Shown here piece after piece: positions 1-64,000 of a DNA stretch of 64,000 nucleotides; position 1 is the first letter of the stretch; the number at the start of each line of letters is the position of its first letter. This stretch comes from Microbacterium lushaniae (GTDB lineage Bacteria > Actinomycetota > Actinomycetes > Actinomycetales > Microbacteriaceae). Location: NCBI RefSeq assembly GCF_008727775.1, contig NZ_CP044232.1, positions 744,001-808,000 on the forward strand, in the 5' to 3' direction. A model generated the notes under the pieces. It had not been told where the DNA came from. It made no database searches and was given only the letters and a program-made list of their open reading frames with translations. Both the position numbers and the translations under genes were made by a program.

Positions 1-1
1 C

Positions 2-304
2 GACGGTCTGGTCGGACGCGTCGACGGGATCAGCGTCGACAAGAGCATGATCCTCGCGCCCAACCGGCGCGGGCACACCGCGGGCCCCAGCCGTATCGTC
101 GGCGACGCGAAGGACCGCGGTCTGCTGGTCTTCACGTGGACGTGCCGGCCCGAGAACGCGTTCCTCATCCCGCAGTTCCGCGGGCGGGGAGGGGCGGCCG
201 CGTTCGGCGACTACGAGGGCGAGTGGGCGGTGATCCGCGACGCCGGCGTCGACGGCGTCTTCGTGGACCACCCTGACATCGGGCGGCGATTCTTCGTCGC
301 GTGA
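2..304 (+). CDS. Glycerophosphodiester phosphodiesterase family protein, C-terminal fragment
   Basis: The reading frame is open from the window edge (codons in phase with base 2) to the TGA at 302-304, so the gene starts upstream. The roughly 100 visible residues resemble the last strands and helices of the GDPD TIM barrel: a segment reading GLLVFTWTCRPENAFL followed by the terminal DGVFVDHPDIG, where family members place the final barrel strand. Family enzymes hydrolyse glycerophosphodiesters to glycerol-3-phosphate and an alcohol. The metal-binding Glu/His residues would lie in the missing N-terminal part and cannot be checked. The internal ATG at 47 is unlikely to be the true start because the upstream codons continue the domain. 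Confidence 0.75.
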   Translation, partial: DGLVGRVDGISVDKSMILAPNRRGHTAGPSRIVGDAKDRGLLVFTWTCRPENAFLIPQFRGRGGAAAFGDYEGEWAVIRDAGVDGVFVDHPDIGRRFFVA

Positions 305-351
305 GCGTGGTGCGCGCGGCGCCGGCCGCACACGACCCCTAGGCTGTGCCC

Positions 352-1329
352 ATGTCAGCGTCCGGGGGGATCGCCGTCGAGAACGTCCGGCGGTCGTTCG
401 GCCGCGTCGAGGCGGTGCGCGACGTCACTCTCCATGCGGCGCCGGGCCGCGTCACCGGACTGGTCGGACCCAACGGCTCCGGCAAGACGACCCTGCTGCT
501 CCTGCTCGCCTCACTCCTCGCCCCCGACGCCGGCAGCATCCGCCTCGACGGCGTCGATCCGGTGGCCGACCCCGCCCGCGCCCGCGCGCTGCTGGGTTGG
601 ATGCCCGACACCCTCGGCGCGTGGCCGACCCTGACCGTCCGCGAGACACTCGTGGTCACCGGGCGCCTGTACGACCTGTCGCGCGCGGCCGCGGGCGAGC
701 GCGCCGACGTGCTGCTGCATGACGTGGGACTCGACCACCTCGCCGATTCGCCGGCCCGTGTGCTCTCGCGCGGCCAGAAGCAGCGGCTCGCCCTCGCGCG
801 GGCCCTCGTCCACGATCCGCGGATCCTGCTGCTGGACGAACCCGCCTCGGGTCTGGATCCGCAGGCGCGGATCGAGCTGCGGCTGCTCCTGCGCCGGCTG
901 GCCGCCGACGGCCGCACGATCCTCCTCTCCAGCCACGTGCTGTCGGAGCTGGAGGAGGTGGTCGATGACGCGGTGTTCCTCGTCGCCGGCCAGACGGTGG
1001 CCGCCGAGCGGGTGGCGCAGGCGGCCGGGCGCGGCCGGGCATGGCGCATCCGGCTCCTTCCGTCCGCGGATGCTGTGCCCGACGCCGGGGCGCATGCCGG
1101 CGCCGGCGCCCCCGCGGATGACCGCGCCCGCGTGGCAGCGGCGCTCGCGCGCGCACCCGAGGAGGTGTCGGTCGACCGCCGCGACGTGCTCGTTTCGTTC
1201 GCCTCCGATGCCGAGGCGGCGCGCGCCCTGCACGCCCTGATCGGCTCGGGGCTGGCCGTCACCGAGTTCGCCCCTGCCACCGGCGACCTGGAGCATACGT
1301 TCCTCGACCTGCGGGGAGGCGCCGAATGA
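352..1329 (+). CDS. ABC-2 type transporter ATP-binding protein
   Basis: A 325-residue nucleotide-binding subunit of an ABC exporter. Walker A GPNGSGKT lies at residues 39-46, the signature LSRGQ at about 138-142, Walker B ILLLDEP at about 158-164 with the D-loop GLD, and the switch histidine in SSH at about 193-195. The Q-loop position reads LGWMPD, a form common in ABC-2 subunits. The tail beyond residue 205 is a less conserved accessory region. The start at 352 is preferred; a GTG at 346 would add two residues. The stop overlaps the permease start (ATGA), so the two are translationally coupled. The substrate cannot be deduced. Confidence 0.9.
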   Translation: MSASGGIAVENVRRSFGRVEAVRDVTLHAAPGRVTGLVGPNGSGKTTLLLLLASLLAPDAGSIRLDGVDPVADPARARALLGWMPDTLGAWPTLTVRETLVVTGRLYDLSRAAAGERADVLLHDVGLDHLADSPARVLSRGQKQRLALARALVHDPRILLLDEPASGLDPQARIELRLLLRRLAADGRTILLSSHVLSELEEVVDDAVFLVAGQTVAAERVAQAAGRGRAWRIRLLPSADAVPDAGAHAGAGAPADDRARVAAALARAPEEVSVDRRDVLVSFASDAEAARALHALIGSGLAVTEFAPATGDLEHTFLDLRGGAE

Positions 1330-2408
1330 GCCCGTCACGCCTGGGCGCCCTCATCCGCCTGGAGCTGACGCAGAGCCTCCGCTCGGTCGCCTGGTACGTG
1401 CTGCTGGGCGTGTTCGCCCTCATCCTGCTGATCGTGACGGGCTTGGCGGTCGCGGCCTCGGCGCTGACCGCCGGCAGCGGAGGATGGCTGTTCTCGCTGC
1501 AGATCTTCCTCGTGCTGCTGCTGGTCCTGCTGGTCTCACCGACCCTCAGCGGCAACAGCGTCAACGGCGAGCGGGATGCCGCCACGCTCGCGCCGATGCA
1601 GGTGACCCTCGCCACGACGGGCGAGATCCTGCTGGGGAAGTTCCTCGCGGCGTGGATCGCGGGGCTGGCGTTCCTCGTCGTCGCCCTGCCGTTCCTGATC
1701 GTCGCGACCCTCGCCGGCGACCTGGCGCCGGCGACGATCGGTACGTCCCTGGCGATCCTCGTGGTCGAGGTGGGCGTCGTTGCGGGCATCGGAGTGGGGC
1801 TGAGCGCGGTCATCGCCCGCCCGCTGTTCTCGGTCGCCTCCACCTACCTCGTGGTCGCAGCCCTCACGGTGGGAACGATCGTCGCGTTCGGGCTGGGGGC
1901 GACCACATCGCGCGTGGAGGTGACCGTCACGGAGCGCTATTACACCGATGAGGGTCCACCGTGCGCGCCGGGGGAGGACCCGGATGAGTACGGATGCGTG
2001 GAGGATCCGCTCAGCGAATGCGGCCCCTGGCAGACCTACACGCACGAGGCGCCACGCACCGATCACGTGTGGTGGATCCTGGCGGCCAACCCCTTCGTCG
2101 TCCTGGCGGATGCGACGCCGACGACCTTCTCGCCGGACGGATACCCGCAGGACCTGTTCGGCCAGATCTCCTGGACCGTGCGCTCGGCCCAGATCCCGCC
2201 GATGACCGAGGTGCGCAACGACTTCTGCGACGCGTCGGCCTGGCAGAACGCGGGACCGCTGCCCAGCGAGCAGATCGACGGCACCGCGCCGAGCTGGTTC
2301 GTCGGACTCGCCGTGCAGGTGCTGGCCACCGCGGGCCTGCTCGCGTGGGGGTGGCAGCGCACGCGCACGCCGGCGCGCACGCTGCCGCCCGGCACGCGCA
2401 TCGCGTGA
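1326..2408 (+). CDS. ABC-2 type transporter permease
   Basis: A 360-residue integral membrane partner of the preceding ATPase, with its ATG inside that gene's stop. Hydrophobic segments fall at roughly residues 22-48, 55-75, 100-125, 135-160, 165-190 and 325-345, six in all, the usual ABC-2 permease number. Between the fifth and sixth lies a long hydrophilic loop of about 130 residues with at least four cysteines (three clustered near residues 218-235, one near 300), probably outside the membrane and able to form disulfides. That loop is larger than in simple ABC-2 permeases and may bind cargo. Substrate unknown. Confidence 0.8.
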   Translation: MSPSRLGALIRLELTQSLRSVAWYVLLGVFALILLIVTGLAVAASALTAGSGGWLFSLQIFLVLLLVLLVSPTLSGNSVNGERDAATLAPMQVTLATTGEILLGKFLAAWIAGLAFLVVALPFLIVATLAGDLAPATIGTSLAILVVEVGVVAGIGVGLSAVIARPLFSVASTYLVVAALTVGTIVAFGLGATTSRVEVTVTERYYTDEGPPCAPGEDPDEYGCVEDPLSECGPWQTYTHEAPRTDHVWWILAANPFVVLADATPTTFSPDGYPQDLFGQISWTVRSAQIPPMTEVRNDFCDASAWQNAGPLPSEQIDGTAPSWFVGLAVQVLATAGLLAWGWQRTRTPARTLPPGTRIA

Positions 2409-2420
2409 GGGACCGCGGCG

Positions 2421-2723
2421 TCAGTTCCGGCCGGTCTCCGTACGCGAGCGCAGTCGCGACGAGCGGGTCGACACGGCGCGGGCGGCGGTGTCCAGCGCAT
2501 CCTGGATGCGCGGGAAGCGCGACGGCAGCCCTTCGCCCTGCAGCCAGAGCACATCGATGTGGTCGAGGCCCCGTTCGCGCACGCATGCGACGAGTCGCCG
2601 GGCGTCGTTCTCGGGGTAGCGGGTGTCGTGGATGAGCCAGTCTTCCGCGCCGATGCGAACCAGCACGACGCGATCCTCCGATGCACCTTCGGCCGGAGCC
2701 GGGCAGCTGTCTGCGATCGTCAT
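2421..2723 (-). CDS. Small hypothetical protein (100 aa)
   Basis: A 100-residue protein not assigned to a named family. It has a compact alpha/beta-looking core (RVVLVRIGAEDWLIHDTRYPE, about residues 18-38) followed by an Arg-rich tail. The ATG at 2723 is preceded by a good Shine-Dalgarno (AAAGGAC) at normal spacing; longer open frames upstream in the same phase are antisense to the oxidoreductase gene. It converges with the ABC permease, 12 bases away. The core resembles small proteins found singly in Microbacteriaceae genomes, but no function can be inferred. Confidence 0.6.
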   Translation of the reverse strand: MTIADSCPAPAEGASEDRVVLVRIGAEDWLIHDTRYPENDARRLVACVRERGLDHIDVLWLQGEGLPSRFPRIQDALDTAARAVSTRSSRLRSRTETGRN

Positions 2724-2811
2724 CGAACAGTCCTTTCTGGGATGCTGCCACCGTACGAGCGGCCGCCGACACTCCTGAGAGGCTTGACAGCGCGGGGGAG
2801 ATCGGCCGGCG

Positions 2812-4263
2812 TCACCGCGGCGAGAGGTCGGGCATCGCGCGCGTGCCGAACTCGTGGCGCAGGGCGCTGAGGGCGGCGCGCCAGCCCGCCAGTCCGTGCA
2901 CACCGGGGCCCGGACTGGTCGACGCCGAACACAGGTAGATCCCGCGCGTGGGCGTGCGCCACGGATCGGGCGAGAGCGTCGGGCGGCGCAGCAGCTGCCA
3001 CATCGTGGGTGCCCCGGCCGCGATGTCGCCGCCGGGGTAGTTGGGGTTCTCCGCCGCGACCTCCACCGCGGTGCGCGAGTGGGAGGCGAGGATGGTGTCG
3101 CGGAAACCGGGTGCGAACCGCTCGATCTGTCCCACCACCGCCTCCTCGCGGTCGGCGTCGCTGCCGGCGGGGACGTGCGTGTAGGTCCACAGCGTGTGCG
3201 CGCCGGCCGGTGCCCGGGTGTCGTCGAACACCGACGGCTGTGACACGAGCACGTACGGTCGATCGCTGAGCCGCCCGCGCGTGACGAGGTTCTCGGATGC
3301 GGCCATCTCGGCGCGGGTGCCGCCGACGTGCACGGTCCCGGCGTCGCGCACCGCGGGGTCGGCCCACGGCACCGGCTCCGACAGCGCGAAGTCGACCTTC
3401 GCGACGGCCGCCCCGAACCGGAACGAGCCCAGGGCCGCGCGATACCGGGAGGGGAGGACGTCGCCCGCCATGCGGAGGAGGGCGTCGGGGGTGACGTCCA
3501 GGAGCACCGCACGCGCGGGCGGCAGGTCGGCCAGCGACCGCACCTCGGTGCCGGTCATGATCTCGCCGCCGGACGCGCGCAGGTCGTCCGCGAGCGCGTC
3601 GGCGATGGCCTGACTGCCTCCCACCGGAATTGGCCACCCCCGGGCGTGCCCGTAGGTGGCGAGCACCATCCCGGCCGCCGCGGCGGCCAGACTCGGCTGC
3701 GACAGGATCGTGTGCGCGGCGACGCCGGTGATCAGCGCCGGGGCGGCGTCGTCGGCGAAGCGCGCGTTCCAGGCCGGGGTGCCCTGCTCGAGCGCCCGAA
3801 GGGCGAGGGCGACGGCGGCCACCGGATGCTGGGGCACGCGCAGCAGAGCGCCGCCGGTGAACTCCGCGACCTCGCCCGCGCGCTCGGCGAGCGGTCGCAT
3901 GAGCCGCGTGTAGGCATCGCCGTCCCGGCCGAGGGTCTGCGCCGTGCGTTCCAGATCGCGGTAGGCCACGGCGGCGGCGCGACCGTCGAGGGGCTGCGCG
4001 TAGGAGGCGTCGGGCACGACGAAGTCCACGCGACGGGAGAGGCCGAACTCCCGGAAGAAGCGTGACTCGAAGGCCAGGGGATGCACCGCCGAGCAGGTGT
4101 CGTGGACGAACCCCGGCAGGGTCAGCTCCGCCGACGCGGAGCCCCCACCGATGTGATCGGCGCGCTCGTAGACCCGCACCGACAGGCCCGCGCGGGCGAG
4201 CGTGACGGCCGCGGCCAGCCCGTTCGGGCCGGAGCCGACGACGACCGCGTCGAGCTCGGTCAT
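2812..4263 (-). CDS. Phytoene-desaturase-like FAD-dependent oxidoreductase
   Basis: A 483-residue flavoprotein of the CrtI/phytoene desaturase-like family. The N-terminal Rossmann motif GSGPNG (residues 10-15) with the downstream acidic residue and the GGGSAS turn bind FAD; the C-terminal FAD-binding segment (YLCSASTSPGPGVHGLAGW) is typical of the carotenoid-type family. It probably oxidises or isomerises a hydrophobic polyene or related lipid, but members of this branch are mostly uncharacterised. Its start overlaps the stop of the SRPBCC gene by ATGA, so the two form an operon and may act on the same hydrophobic ligand. No phytoene synthase is nearby. Confidence 0.82.
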   Translation of the reverse strand: MTELDAVVVGSGPNGLAAAVTLARAGLSVRVYERADHIGGGSASAELTLPGFVHDTCSAVHPLAFESRFFREFGLSRRVDFVVPDASYAQPLDGRAAAVAYRDLERTAQTLGRDGDAYTRLMRPLAERAGEVAEFTGGALLRVPQHPVAAVALALRALEQGTPAWNARFADDAAPALITGVAAHTILSQPSLAAAAAGMVLATYGHARGWPIPVGGSQAIADALADDLRASGGEIMTGTEVRSLADLPPARAVLLDVTPDALLRMAGDVLPSRYRAALGSFRFGAAVAKVDFALSEPVPWADPAVRDAGTVHVGGTRAEMAASENLVTRGRLSDRPYVLVSQPSVFDDTRAPAGAHTLWTYTHVPAGSDADREEAVVGQIERFAPGFRDTILASHSRTAVEVAAENPNYPGGDIAAGAPTMWQLLRRPTLSPDPWRTPTRGIYLCSASTSPGPGVHGLAGWRAALSALRHEFGTRAMPDLSPR

Positions 4264-4760
4264 CGCGGGGCGGAGTCCTCGCGCGTGGCCGAATCCTCCT
4301 CATGGGCGGTGGTGTGCGCCGTCCGCTCCGCCATGCCCTCGGCCAGGTAGGCCAGCCGGTGCAGCGTCTCGTGATTGCGCAGCTGCAGCGGGACGTCGAG
4401 GATCGGTGCCGGGATGAGTGCCCCCGGCCCGGCGATCGCCTCCTCCTGGATGCGCACGATCGACCCGTCGGGGTGCGGCTTCACGTGGATCGTGACGCGC
4501 GCCTCACCGATGGGCCATCCGCGGGCCTTGAGCACGAGCCGGCGCGGCGGATCGTAGTCGAGCACCTCGGTGGCGTCGTCCAGGAGCATCGGCCACGTGC
4601 CGAAGGAGTGGTGCAGGCTGCTGCCCTTGTGCGGCCAGTCGTCGCCGACCTCGCGCATGCGCGAGGCCCCCACGACCCAGGCCGGGAAGAGCCAGCCGTC
4701 TTCGAGCACCCGGAAGACGTCCTCCGGGCTGCAGCGCAGTACTCGTGTGTTCCGAGACAT
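4260..4760 (-). CDS. SRPBCC-family (START-like) protein
   Basis: A 166-residue protein with the helix-grip pattern of polyketide cyclase/START-like SRPBCC proteins, which hold hydrophobic ligands in an internal cavity. It opens with SRNTRVLRCSPEDVFRVLEDG, the usual first strand and helix, and ends with a long C-terminal helix (about residues 125-150). The Thr/Glu/Asp-rich tail is probably disordered. The ATG at 4760 has a strong GGAGAAGGGGG ribosome site. It is the first gene of a two-gene operon with the FAD oxidoreductase and may deliver its substrate; that link is inferred from context only. Confidence 0.78.
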   Translation of the reverse strand: MSRNTRVLRCSPEDVFRVLEDGWLFPAWVVGASRMREVGDDWPHKGSSLHHSFGTWPMLLDDATEVLDYDPPRRLVLKARGWPIGEARVTIHVKPHPDGSIVRIQEEAIAGPGALIPAPILDVPLQLRNHETLHRLAYLAEGMAERTAHTTAHEEDSATREDSAPR

Positions 4761-4839
4761 CCGTCCCCCTTCTCCGTGTCGTCACGCTATCCGGACCCGC
4801 CGAACCGGCGGAGAGGGTTGCGCTGGACGGGAGAGGGTG

Positions 4840-5160
4840 TCAGCGCCCTTCGGGCACGGGAGAGGACAGGGATGCGTCGGACAGGTCGAGCACGAGCCCC
4901 GCGGCGGTGGCCGCCTCGTTGGCGAAGCGCTGCAGGAGCGCGCTGTCGAGCATCTCGGGCTCGGGTGAGGCGAACACGAACCGCAGTTCGATGGCGGGGT
5001 GGAGCCAGATCGTGGAGCGTCCCTGCTCGGGGTGGCGCCACGATACGGTGAAGCTCTCGCCGCGGCGCAGCTTGGTCGCGATGACGACCTTGACGTGCGC
5101 GAGCAGGCGGTCGGACATGTCGATGGGCTCGAATGACCCGCCGTAGTACAGATGGCCCAT
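4840..5160 (-). CDS. DUF7882-like small protein
   Basis: A 106-residue protein beginning MGHLYYGGSFEPI and containing KLRRGESFTVSW. Small proteins with this opening (MG-LYYG) and the RRGESF motif are widespread in Microbacteriaceae, where I recall them as DUF7882 and sometimes misnamed ATP-dependent DNA ligase. The ATG at 5160 follows AAGGAG at ideal spacing. It is divergent from the MarR gene across a short AT-rich region and could be its target. No catalytic motif is visible and the function is unknown. Confidence 0.7.
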   Translation of the reverse strand: MGHLYYGGSFEPIDMSDRLLAHVKVVIATKLRRGESFTVSWRHPEQGRSTIWLHPAIELRFVFASPEPEMLDSALLQRFANEAATAAGLVLDLSDASLSSPVPEGR

Positions 5161-5190
5161 TGCGAGCTCCTTCGGTTGTTCTTCGTCACT

Positions 5191-5235
5191 CAGTATACAG
5201 ATAGCTCGATTATTTAGATAGAATTTCGTAATAAC
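5191..5235. promoter_or_regulatory. AT-rich divergent promoter region between DUF7882-like and marR-type genes
   Basis: In otherwise GC-rich DNA this 45-base stretch is mostly A/T and contains GTATAC, TTATTTAGATAG and two direct AGATAG copies. It lies between the divergent starts at 5160 and 5260, so it probably holds both promoters and an operator for the MarR-type protein. Exact -35 and -10 boxes cannot be assigned with confidence. Confidence 0.5.
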
Positions 5236-5259
5236 GACGTGTCTCGGTAGTCTTCCCGC

Positions 5260-5727
5260 ATGGCTTCGGACAGCGATCACGACGACGGACCGGGTGAGGC
5301 CGGCGTCGGCGAGCCATCGGCGTTGAGCCGGGCCCTGCGGCGCTATGTCGAGGCGCGCCAGGCGTCGCTGACCGAAGCCCGCCAGTTGCTGGGCGTCAAC
5401 GAGTTCGACGCGCGGGCGCTGCTGTTCATCGCCGGCCACCCGCGCTCCCGGCCCACGTCGCTGCGGGAGTATCTCGGGATCACCTCCGCCGGAGTCACGG
5501 CCCTCATCGACCGCCTCGAGGAACGCGGGGCGGTGCGTCGTGAGGTCGACCCCCATGATCGTCGGGTCAACCGGCTGACGGTGACCGTCGACCTCTCCGC
5601 CGAGCCCTGGTCGGCGCTCACACGGTTCGACGCCGCTTTCGAGCGGGCGCTCGCCGCGTCGGCCGACGGTGATGCAGAGCGCCTGGCCGCGCTCCTCGAG
5701 ACCCTGACCGACGACGCCGCCGGCTGA
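5260..5727 (+). CDS. MarR-family transcriptional regulator
   Basis: A 155-residue winged-helix regulator. The DNA-binding core spans about residues 45-105: TSLREYLGITSAGVTALIDRLEERG is the recognition-helix region, followed by the RREVDPHDRR wing typical of MarR. The flanking helices form the dimer interface. No strong ribosome site precedes the ATG, so leaderless translation or a nearby alternative start is possible. It is divergent from the DUF7882-like gene and followed by a small acidic gene and an alcohol dehydrogenase. MarR proteins usually repress neighbours and release DNA on binding phenolic or oxidising ligands; the ligand is unknown here. Confidence 0.85.
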   Translation: MASDSDHDDGPGEAGVGEPSALSRALRRYVEARQASLTEARQLLGVNEFDARALLFIAGHPRSRPTSLREYLGITSAGVTALIDRLEERGAVRREVDPHDRRVNRLTVTVDLSAEPWSALTRFDAAFERALAASADGDAERLAALLETLTDDAAG

Positions 5728-5847
5728 CCGGCACAGCATCCTCTTCATCCGAGTCGTTCGGGTCAACCCCCTTCGGAGATCGTGACCGACGCGGTGGAGT
5801 GGAGCGGTGGCGCCGCATCGGCGGTGCCGCGAACGGAGGAGAGCGAC

Positions 5848-5979
5848 ATGAGCGATTCCCTGCCGGACAAGCCCAGCCAGGCCGAAGGCGACGTCGGCGA
5901 CGACGAGATCACGGAGAAGTCCGGGGAGCTCGACGCGCATGACGACGGCGACGACACGGCTGTCGACGATCGTCCCTGA
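5848..5979 (+). CDS. Small acidic hypothetical protein (43 aa)
   Basis: A 43-residue, very acidic peptide-like protein (MSDSLPDKPSQAEGDVGDDE at the start), rich in Asp/Glu and probably unstructured. The ATG at 5848 has a strong GGAGGAG ribosome site; a longer frame from 5782 lacks one. It lies just upstream of the alcohol dehydrogenase and in the same direction. It resembles the short acidic proteins often annotated as hypothetical in Microbacterium. The good ribosome site supports expression, but no role can be assigned. Confidence 0.5.
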   Translation: MSDSLPDKPSQAEGDVGDDEITEKSGELDAHDDGDDTAVDDRP

Positions 5980-6021
5980 CGTACCGCGCCCGACCGTTCC
6001 GGCGGGCAGGAGGAGGATCCT

Positions 6022-7167
6022 GTGAAGGCGATGGTGTACCGCGGCCCGTACAAAGTGCGGGTCGAAGAGAAGCCCGATCCGCGGATCGAGCACCCCAATG
6101 ACGCCATCGTGCGCGTGGAACTGGCGGCGATCTGCGGATCGGATCTGCACCTGTACCACGGCATGATCCCCGACACCCGGATCGGCCACACCTTCGGGCA
6201 CGAGTTCATCGGACGCGTCGAGGCTGTCGGCTCGTCGGTGCAGACGCTCAAGCCCGGCGATCGGGTCATGGTGCCGTTCAACATCTTCTGCGGCACGTGC
6301 TTCTTCTGCGCGCGCGGGCTGTACTCCAACTGCCACAACGTCAACGCCAACGCCACCGCCCTCGGCGGCATCTACGGCTACTCCCACACCGCCGGCGGAT
6401 TCGACGGCGGCCAGGCCGAGATGGTGCGCGTGCCCTTCGCCGATGTCGGGCCGACCATCATCCCGGAGTGGCTGAGCGATGACGATGCGCTCATGCTCAC
6501 CGACGCCTTCGCGACGGGGTACTTCGGGGCGCAGCTGGGCGACATCTCCGAGGGCGACACGGTCGTGGTGTTCGGCGCCGGTCCCGTGGGGCTCGCGGCA
6601 GCGCGGTCGTCGTGGCTGATGGGGGCGGGGCGCGTCATCGTGATCGACCACCTCGATTACCGTCTGGCGAAGGCGCGCGAGTTCGCGTTCGCCGAGACGC
6701 ACAACTTCGCCCACCACGACGACGTCGTGGTGCTGCTGAAGAAGCTCACCGGCCACCTGGGCGCCGACGTCGCGATCGATGCGGTCGGGGCCGAGGCCGA
6801 CGGCAACCTCACGCAGCACATCACCTCGGCCAAGCTGAAGCTGCAGGGCGGGTCGCCCATCGCTCTGAACTGGGCGATCGACGGCGTGCGCAAGGGCGGC
6901 AACATCTCCGTCATGGGCGCCTACGGGCCGCTGTTCAGTGCGGTGAAGTTCGGCGACGCCCTCAACAAGGGCCTGACGCTGCGGATGAACCAGGCGCCGG
7001 TGAAGCGACAGTGGCCGCGTCTGTTCGAACACATCCGGGCCGGACTCATCAGCCCGGGCGACATGATCACCCACCGCATCCCGCTGGACGCGATCGCCGA
7101 GGGGTACCACATGTTCTCGTCCAAGCTCGATGACTGCATCAAGCCGGTCATCGTGCCGGGCGCGTGA
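6022..7167 (+). CDS. Zinc-dependent alcohol dehydrogenase (formaldehyde-dehydrogenase-like)
   Basis: A 381-residue medium-chain dehydrogenase. Catalytic zinc ligands Cys38, His60 and Glu61 are present, as is the structural zinc lobe Cys90/Cys93/Cys96/Cys104. The nucleotide fold carries GAGPVG (about 185-190). The longer loop after the zinc lobe (YSHTAGGFDGGQAE) and the overall length place it with glutathione-independent formaldehyde dehydrogenase-like and related ADHs; the real substrate is uncertain. The GTG start at 6022 is supported by GAGGAGGATCCT upstream. A small membrane-associated protein follows 19 bases downstream. Confidence 0.85.
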   Translation: MKAMVYRGPYKVRVEEKPDPRIEHPNDAIVRVELAAICGSDLHLYHGMIPDTRIGHTFGHEFIGRVEAVGSSVQTLKPGDRVMVPFNIFCGTCFFCARGLYSNCHNVNANATALGGIYGYSHTAGGFDGGQAEMVRVPFADVGPTIIPEWLSDDDALMLTDAFATGYFGAQLGDISEGDTVVVFGAGPVGLAAARSSWLMGAGRVIVIDHLDYRLAKAREFAFAETHNFAHHDDVVVLLKKLTGHLGADVAIDAVGAEADGNLTQHITSAKLKLQGGSPIALNWAIDGVRKGGNISVMGAYGPLFSAVKFGDALNKGLTLRMNQAPVKRQWPRLFEHIRAGLISPGDMITHRIPLDAIAEGYHMFSSKLDDCIKPVIVPGA

Positions 7168-7186
7168 GAACCGCGACGGAGGATTC

Positions 7187-7753
7187 ATGCCCTACACGCC
7201 CGACAAGCCCGTTTCCCCGCCCAGCGCCGACGAACTGCGTGCGCGCATCCCGGGATGGGGTGCGGACCTCGACCCCGCCGACCGTCCGTCCTTCCCCAAG
7301 GAGCGTTTCGACCCCGGCGCCACCGGCGCCCACTGGACCGAGCCCGAGCGCCAGGGAGATGACCCTCGGCGGGAGCGCTCGATCGAGCACGCGCACCTGA
7401 CCGCGGTGTACGGCACCGCCCAGCCCCTGCACGGCGTCTCCGGAGCGATCCGCCGGTACGCCTACGCGCGCTACAGCGAGGGCCGCGCCGCGCACTGGCT
7501 GCTTCTCGTGCTCGGCGACCGGGTGGAGGCCACCGGGGCCCACGTGCGGTCGCTGTTCACGACGCGCCCCGACAACCCGATCACCGAGACCGGCATCCTC
7601 GCCGAGCCGCGGCTGCGTCCGATCGCCTCGCGACGCGGCCGCGTCGATCTGCGGCACGCCTGGATCGACCCGATCCTCGTCGCCGGGCCGTGGATCCTCG
7701 GTGGCTGGGTCGCGCTGCGGATGGTGCGGCGGGTGTTCGTGCGTCGCAGCTGA
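7187..7753 (+). CDS. Hypothetical protein with one C-terminal membrane segment
   Basis: A 188-residue protein of unknown family. The first 65 residues are rich in Pro, Arg and acids; the middle is helical (VSGAIRRYAYARYSEGRAAHW, about 84-104, then a short hydrophobic stretch LLLVLG). A hydrophobic segment at about residues 160-180 ends in a basic cluster (RRVFVRRS), suggesting a C-terminal membrane anchor with a cytoplasmic tail. The ATG has a CGGAGGATTC ribosome site and lies 19 bases after the alcohol dehydrogenase, so the two are probably co-transcribed. Confidence 0.6.
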   Translation: MPYTPDKPVSPPSADELRARIPGWGADLDPADRPSFPKERFDPGATGAHWTEPERQGDDPRRERSIEHAHLTAVYGTAQPLHGVSGAIRRYAYARYSEGRAAHWLLLVLGDRVEATGAHVRSLFTTRPDNPITETGILAEPRLRPIASRRGRVDLRHAWIDPILVAGPWILGGWVALRMVRRVFVRRS

Positions 7754-7854
7754 GCCGATCCCCCGGGCGTGGTCTCGACCAGGGGTGCGGGCGTGCGAAA
7801 ATCACATCTGACCTCGCCTCCTGGGTCGGCGAGCCGTGAGAAAGCGACACCACC

Positions 7855-8217
7855 ATGCCCTACCGCACACAGGCCCTGTTGCAGGACTGGATGGATCAGT
7901 TCCGCGCCGACGGGCGCGAGATCCACGGGCACGTGGCGCTGCAGGACGGCAGCGACGGACGCGACACGGGACTGGTCATCGTGCGCCTGGTCAACGCGAC
8001 GACGGAGATGTTCATGCAGCCGGTCGCGCCGGGCGAGCAGCGCTGGGAGATCACCCTTCAGGCGCGTCCGCACGACAGCGTGATCACCCCCGACCAGCTC
8101 GACGAGCTGAGCGTGGAGCTCCAGCTCGCGGCCGACCTCTGCAGGTTCCTGCAGGAGAAGTCGGCGGAGCACGACCGCGAGGCGGCGCGCGAGCGGCGTC
8201 CGTCAGGCGGCAGCTGA
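7855..8217 (+). CDS. Hypothetical protein (120 aa)
   Basis: A 120-residue soluble protein without a recognisable domain. It alternates strand-like segments (residues 20-75) with a terminal amphipathic, charged helix ending in an Arg-rich tail. It shares only the opening MPY with the preceding protein. Its last 15 bases overlap the end of the convergent hydrolase gene. The ribosome site is weak (GAGAAAGC). No function can be proposed. Confidence 0.5.
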   Translation: MPYRTQALLQDWMDQFRADGREIHGHVALQDGSDGRDTGLVIVRLVNATTEMFMQPVAPGEQRWEITLQARPHDSVITPDQLDELSVELQLAADLCRFLQEKSAEHDREAARERRPSGGS

Positions 8218-8877
8218 CATCCGTTCCACCTCGGCGATCACGCGCGGATGCGCGAGGATGCGGAAGTGGCCGCCGGTCTCCAGCTGCACGTTGCGCCCGC
8301 CCGGAAGCTTGCTCCCTTCCGGGATGTGCGGGTCGAACAGCCCGTAGACCGACGTGATCCGCGCGTTCACTTCGAGCTGCTGCGCGAGCGCGACGATCGT
8401 GCGGTCGCGCGGGGAGAAGCTGCGCAGCGTCGGCGAGAGCATCATGCGCGCGTAGCGCGACCCGCCGAACGGGGTCGCCACCGCGACCATCCCGCGCACG
8501 CGGGAGCCGGCCTCGCCGATCATGACCTGCTTGCCGACGAGGCCGCCCTTGCTGTGGGCGACGAGCATCACGTCGGTCAGATCGTGATCGTCCAGATACC
8601 GCGTCACGTGCACGGCCATCTCGGTGACGGGCCGGCTGTTCCGGTGCAGCACGTCGACGATGTGGATCGGGTGCCCGCGCTCGTGCAGGGCGGAGGCGAG
8701 GGGCTGCAGGAATTTCCACGTCTCGTAGACGCCGGGCAGAAGCACCAGTGCCACCTCGGGTCCCGAGCGGAAAGTCGCGGGATCGGTGCGATTGAGGAAG
8801 GCGCGCGCCTGCCACGTCGCGGCGTAGGCGTAGTCGGCGACCCACCATGCCGCGTCGCGGGCGGCGCGCCTGATCAC
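8203..8877 (-). CDS. Alpha/beta hydrolase (lipase/PGAP1-like)
   Basis: A 224-residue serine hydrolase. The nucleophile elbow AHSKGG puts the catalytic Ser at about residue 109, and LLPGVYETW (about 47-55) supplies the oxyanion-hole segment. HIPEGSKLPGG and GGHF near the end contain candidate acid and His residues; the GGHF histidine is the likely triad base. The AHSKGG elbow is typical of lipase-class 2/PGAP1-like esterases. The GTG start at 8877 overlaps the stop of the upstream hydrolase as GTGA, so the two are translationally coupled. Substrate unknown, probably a carboxylic ester. Confidence 0.75.
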   Translation of the reverse strand: MIRRAARDAAWWVADYAYAATWQARAFLNRTDPATFRSGPEVALVLLPGVYETWKFLQPLASALHERGHPIHIVDVLHRNSRPVTEMAVHVTRYLDDHDLTDVMLVAHSKGGLVGKQVMIGEAGSRVRGMVAVATPFGGSRYARMMLSPTLRSFSPRDRTIVALAQQLEVNARITSVYGLFDPHIPEGSKLPGGRNVQLETGGHFRILAHPRVIAEVERMSAAA

Positions 8878-9644
8878 CGGTCGATACCCGCCACGGCGCC
8901 CGCGTAGGTCGTGATGGCGTCGGCGACGGCGCGGGGGCGGGAGAACTGCGCGACGTGGCGGCTGCCGGGGATGACGGCCAAGTCGCCGTGGCGGGCGCGG
9001 TCGCGCAGCATCCGGCACCACCGCATCCCGGCGATCGGATCGCGCTCTCCGCGGAGGACGAGCAGCGGCACGCGCAGGTCGGCCACGCGGTCCTCGATCG
9101 GGTAGGCGATCATGTGGCGCACCTGAGTCAGGTACCACGGGATGCCGCACCGCACGTAGTCGGTGAACACGATCGCGTTGGCCAGGGGCGGCTCGCCCAG
9201 GCAGTCCAGTGCGAGCGCGAGCGACTGCGCAGCCGCGGAGCGATGCTCGGAGTCGGAGACCGGCCCGATCACCACGGCGTGCGAGACCAGGTCGGGCCGT
9301 TGCGCCGCCAGCTCCACGACCCACTGCGCGCCCATCGAGTGGCCGACGAGGATGCACGGGCCCACCTCCAGCGCGGCGACGACGTCTGCCAGCGCGGCGG
9401 CCATGGTGGGGACGTCGACGTCGGTGCCCGGTTTGGGGAGGCCCCCGAATCCGGGCAGATCGACGCTGAACACCGCGTGGTCTCCGCCGAGCACGTCCTG
9501 CAGGCGCGAGAAGTAGCGGTGCGACATCCCGATGCCGTGCACGAGCACCACGGGCGGGCCGTGCGTCGCCTCCGCCGGTCTCGCGTGGACGTGGAAGGCG
9601 AGGCGGCCCTGATCCGCGCGCCAGGTCGTGCGCTCGGAGGTCAT
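8874..9644 (-). CDS. Alpha/beta hydrolase
   Basis: A 256-residue alpha/beta-hydrolase-fold enzyme with all landmarks in place: HG oxyanion motif in VLVHGIGM (36-37), nucleophile elbow GHSMG with Ser103, acid Asp202 in GERDP and base His230 in GSRHV. Family members include esterases, haloperoxidase-like and C-C bond hydrolases, so the name cannot be refined. It is the first gene of a two-hydrolase unit, overlapping the next gene by GTGA. Confidence 0.82.
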   Translation of the reverse strand: MTSERTTWRADQGRLAFHVHARPAEATHGPPVVLVHGIGMSHRYFSRLQDVLGGDHAVFSVDLPGFGGLPKPGTDVDVPTMAAALADVVAALEVGPCILVGHSMGAQWVVELAAQRPDLVSHAVVIGPVSDSEHRSAAAQSLALALDCLGEPPLANAIVFTDYVRCGIPWYLTQVRHMIAYPIEDRVADLRVPLLVLRGERDPIAGMRWCRMLRDRARHGDLAVIPGSRHVAQFSRPRAVADAITTYAGAVAGIDR

Positions 9645-9737
9645 CGGGTGCGGCGGAGGGTGTCGGGCATGGGGTCACGCTAGCCGTCAGGCCTGGATGA
9701 CTCCGCACCCTGGACGCGTGGACGCCGTGCCGCTATG

Positions 9738-9759
9738 GCGGCCGTCGCCGATCGGCCGC
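9738..9759 (-). terminator. Hairpin at the 3' end of the GntR gene
   Basis: A perfect 7-bp stem (GCGGCCG pairing with CGGCCGC, 8-base loop) ends at the first base of the GntR stop codon. It lies between the GntR gene and the downstream hydrolase pair, both on the minus strand. There is no T-tract, so termination strength is uncertain. Confidence 0.4.
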
Positions 9760-10517
9760 TACTTCGCGACCAGGGTGGTCTCGAAGCTGTACATGTCGGG
9801 CCGGTAGCAATGGTGCCCGAATTCCACGGCGCGGCCGGATGCGTCGTACGCGACCCGCTCCATCGTGAGCACGGGACCGCCCTTGTCGATGTCAAGGAGC
9901 TCGCCCTCGTCGCCGTGTGCACGCCGTGCGCCGATGCGCTGGTTGGCGACGCGGATGGTCACGCCGCGGGCGCGCAGGATCTGGTAGAGCCCCTTCGCCT
10001 CGAGCTGATCGGTCGTGATGTCGGCGAAGTCGGGCGGGAGGTAGTTGACCAGGACCGCGACGGGAACCCCGTCGGTGGAGCGCTGGCGGCGCAGGTAGAC
10101 GACGTCGGAGCCGGCGGGGACGCTGAGGGCGGCGGCGGTGGCGTCGTCGGCGGGCCGGGTGTCGTGCACGAGCACGCGCGTTCCCGGGGCGTGGTGGGAG
10201 TTCTGGAGGTCTTCGTAGAGGCTCGTCAGCTCCACCTGGCGGGTGACCTGGCCCTGCACCACCTGCGTGCCGATCCCGCGGCGGCGCACGAGGAGACCCT
10301 TGTCGACCAATTCCTCCATCGCGCGCCGGATGGTGGGACGGGACAGTCCGAGCCGCTGTGCGATCGCGATCTCGTTCTCCAGGCGCGCGCCGGGGGCGAT
10401 CTCGCCCGACCGGATGGCGCGCTCGATCGCCGAGGACACCTGGAAGTACAGCGGCATGGGGCCGGTACGGTCCAGCGTCGCCAAGAGATCATCCAACTGC
10501 ACCACGTCGCCGGCCAT
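9759..10517 (-). CDS. iolR: GntR/HutC-family regulator, likely repressor of the inositol genes
   Basis: A 252-residue regulator: N-terminal winged helix (about residues 20-90, with LGLSRPTIRRAMEELVDKGLL as the recognition region) and C-terminal UTRA ligand-binding domain (about 95-245). It is divergent from iolC at the head of the myo-inositol cluster, the same arrangement as the GntR-type IolR of Corynebacterium glutamicum, which represses iol genes until inositol or an intermediate is present. Candidate operators lie in the 167-base gap: an 18-bp palindrome and a TGTC-N2-GACA site. The symbol rests on position and domain type, not on a tested function. Confidence 0.75.
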   Translation of the reverse strand: MAGDVVQLDDLLATLDRTGPMPLYFQVSSAIERAIRSGEIAPGARLENEIAIAQRLGLSRPTIRRAMEELVDKGLLVRRRGIGTQVVQGQVTRQVELTSLYEDLQNSHHAPGTRVLVHDTRPADDATAAALSVPAGSDVVYLRRQRSTDGVPVAVLVNYLPPDFADITTDQLEAKGLYQILRARGVTIRVANQRIGARRAHGDEGELLDIDKGGPVLTMERVAYDASGRAVEFGHHCYRPDMYSFETTLVAK

Positions 10518-10556
10518 GCAGAGCCCCCATCCTCCGTCTATTGACGCGACAATCGT

Positions 10557-10574
10557 ACATGGAGGCCTCCATGT
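10557..10574. promoter_or_regulatory. 18-bp perfect palindrome in the iolR-iolC intergenic region
   Basis: ACATGGAGGCCTCCATGT is a perfect inverted repeat without spacer, 40 bases upstream of the GntR start and about 110 upstream of iolC. Its position fits an operator for the divergent GntR protein, perhaps for autoregulation. It does not match the motif repeated at the other iol promoters. Confidence 0.5.
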
Positions 10575-10592
10575 CCGTTCGCGGCATCCGGG

Positions 10593-10620
10593 TTGCGGAA
10601 ACCTCCCCTTGTGCTATTGT
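10593..10620 (+). promoter_or_regulatory. Candidate iolC promoter
   Basis: TTGCGG (10593-10598), a 16-base spacer and TATTGT (10615-10620) make a plausible sigma-70-type promoter 64 bases upstream of the iolC ATG. The -10 box overlaps the proposed regulatory site at 10616-10635, so a bound repressor would block it. Confidence 0.45.
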
Positions 10621-10635
10621 CAGGACAAATGTTCC
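10616..10635 (+). promoter_or_regulatory. Proposed iol regulon operator, copy 1 (iolC)
   Basis: ATTGTCAGGACAAATGTTCC contains the palindrome TTGTC-AG-GACAA (10617-10628). It matches three other sites in the window at 14-15 or more of 20 positions. The TGWC-N2-GACA core resembles what I recall of the C. glutamicum IolR motif. It overlaps the proposed iolC -10 box. Confidence 0.5.
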
Positions 10636-10684
10636 GACGATGCGGGCCCGGATCTTCCGTCCGCGGAGAGTTGTACAGCGGAGT

Positions 10685-11641
10685 ATGACCGAAACCCCTG
10701 ACCCCTTCGACGTGCTGGCCTTCGGGCGCCTCGGCGTCGACGTGTACCCGCTGCAGTCCGGCGTCGGGCTCGAAGATGTCGAGACCTTCGGCAAGTACCT
10801 GGGCGGCAGCGCAGCCAACGTCTCGGTCGCCTCGGCCCGGTACGGCCATCGCACGGCATTGGTCTCGGGCGTCGGCGACGATCCGTTCGGCCGTTATCTG
10901 CTGCGCGAGCTCGACCGCCTCGGCGTCGACAACCGGTATGTGCGGGTCGATCCGACGCTGCAGACGCCGGTGACCTTCTGCGAGATCTTCCCGCCCGACG
11001 ACTTCCCGCTCTACTTCTACCGCGAGCCCAAGGCGCCCGACCTCACGATCGAGGCGGACGACCTCGACCTGGCGGCCGTGCGGGCGGCGAAGATCCTGTG
11101 GTTCACCGCCACCGGCCTCACCCGGGAGCCCAGCCGCGCGGCGCACCTGGCCGCCCTGCAGGCGCGCACCGACGGCCGCACGATCTTCGACCTGGATTAC
11201 CGCCCGATGTTCTGGGCCGACCCCGCCGAAGCGCGCGCACACGTCTCGCGGGCTCTCGAGTACGCCACCGTCGCCGTCGGCAACCGGGAGGAGTGCGAGA
11301 TCGCCGTCGGCGAGACCGAACCCGAACGGGCGGCCGATGCCCTCCTCGACCGAGGTGTCGAGCTCGCGATCGTCAAGCAGGGCCCCAAGGGCGTGCTCGC
11401 CAAGACCCGGAGCGAGACGGTCGAGGTGCCGCCGTACCCCGTCGACGTGGTGAACGGCCTCGGCGCCGGCGACGCGTTCGGCGGCGCGCTGTGCCACGGA
11501 CTGCTCCAGGGATGGGACCTGGAGCGCGTGCTGCGTTTCGCCAACGTCGCCGGTGCCATCGTGGCATCCCGGCTGGAGTGCTCCACCGCCATGCCCACCC
11601 ACGACGAGGTCGTCGCCCTGATCGAGGGAGGAGAGCGCTGA
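10685..11641 (+). CDS. iolC: 5-dehydro-2-deoxygluconokinase
   Basis: A 318-residue PfkB-family sugar kinase. The substrate-binding GGSAANV lies at residues 40-46 and the anion-hole/catalytic GAGD at 260-263, with Asp263 as the base. It phosphorylates 5-dehydro-2-deoxy-D-gluconate (DKG) at C6 in myo-inositol catabolism. It is the first gene of the iol operon, directly followed by the Cgl0159-type gene whose ATG overlaps its stop by one base, exactly as in Corynebacterium. The ATG at 10685 is chosen because PfkB homology begins there; upstream in-frame codons cover the promoter. Confidence 0.9.
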   Translation: MTETPDPFDVLAFGRLGVDVYPLQSGVGLEDVETFGKYLGGSAANVSVASARYGHRTALVSGVGDDPFGRYLLRELDRLGVDNRYVRVDPTLQTPVTFCEIFPPDDFPLYFYREPKAPDLTIEADDLDLAAVRAAKILWFTATGLTREPSRAAHLAALQARTDGRTIFDLDYRPMFWADPAEARAHVSRALEYATVAVGNREECEIAVGETEPERAADALLDRGVELAIVKQGPKGVLAKTRSETVEVPPYPVDVVNGLGAGDAFGGALCHGLLQGWDLERVLRFANVAGAIVASRLECSTAMPTHDEVVALIEGGER

Positions 11642-12540
11642 TGGCTGCACAGTTCCTGGCACCCGAGGCGTTCGACCGGCTCCGCGACCTGCGCGCGTCG
11701 TCACCGCGCGCGGTGCGCGAGACGCTCACCAGCCGCCGCCGTCGCGATCTGCTGCGGGGGGACGGGCGGCTGTTCATCGTCGCCGCCGACCATCCCGCCC
11801 GCGGCGCCCTCGCGGTGGGGCGGAACCCCTTCGCCATGGCCGACCGCTACGACCTGCTCGACCGCCTCGCGACCGCCCTCAGCCGCCCGGGTGTGGACGG
11901 CGTGCTCGGCACCCCCGACATCATCGACGACCTGGCGGCCCTGGGCCTCCTCGACGACAAGATCATCGTCGGCTCGATGAACCGCGGGGGCCTGCGCGGA
12001 GCGTCGTTCGAGATGGACGACCGCATGACCGGGTACGACGTGCCGAGCATGGTCGAGGCCGGCATCGACGTCGCCAAGACCCTGATCCGCGTGAACCTCG
12101 ACGACGCCGGCACCGCCCCCACGCTCGCGGCGATGGCCGACGCGGTCACGCAGGCCGCCGCGGCGGAGCTGCCCATCATGCTCGAGCCGTTCCTGAGCCG
12201 GTGGGTGGACGGACGGATCGTGAACGACCTGTCCACCGACGCGGTCATCCTCTCCGTCGCGATCGCCTCGGGTCTGGGCGCATCCAGCGCGTACACGTGG
12301 ATGAAGCTGCCGGTCGTGGACGACATGGAGCGCGTCATGGCCGCCACGACCATGCCGACGCTCCTGCTCGGCGGCGACTCCGGCGTCGACCCCGACGAGA
12401 CCTTCGCCGCGTGGGAGGACGCGCTGAGCCTCCCCGGCGTCCGCGGCCTGACCGTCGGCCGCACCCTCCTCTATCCGCCCGACGGGAATGTCGCCGCCGC
12501 CGTCGACATCGCCGCCGGCCTCGTCCACCCCAGCCTCTGA
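11641..12540 (+). CDS. Cgl0159-type (beta/alpha)8 aldolase-like protein of the inositol cluster
   Basis: A 299-residue protein of the Cgl0159 family, a TIM-barrel group related to class I aldolases and often called deoxyribose-phosphate aldolase-like. Segments such as FIVAADHPARG, KTLIRVNLDD and YTWMKLP look like barrel strands; the Lys in the last is a candidate Schiff-base residue. In actinobacterial iol operons it sits between iolC and iolA, where Bacillus has the DKG-phosphate aldolase IolJ, so it probably cleaves 6-phospho-5-dehydro-2-deoxygluconate to malonate semialdehyde and dihydroxyacetone phosphate. That activity is inferred from position. Confidence 0.78.
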   Translation: MAAQFLAPEAFDRLRDLRASSPRAVRETLTSRRRRDLLRGDGRLFIVAADHPARGALAVGRNPFAMADRYDLLDRLATALSRPGVDGVLGTPDIIDDLAALGLLDDKIIVGSMNRGGLRGASFEMDDRMTGYDVPSMVEAGIDVAKTLIRVNLDDAGTAPTLAAMADAVTQAAAAELPIMLEPFLSRWVDGRIVNDLSTDAVILSVAIASGLGASSAYTWMKLPVVDDMERVMAATTMPTLLLGGDSGVDPDETFAAWEDALSLPGVRGLTVGRTLLYPPDGNVAAAVDIAAGLVHPSL

Positions 12541-12557
12541 CACCGAAGGAAGCGCTC

Positions 12558-14123
12558 ATGAGCACGACACAGACCGCCCCCGCCCGCGACGTGGAGTCCG
12601 CCGTCCGCGTCATCTCGCACTGGATCGACGGCGCCGAGCGTCGATCCACCTCCGGCCGCACCGCGCCGGTGTTCAACCCGGCCACCGGCGCCGTCCAGGC
12701 CGAGGTGGCCCTGGCCGACCAGGCCGAGATCGATGAGGCGCTCGCGTCGGCGCAGCGCGGATACCAGCTGTGGAGCGGATACTCCATCGCCAAGCGCCAG
12801 GCGGTCATGTTCGCGTTCCGGGAGCTGCTGAACGCCCGCAAGCAGGAGCTGGCCGAGATCATCACGGCCGAGCACGGCAAGGTCGTCTCCGACGCGATGG
12901 GCGAGATCCTGCGCGGTCAGGAGGTCGTGGAGCTGGCCACCGGGTTCCCGCATCTGATCAAGGGCGCCTTCAGCGAGAACGCCTCGACCGGTATCGACGT
13001 GTACTCCCTCAAGCAGCCGCTGGGCGTGGTGGGCATCATCAGCCCGTTCAACTTCCCCGCGATGGTGCCGATGTGGTTCTTCCCCGTCGCGATCGCCGCC
13101 GGCAACGCGGTGGTCCTCAAGCCCAGCGAGAAGGACCCGTCGGCGGCGCTGTGGCTGGCGAAGCTGTGGCAGGAGGCGGGTCTTCCCGACGGCGTGTTCA
13201 CGGTGCTGCAGGGCGACAAGCTCGCCGTCGACGGACTCCTGGAGAGCCCGGTCGTGCAGTCCATCTCGTTCGTCGGCTCGACGCCGATCGCGCAGTACAT
13301 CTACGAGACCGCCTCGAAGCACGGCAAGCGCGTGCAGGCACTGGGAGGTGCGAAGAACCACATGCTCGTCCTCCCCGACGCCGACCTCGACCTCGTCGCC
13401 GATCAGGCCGTCAACGCCGGTTACGGCGCGGCGGGGGAGCGGTGCATGGCCATCAGCGTCGTCCTCGCCGTGGAGCCGGTCGCCGACGACCTGATCGCGA
13501 AGATCAGCGAGCGGATCGCGAAGCTGCGGATCGGCAACGGTGCGGGCGTGGACGGAGTCGAGCCGGATATGGGACCGCTCATCACCGACGTGCACCGCGA
13601 CAAGGTGGCCACGTACGTCGACATCGCCGAGGCCGACGGCGCGAAGATCGTCGTGGACGGCCGGGGCTTGAGCGTCGAAGGCCACGAAGACGGCTTCTTC
13701 TTCGGCCCGACGCTCATCGACGACCTCCCGACCTCCTCGCGTGCGTACACCGAGGAGATCTTCGGACCGGTGCTGTCGGTCGTGCGCGTGCAGTCCTACG
13801 ACGAGGGCGTCGACCTCATCAACTCCGGCCAGTTCGGCAACGGCACGGCGATCTTCACCAACGACGGGGGAGCGGCCCGCCGGTTCCAGAACGAGGTGCA
13901 GGTGGGGATGATCGGCATCAACGTGCCGATCCCGGTGCCCGTGGCCTACCACTCCTTCGGCGGATGGAAGCAGTCGCTGTTCGGCGACGCGAAGGCGTAC
14001 GGCGTGCACGGGTTCGACTTCTTCACGCGGGAGAAGGCCATCACCGCCCGCTGGATCGACCCGGCCACCCGTCACGACACCGATCACGGCGGCATCAACC
14101 TCGGCTTCCCCCAGAACGACTGA
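12558..14123 (+). CDS. iolA: Methylmalonate/malonate-semialdehyde dehydrogenase (CoA-acylating)
   Basis: A 521-residue aldehyde dehydrogenase superfamily enzyme that converts malonate semialdehyde plus CoA and NAD+ to acetyl-CoA and CO2, the last step of the inositol pathway. The catalytic Cys is residue 296 in GAAGERCMAIS, the motif characteristic of MMSDH; SPFNFPAMVPMWFFP (162-176) is the conserved cofactor-binding stretch, and the Glu general base of ordinary ALDHs is absent as usual in this family (ALGGAKNH at 261-268). The ATG at 12558 follows CCGAAGGAAGCGC. It is 17 bases after the Cgl0159-type gene in one operon. Confidence 0.93.
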   Translation: MSTTQTAPARDVESAVRVISHWIDGAERRSTSGRTAPVFNPATGAVQAEVALADQAEIDEALASAQRGYQLWSGYSIAKRQAVMFAFRELLNARKQELAEIITAEHGKVVSDAMGEILRGQEVVELATGFPHLIKGAFSENASTGIDVYSLKQPLGVVGIISPFNFPAMVPMWFFPVAIAAGNAVVLKPSEKDPSAALWLAKLWQEAGLPDGVFTVLQGDKLAVDGLLESPVVQSISFVGSTPIAQYIYETASKHGKRVQALGGAKNHMLVLPDADLDLVADQAVNAGYGAAGERCMAISVVLAVEPVADDLIAKISERIAKLRIGNGAGVDGVEPDMGPLITDVHRDKVATYVDIAEADGAKIVVDGRGLSVEGHEDGFFFGPTLIDDLPTSSRAYTEEIFGPVLSVVRVQSYDEGVDLINSGQFGNGTAIFTNDGGAARRFQNEVQVGMIGINVPIPVPVAYHSFGGWKQSLFGDAKAYGVHGFDFFTREKAITARWIDPATRHDTDHGGINLGFPQND

Positions 14124-14137
14124 CACGAGAGCACGTC

Positions 14138-15052
14138 ATGAGCAGCACCGACCAGCGCTGGTTCCACCGCCGGGGCGCCCTCACGCAGGGCGACTGGGAA
14201 TCGGTCGTCGACGCGTCGACGCCCGATTGGCAGCACACCGGCATCCGCATCGCCGACCTCGCCGAGGGCGACACCGTCGCGCTGGACGAGCGCGGCGTCG
14301 AGCGGATCGTGGTGCCCCTCGCGGGGGAGTTCCGAGTGACCCACCGCCACCACCCCGGCGAGTGGGAGACGCGGCTGCACGGGCGGGCGTCGGTGTTCGC
14401 CGGCCCCACCGACGTGCTGTACCTGCCGACGGGGACGACCGCCGAGATCACCGGCACCGGACGGGTCGCCGTGGCCGAGGCGCCGACGGCGGAGGCGCGC
14501 CCGTGGCAGTACATCCCCGCCGAAGCGACCCCGGTCGAACTGCGCGGCGCGGGCGCGTCCAGCCGCCAGGTGCACAACTTCGGCACGCCCCAGGCCCTCG
14601 ACGCCGCGCGCCTCATCGTGTGCGAGGTCATCACCCCGGCGGAGAACTGGTCGTCCTACCCGCCGCACAAGCACGACGAGCACGTACCCGGCCACGAGTC
14701 TCGCCTGGAGGAGATCTACTACTTCGAGGCGGCGCCGGTGGCGGATGCGGCGGCCCCCGGCGATGCGGCGTTCGGGATGTTCAGCACGTACTCCTCCCCG
14801 GCGGGGGAGATCGACATCAACGCGATGGTGCGCTCGGGCGACATCGCGCTGGTGCCCTTCGGCTACCACGGCCCGGCCGTTGCCGCCCCGGGGTACGACC
14901 TCTACTACCTCAACGTGATGGCCGGCCCCGATCCCGAGCGGGAATGGCTGATCAGCGACGACCCGGCGCACGCGTGGGTGCGCGACACCTGGAACGGGCA
15001 GAAGATGGACCCCCGGCTGCCCCTCGGACACGACACGGAAGGCCAGCACTGA
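14138..15052 (+). CDS. iolB: 5-deoxy-glucuronate isomerase
   Basis: A 304-residue double-cupin enzyme that isomerises 5-deoxy-D-glucuronate to 5-dehydro-2-deoxy-D-gluconate. The C-terminal cupin carries likely metal ligands in PPHKHDE (His177, His179) and EEIYYF (Glu191/192), with a further His in PFGYHGP near 247. The N-terminal cupin (about residues 50-110) lacks a full ligand set. The length is normal for IolB. Its stop overlaps the iolD ATG by one base. It lies between iolA and iolD as in C. glutamicum. Confidence 0.92.
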   Translation: MSSTDQRWFHRRGALTQGDWESVVDASTPDWQHTGIRIADLAEGDTVALDERGVERIVVPLAGEFRVTHRHHPGEWETRLHGRASVFAGPTDVLYLPTGTTAEITGTGRVAVAEAPTAEARPWQYIPAEATPVELRGAGASSRQVHNFGTPQALDAARLIVCEVITPAENWSSYPPHKHDEHVPGHESRLEEIYYFEAAPVADAAAPGDAAFGMFSTYSSPAGEIDINAMVRSGDIALVPFGYHGPAVAAPGYDLYYLNVMAGPDPEREWLISDDPAHAWVRDTWNGQKMDPRLPLGHDTEGQH

Positions 15053-16965
15053 TGGCGGCGACGAAGCGGATGACGGTCAGCCAGGCGCTCGTGGAGTTCC
15101 TGGGTCACCAATGGACCGTCGACGGCGACATCCGCGAGCGCACGATCCCCGGCATGATCGGGATCTTCGGCCACGGCAACGTGGCCGGCATCGGCCAGGC
15201 CCTCAAGCAGGCCAACGTCGACCAGCCCGACCTCATGCCCTACTACCAGGCGCGCAACGAGCAGGCCATGGTGCATCAGGCCGTCGGGTACGCGCGCATG
15301 CACCGCCGTCGCGCGACGCTCGCCTCCGCGGCATCCGTGGGTCCCGGCGCGGCCAACATGCTCACCGCCGCGGCCCTGGCAACGACCAACCGCCTGCCCG
15401 CGCTGCTGCTTCCCAGCGACACGTTCGCCACGCGCGTGGCCGACCCGGTGCTCCAGCAGCTCGAGCAGCCGTGGGACATCGGACTCACCGTCAACGACGC
15501 GTTCCGGCCGCTGTCGCGGTTCTTCGATCGCGTGCAGCGCCCCGAGCAGCTGTACTCCATCGCGCTGGCCGCCATGCGCGTGCTGACCGACCCGGCCGAG
15601 ACCGGGGCGGTCACGATCGCCCTCCCCGAAGACGTCCAGGCCGAGGCGATCGACGTGCCCGTGGAGTTCCTGGCGGACCGGGAGTGGCACATCCGCCGCC
15701 CGCGTCCCGAGCGTGCGCCGCTGGCCCGCGCCGTCGCCGCGATCCGCGCCGCCCGCGCACCCTTCATCGTCGCCGGCGGCGGCGTGCTGTACTCCGGCGC
15801 CGAGGAGCAGCTCCGCGCGCTCGCCGAGGCCACCGGCATCCCGGTCGGCACGTCGCAGGCCGGCGGCGGCGCCCTCGCGTGGGACCACCCGCAGAACCTC
15901 GGCGGCGTCGGCGCGACCGGCACGCTCGCCGCCAACCGCCTGGCCGCCGAAGCGGATGTCGTGATCGGCATCGGCACGCGCTACAGCGACTTCACGACGG
16001 CCTCGCGCACGGCATTCCAGAACCCCGACGTCGTCTTCGTCAACATCAACGTGGCGAGCTTCGACGCGTACAAGCACGGCACGCAGCTGCCGGTCGTCGC
16101 CGACGCCCGCGAGGCGCTGACCGAGCTCGCCGAGGCGCTCGAGGGCTACGCCGTCCCGCCCGGGCACGCCGAGCGCATCGCGCGGGAGAAGGCGGGATGG
16201 GACGCGCTCGTCGACGAGGCGTTCGCCCCGAGCGGGAGCGCCCTGCCCGGCCAGCCCGAGATCATCGGCGCCGTGCAGTCCGCGAGCGCCCCGGAGGACG
16301 TCGTCGTGCAGGCGGCGGGGTCGCTCCCCGGCGACCTGCACAAGCTGTGGCGCGTGCGCGATCCGCTCGGCTACCACGTGGAGTATGCGTTCTCGTGCAT
16401 GGGGTACGAGATCGCCGGCGGTCTCGGCGCCAAGCGCGGCCTCCTGGCCGCCGGCGATGACCGCGACGTCATCGTCATGGTCGGCGACGGGTCGTACCTC
16501 ATGCTCAACACCGAGCTGGTCACCGCCGTGGCCGAGGGGATCAAGCTCATCGTCGTCCTCATCCAGAACCACGGCTACGCCTCGATCGGTCACCTCTCCG
16601 AGACGGTCGGCTCCGAGCGGTTCGGCACGCTGTACCGCGAGTACGACCCGGAGGCGAAGAACTTCCAGGGCGAGGACATCCTCCCCGTCGACCTGGCGAT
16701 GAACGCCCGCAGCTACGGCATGGACGTCATCGAGATCGAACCGGGCCCCGCGGCCATCGACGACCTCAAGGCCGCGATGGCGACGGCCAAGGCATCCGAG
16801 CGCGCGACCCTCATCCACATCAACAGCGACCCGCTCGTCTACGCCCCCGAGGGCGACGGCTGGTGGGACGTGCCGGTGGCCGAGGTCTCCACGCTCGAAT
16901 CCACCCGGCGCGCCCGCGACGAGTACCTCGCCCAGCAGGCCGCCCAGAAGCCCCTCCTCGGCTGA
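15052..16965 (+). CDS. iolD: 3D-(3,5/4)-trihydroxycyclohexane-1,2-dione hydrolase (ThDP-dependent)
   Basis: A 637-residue thiamine-diphosphate enzyme that opens the trihydroxycyclohexane-dione ring to 5-deoxy-D-glucuronate. The domain order is PYR (with catalytic Glu70 in ARNEQAMVH), a central TPP-enzyme M domain (about 210-340) and the PP domain with the ThDP/Mg motif GDGSYLM starting near residue 478 and ending in a QNHGY segment. It is translationally coupled to iolB and precedes iolE by 33 bases. Nothing is missing relative to family members. Confidence 0.93.
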   Translation: MAATKRMTVSQALVEFLGHQWTVDGDIRERTIPGMIGIFGHGNVAGIGQALKQANVDQPDLMPYYQARNEQAMVHQAVGYARMHRRRATLASAASVGPGAANMLTAAALATTNRLPALLLPSDTFATRVADPVLQQLEQPWDIGLTVNDAFRPLSRFFDRVQRPEQLYSIALAAMRVLTDPAETGAVTIALPEDVQAEAIDVPVEFLADREWHIRRPRPERAPLARAVAAIRAARAPFIVAGGGVLYSGAEEQLRALAEATGIPVGTSQAGGGALAWDHPQNLGGVGATGTLAANRLAAEADVVIGIGTRYSDFTTASRTAFQNPDVVFVNINVASFDAYKHGTQLPVVADAREALTELAEALEGYAVPPGHAERIAREKAGWDALVDEAFAPSGSALPGQPEIIGAVQSASAPEDVVVQAAGSLPGDLHKLWRVRDPLGYHVEYAFSCMGYEIAGGLGAKRGLLAAGDDRDVIVMVGDGSYLMLNTELVTAVAEGIKLIVVLIQNHGYASIGHLSETVGSERFGTLYREYDPEAKNFQGEDILPVDLAMNARSYGMDVIEIEPGPAAIDDLKAAMATAKASERATLIHINSDPLVYAPEGDGWWDVPVAEVSTLESTRRARDEYLAQQAAQKPLLG

Positions 16966-16998
16966 TCACCCCGACCACCCCTTCCACCGGAGAACACC

Positions 16999-17949
16999 AT
17001 GACCGACACCATCCCCGCCGACGCCGACATCGTCGTGAACTCCGGCGCAGGCCTGCGCATCGGCACCGCACCGGACTCCTGGGGCGTGTGGTTCCCCGAC
17101 GACCCCCAGCAGGTGCCGTGGCAGCGGTTCCTCGACGAGGTCGTCGCCGCCGGCTACACGTGGATCGAGCTCGGACCGTACGGGTATTTGCCCACCGACC
17201 CCCACCAGCTCGAGGACGAACTCGGCACGCGCGGGCTCAAGCTCTCGGCCGGCACCGTGTTCACGGGGTTCCACAAGGGCGACGACCAGTGGCAGCGCGC
17301 GTGGGATCAGGCCCTCGCCGTGGCCGGTCTCGCCTCGAAGCTCGGCGCGCAGCACCTGGTCGTGATCCCCGACCTGTGGCGCAGTGACGCCACGAGTGAG
17401 GTGCTCGAATCGCGCACCCTCACCGACGAGCAGTGGGCCAAGCTCGCCGCCGGCCACGACCGCCTCGGCAAGGCCCTCCTGGAGGAGTTCGGCGTCGCGC
17501 AGCAGTTCCACTCCCACGCCGACAGCCACGTCGGCACGACGCGGGAGGTCGTGCGCTTCCTCGACGAGACCGATCCGCGGTACACCAACCTGTGCCTGGA
17601 CACCGGACACTTCGCGTACTACGGCGGTGACAACGTCAAGCTCATCCAGGAGCGCCCCGATCGCATCGGCTACCTGCACCTGAAGCAGGTCGACACGTCG
17701 CTCCTGTTCGACGTGCTGAAGAACGACGTGCCGTTCGCGGATGCGGTGACCCAGGGCATCATGATCGAACCGCCGTACGGCGTGCCCGACCTCGCCCCCA
17801 TCATCGAGGCCGTCGCCGACATCGACTCCGACATCTTCGCCATCGTCGAGCAGGACATGTACGGGTGCGACGTCGACCGTCCGTTCCCCATCGCCCAGCG
17901 CACGCGCGAGCACATCTTCGGCTGCACGCACTTCGCCCGCGTCCGCTGA
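16999..17949 (+). CDS. iolE: Inosose dehydratase (2-keto-myo-inositol dehydratase)
   Basis: A 316-residue AP-endonuclease-2-like TIM barrel that dehydrates 2-keto-myo-inositol to the cyclohexane-dione used by IolD. The N-terminal APDSWGVWF is diagnostic of IolE. Metal-site segments QQFHSHADSHVG and CLDTGHFAYYGGD supply His, Asp and Glu ligands in the central barrel, and FAIVEQD near the C-terminus adds a Glu. The ATG at 16999 follows CCACCGGAGAACACC. It is placed between iolD and iolG. Confidence 0.93.
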   Translation: MTDTIPADADIVVNSGAGLRIGTAPDSWGVWFPDDPQQVPWQRFLDEVVAAGYTWIELGPYGYLPTDPHQLEDELGTRGLKLSAGTVFTGFHKGDDQWQRAWDQALAVAGLASKLGAQHLVVIPDLWRSDATSEVLESRTLTDEQWAKLAAGHDRLGKALLEEFGVAQQFHSHADSHVGTTREVVRFLDETDPRYTNLCLDTGHFAYYGGDNVKLIQERPDRIGYLHLKQVDTSLLFDVLKNDVPFADAVTQGIMIEPPYGVPDLAPIIEAVADIDSDIFAIVEQDMYGCDVDRPFPIAQRTREHIFGCTHFARVR

Positions 17950-17968
17950 TCCTCCGGAAGGCAACACC

Positions 17969-18982
17969 ATGACCAACGATCTCCGCATCGGCGTCGTCGG
18001 CGCCGGCCAGATGGGCGCCGACCACATCGCCCGCATCACGAACCGCATCTCCGGCGCCGTCGTCTCCGCCGTCGTCGAGCCCGACCCCGGGCGCGCCGCG
18101 GCGGCCGCGGCGAACGCGCCGGCGGCGGCGACCTTCGCCCGCGTCGAGGACGCCATCGCCGCCGACGCCGTCGACGCGGTGCTCATCGCCGTGCCCGGGC
18201 CCTTCCACGAGCCCGTCCTCATGCCGGCCCTCGAGGCGCGACTGCCGATCCTGTGCGAGAAGCCGCTCACGCCCGACTCCGCGTCGTCGTGGCAGGTCCT
18301 CGAGCGCGAGCAGCAGCTGGACCGCCCGCACATCCAGGTCGGCTTCATGCGCCGCTTCGACGCCGAGTACGCCGCCCTCCGCGCGCTCGTGCAGTCGGGC
18401 GAGTCGGGCGAGCTCATGATGCTGCGCTGCGCGCACCGCAACCCGTCGGTGCCCGAGAGCTACACCCAGTCGATGCTCATCACCGACTCCGTCGTGCACG
18501 AGTTCGACGTCGTGCCGTGGCTCGCCGGCTCTCCCATCCGCAGCGTCGAGGTGAAGCATCCGCGGCGCAACAGCCTTTCCCCCGCCCATCTGCGCGAACC
18601 GATCCTGGTGATCATGGAGCTGGAGAACGGCGTGCTCGTGGACGTCGAGATGAACGTCAGCGTGCAGTTCGGCTACCAGGTCGCCACCGAGGCGGTGTTC
18701 GAGAAGGGCCTCGCCCGCATCGGCCAGCCCGCGGGACTGCAGACGTGGCGCGACGGATCGTTCTCGATCGCCGATCACATGAGCTTCACGACGCGCTTCG
18801 CCGCCGCCTACGACGCGCAGATCCAGCGGTGGGTGAACGCCGTGCACGGGGGCACCCTCGTCGACGGCCCCAACGCGTGGGACGGGTACCTCGTCGCGCT
18901 CGCGTGCGAGGCCGGCGTCCGCGCGCTCGAAGGCGGCATCGTGCCCGTCGAAGCCCCCGCCCGCCCCGCCTTCTACGCCTGA
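17969..18982 (+). CDS. iolG: Inositol 2-dehydrogenase
   Basis: A 337-residue Gfo/Idh/MocA oxidoreductase that oxidises myo-inositol to 2-keto-myo-inositol with NAD+, the first pathway step. The Rossmann motif GAGQMG lies at 11-16, the conserved EKP with catalytic Lys98 at 97-99, and the Asp173/His177 pair in DSVVHEFD completes the active site. It sits directly after iolE and before iolH. Specificity for myo-inositol rather than another polyol is inferred from the operon. Confidence 0.9.
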   Translation: MTNDLRIGVVGAGQMGADHIARITNRISGAVVSAVVEPDPGRAAAAAANAPAAATFARVEDAIAADAVDAVLIAVPGPFHEPVLMPALEARLPILCEKPLTPDSASSWQVLEREQQLDRPHIQVGFMRRFDAEYAALRALVQSGESGELMMLRCAHRNPSVPESYTQSMLITDSVVHEFDVVPWLAGSPIRSVEVKHPRRNSLSPAHLREPILVIMELENGVLVDVEMNVSVQFGYQVATEAVFEKGLARIGQPAGLQTWRDGSFSIADHMSFTTRFAAAYDAQIQRWVNAVHGGTLVDGPNAWDGYLVALACEAGVRALEGGIVPVEAPARPAFYA

Positions 18983-18998
18983 CCCGGAAAGAGGCACC

Positions 18999-19865
18999 AT
19001 GGTCCGCATCGCTCTCGATCCGACGCCGTACAACGACACGGTGCCCCTGCTGGAGTTCCCCGACCTGGTCGCGCGGCTCGGCTACGAGTACGTCCAGCTC
19101 ACGCCCAGTCCCGACTTCGGCCGCCACTTCCACCACCCGAAGGTGGACTCGGGCATGATCGCCGCCCTGAAGAAGCGTGCGCGGGATGCCGGCGTGACCA
19201 TCACGTCGGTGCTCCCGGTGCAGCGCTTCGGCGGGCCGGAAGAGCACCAGTGGCAGGCGGCGGTGTTCCACACGACCCGGTACATCCGGATCGCCGCGGA
19301 GCTGGAGGCGCCCATCGTGAACACCGAGTTCTCCGGCCGCCCCGAGCGCGAGGAGGAGTCGGAGTACGCCTTCTACCGCTCGATGGAGCAGCTCCTCCCG
19401 GTGCTCGAGCGCGAGGGTGTCACCCTCAACTTCGACCCGCACCCCGACGACTTCGTCGAGGACGGGCTCGAAGCCTGGCGCATCCTCCGGGGCCTGGACA
19501 GCGACCGGGTGGGATTCGTCTACGTGGCGGCGCACACCTTCCACTACGGCGACCGCGCGGCCACCCTCCTACCGATGGTGGGCGAGCGGCTGGGCGCGGT
19601 GTACGCGGCCGACTCGTTCGACCACCGTCGCTCGCACGGCCTGCGCTACATCTCCAACCCGCCCGGCAACACCGCCCGCGTGCACCAGCACCTCAACATC
19701 GGCGACGGCGACGTCGACTGGGGCGAGCTGTTCGGCACGCTCCGCGCGATCGGCTACCTCGACCGCGAGGACGCCCTCATCGTCTCCAACGTGTTCGCCG
19801 AGGACGAGAACGCCGACGAGTCCGCGCGCTTCCAGCTGTCGCGGCTGCGCGAACTGCAAATGTAA
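18999..19865 (+). CDS. iolH: IolH-like sugar phosphate isomerase/epimerase
   Basis: A 288-residue AP-endonuclease-2-like TIM barrel. Metal-binding residues can be recognised in NTEFSGRP (Glu), NFDPHPDD, and VYAADSFDH; AAHTFHYG gives a further His. It is the last gene of the iol operon, 16 bases after iolG, matching the place of iolH in Corynebacterium. The exact reaction of IolH is poorly defined; isomerisation of an inosose or a sugar intermediate is likely. It is followed by a 90-base region with a promoter for the transporter. Confidence 0.8.
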   Translation: MVRIALDPTPYNDTVPLLEFPDLVARLGYEYVQLTPSPDFGRHFHHPKVDSGMIAALKKRARDAGVTITSVLPVQRFGGPEEHQWQAAVFHTTRYIRIAAELEAPIVNTEFSGRPEREEESEYAFYRSMEQLLPVLEREGVTLNFDPHPDDFVEDGLEAWRILRGLDSDRVGFVYVAAHTFHYGDRAATLLPMVGERLGAVYAADSFDHRRSHGLRYISNPPGNTARVHQHLNIGDGDVDWGELFGTLRAIGYLDREDALIVSNVFAEDENADESARFQLSRLRELQM

Positions 19866-19866
19866 G

Positions 19867-19886
19867 TTTGACAGGACATACTGACA
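19867..19886 (+). promoter_or_regulatory. Proposed iol regulon operator, copy 2 (transporter gene)
   Basis: TTTGACAGGACATACTGACA matches copy 3 (24977-24996) at 17 of 20 positions, including the first 14 without a break. It lies 68 bases upstream of the transporter ATG and covers a TTGACA -35 box (19868-19873), so a bound protein would block transcription. Confidence 0.55.
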
Positions 19887-19897
19887 TCTGGCACGAT
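19868..19897 (+). promoter_or_regulatory. Candidate promoter of the inositol transporter gene
   Basis: TTGACA (19868-19873) is a perfect -35 hexamer; CACGAT (19892-19897) after 18 bases is a weak -10. It would let the transporter be transcribed separately from the iolC-iolH operon. Confidence 0.4.
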
Positions 19898-19953
19898 ACC
19901 CCCAATGGTGAACCGTGGGCTCTCTGCCCGCGAAACCCGACAAAGGAGTCCTG

Positions 19954-21411
19954 ATGGCTACTTCACATACCGCCGGCGGTCTGTCGGAGTCGAACCTCCC
20001 CCCGCTGGGGACAGGTCCGCACCGCAAACGCCTCGGTGTCGTCGCCCTGATCGCCACGTTCGGCGGTCTGCTGTTCGGCTACGACACCGGCGTGATCAAC
20101 GGCGCCCTGCGGCCCATGGCGGCAGAGCTCGGCCTGAACCCCTTCACGGAGGGGGTGGCGACGTCGTCGCTCATCTTCGCCGCCGCGATCGGCGCCGTCA
20201 CATGCGGGCGTCTCTCGGACGGCTGGGGCAGGCGGAAGACGATCATCCTCCTGGCCGTGCTGTTCTTCGTCGGCACCGTGTTCGTGGTCTTCGCCCCGAA
20301 CCTGGCGGTGCTCGTCCTCGGCCGGGTGCTCCTGGGGCTCGCCGTCGGCGGTGCATCCACCGTCGTGCCCGTCTTCCTGGCCGAGATCGCGCCGTACGAG
20401 ATCCGCGGGTCGCTCGCGGGCCGCAACGAGCTCATGATCGTCGTCGGGCAGCTGGCGGCGTTCGTCATCAACGCCATCATCGGCAACACGCTCGACCACG
20501 TCGAGGGCGTGTGGCGCATCATGTTCGCCATCTGCGCCCTGCCGGCCATCGCGCTGTTCGTCGGCATGCTGCGGGTGCCCGAGTCGCCTCGCTGGCTCGT
20601 GGAGAAGGGGCGCAACGATGAGGCGCTCGCCGTCCTGAAGACCGTGCGGTCCGAAGACCGCGCGATCGCCGAGCTCGGCGACCTGGCGAAGATCGCGGAG
20701 GAGGAGAAGGAAGCCGGCCAGATCGGCTGGCGTGCGGTGTTCAGCAACAAGAACCTCCTGCGCATCCTCCTGATCGGCATCGGCCTGGGCATCGCCCAGC
20801 AGCTGACCGGCATCAACTCGATCATGTACTTCGGTCAGACGGTGCTCATCGAGTCGGGCTTCTCTGAGAGCGCCGCCCTCATCGCCAACGTCGCCCCCGG
20901 CGTGATCGCGGTCATCGGTGCCTTCATCGCGCTGGCCATGATGGACCGCCTCGACCGCCGCAAGACGTTCATCATCGGGTTCTCGCTCACCACCGTCAGC
21001 CATCTGCTGATCGGCATCGCCTCGATGACGCTGCAGGTGGGGAACCCCATCCGCCCGTTCGTGATCCTGTTCCTGGTCGTCGTGTTCGTCGGCTCGATGC
21101 AGACCTTCCTGAACGTCGCGGTGTGGGTGTACCTGTCGGAGATCTTCCCGCTGCACATGCGCGGCCTCGGCATGGGCGTCTCGGTGTTCATGCTGTGGGT
21201 CACCAACGGGTTCCTGTCGCTGTACTTCCTCTCCCTCGTGGATGCGGTGGGCATCACCGGCACCTTCTTCCTGTTCGCCGTGGTCGGCGCGCTCGCCCTC
21301 CTGTTCGTGTGGCGGTTCATCCCCGAGACCCGCGGGCGCACGCTCGAGGCCCTCGAGGAGGACGTCACGACCGGTGCCATCTACACGGTCAAGAGTCGCG
21401 TCCGCACCTGA
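19954..21411 (+). CDS. Sugar porter (MFS) transporter, probable myo-inositol:H+ symporter
   Basis: A 485-residue, 12-helix MFS protein of the sugar-porter family. Hallmarks are FGGLLFGYDTGVINGAL in helix 1, GRLSDGWGRRK between helices 2 and 3, PESPRWLVEKGR after helix 6, QQLTGINSIMYF in helix 7 and PETRGRTLE after helix 12. Position directly after iolH, and similarity in type to the C. glutamicum inositol transporters, support myo-inositol uptake. The ATG at 19954 is chosen for its AAAGGAGTCCTG ribosome site; an upstream ATG at 19915 lacks one. A strong terminator follows. Confidence 0.85.
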   Translation: MATSHTAGGLSESNLPPLGTGPHRKRLGVVALIATFGGLLFGYDTGVINGALRPMAAELGLNPFTEGVATSSLIFAAAIGAVTCGRLSDGWGRRKTIILLAVLFFVGTVFVVFAPNLAVLVLGRVLLGLAVGGASTVVPVFLAEIAPYEIRGSLAGRNELMIVVGQLAAFVINAIIGNTLDHVEGVWRIMFAICALPAIALFVGMLRVPESPRWLVEKGRNDEALAVLKTVRSEDRAIAELGDLAKIAEEEKEAGQIGWRAVFSNKNLLRILLIGIGLGIAQQLTGINSIMYFGQTVLIESGFSESAALIANVAPGVIAVIGAFIALAMMDRLDRRKTFIIGFSLTTVSHLLIGIASMTLQVGNPIRPFVILFLVVVFVGSMQTFLNVAVWVYLSEIFPLHMRGLGMGVSVFMLWVTNGFLSLYFLSLVDAVGITGTFFLFAVVGALALLFVWRFIPETRGRTLEALEEDVTTGAIYTVKSRVRT

Positions 21412-21428
21412 CCCGCGGGCAGGACAGC

Positions 21429-21462
21429 GAACCGCCCGCACCCCTCGGGGTGCGGGCGGTTC
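21429..21462. terminator. Strong bidirectional intrinsic terminator
   Basis: A perfect inverted repeat with 15-16 paired bases (arms 21429-21444 and 21447-21462, loop at TC/CTCG) lies in the 66-base gap between the convergent transporter and Gfo/Idh genes. Symmetry suggests it stops transcription from both sides. There is no long T-run on either side. Confidence 0.8.
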
Positions 21463-21477
21463 TGCCGTCGCCGCCGC

Positions 21478-22659
21478 TCAGGCGGTGTCGAACGTCGTGG
21501 TGCCGGTGACGGCGGGCACCTCGACCCAGGCGCCGTGCCGCGCGCTGGCCAGGGCGGCGTCGGCGACCTCGGCGGCGGCCCACCCGTCGGCGGCCGAGGG
21601 CGCGAGCTGGCGCCCCTCGGCGATCGAACGCAGGAACAGCGACGCCTCGATCGTCTTGAGGTCGTCGAAGCCCATGCTCGTGCCCGGTCCCGGCTGGAAG
21701 CGCGCGAACTCGCCGTATCCGGGGTGGGCCATGATCGTGCGGTAGCCGGCGCGGTCATCGGCCAGGCGCAGCTCGTTGAGCCGCTGGAAGTCCCACCGGA
21801 GCGCCCCCTTCGTGCCGTAGACCTCCACGACGTACTCGGCGTGCGGGCCCACCGCGACGCGGCTGGATTCGAAGACGCCGATCGCCCCGGAGTCGAACCG
21901 GCCGATGACAGCGGCGTAATCCTCGTTCTCGACCGGGCCCACCGGCCCGCCGGCGGCGCCGCGGGAGAAGTGGCCGGCCGCGCCGGCGGAGGGGAGGGGC
22001 CGTTCGGCGATGAAGGTCCCCTGTGCGGCGGTCACGCTCGCGATCCGCCCGACGAGGAACTGCGCGAGGTCGATGCCGTGCGACAGCAGGTCTCCCACGA
22101 CGCCCGACCCCGCCCGCTCCTGCAGGAACCGCCACGTCAGCGCTCCGCCCGGATCGGCGGAGTAGTCGGCGAGGAAGCTCGCCCGCACGTTCGTGATGAC
22201 GCCCAGTGCCCCGGATCTGACGAGCCGGCGCGCCTCGGCGATCGCCGGGACGTGGCGGTAGTTGAACCCCACCGACGTCACGACACCGGCGGATGCGGCG
22301 GCCTCGGCGATCTCGCGCGATTCCGCGGCGCTCCGGCCCATCGGCTTCTCGATCCAGAACGGCTTGCCCGCCCGCGCTGCCGCCACGGCGATCTCGCGGT
22401 GGAGGAAGTTGGGCGAGCAGATCGACACGGCGTCGATCCCGGGGTCGGCGAGCAGGTCGCGGTAATCCACGACGGCCTGCTCGTACCCGAGCGCCTCGAC
22501 GGCGTGGCGCCGGCCGCCCTCGTCGGGATCGGCGGCCGTGCGCAGCACCGCGCGCACGGGCAGCTCGGGGAAGTGGTGCGCGGTCGCGAGGTACGCGCGC
22601 GAGTGGAGGCGCCCCATCCAGCCGACGGAGATGAGACCGATGTTCAGGTTCCGGGTCAT
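21478..22659 (-). CDS. Gfo/Idh/MocA-family oxidoreductase
   Basis: A 393-residue dehydrogenase with an N-terminal NAD fold (ISVGWMGRLHSRAY; the glycine motif is SVGWMG, slightly unusual) and the EKP catalytic Lys in FWIEKPMGRS (about residue 104). The SHGIDLAQFLVG helix contains the active-site His. It is the last gene of a three-gene minus-strand operon, overlapping the TIM-barrel gene by ATGA. In an inositol island such extra dehydrogenases usually act on scyllo- or D-chiro-inositol or methylated inositols; substrate not determined. Confidence 0.85.
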   Translation of the reverse strand: MTRNLNIGLISVGWMGRLHSRAYLATAHHFPELPVRAVLRTAADPDEGGRRHAVEALGYEQAVVDYRDLLADPGIDAVSICSPNFLHREIAVAAARAGKPFWIEKPMGRSAAESREIAEAAASAGVVTSVGFNYRHVPAIAEARRLVRSGALGVITNVRASFLADYSADPGGALTWRFLQERAGSGVVGDLLSHGIDLAQFLVGRIASVTAAQGTFIAERPLPSAGAAGHFSRGAAGGPVGPVENEDYAAVIGRFDSGAIGVFESSRVAVGPHAEYVVEVYGTKGALRWDFQRLNELRLADDRAGYRTIMAHPGYGEFARFQPGPGTSMGFDDLKTIEASLFLRSIAEGRQLAPSAADGWAAAEVADAALASARHGAWVEVPAVTGTTTFDTA

Positions 22660-23669
22660 CGGACGAGGGCGTCCTGCAGTGCGGTATCCGCTGCCTTCAG
22701 GACCTCGGCGGCTTCGCGCACTCCCTCGACGCGGCCGAGGGAGACGTCTTCGTGCTCGATGTTGACGAACATGTCGGGATCGATCTCGTGCAGGGCGCGC
22801 AGGAACTGCGTCCAGTACGCGACGTCGTGTCCGCGGCCGAGCGCGACGAAATCCCACGCGGATTCGGCCGGCCACTCGTTGGCCCACTCGTCGCCGCCGA
22901 GGTTCGTGCGCGCCTCGTCGGGGGACAGGCGCCGGAAGGAGTTGTCGAGCACACCGTTCAGCTGCGCCCACTGCGGGTTGATGCGCACATCCTTCGCGGC
23001 GGCGTGCAGCACGAGCGGGCCGAGGTGGCGCGCGACGGCGACGGGGTCCATCTGCTGCCAGAACAGGTGCGACGCGTCGAGTTCGACACCGAGGTGGGTG
23101 GCGCCGGTGAGGTCGATGAGCTTGTGCACGTCGGCGGCGTTGAACACGAGGTTCTGCGGGTGCAGCTCGAGGGCGACCTTGACGTCGTGATCGGCGGCGA
23201 AGCGGTCCATCTCGCGCCAGAAGGGCGCGGCGACGTCCCACTGGTGGTCGAGGATGTCCAGCGCGGCGGAATTCCACGCGTTGACGACCCAGTTCACGCG
23301 CGTGGCGCCCGGCTCGCCCCCGGGGAGCCCCGACATCGTCACGACGCGGTGCTGCCCGAGGCGCTCGGCCAGCCGGATCGAGCGGCGCACGTCTTCGGCG
23401 TGCTTCTGCCCGATCGCGGTGGTCGGATGCAGCGGATTGCCGTTGGCGTTCAGACCGGCGATCTCCACGCCGGTGCCCTCGAAGACGGCGAGGATGTCGT
23501 CGCGCGCGGCGTCGCTGACGAGGATGTCGTCGAACGTGGGCACGTGCACCGCCGGCAGGAACCCGCCGGTGTTCAGCTCGATGCCGGTGAGCCCTGCACC
23601 GGCGATGACCTCGAGGGCCTCGGGGAGGGTGCGATCGTGCAGGATCGCGTTGTACAGGCCGAGTCGCAT
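22656..23669 (-). CDS. Sugar phosphate isomerase/epimerase (TIM barrel)
   Basis: A 337-residue AP-endonuclease-2-like isomerase. The sequence opens MRLGLYNAILHDRTLPEAL, followed by GIELNTGGF; likely metal-site residues occur in VALELHPQN (Glu), GVELDASHLFWQQMD (Glu, Asp, His) and FVNIEHED (Glu, His). It is similar in type to IolI/IolE-like inosose isomerases. It lies between two Gfo/Idh dehydrogenases in one operon, suggesting an oxidation-isomerisation route that converts another inositol isomer into a central iol intermediate. No distinct start competes with the ATG at 23669. Confidence 0.82.
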   Translation of the reverse strand: MRLGLYNAILHDRTLPEALEVIAGAGLTGIELNTGGFLPAVHVPTFDDILVSDAARDDILAVFEGTGVEIAGLNANGNPLHPTTAIGQKHAEDVRRSIRLAERLGQHRVVTMSGLPGGEPGATRVNWVVNAWNSAALDILDHQWDVAAPFWREMDRFAADHDVKVALELHPQNLVFNAADVHKLIDLTGATHLGVELDASHLFWQQMDPVAVARHLGPLVLHAAAKDVRINPQWAQLNGVLDNSFRRLSPDEARTNLGGDEWANEWPAESAWDFVALGRGHDVAYWTQFLRALHEIDPDMFVNIEHEDVSLGRVEGVREAAEVLKAADTALQDALVR

Positions 23670-23679
23670 GTCGGACCTT

Positions 23680-24885
23680 TCAGACGGCGACGGGGGTCGT
23701 CGCGGGAACGGTGACGGCGCCGCCGCCGAGCGCGGCGGAGCGGGCCACGGCATCGATGAGCAGCATGTTGTGCAGGCCCTCGTCGAAGCCGGCGTTGCGC
23801 GGCAGCGACGAAGACTCGGGGATGCCGGCGACCTCTTCGAGGAAGGCCCGCGCCTGGAACACGAAACCCTCGTTCTGCCCGACGCCCACGCCCGGCGCAT
23901 CCATCGCCAGACCGCCGCGCCAGTAGGGGTGCGTGGGTCCGAGCGTGACGGTGCGGTAGCCGGCGTCCTCGGCCTCGGGGAGGAAGAGCTCGAACTGACC
24001 CGGACGGCGGAAGTCGAACAGCGCCGACCCCTTCTCGCCGAACACCTCGAAGACGAGGGAGTTCGCGTGGCCGGCCGCGACGCGTGAGACCTGCAGGGTC
24101 GCGGTGCCGCCGCCGGCGAACTCGCCCGAGAACGCGGCGATGTCGTCGTTCTCGACCGCCTCGCGCTCGCTGGAGACAGCGCCGCCCTCGTGCCCGACGA
24201 CCGCGCCGAGGGGCCGGGGACGGCTGGGGATGACGGTGCTGAGCGTGCCGCCGCGGACCGAGGCGAACTCCGCCCCGGCGACGAACTCGGCGAGGTAGGT
24301 CAGGTGGCTGCCCACGTCGGCGAGGGCGCCGGAGCCGTTCGGACCCTTGTAGCGCCAGCTGATGGGGGAGTCGGGGTTGCAGCCGTAGTCGGTCCAGTAG
24401 TGGCCGCTGACGTTGAGCACGCGCCCGAGCCGGCCCGATCGGACGAGGTCGCGGATGTGGGCCACGCCGGGGGAGCGGCGGTACGTGAGGCCGATGCGGG
24501 CGACGGTGGATGCGGCCTCCGCGGCGGCGACCATCGCGCGGGCGTCGGCGAGGGTGTCGGAGAGCGGCTTCTCGCACAGGACGTGCTTGCCGGCGGCCAG
24601 CAGCGCCTCCACGATCTCGCGGTGCAGCGCGTTGGCCACCACGACGCTCACGACGTCGATGTCGTCGGCCTCGACGACTGCCTGCCACGACGTGTCGAAC
24701 CGCTCGAACCCGAAGCGTTCGGCGGTGGATTCGGCGAGCGGGGCGTACGCGTCGGCGATCGACACGAGTCGCACGGGCGGAAGTGTGCTGTCGTACACGG
24801 TGGGGGCGGTGCGGTAGCCGGCGGCGTGGGCCTTGCCGGCCATGCCGGCGCCGATGACGGCGACGCCGATGTCGGTCGTGCTCAT
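23680..24885 (-). CDS. Gfo/Idh/MocA-family oxidoreductase
   Basis: A 401-residue dehydrogenase with the Rossmann motif GAGMAG (about residues 12-17), EKP with catalytic Lys in VLCEKPLSDT (about 105) and the active-site DVGSHLTYLAEF helix. Its C-terminal domain includes HPYWRGGLAMDAPGVG, typical of a subgroup of inositol or sugar dehydrogenases in actinobacteria. First gene of the minus-strand operon; the ATG at 24885 has GGGAG upstream, whereas the longer frame from 24960 would overlap the promoter. The promoter carries an iol-type operator (24977-24996). Confidence 0.86.
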   Translation of the reverse strand: MSTTDIGVAVIGAGMAGKAHAAGYRTAPTVYDSTLPPVRLVSIADAYAPLAESTAERFGFERFDTSWQAVVEADDIDVVSVVVANALHREIVEALLAAGKHVLCEKPLSDTLADARAMVAAAEAASTVARIGLTYRRSPGVAHIRDLVRSGRLGRVLNVSGHYWTDYGCNPDSPISWRYKGPNGSGALADVGSHLTYLAEFVAGAEFASVRGGTLSTVIPSRPRPLGAVVGHEGGAVSSEREAVENDDIAAFSGEFAGGGTATLQVSRVAAGHANSLVFEVFGEKGSALFDFRRPGQFELFLPEAEDAGYRTVTLGPTHPYWRGGLAMDAPGVGVGQNEGFVFQARAFLEEVAGIPESSSLPRNAGFDEGLHNMLLIDAVARSAALGGGAVTVPATTPVAV

Positions 24886-24966
24886 GGTTTCTCCCGGGGA
24901 GTGGGGCGGGTCCGCTCCGATCGCGCCGGTGCGGTGGGAGACTCGTGTGGAGCGCTCCATACGGGG

Positions 24967-24995
24967 AGGCTACTCTTGTGCATATGTCCTGTCAA
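24967..24995 (-). promoter_or_regulatory. Promoter of the Gfo/Idh-isomerase operon
   Basis: On the minus strand TTGACA (24995-24990), a 17-base spacer and TAGCCT (24972-24967) form a good sigma-70-type promoter about 80 bases upstream of the ATG at 24885. The -35 box lies within the proposed operator. Confidence 0.55.
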
Positions 24996-24996
24996 A
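24977..24996 (-). promoter_or_regulatory. Proposed iol regulon operator, copy 3 (Gfo/Idh operon and lacI-type gene)
   Basis: On the minus strand TTTGACAGGACATATGCACA. It shares 14 consecutive bases with copy 2 and the 9-mer ATATGCACA with copy 4. It lies between the divergent starts at 24885 and 25018, so it could control both. Confidence 0.55.
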
Positions 24997-25017
24997 CACG
25001 AATACGGAGGGCGTGAG

Positions 25018-26589
25018 ATGGCCAATGGCCGGCCGACGATCTACGACGTCGCGAAAGCCGCCGGGGTGTCCAAGTCGCTCGTCTCGCTCGTCCTGCGGGG
25101 CGCGGGCGGCGTGAGTGCGGCGTCGCGCGAGGCCGTCCAGCGCGCCATCCGCGACCTGGACTACCGGCCCAGCCGCGCTGCGGCCGCGCTCGCCGCCGGG
25201 CGCACGCGCCTGGTCGGCGTGCTCATCGACGACTACGCCAACCCCTGGTTCGTCGACCTGCTCCGCGGGCTCGACGAGGTGCTCAGTCCCGACGGCTACC
25301 GGCTGAGCGTCGTGGACACGGCGACCGCCGCCGGCGTCGAGGATCCCGTCGAGGGCCTGCTGTCGATGCGCGCCGACGGCATCATCGTCGCGCGCGACGT
25401 CCCGCACGTGCTCCTGGGCGACGCCGCACCCCCGTTCGTCATCGCCGGCACCCGCGCCGACGTCCCCGACGGCGTGGACGCGGTCGGCAACGACGACGTG
25501 CTCGGCGCGCGCCTGGCCACCGAGTACCTCCTCGGCCTGGGACACCGGGAGATCGGCCATCTGTCGGTCGTGGGCGGGGCCGGGCAGACGCGGCGGGAGA
25601 GCTTCCTGGCGGCGATGGGGGATGCCGGGGCCCTCGCGCGCGCGACGGCGTACCGTGGGCCCGCCACCGAGCGCGCGGGATATGACGGCTCGCTCGCCCT
25701 CCTGCGGGAGCATCCCGGCGTCACGGCGATCTTCGCCGCGAACGACGTCATGGCCATCGGCGCGCTCGGCGCCGCGCGCGAGCTCGGACGCGACGTGCCG
25801 GGCGACCTCTCGATCGTCGGCTACGACAACACCGCGCTCGCCCAGACGCGGCTCATCGACCTCACGACCGTCGACGACGACAGCGTGGGGGTCGGCCGGG
25901 AGGCGGGCAAGCTCCTGCGGGCACGCCTGGCCGGGGAGGATCCGGTCGACGTCCGCCGCACGCTGGAGCCCTCGCTCGTCGTGCGCGGCACCACGGCGCC
26001 GCCCCGATTGAAGCCCTCCCCGCGAGACTGCACGCCACCGGCGAAACCCCGACATAAGGCCGCGGTCTCGCCGGTGGGGTGCACTCTCGCGGGGAAGCGG
26101 CCGGAGGCGTCGGCGGGGAATGTTGACACGAGGGGAAATGTGCATATGATCGGACAAAGTCTGAGCAAGGGAGGTCCTATGCCACTCGTCCGCATCGACC
26201 ACAGCGACGCCCGCACCAATCCGCGTGAGATCGCCACCGCGATCCACGACGCGATCGTCGAGGTCTACGGCATCCCCGAGCGTGACCGCTTCCAGGTCAT
26301 CACCGCGCGCCCGGCGGCGACGATCATCGCGGAGGACGCCGGTCTCGGCTTCGACCGCACCGACCCCGTCGTCATCCAGATCTTCACGCAGCGCGGGCGC
26401 ACGGATGAGGCCAAGCAGCGCCTGTACGCCGAGATCGCCGCGCGGCTCGAGGCCGTCGGGGTCGCGGGGGAGGACGTCTTCATCGGCTACGTCGAGAACG
26501 GCCCGCAGGACTGGTCGTTCGGCTTCGGCCGCGCGCAGTACCTCACCGGCGAGCTCGCCGTCCCCGCACCCGCTTCCGAGAAGGAGTGA
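25018..26589 (+). CDS. LacI-family regulator; reading frame lacks its own stop and continues through the tautomerase
   Basis: Residues 1-330 are a complete LacI regulator: helix-turn-helix IYDVAKAAGVSKSLVSLVLRG (about 8-28), hinge helix (about 50-60) and periplasmic-binding-protein-like domain ending in SLVVRGTTAPP near residue 329. No stop follows. The frame crosses a 27-bp inverted repeat and a roughly 55-residue low-complexity linker, enters the tautomerase in phase at 26179, and first ends at 26587-26589, giving 523 residues. The functional product may be the LacI part alone, a readthrough fusion, or a nonstop product. A TGA in the +1 frame at 26009-26011 suggests a small indel or repeat insertion removed the normal stop. 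GGAGGGCGTGAG precedes the ATG. Confidence 0.75.
   Translation: MANGRPTIYDVAKAAGVSKSLVSLVLRGAGGVSAASREAVQRAIRDLDYRPSRAAAALAAGRTRLVGVLIDDYANPWFVDLLRGLDEVLSPDGYRLSVVDTATAAGVEDPVEGLLSMRADGIIVARDVPHVLLGDAAPPFVIAGTRADVPDGVDAVGNDDVLGARLATEYLLGLGHREIGHLSVVGGAGQTRRESFLAAMGDAGALARATAYRGPATERAGYDGSLALLREHPGVTAIFAANDVMAIGALGAARELGRDVPGDLSIVGYDNTALAQTRLIDLTTVDDDSVGVGREAGKLLRARLAGEDPVDVRRTLEPSLVVRGTTAPPRLKPSPRDCTPPAKPRHKAAVSPVGCTLAGKRPEASAGNVDTRGNVHMIGQSLSKGGPMPLVRIDHSDARTNPREIATAIHDAIVEVYGIPERDRFQVITARPAATIIAEDAGLGFDRTDPVVIQIFTQRGRTDEAKQRLYAEIAARLEAVGVAGEDVFIGYVENGPQDWSFGFGRAQYLTGELAVPAPASEKE
26018..26094. repeat. Long imperfect inverted repeat (REP-like palindrome) in the LacI 3' region
   Basis: Arms at 26018-26044 and 26068-26094 pair at 25 of 27 positions around a 23-base loop; mismatches fall at arm positions 11 and 17. 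The size and near-perfect symmetry resemble dispersed palindromic repeats of actinobacterial genomes more than a normal terminator, and there is no T-tract. It lies inside the open frame that joins LacI to the tautomerase. Confidence 0.7.
26123..26150 (+). promoter_or_regulatory. Promoter of the tautomerase-transaldolase operon
   Basis: TTGACA (26123-26128), 16 bases, TATGAT (26145-26150): the closest match to the sigma-70 consensus seen in the window. It starts about 30 bases upstream of the tautomerase ATG and shows that this gene has its own transcription signal despite the open frame from LacI. Confidence 0.7.
26139..26158 (-). promoter_or_regulatory. Proposed iol regulon operator, copy 4 (tautomerase promoter)
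   Basis: On the minus strand TTTGTCCGATCATATGCACA. It shares 15 of 20 positions with copy 3, including ATATGCACA, and overlaps the -10 box of the tautomerase promoter. The TGACAGGACA core is less well kept than in copies 1-3. Confidence 0.4.
26179..26589 (+). CDS. Tautomerase family protein (4-oxalocrotonate tautomerase superfamily)
   Basis: A 136-residue tautomerase-superfamily protein of the long (MSAD/cis-CaaD-like) type. It begins MPLVRID; in this superfamily Pro at position 2 becomes the free N-terminal catalytic Pro after Met removal. This strongly favours translation from the ATG at 26179, which also has a strong AGGGAGGT site, over synthesis as a LacI fusion. ITARPAATIIA and IFTQRGR provide candidate active-site Arg residues. 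It is followed 5 bases later by the transaldolase-like gene and probably acts on a keto acid or keto sugar of the same pathway; substrate unknown. Confidence 0.8.
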   Translation: MPLVRIDHSDARTNPREIATAIHDAIVEVYGIPERDRFQVITARPAATIIAEDAGLGFDRTDPVVIQIFTQRGRTDEAKQRLYAEIAARLEAVGVAGEDVFIGYVENGPQDWSFGFGRAQYLTGELAVPAPASEKE

Positions 26590-26594
26590 CCGCC

Positions 26595-27677
26595 ATGTCC
26601 ACGATGCTCGAGAGCGACCTCGCCTCCCTCGCCCGCGCCGCCGCCACCACACCGACCGTGCTGTGGAACGACTCCGCCGACCCCGACGAGCTGCGCCGCT
26701 CGATCGCGTTCGGTGCGGTCGGTGCGACGTGCAACCCCGTCATCGCCTTCGCCGCGATCAAGAAGAACCCCGAGGTGTGGGTGCCGCGCCTGCGCGAGCT
26801 CGCTGCCGAGCACCCCACGTGGGGCGAGTCCGAGCTGGGCTGGCAGGCCGTCAAGGAGCTCTCGATCGCCGCCGCCCAGCTGCTCGAGCCGGCGTTCGCC
26901 GAAAGCGGCGGCCGCAACGGGCGCCTGTCGATCCAGACCGACCCGCGTCTGCACCGCGACGCCGACGCCCTCGTCGCGCAGGCGGTGGAGTTCTCGCAGC
27001 TCGCCGAGAACATCATCGTGAAGATCCCCGCCACCGCCACCGGCATCGCCGCGATGGAGGAGGCCGCCTACCGCGGGGTCAGCATCAACGCGACGCTGAG
27101 CTTCACGGTGCCGCAGGCCGTCGCCGTCGGCGCAGCCCTCGAGCGCGCCCTCGACCGGCGCGCGGCCGACGGGCTCCCCGAGCAGGAGTTCGGCCACGTC
27201 GTCACGATCATGGGCGGTCGCCTGGACGACTGGCTGAAGAAGTGGACGGCGGACAACCGCATCCTCGTGACGCCCGGCGTGCTGGACTGGGCCGGCGTCG
27301 CCGCGCTCAAGCACGCGCACGCCGTCTTCACCGAGCGGGGCTACCGCAGCCGCATCCTCTCGGCTGCGTTCCGCAACCACCTGCAGTGGGCGGAGCTGGT
27401 GGGCGGCGACCTCGTCGTCTCCCCGCCGTTCGACTGGCAGGCCCGCATCAACGAGAACGCGATCCCCGCCGACGACCGCATCGACGTGCCGGTGGCGCCG
27501 GAGATCCTCGCCGAGCTCCAGCGGCTCAGCGAGTTCCGTCGCGCGTACGAGATCGACGGCATGGCACCGTCGGAGTTCGCCGACTTCGGGGCAGCCCGCA
27601 CCACGCTGCGTCAGTTCCTGGAGGCCGACGCGCAGCTGGACGCGCTCGTGCGCGACGTCATCGTTCCGCCCGCCTGA
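26595..27677 (+). CDS. Transaldolase family protein
   Basis: A 360-residue protein of the transaldolase/fructose-6-phosphate-aldolase TIM-barrel group. GATCNPVIAFAAIKKN near the start matches the TSNPxIx region, and NIIVKIPATATG (about residues 139-150) contains the Lys expected to form the Schiff base. It is not the pentose-phosphate transaldolase by context: it is co-transcribed with a tautomerase in an inositol island. It may cleave a ketose made from an unusual inositol isomer. The ATG at 26595 follows AAGGAG by eight bases; a GTG at 26586 overlapping the upstream stop is less likely. Confidence 0.8.
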   Translation: MSTMLESDLASLARAAATTPTVLWNDSADPDELRRSIAFGAVGATCNPVIAFAAIKKNPEVWVPRLRELAAEHPTWGESELGWQAVKELSIAAAQLLEPAFAESGGRNGRLSIQTDPRLHRDADALVAQAVEFSQLAENIIVKIPATATGIAAMEEAAYRGVSINATLSFTVPQAVAVGAALERALDRRAADGLPEQEFGHVVTIMGGRLDDWLKKWTADNRILVTPGVLDWAGVAALKHAHAVFTERGYRSRILSAAFRNHLQWAELVGGDLVVSPPFDWQARINENAIPADDRIDVPVAPEILAELQRLSEFRRAYEIDGMAPSEFADFGAARTTLRQFLEADAQLDALVRDVIVPPA

Positions 27678-27698
27678 CCTCGGCGGCGCAGCAGGATG

Positions 27699-27712
27699 CG
27701 GCCCCCGGGCCG
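27699..27712. terminator. Short GC hairpin after the transaldolase gene
   Basis: CGGCCC-CC-GGGCCG forms a 5-6 bp stem 22 bases downstream of the stop, before the next regulator. It is short and lacks a T-tract, so this is only a candidate terminator. Confidence 0.3.
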
Positions 27713-27789
27713 TGGTGTCACAATCGGAGCTGAGGCGAGCATGCCGGAAGCCCCGGCGGCGGGCCGATCCCGGATCGGGAGCCATGGCG

Positions 27790-30642
27790 ATGAGATTCTC
27801 GATACTCGGTCCGCTGCAGGTCACGACGACTGCCGGGCTCGTTCCGGTCGGGGGTCCTCGCCATCGGAGACTGTTGTCGGCTCTTCTGGTCACTCCGGGC
27901 GAGGTGGTCTCGACCGATCGCCTGATGGACATCCTGTGGTCATCGTCCCCGCCTGCCAGCGCGCACGACATGGTCCACGTCCGCGTGAGCGAGATCCGGC
28001 GCAGCCTCCGCGCGGTCGACAGCGGCACGAACCTGCTCGTGCGCCACCCGTCCGGTTATGCCGTCGAGGTGGCGGATGACGCTGTGGATGCGACGCTCTT
28101 CCGCTCCCTGACCGAGCGGGGCAGGCACGACCTCGCTCGCGGCGATCCGGAACGCGCAGCGCGTCATCTCCGCGCCGGGCTGGAGCTGTGGAGGTCGGAG
28201 CCGCTGCCCGAACTCGCCGACTGCGACTTCGCCCAGCCGACGATCGCAGAGCTTTCCGAGCTGCGTCTCCAGGCCGCAGAGGACGCCATCCAAGCCGACC
28301 TCGCCCTGGGGCGGCACCGTGAAGCCGTCGGCCCGTTGCGCGCTCTCCTGTCCGAGCATCCGCTGCGCGAGCGAATGCGAGGCCAGCTCATGGTCGCCCT
28401 GTACTGCGGCGGGAGGCAGTCCGAAGCCCTCGATGAGTACGACAGGCTGAGGAACCTCCTGGCCGACGCCTTGGGGGTGGACCCCTCGGTCGAGTTGCAG
28501 GACCTCCGGACCCGGATGCTCCGGCACGATCCCGATCTCCAGCCCTCCCACCCCGACGTGATCCTGCCGCGCCGGGACAACCTCCCCCGCTCCCTCACCA
28601 GGTTCGTCGGCAGGGCGGCCGAGGCCTCTCGACTGGACAGCCTCCTCGCGGCCGGGCGACTCGTCACCATCGTCGGGGTGGGCGGGGTGGGGAAGAGTCG
28701 CTTGGCTATCGAATCTTCCAGGTCCCACGCGAGCGAGAACGCCGGCGGAGTATGGCTCGTCGACCTTGCGCCCGTGTCCGACGCGACGCTGCTCCAGCCG
28801 ACGGTGGCTCATGTGCTGGACGTTCCGGAGCGTTCTGACCGCTCGCTGCTCGACCAGCTCATCGACTCTCTTCGCAACGCGCCGACGCTCCTCGTCTTCG
28901 ACAACTGCGACCTTCTCGTGGACGACGTCGCTGCCCTCGCCGCCGTCCTGCTCCACGCATGTGCGCGACTTCGGATCCTGTGCACGAGCCGCGAACGCCT
29001 GCAGGTGACCGGTGAGGTGGTCCTGTCCCTCGACGGCCTCGCCGTCGACGCGGAACGCGCGGACACCGGCGTCTGGCCGGAGGCGGTGCAATTGTTCGCG
29101 GAGCGCGCGGAGTCCGCCCAGTCCGGTCTGCGCTTCTCGGGCGACAGCGTCCCCCTGATGAGCGACATCTGCCGCAGATTGGACGGTGTACCGCTGGCGA
29201 TCGAGCTCGCAGCGTCTCGAGTTTCGACGCTCGGCCTGAAGCAGATCAGTGATCGCCTGGACGACCGGTTCCGCCTGCTCGACGTCAACGACCGCGATGT
29301 CGACCGCCGCCACCGCACATTGTCGGCCGTCGTGGAGTGGAGCTTCGACCTCCTGAGTGCGGAGGAGCAGGAGGCGCTGCTGTCTCTCGGCGTCTTCGTG
29401 GGTGGCTTCGCGCTGGAGGCGGCCGAGGCGGTCTGCTCCACGCGCGACGGGGCCGCCGAGGTGGCGGAGGTGCTGGCGCGCCTGGTCGACAAGTCGCTCG
29501 TGCAGACCGACCGCTGGTCGCCGCTGGAGTACCGGTACAGGCTGCTGGAGACCATGCGCGATTACGCCCGCGCCGGTCTTCATCAGCGTGGCCTCGTCGA
29601 TGTCATGTGCGCTCGACATGCCGCCTACTTCGCGGCGATGGCCGGCGGGGCGGCGAAGGAGCTGCGGGGAGACGCTCAGGGGCTCTGGCTCGACCGGCTC
29701 GAGCGAGAACACGACAATCTCCGCGCGGCGATGACGTTCTGTCTCGGGTCGGGCCGCGACGCCGACGCGGCGGCGATGGCCGCGGCGCTCTACCCCTTCT
29801 GGGATCTGCACGGTCACTACTCCGAGGGGCGACAACGCCTCCAACAGGTGCTGGACAGCGACCGGCTGACACCGCGCCAGCGCGCACCCGTGCTCATGGG
29901 CGCGGCGACGTTGGCCGCGATCCAAGGTGACCTGGCCATCGCGGGTGGCGCCGCCGGGGAGGCGGCCGACGTCTGCCGAAGGACGCGCGACGCGGCCGGG
30001 CTGGCCCACGCGCTCTCCTACCTGGGGTTCGTGGGAATCGGGAGCGGCGACCTCGACGGCGCGGACACCTTTCTCGACGAAGCCGTCGCGGTCGCGCGGG
30101 GCGCGGACGCGCGGTGGGAATGGGGATGGGCGCTGCTGTTCCGATCCATCGTCGCTCTCTCCGCCGGTCGATACGGGGATGCCGTCACGGCCGCCGATCT
30201 GTCGGACGAGGTGACGACGACGGTCGGCGATCCCGAGCTGCGGGCGTGGAACCATCTGTCGCGGGCCTGCGCATGGGTTGCGCTGGGCGATCACCGCCGC
30301 TGCGCGGCCGAGGCCGGCGACGGCTTGCGCGCGTTCGCCGATCTGGGCGGGGTGTGGGGGCTCACCGAGGGACTGCTGATCTCAGGCATCCTCGCATCAC
30401 GCGTCGGAAGAGTGCGCGACGGCCCGCTTCTCCTCGGTGCCGCCGCACATCTCGCCGAGCTCGTCGGGCCCGCTCAATTCGGCTTCCTCACCTCCGCCGT
30501 CGACAGTGAGCGACTGCACCTGATCGAGACGCTGGGTCGCGCGGGGCTGCGCAGCGGGTGGAACCGAGGGGCTGCGATGGAGCGCAGCGCCGCTGTGGCG
30601 CTGGCGCTGCGCTCCCTCGATGGGATCCTCAGCGGAACATGA
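27790..30642 (+). CDS. SARP/AfsR-type transcriptional regulator with NB-ARC ATPase and TPR-like domain
   Basis: About 950 residues. The order is OmpR-type winged helix (1-95, opening MRFSILGPLQV), BTAD bacterial activation domain (about 100-245), NB-ARC-like ATPase with P-loop GVGGVGKS (296-303) and Walker B LLVFDNCD (367-374), then helical repeats resembling TPRs (about 640-940). Such proteins activate secondary-metabolite or other clusters in actinobacteria, with nucleotide-dependent switching. The start at 27790 is chosen because SARP homology begins there and GGGAG lies eight bases upstream; ATG 27784 or GTG 27712 are alternatives. No biosynthetic cluster is adjacent, and the only close partner is the unknown convergent gene, overlapping by 14 bases. 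Confidence 0.83.
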   Translation: MRFSILGPLQVTTTAGLVPVGGPRHRRLLSALLVTPGEVVSTDRLMDILWSSSPPASAHDMVHVRVSEIRRSLRAVDSGTNLLVRHPSGYAVEVADDAVDATLFRSLTERGRHDLARGDPERAARHLRAGLELWRSEPLPELADCDFAQPTIAELSELRLQAAEDAIQADLALGRHREAVGPLRALLSEHPLRERMRGQLMVALYCGGRQSEALDEYDRLRNLLADALGVDPSVELQDLRTRMLRHDPDLQPSHPDVILPRRDNLPRSLTRFVGRAAEASRLDSLLAAGRLVTIVGVGGVGKSRLAIESSRSHASENAGGVWLVDLAPVSDATLLQPTVAHVLDVPERSDRSLLDQLIDSLRNAPTLLVFDNCDLLVDDVAALAAVLLHACARLRILCTSRERLQVTGEVVLSLDGLAVDAERADTGVWPEAVQLFAERAESAQSGLRFSGDSVPLMSDICRRLDGVPLAIELAASRVSTLGLKQISDRLDDRFRLLDVNDRDVDRRHRTLSAVVEWSFDLLSAEEQEALLSLGVFVGGFALEAAEAVCSTRDGAAEVAEVLARLVDKSLVQTDRWSPLEYRYRLLETMRDYARAGLHQRGLVDVMCARHAAYFAAMAGGAAKELRGDAQGLWLDRLEREHDNLRAAMTFCLGSGRDADAAAMAAALYPFWDLHGHYSEGRQRLQQVLDSDRLTPRQRAPVLMGAATLAAIQGDLAIAGGAAGEAADVCRRTRDAAGLAHALSYLGFVGIGSGDLDGADTFLDEAVAVARGADARWEWGWALLFRSIVALSAGRYGDAVTAADLSDEVTTTVGDPELRAWNHLSRACAWVALGDHRRCAAEAGDGLRAFADLGGVWGLTEGLLISGILASRVGRVRDGPLLLGAAAHLAELVGPAQFGFLTSAVDSERLHLIETLGRAGLRSGWNRGAAMERSAAVALALRSLDGILSGT

Positions 30643-31648
30643 CGGCCATCCCCACCTTCCAGCGACCGTCGTTCCCGACGAACCTGTGAGTGAAGGGGAT
30701 GCCCGCCCGCAGCTCATCATCAGCCAGTGTGACCGTGCGCGTGTAGGTGCCGATGAGGTCGTCGGGGTTGTCGAACAGCCCGACGATCCAGTCGACCGCC
30801 GAGTCGAACCATCCCTTGACGTACGACGCGAGGTAGTTCGCCAGCGGAGGTGGGATGGGGATGCCCACCCACATCCCACCCACGATGATGCCTCTCGCGA
30901 TCAGCGCTTCCGTGACGTAGGCCTGGACATACTCTTTCGCAGCCTGCAGGACGGCGTTGTAGTTCCCATCGTCCTTCTCGACGGCGTCGATCTTGAAGGA
31001 CAGCGTCCGCGGGTACTCCGTGCTGCTGCGGTCGAGTTCGATCGATGCGAGGCGGACGTCGTCGACTTTCACGACTTCGCCCTCGTCCCGGCTCCCGAAT
31101 TTGGAGAGCTTGGTGGTCACGGTGCCCTTCTCGCTGAGAGTGGTGACCGCGAAATGCACCGTGTCCGTCGCCCTTGTCCGCCAGGTGTCATCGTTGGACT
31201 TCTCCACGGTGAACTCCTGCAGGACGAGATCGACGTGCCTGACCGATCGGGCCCGCGGCGGTGGAGGTGCTGCGACACCACCGGGCGCGACGACGATCTC
31301 ACCCCGCAGGGCGGCGAGCTCGCTGCGAACAGCGGAATTGACCGGCGGCAGTGCCGCTGCGGTCCGCTCGTTCAGCGGCATGGCGATCCCGATCTGGACA
31401 TAGGGGCCCATGACGGCCACGCGCTGCGATCTGTCCAGCAGGGCCTGTTTCTTGAAATAGCCCTCGGCGTTTCGGCGGACGGGCTCGGGGAGGTTCCGAT
31501 AGAAATCCCCGAACCTCTCCTCAGCGCCCCGGCGGGCCAGGCCTGCGACGACGTATCGTTCGCCGGCGAGGAGGAACTCCTGGAAGGCGCGGTGACCCTC
31601 GGCGAGCCCTGCTGCGGAAACCATGAGGGCTCCAGATGTGGTGGACAT
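30629..31648 (-). CDS. Unrecognised 339-residue protein
   Basis: No family recognised. Residues 1-115 look helical and conclude in a Pro/Ala linker (120-135). Residues 138-225 look like a beta-sandwich (alternating strands such as RHVDLVLQEFTVEK and YPRTLSFKIDAVEKDD). Residues 235-300 are amphipathic-hydrophobic, including GIIVGGMWVGIPIPPPLANYL, which could insert into or lie on a membrane, and the end (300-339) returns to strands. No signal peptide. The ATG at 31648 has AAAGGACC upstream. Its codon use is ordinary. Its 3' end overlaps the SARP gene on the other strand. An export, toxin-like or sensor role would be a guess. Confidence 0.6.
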   Translation of the reverse strand: MSTTSGALMVSAAGLAEGHRAFQEFLLAGERYVVAGLARRGAEERFGDFYRNLPEPVRRNAEGYFKKQALLDRSQRVAVMGPYVQIGIAMPLNERTAAALPPVNSAVRSELAALRGEIVVAPGGVAAPPPPRARSVRHVDLVLQEFTVEKSNDDTWRTRATDTVHFAVTTLSEKGTVTTKLSKFGSRDEGEVVKVDDVRLASIELDRSSTEYPRTLSFKIDAVEKDDGNYNAVLQAAKEYVQAYVTEALIARGIIVGGMWVGIPIPPPLANYLASYVKGWFDSAVDWIVGLFDNPDDLIGTYTRTVTLADDELRAGIPFTHRFVGNDGRWKVGMAVMFR

Positions 31649-31803
31649 GATGTGGTCCTTTCGGTCGAGTCGATTACCGACCGAGCATCGGACGCCGGCC
31701 TTCTCCGGCGCCTTATCTAACGACCCAGAGCCACGGGTAAGAAGTGGCGGCCGCCGGGTGCGCCGCCTCGTCGATAGGATCGGACCGAGCTGAGGAGCCC
31801 TGG

Positions 31804-32814
31804 GTGAGACCTGACAAGCCGCGCAGACCCACCGTCGCGGATGTCGCCCAGCGAGCGGGCACGTCGACAGCGGTCGTGAGCTACGTCCTCAACGACGGTC
31901 CTCGTCCGGTGTCCGAATCGACGCGATCCCGGGTGCTCGCCGCGATCGACGAGCTCGCGTATCGACCGAGCCGAAGCGCTCGCACGTTGCGGTCGCGGCA
32001 TTCGCAGTTCATCGGCCTGGTGATGCCCGGCACTATCGATCCGTACTACGTCGAGCTGTCTCTTCCGATCGAGCAAGCGGCGGCCCGGCGCGGGCACCTC
32101 GTCATGATCGCGAACTCCGACTTCGACCCCGCGCAAGAAGTCGCCATCACCTCAGCACTCATCGACGAGGGCGTTCCCGGGATCGCGATCGCCGGACTCG
32201 GAGCCTCCCCTTCTCTGGCCCGTCTGATCGAAGCCTCCGATGTGCGCGTCGTCTTCGTCCACCACCGCCCGGAGGGCTATACCGGCCCCCTCGTCGCCGT
32301 CGACGATCGACGGTGGGCGCGCCATGCCGTCGAGCACCTCATCGGCCACGGTCACACCCGCATCGCCTGCCTCGGTCATCATGACGATGACGGCCCGGTG
32401 GGTGCACGCGTGAGCGGATGGCGCGACGCGCTGAGCGCGGCCGGGCTCGCGCACGGTGATGAGCTCATCATCCGCAGCGGCGTCGACCGGTTATCCGCCT
32501 CCGCTGCGGCCGAGCACTGGCTGAAGGAACGGGCGGACGTGACAGCGGTTTTCGCCGCGACCGACGAACTGGCCTTCGGTCTCATGCACCGTGCCGGCGT
32601 CCTCGGGATCGCGATCCCCTCCGAGCTGGCCGTCTTCGGCTTCGATGGGGTGAGTGCGGCCGCCACGTCGGTGCCTGAGCTGTCCACCATCGTGGAGCCT
32701 TTCGCCGACATCGGCGAGCGGGTCGCCGCGCTCCTGTTCGAAGAGCGCGACGACCCGAAGGACCATCAGCTGGAGTGCCGCCCGGTCTACCGTGCGAGCT
32801 GCGGCTGCCGCTGA
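31804..32814 (+). CDS. LacI-family transcriptional regulator
   Basis: A 336-residue regulator: helix-turn-helix TVADVAQRAGTSTAVVSYVLND (about 9-30), hinge YRPSRSARTLRSR, then a periplasmic-binding-protein-like effector domain. The GTG at 31804 is chosen because the helix-turn-helix begins just after it and GAGGAG lies six bases upstream. Its 3' end overlaps the convergent BMP transporter operon by 28 bases. It probably represses that operon, whose promoter 5.6 kb away carries a CG-centred palindrome typical of LacI operators (38448-38459). Confidence 0.85.
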   Translation: MRPDKPRRPTVADVAQRAGTSTAVVSYVLNDGPRPVSESTRSRVLAAIDELAYRPSRSARTLRSRHSQFIGLVMPGTIDPYYVELSLPIEQAAARRGHLVMIANSDFDPAQEVAITSALIDEGVPGIAIAGLGASPSLARLIEASDVRVVFVHHRPEGYTGPLVAVDDRRWARHAVEHLIGHGHTRIACLGHHDDDGPVGARVSGWRDALSAAGLAHGDELIIRSGVDRLSASAAAEHWLKERADVTAVFAATDELAFGLMHRAGVLGIAIPSELAVFGFDGVSAAATSVPELSTIVEPFADIGERVAALLFEERDDPKDHQLECRPVYRASCGCR

Positions 32815-33752
32815 CGTCGCCGCCGAGGGGCTGGTCCGTAGAGAGCGGTGCGTCGCCGCCGCACGTCCCGATAGGCGAAGATGCCGAGTCCGACGAGGGT
32901 GGCAGCGTAGGGGATCGCCTGAACCAGCTGGCTGGGGACATCGAAGTTTCCGAGGCGGATGGACAGGGCCTCGAAGAATCCGAAGGCGAGCGCCGCCAGC
33001 AGCACGCCGACGGGCCGCATCCCCCCGAGGAAGATCGCTGCCACGGCGATGAAGCCGCGTCCAGCGGTCATATCGCGCAGGAAGCTCGACACGTAGCCCA
33101 TCGACAGGAACGCGCCACCGATCCCGCACAAGGCGCCGGCGATGATCACGACGGAGTACTGGGTTCGGCGGACGGAGATGCCCACGGACTGAGCGGCGAG
33201 GGGATTGGAGCCCACGGCCCGCACGTGCATGCCGTAGCGGGACCGTGCGAGGAGGAAGGCGATGACGCCCCACGCCAGAAACGCGAAGTAGGTGAGGATG
33301 TGCTGCCCGAACAGCACGTTGCCGAGGAACGGCACGCCCTCCGCTGCCGGGACGTCGACGGACGGAAGCTCGGTGCGGCCGAGGGAGGATGTTCCCGACT
33401 TGTCGCCGAGCAGCGTGTACACCGCGAACGTCGTCGCGCCCGCGGCGAGGAGATTGACGCCGATGCCGACCACGATGGGATCGGCCTTGAACTCGATCGT
33501 GAGGACGCCCAGGATGAGGCCCGGCACGACCCCGGCCACCACCGCTGCGATGAGTCCGAGCCAAGGACTGCCGGTCAGGCCGGCGGTCAGTGCGCCCGCG
33601 CACGCACCGCTGAGCATGCTGCCCTCGAGCGTGATGTTTGGCACGCCGCCGATCTCGGAGATCAGTCCTCCCACCGCGGCCAGCAGGATCGGCGTCGCCA
33701 CCCGCAGCACCGCGGCGATGAACAGTGACCACGTGACGACATCCATCGTCAT
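32787..33752 (-). CDS. BMP-type ABC transporter permease (nucleoside/simple-sugar type)
   Basis: A 321-residue permease of the BPD_transp_2 family with about eight to ten membrane helices. GGVPNITLEGSMLSGACAGA and ARSRYGMHVRAVGSNPLAA are typical of the second permease of NupP/NupQ- or YufQ-like systems. The start at 33752 overlaps the stop of the first permease as ATGA. The Arg-rich C-terminal tail is cytoplasmic. It works with the second permease, the two-domain ATPase and the BMP lipoprotein encoded upstream. Confidence 0.88.
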   Translation of the reverse strand: MTMDVVTWSLFIAAVLRVATPILLAAVGGLISEIGGVPNITLEGSMLSGACAGALTAGLTGSPWLGLIAAVVAGVVPGLILGVLTIEFKADPIVVGIGVNLLAAGATTFAVYTLLGDKSGTSSLGRTELPSVDVPAAEGVPFLGNVLFGQHILTYFAFLAWGVIAFLLARSRYGMHVRAVGSNPLAAQSVGISVRRTQYSVVIIAGALCGIGGAFLSMGYVSSFLRDMTAGRGFIAVAAIFLGGMRPVGVLLAALAFGFFEALSIRLGNFDVPSQLVQAIPYAATLVGLGIFAYRDVRRRRTALYGPAPRRRRQRQPQLAR

Positions 33753-34936
33753 TTCGCCAACTCCTTCCCCGCGGATGCGGCTCGGCGTCTGCGGACCAAG
33801 ACGAGGAGGATCTGCGCGGATGCCATCAGCACCACGAGAGCCTGGATGACGCTGACGATCTCGGTTCCGATCGACATCTCCTGCTCCATGACGAGGCCGC
33901 CCACCTTCAGATACGCGTAGAAGAATGCGGCGATCGGGATCAAGAGCGGATTCGCCCGCGCGAGGATGGCCACCATGATGCCGTCGAATGCGACACCCGC
34001 CGACAGTGTGAGCAGAGCGCGCTCGCTCACGCCCTGAACGATATGGGCGCCGGCGAGCCCAGCGATGGCGCCCCCGATGAGGAAGCACCACACGATGACC
34101 CGTCGCGGTGCGATGCCGCCGAACAGCCCGAACAGCGCATTGCTCCCGCTCATGCGCACCGAGTACCCCAGCGGCGTCCGGTTCAGCAGCACCCACACCG
34201 CCACGGCGAGGACGGGGATGAAGAACATCATGAGGTTGGCGTTGTCCAGGTTGACGCCGAACACGGCGGTGAGCGCGGGGATCAGCGCCTCGGAGGGCAG
34301 GTACTCGGAGGCGACGCTCGTCGCACCTTCGGGAGTCAGCCAGTTCGTCAGCACGAACGAGTACAGGCGCACGAGGACGGCGTTCAGCATGAGCGTCGCG
34401 ACGAGTTCGTTGGCGCCGAGGGCCGCCTTCATCCATGCGGGCAGGGCGGCACAGAGCATGCCGACGGTCATCGCGGACAGCAACGGGACGATCACCGCCC
34501 ATCCGGGCGGAAGCGGGACGAAGAGAGCCACGACCGTCGCGGCGAGGGCGCCCATATAGAGCTGGCCCTCCGCGCCGAGGGTCATCAGACCTGCGCGGAA
34601 GGCAGCGGCAACCGACAGCGCGACGATGGACAGCGTGGTCGTCTCCAACAGCACGCGCCCGAACCGAGTGGGCCGGGAAACCGGCCCCGACAGCAGCCAC
34701 TCGTATGCCCCCACCGCATCCTTGCCGGTGGCCAAGAGGATGAGGAAGCACAGAAGCAGCGCGACCGCGATGGTTCCGAGAGTCGTCAGGGCGCCCTCGA
34801 ACACGCCGATGCGGCGCTCGCGCCGGAATCGCCGTCGATCGTCATTGCGGTCGTAGTCGACGAGGGCGGCGGCGTGACCGTGCACCGACCCGAGAGACTC
34901 GGGGTCCGGTGTGAAGCTCTGCGTCGGCGCGGTCAT
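33749..34936 (-). CDS. BMP-type ABC transporter permease (nucleoside/simple-sugar type)
   Basis: A 395-residue permease with a hydrophilic N-terminal extension of about 45 residues, then about eight to ten hydrophobic segments. RAGLMTLGAEGQLYMGAL and RTPLGYSVRMSGSNALF are family landmarks that contact the ATPase. It overlaps the ATPase gene upstream (ATGA at 34933-34936) and the second permease downstream, so all are translationally coupled. The N-terminal extension beginning MTAPTQSFTPDPESLG is unusual in length. Confidence 0.88.
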   Translation of the reverse strand: MTAPTQSFTPDPESLGSVHGHAAALVDYDRNDDRRRFRRERRIGVFEGALTTLGTIAVALLLCFLILLATGKDAVGAYEWLLSGPVSRPTRFGRVLLETTTLSIVALSVAAAFRAGLMTLGAEGQLYMGALAATVVALFVPLPPGWAVIVPLLSAMTVGMLCAALPAWMKAALGANELVATLMLNAVLVRLYSFVLTNWLTPEGATSVASEYLPSEALIPALTAVFGVNLDNANLMMFFIPVLAVAVWVLLNRTPLGYSVRMSGSNALFGLFGGIAPRRVIVWCFLIGGAIAGLAGAHIVQGVSERALLTLSAGVAFDGIMVAILARANPLLIPIAAFFYAYLKVGGLVMEQEMSIGTEIVSVIQALVVLMASAQILLVLVRRRRAASAGKELAK

Positions 34937-36516
34937 CGCCGAGGTTCCCGGTCGGCCCCGAGCATGTGTATCCCCATCTCTTCGTCGGTGACTGCGGCGG
35001 GGTCATCCCACTCGGCGACGATGCGCCCCTCGCGCATCACCAGGAGGCGATCCGCCAGCGCCTTGGCCTCACCCAGATCGGCGGTGACGACGAACACCGC
35101 CGCGCCCCCGTCGCGGGCACGGCGAATCTCGTCGTGGACGAACTCCATCGAGCCCACGTCGATGCCACGCGTGGGTTGGGCGGCGAGGATGACCCGGGCG
35201 CCGTCGCGAAGCTCGCGGGCCACGATGACCTTCTGGATGTTCCCGCCTGACAGGCTGCCCACAGGAACGTCCGGGTCGGCGGCGCGGATGGCGAAACGGG
35301 AGATCGCCGTCTCCGCCCATGCCCGGATGGCGCGGATGCTCTGGAACGGACCCCACCGGAATTCACGCGAGGAGGCGCGGTCGACGATGAGGTTGTCGCC
35401 GATCGTCTCCGGCAGGGCCACGCCGTTGCGCATGCGGTCTTCGGGGATGTGGCGGAGCCCGCGCGCGCGACGCGCGGCGACCGACGACGTGGTCACGTCG
35501 CGCCCATCGATGGTGAGGCTTCCCGCCGTGGCGGGTCGCAACCCCGCGATGCACTCGACGAGCTCGGTCTGCCCGTTGCCTTCCACCGCCACGGCACACA
35601 CGATCTCGCCGGCGCGCAGCGTCAGGTCGATCTCGGTGCACGCGAGCTGACCCAGGTCGTTGCGGCACTCCAGGCCTGTGGCATGCATCACCTGGTCGCC
35701 CCGCGCCTGCGTGGGCACACGCCGGGCTGTCGTCATCGGCCGGCCGATCATGAGCGATGCGAGTTCGACGGGGGAGGTCTGCGCGGGGGTCGTCCGACCG
35801 ACGATCCGACCGGCTCGGACGACGGTGATCTCGTCGGCCACCTCGAGGACTTCGTGAAGCTTGTGGGAGATGAACACGACGCTCCGGCCGGCGGCGGCGA
35901 AGGCGCGCAGCGCCTGGAAGAGCTCGGCCGTCTCCTGGGGGGTGAGCACAGCTGTTGGCTCGTCGAGGATGAGTACGCGAGCACCGCGGTACAGGGCGCG
36001 AAGGATCTCCACGCGCTGCAGGACCGAGACGGACACGTCCCGCGCCTTCGCCTTCGGGTTCACAGGAAGCCCGAACCGCGCGCTGACGTCGGTGACCTCG
36101 CGTGCCACCGCGGCGCGATCGACGACGCCCGCACGAGCGGGTTCACCGCCGAGCACGACGTTCTGGGCGACCGTGAACTCGGGCACGATCATGAAGCTCT
36201 GATGGACCATGCCGATGCCATGGCGGATTGCGTCATCCGGTGCCGCCAGGCGCACGTCCGCACCGTCGAGGAGGATGCGTCCCACGCTCGGTCGCTCGAG
36301 ACCGTAGAGGATCTTCATGAGCGTCGACTTTCCGGCGCCGTTCTCGCCGACGATGGCGTGCACGGTGCCGGGGACCAGTTCGAGGTCGATGTCGACGCAC
36401 GCACGGACGCCGTTCGGGTACTGCTTGCCCACGCCGATCAGTTGCACGCTGGGCGCGGCGGCCTCCACCGGGCCGGACTCGTGAGCCGGCCCGGTAGAGG
36501 ATGAGTGACGGATCAT
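34933..36516 (-). CDS. BMP-type ABC transporter ATP-binding protein (two ATPase domains)
   Basis: A 527-residue protein with two fused ABC domains, as in YufO/NupO and RbsA. Domain 1 has Walker A GENGAGKST (57-65) and Walker B RVLILDEPTAVLT, but its signature region reads VSVSVLQR. Domain 2 has a degenerate P-loop (VEGNGQTEL) but a good signature LSGGNIQK and AAQPTRGIDVGS. Such asymmetry is the rule in this class. It starts one base inside the stop of the lipoprotein gene. Confidence 0.9.
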   Translation of the reverse strand: MIRHSSSTGPAHESGPVEAAAPSVQLIGVGKQYPNGVRACVDIDLELVPGTVHAIVGENGAGKSTLMKILYGLERPSVGRILLDGADVRLAAPDDAIRHGIGMVHQSFMIVPEFTVAQNVVLGGEPARAGVVDRAAVAREVTDVSARFGLPVNPKAKARDVSVSVLQRVEILRALYRGARVLILDEPTAVLTPQETAELFQALRAFAAAGRSVVFISHKLHEVLEVADEITVVRAGRIVGRTTPAQTSPVELASLMIGRPMTTARRVPTQARGDQVMHATGLECRNDLGQLACTEIDLTLRAGEIVCAVAVEGNGQTELVECIAGLRPATAGSLTIDGRDVTTSSVAARRARGLRHIPEDRMRNGVALPETIGDNLIVDRASSREFRWGPFQSIRAIRAWAETAISRFAIRAADPDVPVGSLSGGNIQKVIVARELRDGARVILAAQPTRGIDVGSMEFVHDEIRRARDGGAAVFVVTADLGEAKALADRLLVMREGRIVAEWDDPAAVTDEEMGIHMLGADREPRR

Positions 36517-37613
36517 CAGAACGCCGTGGGTACCTTCGTCTGCCCGGTCTTGACCGACTCGAGCGCCGCCTGGACGCTCTCCGCCACCGTCGCGGGAACC
36601 AGACGCGCGAAGTTCTCGTTCTCGGTGGCGATCACGACGCCGTCCTCGGCGATGCCGATGATCTCGGCCTCTCCGTACGGCAGTTCGCCCTTGAGGTGCA
36701 GATCCGCCGCACGGAAGAGCGCAGCATCCACGTTCTTGACCATCGAGGTGATGATGGTGTCACGCAGCGTCTCGTCGGCGACCGTGAGGTACTGGTCGCT
36801 GTCCACGCCGATCGAGTAGAGGTCGCGCTCGGCTGCCGCCTCCATCACGCCGGCCCCGGAACCGCCGGCCACGCCCCACACTGCGGCAGCACCCGCGTCG
36901 AAGATCGCGGAGGCGATCTCCTTACCGCGGGCGGGGTCGTTGAACGCCTTGTCGCCGCCGATGTACTGCACGAGCACGTCCGACTCCGAACCTCCGCCGT
37001 CAACGAACCCACCCGTGAACCCGGCGACGAAGTCGTTGATGACCGGGATGTCCTGCGCTCCGACGACGCCCACCTTGCTGAGGCCCTCCGCGTTGGGCAG
37101 CTGCCCGTCGGCGATCAGCTCGGCCATGAGGTAGCCGACGAGGTAGGACCCCTCGTTCTGCTTGAACGTGACGGAATACACGTTCTCGCACTTGTTGGAG
37201 CATCCGATCTCACCGGTGTAGTCGGGCGGGGCGTCGTAGACCCAGAACATCTTCTCGGGATAGTCCGGAGCGACCCGGCCGACGTAGTCGGACATCGAGT
37301 AGGAGCCGGCGACGAGGATGTCGTAATCGTCTCCGGCCGCAGCGTCGGCGAGGCCCGACTCCCAACCGCTCTCGTCCAATCCGAGTTCGACGATCTTCAG
37401 CTCGTAGCCGAGCTCGTCGACGGCCTGTGTGAGGCCGCGGTTGGCGGAGTCGATGAAGGACTTGTCGCCGAGCGTGCCGTTCACGACGTACTTGATGCGC
37501 GGGGCCTCCGAATCGTTTTCGTCGGATGCTGTCGTTGCGGTGCCGGAGCAAGCCGTGACGAGCGCCGCGACGGCGAGTGCCGCTCCGGCGAAGAGGACTC
37601 TGATGCGTTTCAT
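36516..37613 (-). CDS. BMP-family substrate-binding lipoprotein
   Basis: A 365-residue extracytoplasmic binding protein. The signal peptide ends in lipobox LVTAC, predicting lipid anchoring at about Cys22. The mature part has the BMP/PnrA fold: TLGDKSFIDSANRG, GSYSMSD, YPEKMFWVYD, and WGVAGGSGAGVMEAA, segments that in homologues bind nucleosides. Two Cys in GCSNKCENVY may form a disulfide. The partner of the ABC transporter encoded immediately downstream. Ligand probably a nucleoside or nucleoside-like compound; the linked COG0212 gene hints at a thiamine- or folate-related one. Confidence 0.9.
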   Translation of the reverse strand: MKRIRVLFAGAALAVAALVTACSGTATTASDENDSEAPRIKYVVNGTLGDKSFIDSANRGLTQAVDELGYELKIVELGLDESGWESGLADAAAGDDYDILVAGSYSMSDYVGRVAPDYPEKMFWVYDAPPDYTGEIGCSNKCENVYSVTFKQNEGSYLVGYLMAELIADGQLPNAEGLSKVGVVGAQDIPVINDFVAGFTGGFVDGGGSESDVLVQYIGGDKAFNDPARGKEIASAIFDAGAAAVWGVAGGSGAGVMEAAAERDLYSIGVDSDQYLTVADETLRDTIITSMVKNVDAALFRAADLHLKGELPYGEAEIIGIAEDGVVIATENENFARLVPATVAESVQAALESVKTGQTKVPTAF

Positions 37614-37658
37614 GGCGCTACTTTCTGCTGTGAACGGTGAGAGGGGAGGGGAGGAAGG

Positions 37659-38438
37659 TCAGGTGGTGATCCCGCGCTCACGCGCGAGTCGACCGAGGAT
37701 CGGGATGGTCACGAGCTGGTCGGGCTGGATCCGGTCCCAGTCGATACCCGCCGGTGCGGCCAATGGCGTGTGGGTCTGGATGACCTGCTCCTCCGTCACG
37801 ACCCAGTCCAGGGGAGAGTCGGTCGGCTCGATCGAGATGGCGTCGTCATCGACGAGCGAGAGGGGGTGGATGGTCGTGGCGACCGCTGTCGTCTCATCCA
37901 CCTTGCCGTACTCCCGCAGCAGGCCCAGTTCGAGGTCCGCGAACCCGGCGCCCTTCCCGGTGCGGGCGCCCTTGCCCGTCGCAGCAACGGACCCCACGTT
38001 CACGAGGTCGATGTGCTCCATCTCCTCGAACGGGATGGGGTGGCCCCACTTGATCGCGCCGTCCATCGTCGAGGCCTCCTCCAACGACACCCCGCGAGCG
38101 TCGAGATCCTCCCGGGTCAGGCGGAGGAAGCACGGATACACCGCGAGGCGGGGGTAGGCCATGTAGAGGGTCTTGCCTTCCTCCAGTGCACGCAGGCGAA
38201 TAGGCTGCTGACACGCGTCGGGCGTGCATTTGACCACTCGTGCCGAGTGCCACACCTCGAGCTCCGCGAGCTTGGCCGCCGCCCGGTCGGCCCCGTCGAA
38301 GTCGGGGATCGATCCGCGCGGGTCGGTGGCGACGGCGCCGCCTTCCAGGAGCGCGGCCCAGACGCGTTCACGAAGGCGGTCCTTGCCCTCGTGGCGTCCG
38401 GTCCACAATTCGGCGTCGTGTGATGCTGCAGAAGTCAT
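37659..38438 (-). CDS. 5-formyltetrahydrofolate cyclo-ligase-like protein (COG0212 paralog)
   Basis: A 259-residue protein related to 5-formyltetrahydrofolate cyclo-ligase but of the divergent COG0212 paralog type: TLYMAYPRLA and the GARTGKGAGFADLELGLLRE segment replace the GRGKGYYDR motif of true enzymes. Such paralogs have been linked by comparative genomics to thiamine metabolism rather than folate. It heads the BMP transporter operon, 45 bases before the lipoprotein gene, so it may act on the imported compound. No ribosome site precedes the ATG, and a likely -10 box sits so close that a leaderless transcript is probable. Confidence 0.75.
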   Translation of the reverse strand: MTSAASHDAELWTGRHEGKDRLRERVWAALLEGGAVATDPRGSIPDFDGADRAAAKLAELEVWHSARVVKCTPDACQQPIRLRALEEGKTLYMAYPRLAVYPCFLRLTREDLDARGVSLEEASTMDGAIKWGHPIPFEEMEHIDLVNVGSVAATGKGARTGKGAGFADLELGLLREYGKVDETTAVATTIHPLSLVDDDAISIEPTDSPLDWVVTEEQVIQTHTPLAAPAGIDWDRIQPDQLVTIPILGRLARERGITT

Positions 38439-38447
38439 GAGGTGAAT

Positions 38448-38459
38448 CTAATCGATTAG
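38448..38459. promoter_or_regulatory. CG-centred palindrome, probable LacI operator of the BMP transporter operon
   Basis: CTAATCGATTAG is a perfect 12-bp palindrome centred on CG, the usual LacI-family operator form, ten bases upstream of the first ATG of the operon. It overlaps TTAGAT, a likely minus-strand -10 box. The LacI-type gene at 31804-32814 is the obvious candidate binder. Weaker relatives occur at 31666-31677 (9 of 12) and 31767-31778 (8 of 12) near that gene. Confidence 0.55.
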
Positions 38460-38658
38460 CGCTCGACGGAACGGCGCGGCAACGCGAGGTTCATGACGTC
38501 GTAACAGGCAGGAAATCGTCCGCGGTTGCGAACCTCGGCTCACCGGTTGCCACACCGTGCCCGGGAGGTCAACCCGGCGCGCTGCGCGCGCATAGGGGTG
38601 TACGTCTGGGGCACGCGCCTGGACCAGCAGTGATCCGCGCGTCATCCGAGCTTCGGAG

Positions 38659-40434
38659 GTGACGAGAACCGATGACCGATCTGGACGCGAAGCCGCAGGC
38701 AGCACCTCAAGGCGCCTCGATGATTCCCCGCGGCAGGCAGCGCTGCTCACCGCCTCGCGCGTGGAGCAGAAGGGCAACATCATCGTCCGGTGGATCACCT
38801 CCACCGACCACAAGACGATCGGGTATCTCTACCTGATCGCGTCGCTGATGTTCTTCATGTTCGGCGGCCTGCTGGCCCTCGTCATCCGCACGGAACTGTT
38901 CGAGCCGGGCATACAGATCGTGCCGACGAAGGAGCAGTACAACGAGCTCTTCACGATGCACGGCACGATCATGCTGCTGATGTTCGCGACGCCGCTGTTC
39001 GCGGGCTTCGCCAACGCCATCATGCCGCTGCAGATCGGCGCACCGGATGTCGCGTTCCCCCGCCTGAACGCCCTGTCGTTCTGGCTGTTCCTGTTCGGCT
39101 CGCTCATCGCCGTCGCGGGGTATCTCACTCCGGAAGGGCCAGCCGGATTCGGCTGGACGGCGTATCAGCCGCTCGCGAACGCCAGCTTCTCACCGGGTGT
39201 CGGCGGCAACCTCTGGTTCCTGGGGCTCGGCATGAGCGGGTTCGGCACGATCCTGGGTGCCGTGAACTTCATCACGACGATCATCACCCTCCGCGCGCCC
39301 GGCATGACCATGTGGCGCATGCCGATCTTCACGTGGAACACGCTGGTGACCAGCATCCTGATCCTGCTGGCCTTCCCGGTCCTGGCGGCCGCGCTGCTCG
39401 CGGCGGCGGCGGATCGTGTTCTGGGTGCGCACGTCTACGACCCGGCGGCCGGCGGTGTGCTGCTGTGGCAGCACCTGTTCTGGTTCTTCGGGCATCCCGA
39501 GGTGTACATCATCGCGCTGCCGTTCTTCGGCATCGTCTCGGAGGTCTTCCCGGTCTTCAGCCGCAAGCCGATCTTCGGCTACAAGACCCTCGTGTACGCG
39601 ACCATCGCGATCGCCGCACTGTCGGTGGCGGTGTGGGCGCACCACATGTACGTGACCGGAGCGGTGCTCCTGCCGTTCTTCGCTCTCATGACGATGCTCA
39701 TCGCGGTGCCCACGGGTGTGAAGATCTTCAACTGGATCGGCACCATGTGGCGGGGCTCGGTGACCTTCGAGACACCGATGGTCTTCGCGTTGGGCTTCCT
39801 GGTGTCGTTCGTGTTCGGCGGTCTGACGGGCGTCATCCTGGCCTCGCCGCCGCTGGATTTCCACGTCTCCGACACCTACTTCGTCGTGGCGCACTTCCAC
39901 TACGTCGTGTTCGGCACCGTGGTGTTCGCGATGTTCGCCGGGTTCTACTTCTGGTGGCCGAAGTGGACGGGCCGGATGCTGAACGAGCGGCTGGGCTACA
40001 TCCACTTCTGGATGCTGTTCATCGGCTTCCACGTCACGTTCCTCATCCAGCATTGGCTGGGTGTGGACGGCATGCCGCGCAGGTACGCCGACTACGCCCC
40101 CGAGGATCAGTGGACGTGGGAGAACCAGGTCTCCACGGCCGGCGCCATCCTGCTCGGCGCGTCGATGATCCCGTTCCTGTTGAACGTGTGGATCACGGCG
40201 CGCAAGGCGCCGCGGATCACCGTGAACGACCCGTGGGGGTACGGCGGCTCGCTGGAGTGGGCGACGTCGTGCCCGCCGCCGCGGCACAACTTCACGTCGA
40301 TCCCGCGGATCCGCAGCGAGCGTCCCGCGTTCGACCTGAACCACCCCGACGCTGGTGTTCCGGTCGGTGTGGGTCCGGCCAAGGACGCGCCCGACGCGCC
40401 CGTCGTGGACGCCGGCGACGACACCGAGAAGTAG
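38659..40434 (+). CDS. ctaD: Cytochrome c oxidase subunit I (orphan copy; 5' end probably frameshifted)
   Basis: A haem-copper oxidase subunit I of about 591 residues with 12 membrane helices. Ligands are intact: His101 (haem a) in HGTIM, His279 and Tyr283 in WFFGHPEVY (CuB and cross-linked Tyr), His328/His329 (CuB), His412 (haem a3) and His414 (haem a) in AHFHYVV. No ctaC, ctaE or qcr genes are adjacent. The first 30 codons in this frame are poor (AGG, TCT, CGA, TCA), and the GTG overlaps its own ribosome site. ATG 38672, in the +1 frame, has a usual spacing from GGAGGT and better codons. One base missing in the C-run 38726-38729 would join them. Confidence 0.9.
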
Positions 40435-40468
40435 TGCGGGGGGCGCGGCCGGCTGAGATGATCAGCGG

Positions 40469-40921
40469 GTGCCCTCGACCTTCACCCTCGTGACCGATTC
40501 GGATGCGCCCGCCGAACGGCTCTTCGACATCTCGCTCAGCATCGACGCCCACGTGGCGTCCATGTCCGGTTCCGGGGAGCGCGCGATCGCCGGGGTCACG
40601 AGCGGCTCCATCGGGCTCGGTGAGACGGTGACGTGGCGGGCCAAACATTTCGGGGTGTGGTTCACGATGACCTCCCGCATCTCCGCGTGCGACCGGCCGC
40701 AGCGGTTCGTGGATGAGCAGGTGCGCGGACCGTTCCGGGTCTTCCGCCACGAGCACGCCTTCTTGGAGCTGGGCGGCCGCACCCGCATGACCGACACGAT
40801 CACCGTCGGCTCCCCGGTCCTGGGACGAGTCGCCGAACGGCTCGTGCTGGTGCCCTACCTCCGGCGTCTCATCGCGCAGCGCAACGCCCATCTCCTGCAG
40901 GCGGTCGCGCAGCATCCGTAG
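40469..40921 (+). CDS. SRPBCC-family protein
   Basis: A 150-residue helix-grip protein: first strand FTLVTDSDAPAERLFDIS, middle GLGETVTWRAKHFGVWFTMTSRI, then RMTDTITVGSPVLGRVAERLVLVPYLRRLIAQRN as the last strand and long C-terminal helix. This pattern (with FEHEHxF-like FRHEHAF) is common in SRPBCC proteins annotated as cyclase/dehydrase. The GTG at 40469 begins the domain; no clear ribosome site. It follows ctaD by 34 bases. The ligand is unknown. Confidence 0.7.
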   Translation: MPSTFTLVTDSDAPAERLFDISLSIDAHVASMSGSGERAIAGVTSGSIGLGETVTWRAKHFGVWFTMTSRISACDRPQRFVDEQVRGPFRVFRHEHAFLELGGRTRMTDTITVGSPVLGRVAERLVLVPYLRRLIAQRNAHLLQAVAQHP

Positions 40922-40930
40922 CCGTTCGGC

Positions 40931-41278
40931 TCAGCCGCCGGCGGAAGCGGCGTGCGCCACGACGGAGGCGACCCCGCCCGCGCCGATGAGCGTCACGACC
41001 GCGGCGAGCACGGCCGGCAGGCCGCCGGCGGGCAGTGCGGCGCGGTCGCCGTGCTCGAGTAAGGCATCTGCGACGGCGCGGTGTCGGCGGCGGGCGCCGA
41101 GCCACAGCGCCGCGGTGAGGAGGATTCCCGCGAAACCGGGGAGCGCCCACCACGGGCTGCCCATCGCGGCCGGCAGCAGCCGCACCGCGAAGAGCGATCC
41201 GATGCCGATCGCCAGTGCGGTGCGTCGCCAGGCCAGCTCGGTCCGCTCGGGCTGCAGCCCCGGATCGAACAGCGTCAT
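40931..41278 (-). CDS. DUF202 membrane protein
   Basis: A 115-residue protein with three hydrophobic segments (about 22-40, 45-62, 90-112). QPERTELAWRRTALAIGIG is the DUF202 hallmark, in which the Glu/Arg-rich stretch precedes helix 1. The function of the family is poorly known. The ATG at 41278 overlaps the stop of the next DUF202 gene (ATGA). Two DUF202 genes in tandem are common in actinobacteria. Confidence 0.8.
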   Translation of the reverse strand: MTLFDPGLQPERTELAWRRTALAIGIGSLFAVRLLPAAMGSPWWALPGFAGILLTAALWLGARRRHRAVADALLEHGDRAALPAGGLPAVLAAVVTLIGAGGVASVVAHAASAGG

Positions 41279-41640
41279 CGAAGCAGGATCGCCAAGACGA
41301 GCAGGACGCCGGCCACGGTCGCCGCGAGCGCCAGGACTGCCGCCATGGGAGTGGCCGGCAGCGGCTCCCGCCGGCGCAGCGCGCGCTCGGTCTTCGCCCA
41401 TCCGAACCACGCCAGCGGCGGCGTCGCGGTGCCGACGAGGATCAGGATGAGGGATGCGGCGAGCCGCAGCGCGGCGTGCAGCTCCGCCCCGAGCAGCTCC
41501 AGCGCGATCCCCGCGGCGATGAAGGCGAGGGACGTGCGGATCCAGGCGAGGAACGTGCGCTCGTTGGCGAGCGTGAAGCGCGCGTCGGGCTCGTCGCCCT
41601 GAGAGTAGACGGAGCCGGGGAACCGGGGCCGGGCCCTCAC
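41275..41640 (-). CDS. YidH/DUF202 membrane protein
   Basis: A 121-residue three-helix protein. DARFTLANERTFLAWIRTSLAFIAAGIAL (about 19-47) is the YidH-type DUF202 motif. Helices at about 32-50, 56-78 and 98-120. The GTG start at 41640 overlaps the stop of the sulfatase-maturing enzyme gene (GTGA) and its own stop overlaps the next gene, so all three are one translational unit. A link between DUF202 proteins and sulfatase activation is not established. Confidence 0.8.
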   Translation of the reverse strand: MRARPRFPGSVYSQGDEPDARFTLANERTFLAWIRTSLAFIAAGIALELLGAELHAALRLAASLILILVGTATPPLAWFGWAKTERALRRREPLPATPMAAVLALAATVAGVLLVLAILLR

Positions 41641-42620
41641 CGCGCGACCGTCCGGAAGCCGGCGTTGCCCATGGAGGAGTCGGGGGTGTTGCGCGAGCGG
41701 GCCGAGTTCCGATAGCGATTGCAGTAGGAGAGGTGGCAGAGGTAGCTGCCTCCGCGCAGGACGCGTTCGGCGCCCAGGCGCGGCCCGGTGGGCGCGTCGG
41801 TGGGGGACTGCCCGTAGGTGCGCGCGCTGAACCAGTCGGCGCACCATTCCCACACGTTGCCGACGGCCTGCCAGAGCCCGTGCCCGTTGGGCTCGAAGCT
41901 TCGCACAGGTGCCGTCGTCACCCACCCGTCCTCCGCGGTGTTGCGGTCGGGGAACGATCCCTGGAAGATGTTGGCCCGCCATCCGCCCTCGTCGACCTCG
42001 GCGTCGCCCCACGGGTACTTCGCGCCGTCGAGTCCGCCGCGGGCGGCGTACTCCCACTCGGCCTCGGTGGGCAGGCGCCGCCCCGCCCACGCGCAGTAGG
42101 CCTGCGCATCGTTCCAGCTGACGTGCACCGCGGGGTGATCGTCGAGGCCGTCGAGCGAGGATCCGGCGCCGCCGGGATGCTGCCAGTCGGCGCCGCGCAC
42201 GCCCCGCCACCACGGCGTCGACGGTGGGACCCCGACGACGTCGTCGGCGGGGGCGGTGACAGCGAGGTGGAAGACGGCGGAGAATCCGAACGTCTCCGCC
42301 TCCGTCCGGTAACCGGTGGCGTCGACGAACTCGGCGAAGGCGCGGTTGGTGACGGTCGTGGCGTCGATGGAGAACGCGGTCAGTCGCACGACATGGCGGG
42401 GGAGTTCGCCGTCGCCGGGGTTGTGGTCGCCGGACGAGTCGCCCATGACGAATTCCCCGGCCGGAACGAGGGCCTGCGGCACGGAGTGCGATCCGCCGTG
42501 GGCCACGATGGGATCGGGGCGGTTCGCCGGCGGGATCTGCAGCAGCGTCGATCGCGACGGCGATCCGCATCCGCACCCGCACCCGGCGCCCGTCCGTGCG
42601 GTGGCGGTCTGCATCTCCAT
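41637..42620 (-). CDS. Formylglycine-generating enzyme (sulfatase-modifying factor)
   Basis: A 327-residue FGE-sulfatase (SUMF1) domain protein that oxidises the Cys of a CxPxR sulfatase motif to formylglycine. The domain runs from PAGEFVMGDSSGDHNPGDGE (53-72) to GNAGFRTVAR, with the copper-binding cysteines Cys295 and Cys300 in GGSYLCHLSYCNRYR, which distinguish true FGEs from inactive relatives. The N-terminal GAGCGCGCG (11-19) is an odd Cys/Gly stretch. The ATG at 42620 is chosen for its GGGAGGAAGCGACG site. Divergent from an operon whose sulfatase has CSPSR, its evident substrate. Confidence 0.9.
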   Translation of the reverse strand: MEMQTATARTGAGCGCGCGSPSRSTLLQIPPANRPDPIVAHGGSHSVPQALVPAGEFVMGDSSGDHNPGDGELPRHVVRLTAFSIDATTVTNRAFAEFVDATGYRTEAETFGFSAVFHLAVTAPADDVVGVPPSTPWWRGVRGADWQHPGGAGSSLDGLDDHPAVHVSWNDAQAYCAWAGRRLPTEAEWEYAARGGLDGAKYPWGDAEVDEGGWRANIFQGSFPDRNTAEDGWVTTAPVRSFEPNGHGLWQAVGNVWEWCADWFSARTYGQSPTDAPTGPRLGAERVLRGGSYLCHLSYCNRYRNSARSRNTPDSSMGNAGFRTVAR

Positions 42621-42688
42621 CGTCGCTTCCTCCCGCGGCGGCATTGACGCGCCCATGCCTGTCACCCTACAGTCAGGGAGGCAAATAT

Positions 42689-42713
42689 GGGACGCCGTCC
42701 CGTAGTTCGGGAC
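42689..42713. promoter_or_regulatory. Overlapping GGGAC/GTCCC inverted repeats, candidate IclR operator
   Basis: GGGAC-GCC-GTCCC (42689-42701) overlaps GTCCCG-TAGTT-CGGGAC (42697-42713), giving three alternating half-sites between the divergent FGE and transporter genes and just downstream of an AT-rich AAATAT that may be a -10 box. The IclR protein encoded in this operon is the likely binder. Confidence 0.45.
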
Positions 42714-42764
42714 AGGCCGAATCGCCCCATCCGCATCACCCAGTCGTCACTTCAAAGGAGAGTC

Positions 42765-44111
42765 ATGGCGAACACCGATCAGCTGCGAGTGAAGAAGCAG
42801 CAGCGCAATACCGTTCTGGCGAGCGTCTTCGGCTCGATCATCGAGTGGTACGACTTCTTCCTCTACGCGACGATGGCGGCCCTCGTCTTCAACAGCGAGT
42901 TCTTCCCCGAGTTCGATCCGCTCATCGGCACGCTCGTCGCGTTCGGCACGTTCGCCGCCGGTTTCGTCACGCGCCCCATCGGCGGGCTGATCTTCGGCCA
43001 CTTCGGCGACCGCATCGGCCGCAAGAAGATCCTCGTCATCACGATGCTGATCATGGGCATCTCCACATTCCTGATGGGCGTGCTGCCCACGTACGCCCAG
43101 ATCGGCGTCGCCGCGCCGATCCTGTTGCTCATCCTGCGGATGCTGCAGGGCATCGGCCTCGGCGGCGAGTGGGGTGGCGCGGCCATCCTCACGTTCGAGC
43201 ACGCACCGCGCGGCAAGCGCGGCCTGTTCTCGTCGTGGCCGCAGACCGGCGTGCCGCTGGGCCTGCTGCTGTCCACCGTCGCGGTGAACCTCGCGAGCCT
43301 CGGCGGTGACGAGGTGCTCGTCGAGTGGGCGTGGCGCGTCCCGTTCATCGCGAGCATCGTCCTCGTGATCGTCGGCCTCATCGTCCGCCTGAAGGTGGAG
43401 GAGCCGCAGGCCTTCAAGGACATGGTCGAGACCGGCGAGGTGGTCAAGGTTCCGGTGTTCGAGGTCATCCGCAAGTACCCCAAGCAGCTGCTCGTCGGCT
43501 TCGGCGCGCGCTTCAGCGAGAGCATCACGTTCAACGTGTACAACGCGTTCCTGCTCACCTACACCACGACCGTGCTCGGACTGTCGAGCTCCTACGCCCT
43601 GAACGGCCTGCTCGTGGCGAGCGTCATCGGGTTCTTCATCATCCCGATCGCCGGCAAGCTCTCCGACAAGTTCGGCCGTCGGCCGGTCTTCGCGGCGGGA
43701 GCAGCCGTCGCCCTCGTCACCGCCTTCCCGATCTTCGGGCTCATCGACTCCGGTGTCGCCGTGTTCATCTGGCTGGCGACGGTGCTGGGCTGGTCGATGG
43801 GCGCGTGCACCATGTTCGGCGCGGAGGCGGCCTTCTTCGCCGAGCTGTTCCCGGCCCGCGTGCGCTACACCGGCATGTCGCTCGTGTACCAGCTGGGCGT
43901 CCTTCCCTCCGGTGCCGTGGCGCCGATCATCGCGGTGTGGCTCGTGTCGATCTCAGGGTCGTCGTGGCCGGTCGCCATCTACGTCATGGTCGCCGCCGTC
44001 ATCGCGCTCGTGGCGCTGTACTTCGCCAAGGAGACGGCGCACCAGGAGGTCGACACCGACCTCCGGGCGCGCGCTGAAGCGCAGTCCGCTCCCGCCCCGG
44101 CAGCCCAGTGA
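42765..44111 (+). CDS. MFS transporter, metabolite:H+ symporter (MHS) type
   Basis: A 448-residue 12-helix transporter. IIEWYDFFLYATMAALVF in helix 1, RPIGGLIFGHFGDRIGRKK between helices 2 and 3, and RMLQGIGLGGEWGGAAI in helix 4 are signatures of the MHS family, which includes carriers of organic acids and osmolytes. In an operon with a sulfatase it may import a sulfated or carboxylated substrate. The ATG at 42765 has AAAGGAGAGTC; the frame from 42687 would run through the operator. The stop overlaps a possible GTG of the sulfatase gene. Confidence 0.88.
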   Translation: MANTDQLRVKKQQRNTVLASVFGSIIEWYDFFLYATMAALVFNSEFFPEFDPLIGTLVAFGTFAAGFVTRPIGGLIFGHFGDRIGRKKILVITMLIMGISTFLMGVLPTYAQIGVAAPILLLILRMLQGIGLGGEWGGAAILTFEHAPRGKRGLFSSWPQTGVPLGLLLSTVAVNLASLGGDEVLVEWAWRVPFIASIVLVIVGLIVRLKVEEPQAFKDMVETGEVVKVPVFEVIRKYPKQLLVGFGARFSESITFNVYNAFLLTYTTTVLGLSSSYALNGLLVASVIGFFIIPIAGKLSDKFGRRPVFAAGAAVALVTAFPIFGLIDSGVAVFIWLATVLGWSMGACTMFGAEAAFFAELFPARVRYTGMSLVYQLGVLPSGAVAPIIAVWLVSISGSSWPVAIYVMVAAVIALVALYFAKETAHQEVDTDLRARAEAQSAPAPAAQ

Positions 44112-44128
44112 AAGCAGGAAGCACCGCA

Positions 44129-45739
44129 ATGACCAGCTCCACTCCCAACATCGTCCTGATCCTCGTGGACGACATGGGCTTCTCCGACATCGGATGCTAC
44201 GGCGGTGAGGTGGAGACGCCGAACCTCGACGCGCTCGCCGCCAACGGGGCGATGCTCACGCAGTTCTACAACACCGCCCGCTGCAGCCCGTCGCGTGCGT
44301 CGCTCATGACGGGGCTGCATCCGCACCAGACCGGCATCGGCATCCTGAACTACGACGATGCCCCCGACGGATACCCGGGGAATCTCAACGACCGGTGCGT
44401 CACCATCGCGGAAGCGCTCCAGCCGGCCGGGTACCGCAGCTACGTCTCGGGCAAGTGGCACATGGCCGGCGACATCCACAACCCCACGGATGCGTGGCCC
44501 ACCCGTCGCGGGTTCGAGAAGTTCTTCGGCACGCTGGAGGGTGCGGGCAGCTTCTTCCGCACGCGCACCCTCACGCGTGACGAGACGAACGTGGAGGACG
44601 AGACGCTCGACCCGGACTTCTACTACACCGACGCGATCAGCGACAACGCGGTGCGCTTCATCGAGGATCACCGCGCGGACCACGCCGACGATCCGTTCTT
44701 CCTCTACGTCGCGTACACGGCGCCGCACTGGCCCCTGCACGCGCTGGAGGAGGACGTGAAGAAGTACCTCGGCCGCTTCGACGCCGGCTGGGATGCGCTG
44801 CGTGAAGAGCGCCTCGAGCGCCTCATCGCGTCGGGGATCATCTCGGAGAACTGGCCGCTGACCGACCGCGACCCGCGCGTGCCCGCGTGGGAGGACGTCG
44901 AGCACAAGGAGTGGGAGGCCATCCGCATGGCCGTCTACGCCGCGCAGCTGGACCGGATGGACCAGGGCGTCGGGCGCATCGTCGGTGAGCTGAAAGAGCA
45001 GGGCATCTTCGAGGACTCCATCGTCATCTTCCTCTCCGACAACGGCGGCTGCGCCGAGGAGATGCCGATCGAGACCGCCCGTGAGTTCGTCACCACCTAC
45101 GTGACGTTCGACGGCGAGACGCGGGATGGCCGCGAGGTGCGCCCGGGCAACGACCCGAGCATCGTGCCCGGATCCGAAGACACGTACGCGACGTACGGAC
45201 GCTCGTGGGCGAACCTGTCGAACACGCCGTTCCGCGAGTACAAGCACTGGATCCACGAGGGCGGGATCGCGACACCGTTCATCGTGAGCTGGCCGGCCGG
45301 GCTCGGCACGACCCCGACGCTGCGCACGCAGCCGCACCAGCTGACCGACGTGATGTCGACCCTGCTGGATGTCGCGGGCGTGGACTACCCGACCGAATAC
45401 CCGGGCCGCAGCCCGCTGCCGGCGGAGGGCGTCAGCATGATGCCCACCCTCCGGGAGGGTGCCACGGACGAGGACCGGATGCTGTTCTGGGAGCACGAGG
45501 GCAACTGCGGCGTTCGCCGGGGCGCTCTCAAGCTGGTCAAGAAGTACGGGCTCGACTGGGAGCTGTACGACATGGTCGAAGACCGCACCGAACTGCACGA
45601 CATCGCCGCGCAGCATCCGGAGATCGTGGCGGAGTTCAGCGCCGCGTACGACGAGTGGGCGGCGCGCTGCGGAGTCATCCCGCGCGAGAGCGTGCTGGAG
45701 CTGTATGCCCGTCGCGGAAGCGGCCTCCCCTCGGAGTGA
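44129..45739 (+). CDS. Arylsulfatase family sulfatase (Cys type)
   Basis: A 536-residue sulfatase of the alkaline-phosphatase superfamily. VDDMG (Asp14, Asp15) begins the metal site; CSPSR at 52-56 is the formylglycine motif, with Cys52 modified by FGE; YVSGKWHMAG holds the conserved Lys/His pair and FLSDNGG the late metal ligands Asp/Asn. No signal peptide, so it appears to act in the cytoplasm on imported sulfate esters. The ATG at 44129 is favoured (AGGAA eight bases before); a GTG at 44108 overlapping the transporter stop is the alternative. Confidence 0.9.
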   Translation: MTSSTPNIVLILVDDMGFSDIGCYGGEVETPNLDALAANGAMLTQFYNTARCSPSRASLMTGLHPHQTGIGILNYDDAPDGYPGNLNDRCVTIAEALQPAGYRSYVSGKWHMAGDIHNPTDAWPTRRGFEKFFGTLEGAGSFFRTRTLTRDETNVEDETLDPDFYYTDAISDNAVRFIEDHRADHADDPFFLYVAYTAPHWPLHALEEDVKKYLGRFDAGWDALREERLERLIASGIISENWPLTDRDPRVPAWEDVEHKEWEAIRMAVYAAQLDRMDQGVGRIVGELKEQGIFEDSIVIFLSDNGGCAEEMPIETAREFVTTYVTFDGETRDGREVRPGNDPSIVPGSEDTYATYGRSWANLSNTPFREYKHWIHEGGIATPFIVSWPAGLGTTPTLRTQPHQLTDVMSTLLDVAGVDYPTEYPGRSPLPAEGVSMMPTLREGATDEDRMLFWEHEGNCGVRRGALKLVKKYGLDWELYDMVEDRTELHDIAAQHPEIVAEFSAAYDEWAARCGVIPRESVLELYARRGSGLPSE

Positions 45740-45768
45740 CGTCGAAGGCGGTCGGTTACTCTGGGCGG

Positions 45769-46551
45769 GTGGACGCGGCTCTGGATAACTCGGTGGCCAA
45801 AGCGATCCACGTCCTGGGGGCCCTTCGACCGTTGGCGGAAGGGGCGAGCGCACGCGAGCTCGCCTCTTCCGCCGGTCTTCCGCGCAGCACCGTTCAGCGC
45901 CTTTTGGCCACGCTCGCCGCGACCGGCATGGTGACCCAGGATCAGAGCACGCAGAAGTACATGATCGGCCCGCGGGCGCTCCTCATCGGTCTCGGCTACA
46001 ACAGCGGCCTGAACCTCATCACCGCCGCGCGCCCGCAGATGGTGGCGCTGCGCGATGCCGTGGGGGAGACGGTCGGGCTGTCGGTCGCCGTCGATCACAC
46101 CCGCGTCTTCCTGGAGGAGGTGCAGAGCACGCAGGAGCTGCGCTTCGCGCCCGAGCTCGGCAAGCTCTACCCGCTGTGGTCGGGGGCCAACGGGCGCGTG
46201 CTGATGGGCGCCCTCACCGAGGAGCAGGTCGAGGCCGTGCTCGCCAACCGCGCGCTCGATCACGCGGTGGACCATCCCCTCTCCGACGAGGCGATCAGAG
46301 CGAACCTCGCCGAATACCGCCGCGACGGTTTCGCGATCGCCTTCAACGAGGCGATCGACAGCGTCAATTCCATCGCCATGCCGGTGTCGGATGCCACGGG
46401 CGGGGTCGTCGCCGCGCTGTCGATCTCCGGCCCCTCCCAGCGGTTCACCCGCGACCGCATGCTGGCGTCGGTGGAGGCGCTCAGCGCCGCCTGCTCCACC
46501 GTGACCCGGCAGCTGGGCGGAACCCCCGCACCCGTGGCGGCGCCCGCCTGA
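45769..46551 (+). CDS. IclR-family transcriptional regulator
   Basis: A 260-residue regulator with an N-terminal winged helix (ASARELASSAGLPRSTVQRLLATL, about 24-47) and a C-terminal effector domain (about 80-250; the GLSVAVDHTRVFLEEVQS and FAIAFNEAIDSVNSIAMPV segments are typical). GTG 45769 lies just before the domain; GTG 45736, overlapping the sulfatase stop, would add 11 residues. It ends the transporter-sulfatase operon and probably controls it in response to the released aromatic or organic acid. The end is three bases from the convergent hydrolase gene. Confidence 0.85.
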   Translation: MDAALDNSVAKAIHVLGALRPLAEGASARELASSAGLPRSTVQRLLATLAATGMVTQDQSTQKYMIGPRALLIGLGYNSGLNLITAARPQMVALRDAVGETVGLSVAVDHTRVFLEEVQSTQELRFAPELGKLYPLWSGANGRVLMGALTEEQVEAVLANRALDHAVDHPLSDEAIRANLAEYRRDGFAIAFNEAIDSVNSIAMPVSDATGGVVAALSISGPSQRFTRDRMLASVEALSAACSTVTRQLGGTPAPVAAPA

Positions 46552-46554
46552 GCA

Positions 46555-47136
46555 TCACACGCCGACGGACGCCCCGGCCACGACCTGCGCGGTCGTCCTG
46601 ATCGACGCGAACCCCCGCGCGGCGAGCACGCTCTCGGTGCGCCGCATGATGTCGTCGCCCGACACCGCGCCGTAGGTGTCGCCGGCCGCGATGGCGGAGG
46701 TGGTCGTCGCGTCGGTGACGAAGTCGACCTCGAATCCCAGGTCGCTCGCCGCCCGCGCCGTCGTCTCGCAGCACTGGTCGGTGCGGATGCCGCAGATCAC
46801 GACCCGCCGCACGCCCGCGCGCGTGAGCTGCTGCTCCAGATCGGTCGACGCGAACGCGCTGATCGTGGTCTTCTGCAGCTGGAGCTCGTCGGGGGCAGGG
46901 GACAGGTCGGAGATCACTCGGACCAAGCCATTCTCCGGATCGAAGATGCCGCCCGACCCCGGGTCGGCGTGCGTGATCCACACCACGAGGTCTCCGACGC
47001 TGCGGGAGTGCTCGACGAGCCGGTCGATGTTCGTCACGACCTGCGGGTTGGCCGTCTCGGCCCATTCGTCGGCGCGCTGACGGAACGACTCCTGCGCATC
47101 GATCACGAGCAGGGCGGTGGCGGTGGATGCGGTCAT
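46555..47136 (-). CDS. Isochorismatase-family cysteine hydrolase
   Basis: A 193-residue hydrolase with the Asp-Lys-Cys triad: Asp13 in LLVIDAQ, Lys89 in LQKTTISAF and Cys122 in RTDQCCETTARAA. The fold is that of nicotinamidases and other amidohydrolases; the substrate may be an amide or N-carbamoyl compound. The ATG at 47136 has GGGAGGATGGAGCC upstream. It is 47 bases downstream of the fused oxidoreductase-methyltransferase on the same strand and may be co-transcribed with it. Confidence 0.85.
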   Translation of the reverse strand: MTASTATALLVIDAQESFRQRADEWAETANPQVVTNIDRLVEHSRSVGDLVVWITHADPGSGGIFDPENGLVRVISDLSPAPDELQLQKTTISAFASTDLEQQLTRAGVRRVVICGIRTDQCCETTARAASDLGFEVDFVTDATTTSAIAAGDTYGAVSGDDIMRRTESVLAARGFASIRTTAQVVAGASVGV

Positions 47137-47183
47137 GGCTCCATCCTCCCGGCCGCGGGCCGCCGCGGCGAGCTCCCGTCGGG

Positions 47184-48776
47184 TCACCGAGCTGTCGGAT
47201 CCGGCCACAGTGGCGGGAGCTCGGCGTCGCTCGCCGCTGCGGCGCGGCGCACGAGGAGCACGCCGTCGTCCAGGTGCGCGGGCGTGCCGTCCGGCGCCGT
47301 CGTCTCGCGCGGCCGGATCTCGACGATCTCGGGATGCCACACCTCGGGGTCGAGGCCCAGCAGGCCCCACTCCTCCTCGGGTGTGCGCATGACCGGGTGG
47401 TGCTCGGTCGACTCGTGCACCGCCCACGGCGGCGGCGCCGCGTGCGAGACGACGAGGAGGTGCCCACCCGGGGCGACGCGCTCGGCGGCGTCTCGCAGCA
47501 TCCGGATGCGGGGGAAGTCCGCCTCCCGGGAGTGGAGGAAGCTCGCCAGTACGAGGTCGAATTCACCCTCGACCGCCGCCGCGCCGTCGCCGTGGACGAA
47601 TCGGGCCTCCGTGCCGCGGGTGGCGGCGAACTCCGTCGCGCGGCGCACGGCTGTCGCCGACACGTCCACGCCGGTGGCCTGCCAGCCGTGTTCGGCGAGC
47701 CACACGACGTCGCCGCCCTCGCCCGAGCCGACGTCCAGCGCCGTCCCCGGCTCGAGGGATTTCACGATCGCAGCGACGGTCGCGTTGACGCGGCCCGACC
47801 AGAAGCGGTCGTGCGCGGCGTAGCGGTCCTCCCACTCCGCGTTGCGCCGCGCGGTGCGCTCGGCGGCGGCGCGGTCGAAGTCCTCCGCCACGAGCATCGC
47901 GTTCGCCCCCGCTCCCGCCATCGAGCCGGCGCCCATCGACACCGGCACGTTGGCGTACGGTGCGGTGACGTTGCCGGCCGCGAAGACCCGCGGATGGCTC
48001 GTCGCGCCGCGCAGGTCGACCGCCAGGGGAGCGCCGGGCTCGTCGGCCCGGGCGAGCGTGAGGCTGTCGGCGAACGCGAGGTCGATGACCGGGTCACCGC
48101 CGGTGAACACCGCGTCGACGACGTGCGCCTCGCCGTCCTGTGTCACGACCGTCAGCCCGTCGGCGCCGGGGACGACCTCCCGCACCGGCGAGGGGACGAT
48201 GCGGATGCCGCGGGCGGCGAGCCGTGCGGCGGTCTCCTCGCCGAGGGGCTCGGCCGCGGCGGTGAAGGCGACGACGTCGTCGGACAGCTGCCGCACGAGC
48301 TCGATCTGGTGCAGGCTCGCCGGCGAGCCCGCGAGCACGCCGAGACGCCCGCCGGCGACCTCCCACCCGTGGCAGTACGGGCAGTGCAGCACGCTCCGGC
48401 CCCACTCTTCGCCCAGCCCGGGCACGTCCGGCAGCGCGTCGCGGATGCCGGTGGCGATCACGACCGTGCGGGCGCTCTCGTGCGATCCGTCGGCGCGCGT
48501 CACGCGGAGGGTGTCGCCATCTTCTGTCAGCGCGGTCACGGTGCCCTCGACGATCTCCACGCCGTAAGCGCGAGCCTCGGCGCGTCCCTTCTCGAGCAGC
48601 GCGGCGGGGTCGAGTCCGTCGTGACCGAGCACCCCGTGCATGTGCGCGGCGAACCGGTTCCGCGGTCGTCCGCCGTCGATCACGAGGGTGCGCCGCCGCG
48701 AGCGTCCGAGCATCTGCGCGGCGCTCAGTCCCGCGACGCTCCCGCCGATGATCACGGCATCCCATTCGTTCGTCAT
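47184..48776 (-). CDS. Fused thioredoxin-reductase-like oxidoreductase and SAM-dependent methyltransferase
   Basis: A 530-residue two-domain protein. Residues 1-300: FAD/NAD(P) oxidoreductase with GGSVAG (11-16), the CPYC redox-like pair Cys132/Cys135 in LHCPYCHGWE, and FAAGNVTAPYANVPVSMG as the second FAD motif. Residues 315-510: class I methyltransferase with motif I ALDVGSGEGG (346-355), motif II TGVDVSA and FDLVLASFLHS. This fusion occurs in several actinobacteria. The methyl acceptor is unknown; reduction of a disulfide or thiol followed by S-methylation is one possibility. Divergent from the XRE-cupin gene. Confidence 0.85.
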   Translation of the reverse strand: MTNEWDAVIIGGSVAGLSAAQMLGRSRRRTLVIDGGRPRNRFAAHMHGVLGHDGLDPAALLEKGRAEARAYGVEIVEGTVTALTEDGDTLRVTRADGSHESARTVVIATGIRDALPDVPGLGEEWGRSVLHCPYCHGWEVAGGRLGVLAGSPASLHQIELVRQLSDDVVAFTAAAEPLGEETAARLAARGIRIVPSPVREVVPGADGLTVVTQDGEAHVVDAVFTGGDPVIDLAFADSLTLARADEPGAPLAVDLRGATSHPRVFAAGNVTAPYANVPVSMGAGSMAGAGANAMLVAEDFDRAAAERTARRNAEWEDRYAAHDRFWSGRVNATVAAIVKSLEPGTALDVGSGEGGDVVWLAEHGWQATGVDVSATAVRRATEFAATRGTEARFVHGDGAAAVEGEFDLVLASFLHSREADFPRIRMLRDAAERVAPGGHLLVVSHAAPPPWAVHESTEHHPVMRTPEEEWGLLGLDPEVWHPEIVEIRPRETTAPDGTPAHLDDGVLLVRRAAAASDAELPPLWPDPTAR

Positions 48777-48807
48777 GCCCTCAGCGTCGTCGCAGATGAT
48801 GCCGATG

Positions 48808-48821
48808 GCAAACGTTCTTGC
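48808..48821. promoter_or_regulatory. Pseudo-palindrome between the divergent fused-enzyme and XRE-cupin genes
   Basis: GCAAACGTTCTTGC has GCAA/TTGC arms around ACGTTC, in the 65-base gap between starts at 48776 and 48842. A second TGGCAA lies 16-18 bases downstream. A likely operator for the XRE-cupin protein, controlling both directions. Confidence 0.4.
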
Positions 48822-48841
48822 GGATATGGCAAGCTCTGGGC

Positions 48842-49417
48842 ATGGATACCGCCCTGGACCAGATCGGACCGCGCCTGCGCGCCGCACGCCGTGACCGCGG
48901 ATGGACGCTCGAAGACCTCGCGACGCGCGTCGGGATGTCGCCGAGCACGCTGTCGCGGCTGGAGTCGGGCAAGCGTCAGGCGTCGCTGGCGCTGCTGCTC
49001 CCGCTCACTCGGCAGCTCGGTCTGCGCATCGACGACCTGCTGCCCGCGACGCCGGCGGATCCCCGCATCCGTCGCCCGGTCGAGCGTCGCGACGGCATGG
49101 TGATCGCGCCCCTGACGCTGGAGCACTCACCGATCAAGACGTACAAGGTGACGTTTCCGCCGGCGGAGGAGGCGCCCGCGCCGCGCGTGCACGACGGCTA
49201 CGAGTGGGTGTTCGTGCTGAGCGGTCGGCTGCGTCTGGCTCTCGACGGTCACGAGCACATCATCGAGCGGGGCGAGGCGGCCGAGTTCGACACCCGCACG
49301 CCGCACAGCGTGAGCGCGACGGCCGAGGGGCCGGTCGAGGTGGTCAGCATCTTCAGCGCGTCGGGGGAGCGGATCCACACGCGCGGTGTCGAGGCGCAGC
49401 CGGACGGCGGGAGCTGA
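48842..49417 (+). CDS. XRE-family regulator with C-terminal cupin domain
   Basis: A 191-residue protein. Residues 8-65 form a Cro/CI-type helix-turn-helix (LRAARRDRGWTLEDLATRVG, then SPSTLSRLESGKR). Residues 105-185 form a cupin (HDGYEWVFVLSGRLRLAL, RGEAAEFDTRTPHSV) that should bind a small effector. The ATG at 48842 begins the helix-turn-helix region; ATG 48818 would overlap the operator. Proteins of this type usually repress a divergent catabolic or detoxifying gene, here the fused oxidoreductase-methyltransferase. Confidence 0.87.
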   Translation: MDTALDQIGPRLRAARRDRGWTLEDLATRVGMSPSTLSRLESGKRQASLALLLPLTRQLGLRIDDLLPATPADPRIRRPVERRDGMVIAPLTLEHSPIKTYKVTFPPAEEAPAPRVHDGYEWVFVLSGRLRLALDGHEHIIERGEAAEFDTRTPHSVSATAEGPVEVVSIFSASGERIHTRGVEAQPDGGS

Positions 49418-49424
49418 GGTCGTG

Positions 49425-49449
49425 CCTCTTCGCCGCGACGGCGAAGAGG
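49425..49449. terminator. Hairpin between convergent XRE-cupin and HNH genes
   Basis: A perfect 11-bp stem (49425-49435 with 49439-49449, CGA loop) fills the 38-base gap between the two convergent stops. Symmetry suggests bidirectional termination. There is no T-tract. Confidence 0.7.
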
Positions 49450-49455
49450 GGTGGT

Positions 49456-50922
49456 TCAGAACGGTGGCGGGTCTCCGTCGGGGATGAACATGACCCGTGG
49501 GGGTGGTTCGTCGGTGTAGGTCTTGCCCAGCGGGCTGGTGAACTCGACCGTGCCATCCGGCAGTTGCCGGACGGTCCATTCCGTCTCGGTCTTCAGGGTG
49601 TGGTGTCGGGTGCAGAAGTGGGCGAGGTTGGTGAGCGCGGTCGGTCCGCCGTCGTGGTGTTCGTGGTTGTGGTCGATCTGGCACCGGTGGGCGGGTTGTC
49701 GGCATCCGAATCCGCGGCAGTGCTGGTCGCGGGCTTGCAGGTAGCGGCGTTGGTCGGTGCCCGGCGTGTACCGGTCGACTTCGAGGACTGTCCCGGTGAT
49801 CGGGTGGCAGAGGATCCGGTCCCATCCGGGCGCGGTGCCGGCGAGGTGTCGGGCGGTGTCGGGGTCGATGGGGATCTGTCCGTGCAGGCTGGCACCGGCA
49901 TCGGTCTTGCCGAGCAGAGTGAGTACGGGGACCACGACCTGCACGTGGGCGTGGATGGCGCCCAGCCCGCCGGGGAGGTGTTCTCCGGTGGTGGGGTCGA
50001 TCGCGGGGCTGCCGGTAAGGAGCATGTCGGCTGCGACGTCGGCGCCGATCTGGACCAGGGTGCGCGTGTCGTCAACGACCGGCTGATCTTCGTCCTCGGC
50101 GGGTGCAGTGCCCTCGACCGTGATGTCGAGCGCCTCACCCGGGCGGAACTCGGACGCTTCGGTCGGCGCCTGCGTACCTTCGGCTGACTCGTCAGCACCT
50201 TCGGCGGCTGCTGCTTCAGCGGCGGCGGCTTCGTGGGCGCGGCGGGCGCGTTCGATGTTCGCCGCATCCCGGATAGCGCGCGCCTGCCGGCGGATCCGGT
50301 CGCGGATCCCGTACGCCACGGCCGCGGGCAGCCGCAGTTGCAGCAGCGCCATCCCGTCATCCAGGTCGAGGACCGACACGCCGCGGGTCTCGACAGCTCG
50401 CGCGTGCCGGATGGTCATCCCCTCCGGGTTGACCGCTTCGGCCAGCTGCCGGGCGTACGCCTTCGTCCGCCCCGGTGCCTGCCGTGCGGCGTAGTCCAGG
50501 ACAGTTTCCTCCCATGCGGCCCGGACCTGGTCGTCGGTGATCGGTAGCCCGGTTTCGAGGATGACGTCGACGTGTCGCTTGGAGATCCGGCCGGCCTCCA
50601 ACGCGGTGACGGTCGCGGCGAACTTGGTGACGAGGGTGTGCGCGTCGCCGAGTTCTCGCTGCGCGGTCATGTCGTGCACGTGCGTGGCGAACGCGACCTC
50701 CGCAGCGACGGACCGCATCGGCATCTCCCGCTCCCGGGAGTCCCGCGACGTGAGCCTTGCGACCTGCCCGGTGGCCACCTCGGCGAGGGCGGAAAGGTGA
50801 CGGATTCGCTCTGCCTGCGCCTTCGCGACGGCAGCGTCGGCGTCCTGCAGCCCGGCGAGACCGGCCCGCATGCGGGAGACGTCCGCCGTGGTGGTTTCAC
50901 CAGGCCAGGAGCTGAATTCCAT
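49456..50922 (-). CDS. HNH endonuclease, DUF222 / 13E12 repeat family
   Basis: A 488-residue protein: DUF222 helical region (about 20-330), interrupted by an Ala/Glu-rich linker (about 235-285), and a C-terminal HNH nuclease in which CRGFGCRQPAHRCQIDHNH (about 407-425) and FCTRHHTLK give the zinc/metal ligands and the catalytic His. Many copies occur in Microbacteriaceae and mycobacteria (the REP13E12 type), where they behave like selfish or repeated elements. No inverted or direct repeats marking an element were found at its ends. Confidence 0.87.
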   Translation of the reverse strand: MEFSSWPGETTTADVSRMRAGLAGLQDADAAVAKAQAERIRHLSALAEVATGQVARLTSRDSREREMPMRSVAAEVAFATHVHDMTAQRELGDAHTLVTKFAATVTALEAGRISKRHVDVILETGLPITDDQVRAAWEETVLDYAARQAPGRTKAYARQLAEAVNPEGMTIRHARAVETRGVSVLDLDDGMALLQLRLPAAVAYGIRDRIRRQARAIRDAANIERARRAHEAAAAEAAAAEGADESAEGTQAPTEASEFRPGEALDITVEGTAPAEDEDQPVVDDTRTLVQIGADVAADMLLTGSPAIDPTTGEHLPGGLGAIHAHVQVVVPVLTLLGKTDAGASLHGQIPIDPDTARHLAGTAPGWDRILCHPITGTVLEVDRYTPGTDQRRYLQARDQHCRGFGCRQPAHRCQIDHNHEHHDGGPTALTNLAHFCTRHHTLKTETEWTVRQLPDGTVEFTSPLGKTYTDEPPPRVMFIPDGDPPPF

Positions 50923-51064
50923 ACCCTCAAACTAGCGAGGGCCACCGACATTGAACTTGCCGTACCGAGCACCGGCAGAACCGGTGGATAAGTCGTATCC
51001 GCACCGTCCTGGGGAGGATCGGCTCACATCACCGCTCGCGCGATCATGCTGGCATCCGAGGGGG
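50923..51064. other. 142-base gap without a recognised gene
   Basis: Intergenic DNA between the HNH gene start and the end of the HTH-membrane protein gene. It probably carries the HNH promoter (CCGACATTGAAC and an AT-poor leader on the minus strand), but I see no convincing boxes, hairpin or small gene. Confidence 0.4.
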
Positions 51065-52159
51065 CTAACGCCAGCGCGGGACCAGGTGGGGTGCGATGAG
51101 AGCCATGACAGGGATCGCGGCGAGCGCGAGGGACAGTGCGGCCACCAGAAACCGCCCCAGGATGCGAGTTACGGATTTTCGTTTGGCCACCAGATCGTCA
51201 CCGGGGAGAGGTCTCATGGACCAGTCGCGCATTATGGTCATCTGTTGGATTGCGGCGATCCACGTGATTGCTTCAGCCTTGAAGGATTCTCCCTCGCGGG
51301 TCAGCCGGAGCTCGATCCAACTCAGCGTGGCGGCGGCGCGCGCGCGGTCGCGGCGTTCTGCGTCCCTCGCCCCTGCGGTTCGGTAACGGCGGCCACGGGC
51401 CGAGGAAAGCAATACGCGCTCCGCTGCCCCCAAGGGTTTCAACCTTGACTTCGAGAGTTTCAACCTCCAGCGGTGCCAGAACCCGAGGAACGGTTCGGCG
51501 ATGTTGGTCCACCGGTCGACGTCCTGACTCCTGATGGTGTGCCGGACGGAGTCCAGCTGCGCGTATGCGGACTCGAACGGAATCGGAAGCAGGGCAACCC
51601 GAGTCGCCACCCATGACGAGATCGAGAGCATGGCCGCGAGAGTGAGCCCGACCACCCCGCTGAAGACGACAAGGCCTAGCCAGCCCTGCCAAAACGGCAC
51701 GTCTGCTTCTACCGACGTCTTGCTATTGGTGGTCGGCCGGTTGCCGTCGAACGGGGAGAACACCCACGACAACACTAGCCAGACGCAGACGGCGGCGATG
51801 GTGGCCCAGACGGCCCACCAGATGACCCTGGAAGTCAGCCCCCAGGTTATTGATCGACGCCGGGCGAACCTGATCTGGTCCTCCGCCTGCCAGAGCGCAG
51901 ACGACGCGCCAAGGGACTCCAGAAGCTTCCGGGCGGCCGTGAACTCTTGTTCATCCAGTTTCTTCGGGTCGCCGTCCCCGGTCGCATCAGTCGTGCTCTT
52001 CTCGCACCAACGCCGCAGTGTGGACGGGTTCACGTCGAGCTGTGCGCCGATCCTATTCACTGCAGCGTTGAGTGACAGCTGCGGGTCTTTCCTGCGCGCC
52101 TCCGCCACGAGCTTCATGGCACGCGTGCGCAGCCCTGGCGTATACGTTTTCCTCGCCAT
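51065..52159 (-). CDS. IS3-OrfA-like helix-turn-helix fused to a three-helix membrane protein
   Basis: A 364-residue protein. Residues 1-52 read like the OrfA helix-turn-helix of IS3-type transposases (RKTYTPGLRTRAMKLVAEAR, then LDVNPSTLRRWCEK), an unusual start for a membrane protein. A charged helical region (65-105) leads to membrane segments at about 112-133, 158-185 and 333-355. Between the last two lies a long, basic cytoplasmic part (about 190-330). No transposase OrfB or terminal repeats accompany it. The ATG at 52159 is favoured (AGAGG eight bases upstream); GTG 52168 is the alternative. It may be a domesticated DNA-binding domain tethered to the membrane. Function unknown. Confidence 0.65.
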   Translation of the reverse strand: MARKTYTPGLRTRAMKLVAEARRKDPQLSLNAAVNRIGAQLDVNPSTLRRWCEKSTTDATGDGDPKKLDEQEFTAARKLLESLGASSALWQAEDQIRFARRRSITWGLTSRVIWWAVWATIAAVCVWLVLSWVFSPFDGNRPTTNSKTSVEADVPFWQGWLGLVVFSGVVGLTLAAMLSISSWVATRVALLPIPFESAYAQLDSVRHTIRSQDVDRWTNIAEPFLGFWHRWRLKLSKSRLKPLGAAERVLLSSARGRRYRTAGARDAERRDRARAAATLSWIELRLTREGESFKAEAITWIAAIQQMTIMRDWSMRPLPGDDLVAKRKSVTRILGRFLVAALSLALAAIPVMALIAPHLVPRWR

Positions 52160-52532
52160 AGCAGCCACCTCTGCGGAGTGCGCACGTCATTGGGCGACAC
52201 AACCCACGGCAGCTGTCCCAGGACAACCAAAATGCGTGCGGGATGTCGCAACTTCGTCCGGTGCCCCTACTAACAAGATCCTCCTCTGGGCGTATCGGCG
52301 CCAGAGGTTCTCTCGAACCCGCGGCCTGGCTCATCTGATGAGCAGCAAGCGATGGCGGATGCCGCCTGCGTCACCGGCCGGGTATTCGGCACGGCGGGGC
52401 TTGCACGCCGCGGATCCGCTCGCGTGTCAACCGAAGACGAACGTCAGGTTGCCCGCACAGCCGGGCGTCGCGGCGGGTGCAAGCGCCTCCAGCGTCATCC
52501 GCCGGGTTGATCCGCTGCGGTCGAGCACCGGT
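52160..52532. other. 373-base gap with decayed sequence
   Basis: No intact gene. It contains a 7-bp hairpin (CCTCTGG 52283-52289 with CCAGAGG 52301-52307, 11-base loop) and a remnant of a dehydrogenase 3' end at 52427-52498. The promoter of the minus-strand membrane-protein gene must lie near 52160-52230, where ACCAAAATGCGT is the only AT-richer patch. The rest shows no structure. Confidence 0.5.
52427..52498 (-). pseudogene. Remnant of the 3' end of a zinc dehydrogenase gene
   Basis: Read on the minus strand, 23 codons and a stop give LEALAPAATPGCAGNLTFVFG, which aligns with the last 21 residues of the intact dehydrogenase at 52973-53989 (LEALNLAATPGAADKVTVVFD): LEAL, AATPG, A, T and VF are shared. 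DNA identity is also evident over roughly 70 bases. No upstream part of the dehydrogenase remains. This is a fragment of a related gene, either a decayed duplicate or the trace of a recombination. Confidence 0.6.
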
Positions 52533-52877
52533 TCACGCGTCGACAGCGCCGCCGAAGTAGACCTCGACCTCCGTCACCCTGCCGTTCCTGACCCGAAGCG
52601 CCTCGACGTTCCGCCACCGCTTGCCGCTGGCGCCGTACTCATACCGGTGCAGCACAATCCCGTCGATCTCCAGGATCTCCAACGTCTCCGGCGGCGCGTC
52701 GAAGTGGCCCGCGCTCGGGAAGCACTTCTCGAACCAGGCGGCCTTGTCGAGGTGATCGTCCTGAGGGCTGGTGAACCCGAAGTCGTCGGCCATCAGCAGA
52801 TCCGCCGTCGCGCGATCCTGCTACTGAAACGCCCGCATGAACCGCTGAACGACGTCGACCCGGTGGGACTCATTCAC
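52533..52877 (-). pseudogene. SnoaL/NTF2-like protein gene interrupted by an amber codon
   Basis: From GTG 52877 the frame reads VNESHRVDVVQRFMRAFQ, then TAG (52823-52821), then continues in the same phase QDRATADLLMADDFGFTS to a stop at 52533. The whole, about 113 residues, has the length and pattern of a SnoaL-like domain (N-terminal helix, MADDFGFTSPQDDHLDKAAW, later NVEALRVRNGRVTEVEVYFG). The amber replaces what was probably a Gln or Glu codon. Translation restarting at ATG 52790-52792 would make an 86-residue truncated protein without the first helix, unlikely to fold. It lies between two dehydrogenase sequences. Confidence 0.65.
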
Positions 52878-52972
52878 TCGATGAGCGTACGAACGCGGCC
52901 CGAATCGCGACAGGCCCCGCCCGCCGTGAGTGCGGCGGGCGGGGGCGCGATCCGGGGGTGCACTCGTTGATG

Positions 52973-53989
52973 TCAGTCGAAGACGACGGTCACCTTGTCC
53001 GCAGCCCCCGGCGTCGCGGCGAGATTCAGCGCCTCCAGCGTCTGGTCGAACGGGAAGCGGTGGCTGATGATCTTGGCGTACTTCTCCCAGTTCTCGACGA
53101 TGTCGTCGGTCACCTCGAAGATCTCGGTGGGGTAGCCCATCGCCCACACGATGTTCATCTCGCTCTGGAGGATGCCCCCGAAGTCGAGTTCGACCGGCTT
53201 CTTGTGCACCGCGACGATGCCGAGCGTGGCGCCGTGCTTGGCGATGCTCGTGACGGTCTGGGGCACGACCGCGACACCCGCCGCATCCAGGTAGATGTCG
53301 GTGGCGGGACGGACACCCCGCACCCACGGGGTCGCGCCGTCGCCCTGCAGTTCGACCAGGCGCGCGCCCACGTCTTCCTTGGAGGAGTCGATGACCGCAT
53401 CCGCGCCGATCTCCAGGGCCTTCTCGAGGCGCGAAGGGATGACGTCGACGACGACGATGTGGCTCGCACCCTTGCGGCGGTAGCCGAGCAGCGCGCCCAG
53501 CCCGATGGGGCCGGCGCCGAAGATGACGACCTTGTCGCCCTCCTTCACGCCGGTGCGGTTGACGGCGTGAAGAGCGACGGCCATGGGCTCGTTCAGCGCG
53601 GCGACATCCCACGGCACGTGATCGGGGATCACCTTGAGCTGTACGCCCGGGGCGGCGTCGCGCACGACGACGAAGGGGGTGAACCCGCCCTGCGCGCCAC
53701 CGGAGCCGAGCAGACCGTCGGTGAAGCGCATCGTGTCGATGACGACGTGGTCGCCGACGGAGAAGCCCTCGACCTCGGCGCCGACCTCGACGATCTCGGC
53801 CGCGGGCTCGTGGCCCAGGGGAGTGGCGCCCTGGCGAGGCGGGATTCCGCCGTAGCTCGCGTACATCGCGTCGGAGCCGCAGATGCCGCACGCGCGCATA
53901 CGCAGCAGGACATCCCGCGGGCCGACCTCGGGCTCATCGACCTCGACCCAGTCGATCTGATTCACACCAGTGACGTGAACGGATTTCAT
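52973..53989 (-). CDS. Zinc-dependent medium-chain dehydrogenase
   Basis: A 338-residue MDR enzyme. Catalytic zinc ligands Cys37, His60 and Glu61 are present (ACGICGSD, GHEPAAE), but the four-Cys structural zinc lobe is missing: its place reads DTMRFTDGLLGSGGAQGGF. The NAD(P) motif GAGPIG lies near 160-165. It resembles threonine/sorbitol/xylitol dehydrogenase-like enzymes; MDRs lacking the structural zinc are a minority. The ATG at 53989 has GAGGAGG upstream. It is divergent from a TetR gene with an operator between its promoter boxes. Substrate unknown. Confidence 0.85.
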   Translation of the reverse strand: MKSVHVTGVNQIDWVEVDEPEVGPRDVLLRMRACGICGSDAMYASYGGIPPRQGATPLGHEPAAEIVEVGAEVEGFSVGDHVVIDTMRFTDGLLGSGGAQGGFTPFVVVRDAAPGVQLKVIPDHVPWDVAALNEPMAVALHAVNRTGVKEGDKVVIFGAGPIGLGALLGYRRKGASHIVVVDVIPSRLEKALEIGADAVIDSSKEDVGARLVELQGDGATPWVRGVRPATDIYLDAAGVAVVPQTVTSIAKHGATLGIVAVHKKPVELDFGGILQSEMNIVWAMGYPTEIFEVTDDIVENWEKYAKIISHRFPFDQTLEALNLAATPGAADKVTVVFD

Positions 53990-54042
53990 GAGGGCCTCCT
54001 CAACCTTCGGTGGTGGTCGGCAGGAGCTGCGCGGCCACCTGA

Positions 54043-54070
54043 ATAATATCCGAGCACTGTTCGGAAACGT
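54043..54070 (-). promoter_or_regulatory. Promoter of the dehydrogenase gene
   Basis: On the minus strand TTTCCG (54070-54065), a 16-base spacer and TATTAT (54048-54043) form a promoter about 55 bases upstream of the ATG at 53989. The spacer is the TetR operator. Confidence 0.55.
54049..54065. promoter_or_regulatory. TetR-type operator
   Basis: TCCGAGCACTGTTCGGA is a 17-base pseudo-palindrome with only positions 6/12 unpaired around the central base. It fills the spacer of the dehydrogenase promoter and lies 18 bases before the TetR start, a classical arrangement for a divergent TetR repressor controlling both genes. Confidence 0.65.
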
Positions 54071-54082
54071 GAGGACAGGGCC

Positions 54083-54694
54083 GTGCGTAATGATGAACGC
54101 ATGAGTGCGAAGAGCCCAGGGCGCCCGCGCCAGACGACGCACGACGACATCCGCGCCGTCGCCTTCGCACTGTTCGCCGAGAAGGGGTACGCGCGCACCT
54201 CACTGGCCGAGATCGCCCGCGCCAGCGGCGTGAGCCGCACCACGCTGTTCGCCTACTTCCCCGCCAAGCGCGACCTCATGTGGGAGGAGTTCGACGCCGG
54301 TGCCGAGCGGATGCGGCGGACTCTGGACGCATCCCGCGACCTGCCGGTGATGGATGCGATCGTCGCGGCCCTGCTCGCGGTGGCGCACTACGGTCCCGCC
54401 GATCATGCCTCCTTCGTCGAACGCCGACGGATCGTCTATTCCGACGACGGATTGCGCGCGGCGGCGGCCCTGCGCGCCGACGAGCTGAGCGAGGTGGTGG
54501 TCGAGCAGGTGCGGCGGCGCGCGCCGGATGCCGACCCGGAGCGGGTCGGCGACGTCGTTCACGCCCTGATGGCCGTCGGCGAGCGCGGCACCGCCGACTG
54601 GGCGCACCTGCCGCAAGCGACCGAGGCGCTCGACACCCATCTGGCGACGCGGCTGCAGCCGTTCGTCGACGCGCTGCGCCCGCTCCTCGACTGA
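54083..54694 (+). CDS. TetR-family transcriptional regulator
   Basis: A 203-residue regulator with the TetR helix-turn-helix at about 20-65 (AFALFAEKGYARTSLAEIAR, then SGVSRTTLFAYFPAKRDLM) and a variable C-terminal ligand domain. The GTG at 54083 has GAGGACAG upstream; ATG 54101 is the alternative and would remove six residues before the domain. Divergent from the dehydrogenase gene, which it probably represses until an alcohol, aldehyde or ketone binds. Confidence 0.85.
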   Translation: MRNDERMSAKSPGRPRQTTHDDIRAVAFALFAEKGYARTSLAEIARASGVSRTTLFAYFPAKRDLMWEEFDAGAERMRRTLDASRDLPVMDAIVAALLAVAHYGPADHASFVERRRIVYSDDGLRAAAALRADELSEVVVEQVRRRAPDADPERVGDVVHALMAVGERGTADWAHLPQATEALDTHLATRLQPFVDALRPLLD

Positions 54695-54710
54695 GCAGCC
54701 GCCCGGACGC

Positions 54711-54739
54711 TTGACAAGCTCCCCGACGGGTGAGAACGT
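54711..54739 (+). promoter_or_regulatory. Promoter of the LacI-ABC-ribosyl hydrolase operon
   Basis: TTGACA (54711-54716) and, after 17 bases, GAACGT (54734-54739), a weak -10 that is part of the first operator. It lies 46 bases upstream of the lacI-type ATG. Confidence 0.45.
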
Positions 54740-54767
54740 TTACACAACCCAGGTGGAATCGTTTACA
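54731..54767. promoter_or_regulatory. Two LacI-type operators in tandem
   Basis: TGAGAACGTTTACA (54731-54744) and TGGAATCGTTTACA (54754-54767) each match the palindrome TGTAAACGTTTACA at 12 of 14 positions and share a perfect CGTTTACA half. Their centres are 23 bases apart, about two helical turns, favouring cooperative binding. They overlap the -10 region and the leader upstream of the lacI-type gene. Confidence 0.65.
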
Positions 54768-54784
54768 CCGCTCGAAGGAGAGCC

Positions 54785-55834
54785 ATGGCTCGCGTCACGA
54801 TCACGCAGGTCGCCGCCCGCGCGGGCGTCTCGGTCGCGAGCGCGTCGCGCGCCCTGAACGGATTGATCGCGAGCGCCGAGACGGTCGCCAAGGTGCGGGA
54901 TGCGGCGCGCGAGCTGGGCTACGTCGCCGACGCGACCGCGCAGTCGCTCAAGCGCGGACGCACGCTGCAGCTGGGCTACGCCGTCGCCGACATCGGCAAC
55001 CCCGTGTACGTCGAGATGATGGCCGCGATCGAACGGGTCGTGTCGGCATCCGGCTACCGCCTGCTGCTGTCGTCGACCGGCACCGCGTCGTCGTCGGTCG
55101 ACGTCGTGCGCGACCTCGGCCGCGGCTACGTCGACGGCCTGATCCTCTCGCCCCTGCGCGTGACCGACGAGCTGCTCGCGGCACTCGCGGCGGCTCCCAT
55201 CCCGCTCGTGGTGCTCGGGCGCCTTCCCGACTCCGCCGAATTCGACACCGTGCGTGCCGACTCCCTCACGGCGATGCGCCTGGTCGTCGACCACCTCGTC
55301 GCGGCAGGCCGGCGCGACATCGCGTTCGTCAACGGCCCGGCCGACACGACGCCCGGTGGGATGCGCCGGGAGGGTTTCATCGCGGCGGCGGCGAACCACC
55401 GCGACCTGCGCACCCAGCACATCGACGCATCCGACTTCACCATCGCCGCCGGATACGACGCGGCGTTTCCGCTCCTGGACCGCTCCGACCGCCCGTCGGC
55501 GGTGGTCGCTGCGAACGACCTCATCGGCGTCGGCGTCCTCCGGGCAGCCGAAGACCTCGGCCTGAGCGTCCCGGCCGACCTCGCCGTGACCGGGGTGGAC
55601 GACACCGAACTGGCCGAGGTCGTGCGCCCGGGTCTCACGAGCGTCGACCTGGGGGCGAAGGAGCGCGGGCGCGCCGCCGCCGAGATGCTGCTCGCGCGCA
55701 TCGCCGAACCGGGTCGGCCGGCGCACACGGTCACCGTTCCCCCGTCGCTGGTCGTGCGCGGTTCGTCCTCGGCGTCCGCACCCTCCGCCCTACGCCGACC
55801 TGAGCTCATCGATGAAGAGAAGGCCCACGGATGA
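54785..55834 (+). CDS. LacI-family regulator of the ribosyl-compound operon
   Basis: A 349-residue LacI regulator: helix-turn-helix ITQVAARAGVSVASASRALNG (about 6-26), hinge, then a periplasmic-binding-protein-like domain (60-330). The C-terminus continues about 20 residues past the usual SLVVRG end. GAAGGAGAGCC precedes the ATG. It is the first gene of an operon with an ABC sugar transporter, overlapping the first permease as ATGA, and probably binds the tandem operators just upstream, regulating itself and the transporter. Confidence 0.87.
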   Translation: MARVTITQVAARAGVSVASASRALNGLIASAETVAKVRDAARELGYVADATAQSLKRGRTLQLGYAVADIGNPVYVEMMAAIERVVSASGYRLLLSSTGTASSSVDVVRDLGRGYVDGLILSPLRVTDELLAALAAAPIPLVVLGRLPDSAEFDTVRADSLTAMRLVVDHLVAAGRRDIAFVNGPADTTPGGMRREGFIAAAANHRDLRTQHIDASDFTIAAGYDAAFPLLDRSDRPSAVVAANDLIGVGVLRAAEDLGLSVPADLAVTGVDDTELAEVVRPGLTSVDLGAKERGRAAAEMLLARIAEPGRPAHTVTVPPSLVVRGSSSASAPSALRRPELIDEEKAHG

Positions 55835-56772
55835 CCACGCTAGAGAAGACGAAGAAGTCCTCGCCGCCGCGCGTCCGCCAGATCGGACCACGCGCCCGCG
55901 CCCAGCGCAGAGAGGCCATCGCCCTGGTCGGGCCGGCGCTCCTGCCGATCATCATCTTCTCGGTGATCCCGCTCGTCAGTGGTGTCGCCCTCGGATTCAC
56001 GGATGCGACGCTCGCGCGCAACGCCGAGATCAACTTCATCGGCCTGGGCAACTTCATCGACCTGGCGGGCAACCGGCGCTTCTGGGAGTCGTTCGGCATC
56101 GGCATCGTGTGGGCAGGGTCCGTCGCGCTCCTCACCCTGGTCAGCGCCATGGGGCTGGCCCTGCTGCTCAACAGCGACCTGCGGCTGAAGGGCCTCACCC
56201 GGGTGCTCGCCCTCATCCCGTGGGCCATGCCGCCGGTGGTCATCGCGATCGTCTGGCGCATGATTTACAACCCCAACTCCGGGCCCCTCAACGGCACGCT
56301 CAGCTGGTTCGGCATCCCCGGGGTCAACTGGCTCGGCGACTTCTCGACCGCACTGCCCGCGGTCATCGTCGTGGGCGTGTGGGCCGGCATCCCGCAGACC
56401 ACCGTGCTGCTCCTGGCCGGGATGCAGTCCATCGCGCCCGAGCAGCACGAGGCCGCAGCCGTGGACGGCGCCGGTGCCGTGCGCCGCTTCTGGCACGTGA
56501 CCCTGCCGGCCCTGCGGCCCGTGATCATCGCGGTCACGGCGCTCGACTTCATCTGGCAGTTCAACTCCTTCGGCCTCATCTATGTGCTCACCGAGGGCGG
56601 CCCCGGTGGCCGCACGATGATCCCGCCGCTGTTCACCTACCTCGAGGCGTTCCGCAACCGCGAGATCGGGTACGCCTCGGCGATGGGCAACGTCCTGGTC
56701 GTGGCGATCCTGGTGATCCTCTCGCTCTACCTGATCAATCAGTTCCGGCAGAACAAGGCGGTCAGCAAATGA
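55831..56772 (+). CDS. Sugar ABC transporter permease (MalF type)
   Basis: A 313-residue permease with six membrane helices (first at about 35-55) and the EAA loop EQHEAAAVDGAGAVRRFWHVTLP (about 209-231). The short cytoplasmic N-terminus is basic. The start overlaps the lacI-type stop and the stop overlaps the second permease (ATGA). No ATPase gene is present in the operon, so a shared MsiK-type ATPase encoded elsewhere is likely, as is common in actinobacteria. Confidence 0.9.
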   Translation: MTTLEKTKKSSPPRVRQIGPRARAQRREAIALVGPALLPIIIFSVIPLVSGVALGFTDATLARNAEINFIGLGNFIDLAGNRRFWESFGIGIVWAGSVALLTLVSAMGLALLLNSDLRLKGLTRVLALIPWAMPPVVIAIVWRMIYNPNSGPLNGTLSWFGIPGVNWLGDFSTALPAVIVVGVWAGIPQTTVLLLAGMQSIAPEQHEAAAVDGAGAVRRFWHVTLPALRPVIIAVTALDFIWQFNSFGLIYVLTEGGPGGRTMIPPLFTYLEAFRNREIGYASAMGNVLVVAILVILSLYLINQFRQNKAVSK

Positions 56773-57608
56773 CCACGAAACGGCCCCTGCACGCCACGAT
56801 CCTGATGTACCTCGCGCTGGCGGGGTACCTGATCTTCCTCGGCTTCCCGCTGCTGTGGCTGCTGTCGGCGTCGTTCAAGTCGACGCAGGAGCTGAACTCC
56901 CTCGCGGTGAACCTCATCCCGCAGCAGTGGGACTTCAGCAACTACGCCTCGGCGCTCGAGCGACAGAACCTGCTCACCGCCGCCGGCAACTCGATCTTCG
57001 TCGCGGTCGTGACGATGATCATCTCGGTGGTGCTGTCGATGCCGATGGCCTACGCCCTCGCGCGGCTGAAGGGGAAGCTGCGCGCGGCCGGCACGGTGTG
57101 GATCCTCGTCAGCCAGGTGTTCCCGACGATCCTCATCATCATCCCGCTGTTCCTGGTGCTGCGGAGCCTGCAGCTGAACGACACCCTGTTCGGCCTCATC
57201 CTCGTGTACGTCACCTTCACGCTGCCGTTCACGCTGTGGATGCTGCAGGGCTACGTCGCCGCGATCCCGCCGGAGCTGGAGGAAGCCGCCGAGATGGATG
57301 GCGCGGGGCGGTTCACGATCCTCCGCACCGTCGTGCTCCCGCTGCTGGCCCCGGGCCTGGTGGCCACCGCGATGTTCACGTTCGTGTCGGCGTGGAACGA
57401 GTTCTTCCTCGCGCTCGTGCTCATCCAGAGCCCCGAGCTGTACACGCTGCCGATCGCGCTGCGCTCGTTCCTCGGTGCCGAGGGGCAGACGCAGCTCGGG
57501 CCCCTCGCGGCCGGCGCGATCCTCGCGACCATCCCGTCGCTCATCATCTTCGGGATCCTGCAGAAGAAACTCACCGGCGGCATGCTCGCCGGTGCCGTCA
57601 AGGGCTGA
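56769..57608 (+). CDS. Sugar ABC transporter permease (MalG type)
   Basis: A 279-residue permease with six membrane helices and the EAA loop PELEEAAEMDGAGRFTILRTVVLP (about 161-184). LSASFKSTQELNS after helix 1 and the terminal KLTGGMLAGAVKG are family landmarks. Coupled to the MalF-type gene by an ATGA overlap, and 44 bases before the lipoprotein gene. Confidence 0.92.
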   Translation: MTTKRPLHATILMYLALAGYLIFLGFPLLWLLSASFKSTQELNSLAVNLIPQQWDFSNYASALERQNLLTAAGNSIFVAVVTMIISVVLSMPMAYALARLKGKLRAAGTVWILVSQVFPTILIIIPLFLVLRSLQLNDTLFGLILVYVTFTLPFTLWMLQGYVAAIPPELEEAAEMDGAGRFTILRTVVLPLLAPGLVATAMFTFVSAWNEFFLALVLIQSPELYTLPIALRSFLGAEGQTQLGPLAAGAILATIPSLIIFGILQKKLTGGMLAGAVKG

Positions 57609-57652
57609 CCCTCCCGAGACGACGAACCAAGAGAAAGAGAAAGGCGATCATC

Positions 57653-58945
57653 ATGAGAAGAATCCGGGGCATCGGCGCCGTCGCATTCGCGGGCGTCGCA
57701 GCCATCGCACTGGCCGGCTGCCAGCAGGGCAGCGCCAACAGCGACGGCGGGGGAGACGGCGACGCCGTCACCCTGCAGTTCCAGTCGCTGTCGGACCAGC
57801 CGACGACGCAGGCGGCGATCGAGGAGATCGTCGACGCCTGGAACGCCGAGAACGACGACGTTCAGGTCAAGATCGTCCAGGCCGGGTGGGATGGCACGTA
57901 CGACAAGCTCATCACCCAGTTCACCGGCGGCACGGCGCCGGACATCATCCACTTCGAGGCCAGCTCGATCGTCTCGTTCGCGGCCGACGGGTACCTCGCG
58001 GATCTGACCGACCTCATCGATCCCGAGCTGAAGTCCGACATCTCCGAGGGCATCTGGGAGTCGGTGACCCACGACGACCAGATCGTCGCGTACCCCTCGA
58101 CGCTGCAGTCGTACATGGCGTTCGCCAACGCCGACCTGCTCGACGCGGCGGGCGTGGAGATCCCCACGGGCGAGACGATGACATGGGAGGAGCTGCAGGA
58201 GATCGCCAAGGCCACCACCACCGGTGACCAGTTCGGCCTGGGCTGGGGCCTCGGTTCTCCCACCGCAACCATGATGAGCCTCTCGCTCGGCAACGACGGC
58301 GGGTTCTTCGAGGGCGAGGGCGAAGACGTCACCATCGAGGTGGGCGATGACGAACTGGCCGCGGCCGAGCGCATCCACGAGATGGCCTACACCGACAAGT
58401 CGATCGAGCCGACCTCGCTCACGCAGTCGGGATCGGACGTGCTGCCGTCGTTCTACGGCGGAAAGGTCGCGATGACAGTGCAGGGCTCCTTCCAGGCGAC
58501 GAACATCGCCAACGACGCCCCTGAGGGCTTCAACTGGGTGGCCCTGCCGCCGCTGGAGGGCACCGCCGGTGCTTTCCAGGCCGCGAACCCGCAGACCTAC
58601 TCGGTGAACGTCGACTCGGAGTACGTGGAGGAGTCGGCGGAGTTCCTCAACTTCTTCATGGGCGGTGAGAACCTCGCGAAGATCGCCTACGCCGACGCCC
58701 TGATCCCGTCGTCGGAGGCCGCGCGCGCCGAGGTCGAGGAGCTCGCCGGTGACGATGCCGCCTGGCAGCAGGTGCTCGCCTCCGGTGAGGGCCTGGTGGG
58801 CCCGCCCTTCCTGAAGGTGTCGAAGTACACCGAATGGAAGGACACCATCGCCACGCCGGCCTTCCAGCAGTACCTGGCGAACCAGATCGATCGGGACCAG
58901 CTCGCGACGCAGCTCACCGACGGCTGGGCCGACGTCGCCGGTTGA
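57653..58945 (+). CDS. Sugar ABC transporter substrate-binding lipoprotein
   Basis: A 430-residue family-1 extracellular solute-binding protein. The signal peptide ends in lipobox IALAGC (Cys23 as lipidation site), followed by a Ser/Gly/Asp linker. TQFTGGTAPDIIHFEASSIV and FYGGKVAMTVQGSFQ are landmarks of the family. GAGAAAGAGAAAGG precedes the ATG. It delivers the substrate to the MalF/MalG pair. Its ligand should be the compound cut by the downstream ADP-ribosylglycohydrolase-type enzymes, perhaps a ribosylated or glycosylated molecule. Confidence 0.9.
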   Translation: MRRIRGIGAVAFAGVAAIALAGCQQGSANSDGGGDGDAVTLQFQSLSDQPTTQAAIEEIVDAWNAENDDVQVKIVQAGWDGTYDKLITQFTGGTAPDIIHFEASSIVSFAADGYLADLTDLIDPELKSDISEGIWESVTHDDQIVAYPSTLQSYMAFANADLLDAAGVEIPTGETMTWEELQEIAKATTTGDQFGLGWGLGSPTATMMSLSLGNDGGFFEGEGEDVTIEVGDDELAAAERIHEMAYTDKSIEPTSLTQSGSDVLPSFYGGKVAMTVQGSFQATNIANDAPEGFNWVALPPLEGTAGAFQAANPQTYSVNVDSEYVEESAEFLNFFMGGENLAKIAYADALIPSSEAARAEVEELAGDDAAWQQVLASGEGLVGPPFLKVSKYTEWKDTIATPAFQQYLANQIDRDQLATQLTDGWADVAG

Positions 58946-58950
58946 TGACG

Positions 58951-58982
58951 CGCGGGGGCGGGTCGCTCGATCCGCCCCCGCG
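58951..58982 (+). terminator. Hairpin between the lipoprotein and ribosylglycohydrolase genes
   Basis: An 11-bp perfect stem (58951-58961 with 58972-58982, ten-base loop) five bases after the lipoprotein stop, without a T-tract. In binding-protein operons such hairpins often protect or partially terminate the upstream message so that the lipoprotein is made in excess. Confidence 0.6.
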
Positions 58983-59013
58983 ACACCGACGCTTGAACGA
59001 AATGAGGGAATGC

Positions 59014-60183
59014 ATGGACGTGTTGCACGATCGGGTGGCGGCAGTACTGGCGGGGGCCGCCGTGGGCGATGCGCTCGGCGGAGCGACCGAGGGCTGGACG
59101 CCCGAACAGATCGAGGAGCGGCACGGCGGACGGGTCGAGGGGATCGTCGGTCCGTTCCTGCCCGACTGGCGCACGGCGCGGCCCATCGCGCCGTACCACA
59201 AGGGCGATGGGCACGTGACGGATGACACCCTCATGACCCACGCGCTGATCGAGGTGTACGCCAAGCAGCGGCGCCACCTCGACGCGTACGACGTCGCGAG
59301 CGACCTGGTTCCCCTCATGATCGGCGAACGCCGCTGGATCCCCGAGCTGGAGGACGAGGCGCTCATCCTGCAGCGCGTGTTCCTGGCCGAGAAGTGGCTC
59401 GTCATGAAGCTGCACTACGGCCACGCCGACCCGCGCGAAGCGGGCGTCGGCAACGTCGTGAACTGCGGCGCGACCATGTACATGGCCCCCGTCGGACTCG
59501 TCCACATCGGCGACCCGCGTGGCGCGTACGCCGAAGCGATCGACATCGCCGGCGCCCACCAGTGGTCGTACGGCCGGGAGGCGGCCGGCGTGTTCGCCGC
59601 AGCGGTCGCCGCATCCGCCGCCCCCGGCGCCACCGTCGCCGACGTGCGCCGCGCGGTGCTGGAGGTGGCCCACGACGGCACCGCCGCCGCCATCCGCGCC
59701 GTGTTCGACGCCGTCGACGCCTTCCTCGCCGCCGGTGGATCCGACGACCCGCGCGAGCTCGGCCGCATCATCCGCCAGGCCGTCGCACCGTTCGACACCG
59801 TGGGGGAGCAGTACCGCTCGCCGGCGATGGATGCGCGGCTCCCCTCCCGCACGAAGGCGATCGAGGAGCTTCCCGTCGCCCTCGGCTTCGTCGTGGCCCA
59901 CGACGGCGACTTCCGGGCCGCGGTGCTGGATGCGGTCAACTACGGCCGCGACGCCGACTCGATCGCCACGATGGCCGGCGCCATCTGCGGGGGCCTGCGC
60001 GGCACAGCCGGCGTCCCGGGCGAGTGGGTGAGCGACGTCGCCACCGCGAGCCGCCTCGACCTTGACGGCGTCGTGACGGCGATGGTCGACGTGGTCCGCG
60101 ACGTCGCACGCGCCGACGCAGAGCGGGCGGCCGCACGTGCCGCCGCGCTGTCGACGCTGCTCGCGCCGGAGGCCGTGGCGTGA
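59014..60183 (+). CDS. ADP-ribosylglycohydrolase family protein
   Basis: A 389-residue protein of the DraG/ADP-ribosylglycohydrolase family. Metal-site motifs are complete: AAVGDALGGATEG (about 14-26), HVTDDTLM (about 68-75) and YGRDADSIATMAGAICGG (about 310-327), whose Asp/Thr residues hold the two Mg ions. Homologues cleave ADP-ribose or other N- or O-glycosidic ribosyl links. In an operon with a sugar importer and a ribokinase it more likely cleaves a ribosylated nutrient than a modified protein. The ATG at 59014 has GAGGGA; ATG 59002 is an alternative. Confidence 0.83.
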   Translation: MDVLHDRVAAVLAGAAVGDALGGATEGWTPEQIEERHGGRVEGIVGPFLPDWRTARPIAPYHKGDGHVTDDTLMTHALIEVYAKQRRHLDAYDVASDLVPLMIGERRWIPELEDEALILQRVFLAEKWLVMKLHYGHADPREAGVGNVVNCGATMYMAPVGLVHIGDPRGAYAEAIDIAGAHQWSYGREAAGVFAAAVAASAAPGATVADVRRAVLEVAHDGTAAAIRAVFDAVDAFLAAGGSDDPRELGRIIRQAVAPFDTVGEQYRSPAMDARLPSRTKAIEELPVALGFVVAHDGDFRAAVLDAVNYGRDADSIATMAGAICGGLRGTAGVPGEWVSDVATASRLDLDGVVTAMVDVVRDVARADAERAAARAAALSTLLAPEAVA

Positions 60184-61547
60184 GACTGACGTGGGCCCAG
60201 CCGGAGGACCTCGTCCCCGCCGAGCTCGCGGCGCTCCGGGAACAGGGCGTGCCCGAGGACGAGTTGCTGCCGATCGAGCGCCGGTGGGCGGACGCCGGTG
60301 GCGCCACGCAGCTGGCGCCCTCGGGTGCGAGCCTCACACCGGCGCCCGCGGCGCTGCGCGCACTGGCCCGGACGGTCCTCGACGACCTGCAGGATCTGCA
60401 GCGCCCGAGCGCGGACGAACCCGACGAGTGGGACGAGATCGAGGCGCTGCTGCCGCCTGCGCCGGACGCGGGCGCCGGCGGTGCCGCCTTCGAGCGCGTG
60501 CACGGGGCGTGGCTGGGACGGGCGGCGGGGTGCCTGCTGGGCAAGCCCGTCGAGAAGATCCCGCGCGAGGGGATCGAGGAGATCGCCCGCGCGACGGGCA
60601 ACTGGCCGATCCGCCGGTACTTCACCGCCCGGGGTCTGCCGGCCGAGACCGCCGAGCGCTGGCCGTGGAACCGGCGCTCGGCGCCGACCTCCCTCGTCGA
60701 GAACATCGCCGGGATGCCCGAGGATGACGACCTGAACTTCCCCATCCTCGCGCTCGACCTGCTCGAGCAGCACGGCGCGGGGCTGACCACCGACCACGTC
60801 GCCGAGGCGTGGCTCGCCGCCCTCCCTGCGGGCCGCGTGTTCACGGCCGAGCGGGCCGCGTACCGCAACATCCTCGACGCCCGCCCCGTGCCCGAGACCG
60901 CGACCCACCTCAACCCGTTCCGGGAGTGGATCGGCGCGCTCATCCGCGCCGACGTGCACGGGTGGGCCCACCCCGGCGACGTGCGGGCCGCTGCCCGCTC
61001 GGCGTGGATCGACGCACGGCTGAGCCACACGCGCAACGGCCTCTACGGCGAGATGTGGGCCGCCGCCCTGTGCGCCGCATCCCTCGTCGCAGACACCGCC
61101 GACGCCGCCCTGGATGCCGCGGACGCCGTGGTCCCGCCCGCGTCGCGCCTCGCGCGCGCCGTGCGGTTGGGGCGCGAGACCGGTCGCGCACTCGCCGACG
61201 GCCGCTTGAGCACGGCGGCCGCGCTCGATGCTCTGCACGCCGAGTACGCGGGCATGCACTGGGTGCACACCCTCAACAACGCCGCGCTCGCCGCGTGCGC
61301 ACTGCAGGCCCACGGCCGCGACTTCGGCGCCGCCGTCGCGCTCGCCGTCGCCGGCGGCTGGGACACCGATTCCGTCGGCGCGACCGTCGGCTCGGTCGTC
61401 GGCGGCCTCGTCGGCGCGGACGGCATCGGCGCCGAGTGGACCTCACCCCTCCAGGACCGGATCGCCACATCGATGCCGGGCGGCGCGCACCGCTCCATCC
61501 GCGAGCTCGCCGAGCGCACGTGCCGGCTGTGGGAGGCATCGTCGTGA
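60180..61547 (+). CDS. Second ADP-ribosylglycohydrolase family protein
   Basis: A 455-residue protein. The family domain occupies about residues 105-450, behind an N-terminal extension of about 100 residues rich in Pro and acids. Motifs differ from its neighbour: GRAAGCLLGKPVEK replaces the GDALG segment, PEDDDLNF replaces TDDT, while AGGWDTDSVGATVGSVVGG keeps the second metal motif. Changes in the first metal site suggest another substrate or geometry. The GTG start overlaps the upstream stop (GTGA), and the next gene overlaps its stop likewise. Two unlike paralogs in one operon suggest two steps or two anomers. Confidence 0.78.
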   Translation: MRLTWAQPEDLVPAELAALREQGVPEDELLPIERRWADAGGATQLAPSGASLTPAPAALRALARTVLDDLQDLQRPSADEPDEWDEIEALLPPAPDAGAGGAAFERVHGAWLGRAAGCLLGKPVEKIPREGIEEIARATGNWPIRRYFTARGLPAETAERWPWNRRSAPTSLVENIAGMPEDDDLNFPILALDLLEQHGAGLTTDHVAEAWLAALPAGRVFTAERAAYRNILDARPVPETATHLNPFREWIGALIRADVHGWAHPGDVRAAARSAWIDARLSHTRNGLYGEMWAAALCAASLVADTADAALDAADAVVPPASRLARAVRLGRETGRALADGRLSTAAALDALHAEYAGMHWVHTLNNAALAACALQAHGRDFGAAVALAVAGGWDTDSVGATVGSVVGGLVGADGIGAEWTSPLQDRIATSMPGGAHRSIRELAERTCRLWEASS

Positions 61548-62476
61548 GCGTCGTCGTCGTCGGCAGCATCAACCAGGACGTCGTCGCCCGCGTCGACCGC
61601 ATCCCCGCCCCCGGCGAGACGCTGCTGGCCTCCTCCCTCATGCGCACCGGCGGCGGCAAGGGCGCGAATCAGGCCGTCGGCGCCCGTCGAGCCGGCGGGG
61701 CCGCGGTCGCGTTCGTCGGAGCAGTGGGGGCGGATGCCGAGGGCGAGACCCTGCGCGCCGCGCTCGCCGCCGACGGCATCGACGTCTCCGGCCTGGTCCG
61801 GGTCGAGGACGTGACCGGCACCGCGCTCATCTCCGTCGACGCCCACGGCGAGAACGCCATCGTCGTCGCCGCCGGCGCCAACGCGGCCCGCGAGACGCTG
61901 ACCGACGCGCAGCGCGCCGTCGTCGCGGGGGCCACGGTGGTGCTCACCCAGCTCGAGATCCCCGTCGCGCTCGTCCAGGATGCAGCCGCCTCCCGTGCCG
62001 CGGGAGCGTGGCACGTGCTCAACGCCGCGCCCTCGGCACCCTTCGCGTCAGCCCGTGACTCCCTGCTGGCCGCGACCGACGTGCTCGTGGTGAACGAGCA
62101 CGAAGCCCTCGAGGTGGCCGGCGCCGACGACCTGGACGCCGCCATCGCCGCACTCGCACCCACCGTGCGCGCACTCGTGGTCACCCTCGGCCGACGCGGA
62201 TGCCTCGTCGTCTGCGGCGACGAGCGGGCCGAAGTGCCCGCCCACGTCGTCACGGCCGTGGACACCACCGGCGCCGGCGACACCTTCTGCGGGGTCCTGG
62301 CCGCGACTCTCGCCGCATCCGGGCGCCGCCCCGACACCGTCGACGTCGCCCTGCTCGTGGATGCCGCGCGTGCCGGGGCCGCGGCATCCGCCCTCGCCGT
62401 CACGCGCCCCGGTGCGCAGGACGCGGTGCCGACAACCGGCGAGGTCGCCGCCTTCCTGAAGGAGAGCCAGCCGTGA
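61544..62476 (+). CDS. Ribokinase-like PfkB carbohydrate kinase
   Basis: A 310-residue PfkB kinase of the ribokinase branch: VVVGSINQDVV at the start, GGGKGANQAVGARRAGG (about 39-55) as substrate site, and DTTGAGDTFCGVLAA (about 240-254) with the catalytic Asp. The last gene but one visible in the operon; it presumably phosphorylates the ribose released by the two hydrolases to ribose-5-phosphate. The GTG start at 61544 overlaps the stop of the second hydrolase. Confidence 0.88.
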   Translation: MSVVVVGSINQDVVARVDRIPAPGETLLASSLMRTGGGKGANQAVGARRAGGAAVAFVGAVGADAEGETLRAALAADGIDVSGLVRVEDVTGTALISVDAHGENAIVVAAGANAARETLTDAQRAVVAGATVVLTQLEIPVALVQDAAASRAAGAWHVLNAAPSAPFASARDSLLAATDVLVVNEHEALEVAGADDLDAAIAALAPTVRALVVTLGRRGCLVVCGDERAEVPAHVVTAVDTTGAGDTFCGVLAATLAASGRRPDTVDVALLVDAARAGAAASALAVTRPGAQDAVPTTGEVAAFLKESQP

Positions 62477-64000
62477 GCGGTGGATTCGACCCCCTCGTCC
62501 CGCGCGAGATCGACCGGCCGACGCCGGTGCCGCTCGGCGTCGACGTCACCGCGGGTGATGCTGCCACCACGCTCGACGACGCGAAGATCTTCATCGCCCC
62601 GGCCGATCCGGTCGACCTCGGCGCGTGGCGCGCGCAGCTGACCGCGTGGCGCGAGGGTGCCCGCGCCCGCCACGGCGCGCCGACCCGCTACGACGACCCG
62701 GCATCGGCGTGGGCGAGCCGCTGCTTCACGGTGGCGCAGGTGTGGCTGTGGGACGAGCTCTTCTTCGACTTCCAGGCGCAGCGCTTCACCCCCGACCGCT
62801 TCCTCGACGACGCGCGGCGCCGGTTCGGGGGCCTGGACGGCATCGTGCTGTGGCACGCCTATCCCGTCATCGGCATCGACGACCGCAACCAGTGGGACTT
62901 CTACGCCGTGCCGGGACTTGCCGAAGCCGCCGACGCGCTGCACGCCGCAGGAGTGGCCGTGTTCGTGGACTACAACCCGTGGGACGTCGGCACGCGGAGG
63001 GCCGGCGACGACGCCACCGAGCTCGCCGCGACCGTCCGGCGGCTGGGGGCCGACGGCGTCTTCCTCGACACGCTCAAGAAGGCCGACCCCGACCTCGTCG
63101 CCGCCCTCGACGCCGCGCGCCCGGGCATCGGGCTGGAGGGGGAGTCGAAACTCGCGACCGAGCGGATCGCCGACCACACGCTGTCGTGGGCGCAGTGGTT
63201 CGCCGATTCCGAGGTTCCGGGCGTCCTCCGGGCCCGCTGGTTCGAGCGCCGCCACATGCAGCACCACATCCGCCGCTGGCACCGCGACCACGCCGAGGAG
63301 CTGCGCTCGGCGTGGCTGAACGGCGTGGGCGTCATGGTGTGGGAGGTCGTCTTCGGCGTGTGGGTCGGGTGGAACGACCGCGATTCGGCGACGCTCCGCC
63401 GAATGCTGCCGGTGCAGCGGGGCTTTCACCGCTGGCTCGTCGAGGGGGAGTGGACGCCGCTCGCGGTGCACGACGCCCCCGTCTTCGGCTCGGCCTTCGA
63501 GCTCGACGGCGTGACCCTGCTGTGCCTCGTGAACACCTCCGACGCCGACGTCGTGCACGAGCTTCCCCGCGACGGACGGTACGTCCCGCTGCACGAACCC
63601 GGCGACGGGGTCTCGTCGGTGACGGTCCCGGCCGGCGGCATCGCGGCCGTCGTGGGACTGCCGGCGGATGCCGCGGTCCCGGCGGATGCGACCGTGCCGG
63701 CGGATGCGGCGGTCCCGCCGCTCGTCGGCGAGGTGCGCGCCGCGCTCCTCGCCGAGCCCCCGATGGCGGACGCATCCTTCCCGCACCGGCGGACGCGGCG
63801 ATTGCCCGCGCCCGCATGGACGGGACCGGTACCGGGCGAGGCCGAGGATGCCCCCACCGTGACGGTCGCCGCCGGCACGCACGTCCTCACGGTCCGCTTC
63901 CGCGCCCGTGAGACCGGCATGTACGAGGGCGCACCGTACGTCGACGAGTGGAAGCCGCTGCCCCCGCGCCTGCACGACCAGCGCACGCTCGAGCGCGTCG
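62473..64000 (+). CDS. Unidentified TIM-barrel, glycosidase-like protein (3' end outside the window)
   Basis: The frame is open from GTG 62473, which overlaps the ribokinase stop, to the window edge (509 codons). Residues 75-330 look like an (alpha/beta)8 glycosidase-type barrel: GGLDGIVLWHAYPVIG, AGVAVFVDYNPWDVG, ADGVFLDTLKKADPD and IGLEGESKL are strand-plus-acid segments where such enzymes carry catalytic Asp/Glu. Residues 335-395 look like a beta-domain. A short tandem repeat of VPADA units (63661-63720) then acts as a linker. The C-terminal part is unseen. It probably trims the imported compound. No family is assigned. Confidence 0.65.
   Translation, partial: MSGGFDPLVPREIDRPTPVPLGVDVTAGDAATTLDDAKIFIAPADPVDLGAWRAQLTAWREGARARHGAPTRYDDPASAWASRCFTVAQVWLWDELFFDFQAQRFTPDRFLDDARRRFGGLDGIVLWHAYPVIGIDDRNQWDFYAVPGLAEAADALHAAGVAVFVDYNPWDVGTRRAGDDATELAATVRRLGADGVFLDTLKKADPDLVAALDAARPGIGLEGESKLATERIADHTLSWAQWFADSEVPGVLRARWFERRHMQHHIRRWHRDHAEELRSAWLNGVGVMVWEVVFGVWVGWNDRDSATLRRMLPVQRGFHRWLVEGEWTPLAVHDAPVFGSAFELDGVTLLCLVNTSDADVVHELPRDGRYVPLHEPGDGVSSVTVPAGGIAAVVGLPADAAVPADATVPADAAVPPLVGEVRAALLAEPPMADASFPHRRTRRLPAPAWTGPVPGEAEDAPTVTVAAGTHVLTVRFRARETGMYEGAPYVDEWKPLPPRLHDQRTLERV

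What the first reader, a model, noticed from the sequence alone, without database searches (positions are those of the whole stretch)
51065..52159. IS3-OrfA-like DNA-binding domain fused to a membrane protein
The first 52 residues match the helix-turn-helix of IS3-type OrfA proteins, but the rest has three membrane segments and a long basic cytoplasmic part. No transposase partner or terminal repeats exist nearby. This suggests a captured transposase domain now tethered at the membrane, perhaps as a membrane-bound regulator, a DNA-anchoring protein or a defence-related protein. It lies in a locally disordered region next to a selfish-type HNH gene.
Basis: partly seen in the sequence, partly recalled or inferred. 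Interest (0 to 1): 0.7.

Follow-up and report, generated by a model that had tools for sequence, protein, structure and literature searches.

The report
Transposase domain fused to membrane protein
In one bacterial genome, the DNA-gripping end of a jumping-gene protein is joined to an otherwise unknown, probably membrane-bound protein, which could hold that grip at the cell membrane; whether the cell uses it is unknown.

Summary
The ORF (51065-52159, minus strand, 364 aa) begins with the helix-turn-helix of an IS3-family OrfA: residues 2-60 score 62 bits against a 13-OrfA profile, the DNA gives E=1.3e-19, and the best PDB fold match is the IS629 OrfA. Homology ends before the OrfA leucine zipper. 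The rest has three hydrophobic segments. No orfB lies in the window and no IS left end lies upstream. For a real gene: a Shine-Dalgarno-like site before residue 1, the gene frame leading in 14 of 18 codon-bias windows, and no in-frame start from residue 44 to 128. Against: codon bias weaker than in seven neighbours, and gene scraps around it. Best model: a membrane-tethered DNA-binding protein made by domain capture. A fusion without selected function is as likely. No support was found for a defence role.

The parts
51065..52159 (-). Chimeric gene: ATG at 52159-52157, stop at 51067-51065, 364 aa (P0001)
   Evidence: Over the whole gene its frame scores -0.026, the next best of six -0.285. In 120-nt windows it leads in 14 of 18 starting at residues 1-341; not in those starting at 81, 101, 221 and 241.
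52166..52172 (-). Shine-Dalgarno-like AGAGGTG, six bases before the ATG
   Evidence: of 22 in-frame ATG/GTG/TTG codons only residues 1 and 250 have a GGAG/GAGG/AGGA core upstream.
51986..52150 (-). IS3 OrfA-type helix-turn-helix, residues 4-58
   Evidence: nhmmer 52150-51985 E=1.3e-19; tblastn; OrfA HMM residues 2-60; AlphaFold block pLDDT 90-94 for residues 11-50; Foldseek top hit 2rn7, E=3.4e-3, probability 1.00.
51842..51985 (-). Charged linker, residues 59-106; not recognisably the OrfA leucine zipper
   Evidence: Zipper HMM scores 0.0 bits, rank 147 of 476 rows, nearly all shuffles; 56 of 500 shuffles reach the best pairwise score.
51758..51841 (-). Hydrophobic segment 1, residues 107-134
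   Evidence: Kyte-Doolittle maximum 2.26.
51584..51688 (-). Hydrophobic segment 2, residues 158-192
   Evidence: Kyte-Doolittle maximum 2.17.
51161..51583 (-). Basic stretch, residues 193-333, predicted helical with low confidence
   Evidence: 28 K+R against 16 D+E; block pLDDT 34-70.
51092..51160 (-). Hydrophobic segment 3, residues 334-356
   Evidence: Kyte-Doolittle maximum 2.61.

Best explanation
Shown: a gene present once in one genome joins the HTH of an IS3-family OrfA in frame to a protein with three hydrophobic segments and no convincing relatives. The OrfA part ends just before the zipper. Inferred: the protein sits in the inner membrane with the HTH in the cytoplasm. Positive charges fit this: RFARRRS precedes segment 1 and residues 193-333 carry a net +12, while the 135-157 loop carries a net -1. 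It then holds a sequence-specific DNA grip at the membrane. It most likely works like a one-component transmembrane regulator or a DNA tether: the membrane part sets position, oligomeric state or signal input in place of the lost zipper, and the HTH reads sites descended from IS3 ends, or new ones.
For: HTH homology at protein, DNA and fold level. HTH dN 0.28-0.43 against dS 1.23-1.95 in comparison with 10 IS3 OrfAs. Third-position GC 0.71-0.87 in seven bins over both halves, highest of the three positions in 6 of 7 and tied in the last. Gene frame leads in 14 of 18 windows. No in-frame start from residue 44 to 128 and a Shine-Dalgarno-like core only before residues 1 and 250. Three hydrophobic segments. 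Of 32 distinct OrfA-HTH frames in the loci held, ours included, ours alone has strong hydrophobic segments after the HTH (2.61; next 1.56 and 1.38; four frames too short to score). A genus-level IS3 OrfA of 111 aa finds in this genome only our gene (58%) and one remote OrfA (26%) at E of 0.1 or better, so no parent copy of this subtype was found.
Against: No convincing relative of the membrane part, so selection on it cannot be shown. Of 33 columns invariant in 13 OrfAs up to our residue 58, ours keeps 21; the changed ones include R40, G42 and D46 in or next to the HTH turn and four of residues 53-57. dS is near saturation, and the low ratio may come from the IS history before capture. The whole-gene codon score (-0.03) is below all seven comparison genes (0.21 to 0.57; six of them trained the table). 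Four of 18 windows do not favour the gene frame. It lies among scraps: a frame with an internal stop, an ADH 3' tip and a duplicated cassette. The AlphaFold model is poor outside the HTH (mean pLDDT 54.7, pTM 0.24, single sequence) and no Foldseek match reaches E=0.001. No sigma-70-like promoter was found. No DNA target is known.
Confidence: 0.4

Rival explanations
1. A fusion without selected function: an OrfA 5' fragment was left in frame with other sequence in a scrap region, and the product is neutral or not made.
For: Seen in one genome. Neighbours are partly decayed. Codon bias is weaker than in seven comparison genes. Twelve of 33 OrfA-invariant positions are lost or changed. Truncated OrfAs in frame with other sequence occur elsewhere: L114, where an 815-codon frame follows a decayed HTH, and L003. 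Frames of this length arise in 15 of 1000 shuffles.
Against: DNA identity to the IS3 loci found is 66-77% with dS above 1, yet the frame is intact. The gene frame leads in 14 of 18 windows. A Shine-Dalgarno-like site precedes residue 1.
Confidence: 0.4
2. A rare member of an unsampled family, brought in by horizontal transfer as cargo, in which the HTH-membrane fusion is normal.
For: GC of 63-66% in windows over the gene against 66-76% in the rest of 46-57 kb. Segment 51019-52406 has no listed match in 58 genomes, own included, apart from itself; that list was cut and five candidates a genome were scored.
Against: No match in 50,697 phage records; in 72,556 plasmid records five matches, none beyond residue 100; none in viral contigs or species contigs. 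The contig scans find close relatives only.
Confidence: 0.14
3. A repressor of IS3 elements: the HTH occupies IS ends without cutting, and the membrane tether sequesters them.
For: In IS911 the orfA product is described as a regulator of transposition and the HTH as the specific DNA-binding domain (PMC2909936, passages). No other copy of this IS subtype was found in the genome. The IS end motif TGAATCGCCCCGGG has 36 matches with one or two mismatches in the genome against 8 for the motif read backwards.
Against: No exact match to the motif; the excess may reflect base-step composition. Absence of an IS has many causes. Nothing ties the gene to repression.
Confidence: 0.06

Closest known systems
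IS3-family OrfA (HTH_Tnp_1, PF01527)
   Same: Residues 2-60: OrfA-type HTH and start; 40-63% identity in the 16 best rows below our own
   Different: No detectable zipper, orfB or IS left end; about 300 residues with three hydrophobic segments follow
IS629 OrfA, PDB 2rn7
   Same: Best solved match by sequence (phmmer E=0.12) and by fold (Foldseek E=3.4e-3), for the HTH
   Different: A 108-residue chain without the membrane part
Transmembrane transcriptional regulators such as ChiS and TfoS (PMC11856585: abstract and introduction read)
   Same: A DNA-binding domain held at the membrane, by prediction only
   Different: No sequence comparison was made; HTH of transposase type; no target, input or regulated gene known here
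SLATT-type 2TM effectors (recalled)
   Same: Two hydrophobic segments followed by a helical stretch
   Different: No Pfam or PADLOC match; a third C-terminal segment

Membership tests
IS3-family OrfA / transposase | N-terminal OrfA-type HTH | tested here: met
   Pfam PF01527 itself stays below its cut-off, and 21 of 33 OrfA-invariant positions are kept.
IS3-family OrfA / transposase | Leucine zipper after the HTH | tested here: not met
   Zipper HMM at chance level.
IS3-family OrfA / transposase | orfB nearby | tested here: not met
   OrfB search of the 64-kb window: best E=0.045 over 24 residues; 3 of 3 control loci found.
IS3-family OrfA / transposase | Terminal inverted repeats | tested here: not met
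   Left-end profile finds nothing upstream. Of the repeats listed, one 16-nt pair at 81% flanks the gene, taken for chance. The right end was not profiled.
Transmembrane transcriptional regulator | DNA-binding domain plus transmembrane segment in one chain | tested here: inconclusive
   HTH and three segments by hydropathy alone.
Transmembrane transcriptional regulator | Binds a promoter and regulates it from the membrane | not testable with these tools
   Needs binding and expression assays.
Recurrent HTH-membrane fusion family | Homologues with the same architecture in other genomes | tested here: not met
   Membrane part; whole protein. Sampling is partial, draws overlap, and candidates scored per genome are capped.
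Anti-phage defence protein | Match to a known defence family or defence neighbours | tested here: not met
   PADLOC 0 families for the protein; nine neighbouring frames scanned with Pfam only.

The most novel reading that the evidence does not exclude
A new transmembrane DNA-binding regulator or chromosome tether was born in a bacterium by capture of an insertion-sequence HTH, cut at the domain boundary, onto a membrane protein, and is kept by selection after the parent IS was lost.
Probability: 0.2. Interest if true: 0.6.

Novelty: new variant of a known kind. Interest (0 to 1): 0.3.

Why it matters
Capture of transposase DNA-binding domains by host genes is best known in eukaryotes (general knowledge, not searched in depth). 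A bacterial case in which an IS3 HTH became a membrane-held DNA binder would show one way in which new one-component regulators arise. With one genome and an orphan membrane half the evidence is thin, so its present value is as a candidate for simple tests.

Tried and rejected
A resident IS3 copy: no orfB in the window and no left end upstream. A retained zipper: the alignment lines up residues 60-97 with the OrfA zipper, but profile and shuffle tests put this at chance. By eye, TGTGTCGCCC upstream resembles the IS end TGAATCGCCC; the profile does not support it. SLATT-type effector or defence gene.

Weak hits to the membrane part: L079 (E=8.5e-4) lies in a soluble, FAD-binding-type protein by eye (the script then stopped with an error, so L033, L081 and L032 were not looked at). 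L088 is antisense to a small gene and L090 is a multi-span protein, both by eye. In one search one match, G181 (residues 102-180, E=7.4e-5), lies outside the HTH; it is a two-span protein by eye in an 83-codon frame without an HTH, 35% over 83 columns. I read it as similarity of hydrophobic segments, but cannot exclude a remote relation. The other weak hits were not examined one by one.

Papers: (search listings) showed no title or abstract on an IS3 OrfA HTH fused to a membrane protein; this covers that open library and those terms only. One search (DUF222, 13E12) gave listings that I did not read. The virus fold library was not searched; VIA-align was absent.

Correction: my note says 33 HTH frames; the list has 32, ours included.

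Full report
What is there. The ORF at 51065-52159 runs on the minus strand and codes for 364 residues. It occurs once, at E of 0.001 or better, in a single-contig genome of 3.65 Mb.

The HTH. Pfam gives HTH_Tnp_1 below its cut-off (E=0.006 for the whole protein; 5.1e-4 for the first 58 residues). Nearer relatives are clearer. In the family sample 51 of 398 genomes, own included, have a match at E of 0.001 or better; apart from our own gene and one match, discussed below, the matches listed lie within residues 2-102. The best is 50% identity over residues 3-76 (E=1.3e-17). In the genus sample 31 of 164 genomes, own included, have a match; those listed lie within residues 2-99 in open frames of 50-248 codons, with up to 58% identity. 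I did not inspect each one. In the phylum sample 2 of 386 genomes, own included, match at E of 1e-6 or better; the other has three OrfA-type copies in frames of 124, 124 and 443 codons, the last an OrfAB. An HMM of 13 OrfAs finds residues 2-60 with 62.1 bits. A DNA profile of 13 IS3 5' ends finds 52150-51985 with E=1.3e-19. The AlphaFold model, from one sequence, is confident only for about residues 11-50; its best PDB match is the IS629 OrfA, 2rn7, at E=3.4e-3, and no match reaches 0.001.

How well it is kept. Up to our residue 58, 33 columns are invariant in 13 OrfAs; ours keeps 21, and the changed ones include R40, G42 and D46. L48, R49 and W51 are kept. Against 10 OrfAs dN is 0.28-0.43 and dS 1.23-1.95; six chosen pairs of IS OrfAs have dN 0.12-0.22 and dS 0.59-1.05. 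The ratio is low in both, but dS is near saturation and includes the history before capture.

Where homology stops. The OrfA match ends at residue 60, before the zipper; a zipper HMM scores 0.0 bits against the linker, rank 147 of 476 rows. A profile of the IS left end finds nothing in the 73 bases over and upstream of the start codon. An OrfB query finds nothing convincing in the 64-kb window (best E=0.045) and is found in 3 of 3 control loci. So the captured unit appears to be the HTH with its start.

The membrane part. Three segments exceed a 19-residue hydropathy of 1.4, with maxima 2.26, 2.17 and 2.61. Residues 61-364 found no convincing relative: genus, 38 of 198 genomes at E of 0.1 or better, own included, best other E=0.0024; order, 8 of 396 at 0.01, own included, best other 8.5e-4; class, 10 of 394 at 0.01, own included, best other 0.0017. 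Draws overlap and cannot be added. The best of these lies in a soluble protein by eye. In one search one match covers residues 102-180 (G181, E=7.4e-5): a two-span protein by eye in an 83-codon frame without an HTH, which I read as like hydrophobic segments. Pattern scans of species contigs and viral contigs gave none; they find close relatives only. Plasmids gave five records, none beyond residue 100; phages none. NCBIfam and PADLOC list nothing, PHROGs one weak transposase (E=0.26), and the membrane part alone has no Pfam match.

Is it a gene? Third-position GC is the highest of the three in 6 of 7 bins and tied in the last. The gene frame has the best codon score of six over the whole length, -0.026 against -0.285, but this is below seven comparison genes, 0.21 to 0.57, six of which trained the table. 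It leads in 14 of 18 windows of 120 nt; those starting at residues 81, 101, 221 and 241 favour another frame. A stop-free run as long arises in 15 of 1000 shuffles. In-frame starts are at residues 1, 15, 18, 34 and 43, then from 129 on, and a Shine-Dalgarno-like core precedes only residues 1 and 250. The first hydrophobic segment cannot be made whole from a standard start codon without at least part of the HTH.

Is the architecture unusual? Of 32 distinct OrfA-HTH frames in the loci held, ours included, ours alone has a hydropathy above 2 after the HTH (2.61). The next are 1.56 in L114, a decayed HTH in a long frame that I take for spurious, and 1.38 in L099, an ordinary OrfAB. Four frames end too soon to score.

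Surroundings. Downstream lies a DUF222-HNH gene. A copy elsewhere in the genome matches window 49438-50102 at 94% and 50220-51018 at 89%, and both break off at the same base, 51018; 46 bases separate this from our stop codon. Upstream are a small, weakly DUF4440-like frame (E=0.078, below cut-off) with an in-frame TAG at 52823-52821, and 22 codons from the end of an alcohol-dehydrogenase-like gene. No match to 51019-52406 is listed in 58 genomes, own included, other than itself; that list was cut. GC over the gene is 63-66%, against 66-76% in the rest of 46-57 kb.

How it may work. Shown: the HTH, the in-frame fusion, the hydrophobic segments, and that no parent copy of this IS subtype was found in the genome (PF01527 rings above its cut-off at two other places). 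Inferred: membrane location, cytoplasmic HTH, DNA binding, and any regulatory or tethering role. Transmembrane regulators that bind DNA while anchored are known (PMC11856585, abstract and introduction). In IS911 the HTH is described as the specific DNA-binding domain and the orfA product as a regulator of transposition (PMC2909936, passages). A membrane-tethered DNA binder is the most economical working model. A fusion without selected function is as likely, because conservation cannot be tested on one genome.

Verdict. Observation confirmed, interpretation partly supported. A candidate new variant of a known kind, with thin evidence for function.

Noticed in passing
49438-51018: The DUF222-HNH gene with its 5' flank looks like a duplicated cassette: a copy at G000:C1:3080254-3081723 matches at 89-94% in two pieces and homology ends at the same base (51018) in both; weaker relatives lie at C1:602864 and C1:1491855.
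   Followed up: partly
52533-52880: Small, weakly DUF4440-like frame on the minus strand interrupted by an in-frame TAG at 52823-52821.
   Followed up: partly
52427-52498: Remnant of the 3' end of an alcohol-dehydrogenase-like gene: 14 of 22 residues identical to the end of the intact neighbour at 52973-54142.
   Followed up: partly
47184-48884: One frame matches both a pyridine nucleotide-disulphide oxidoreductase (PF07992) and a methyltransferase domain: a reductase-methyltransferase fusion.
   Followed up: no
L114: A decayed OrfA HTH in another genome of the family sits at the head of an 815-codon open frame, a reminder that long frames in GC-rich DNA can be spurious.
   Followed up: partly
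G000:C1:10280-10483 (L109) and G000:C1:2212456-2212581 (L108): The two other places in the genome above the PF01527 cut-off: a 112-aa OrfA-type frame with an OrfB-like piece downstream by eye, and a 54-aa frame.
   Followed up: partly
G000, whole genome: The IS end motif TGAATCGCCCCGGG has 36 near matches (one or two mismatches, none exact) against 8 for the motif read backwards; unexplained, perhaps composition.
   Followed up: no
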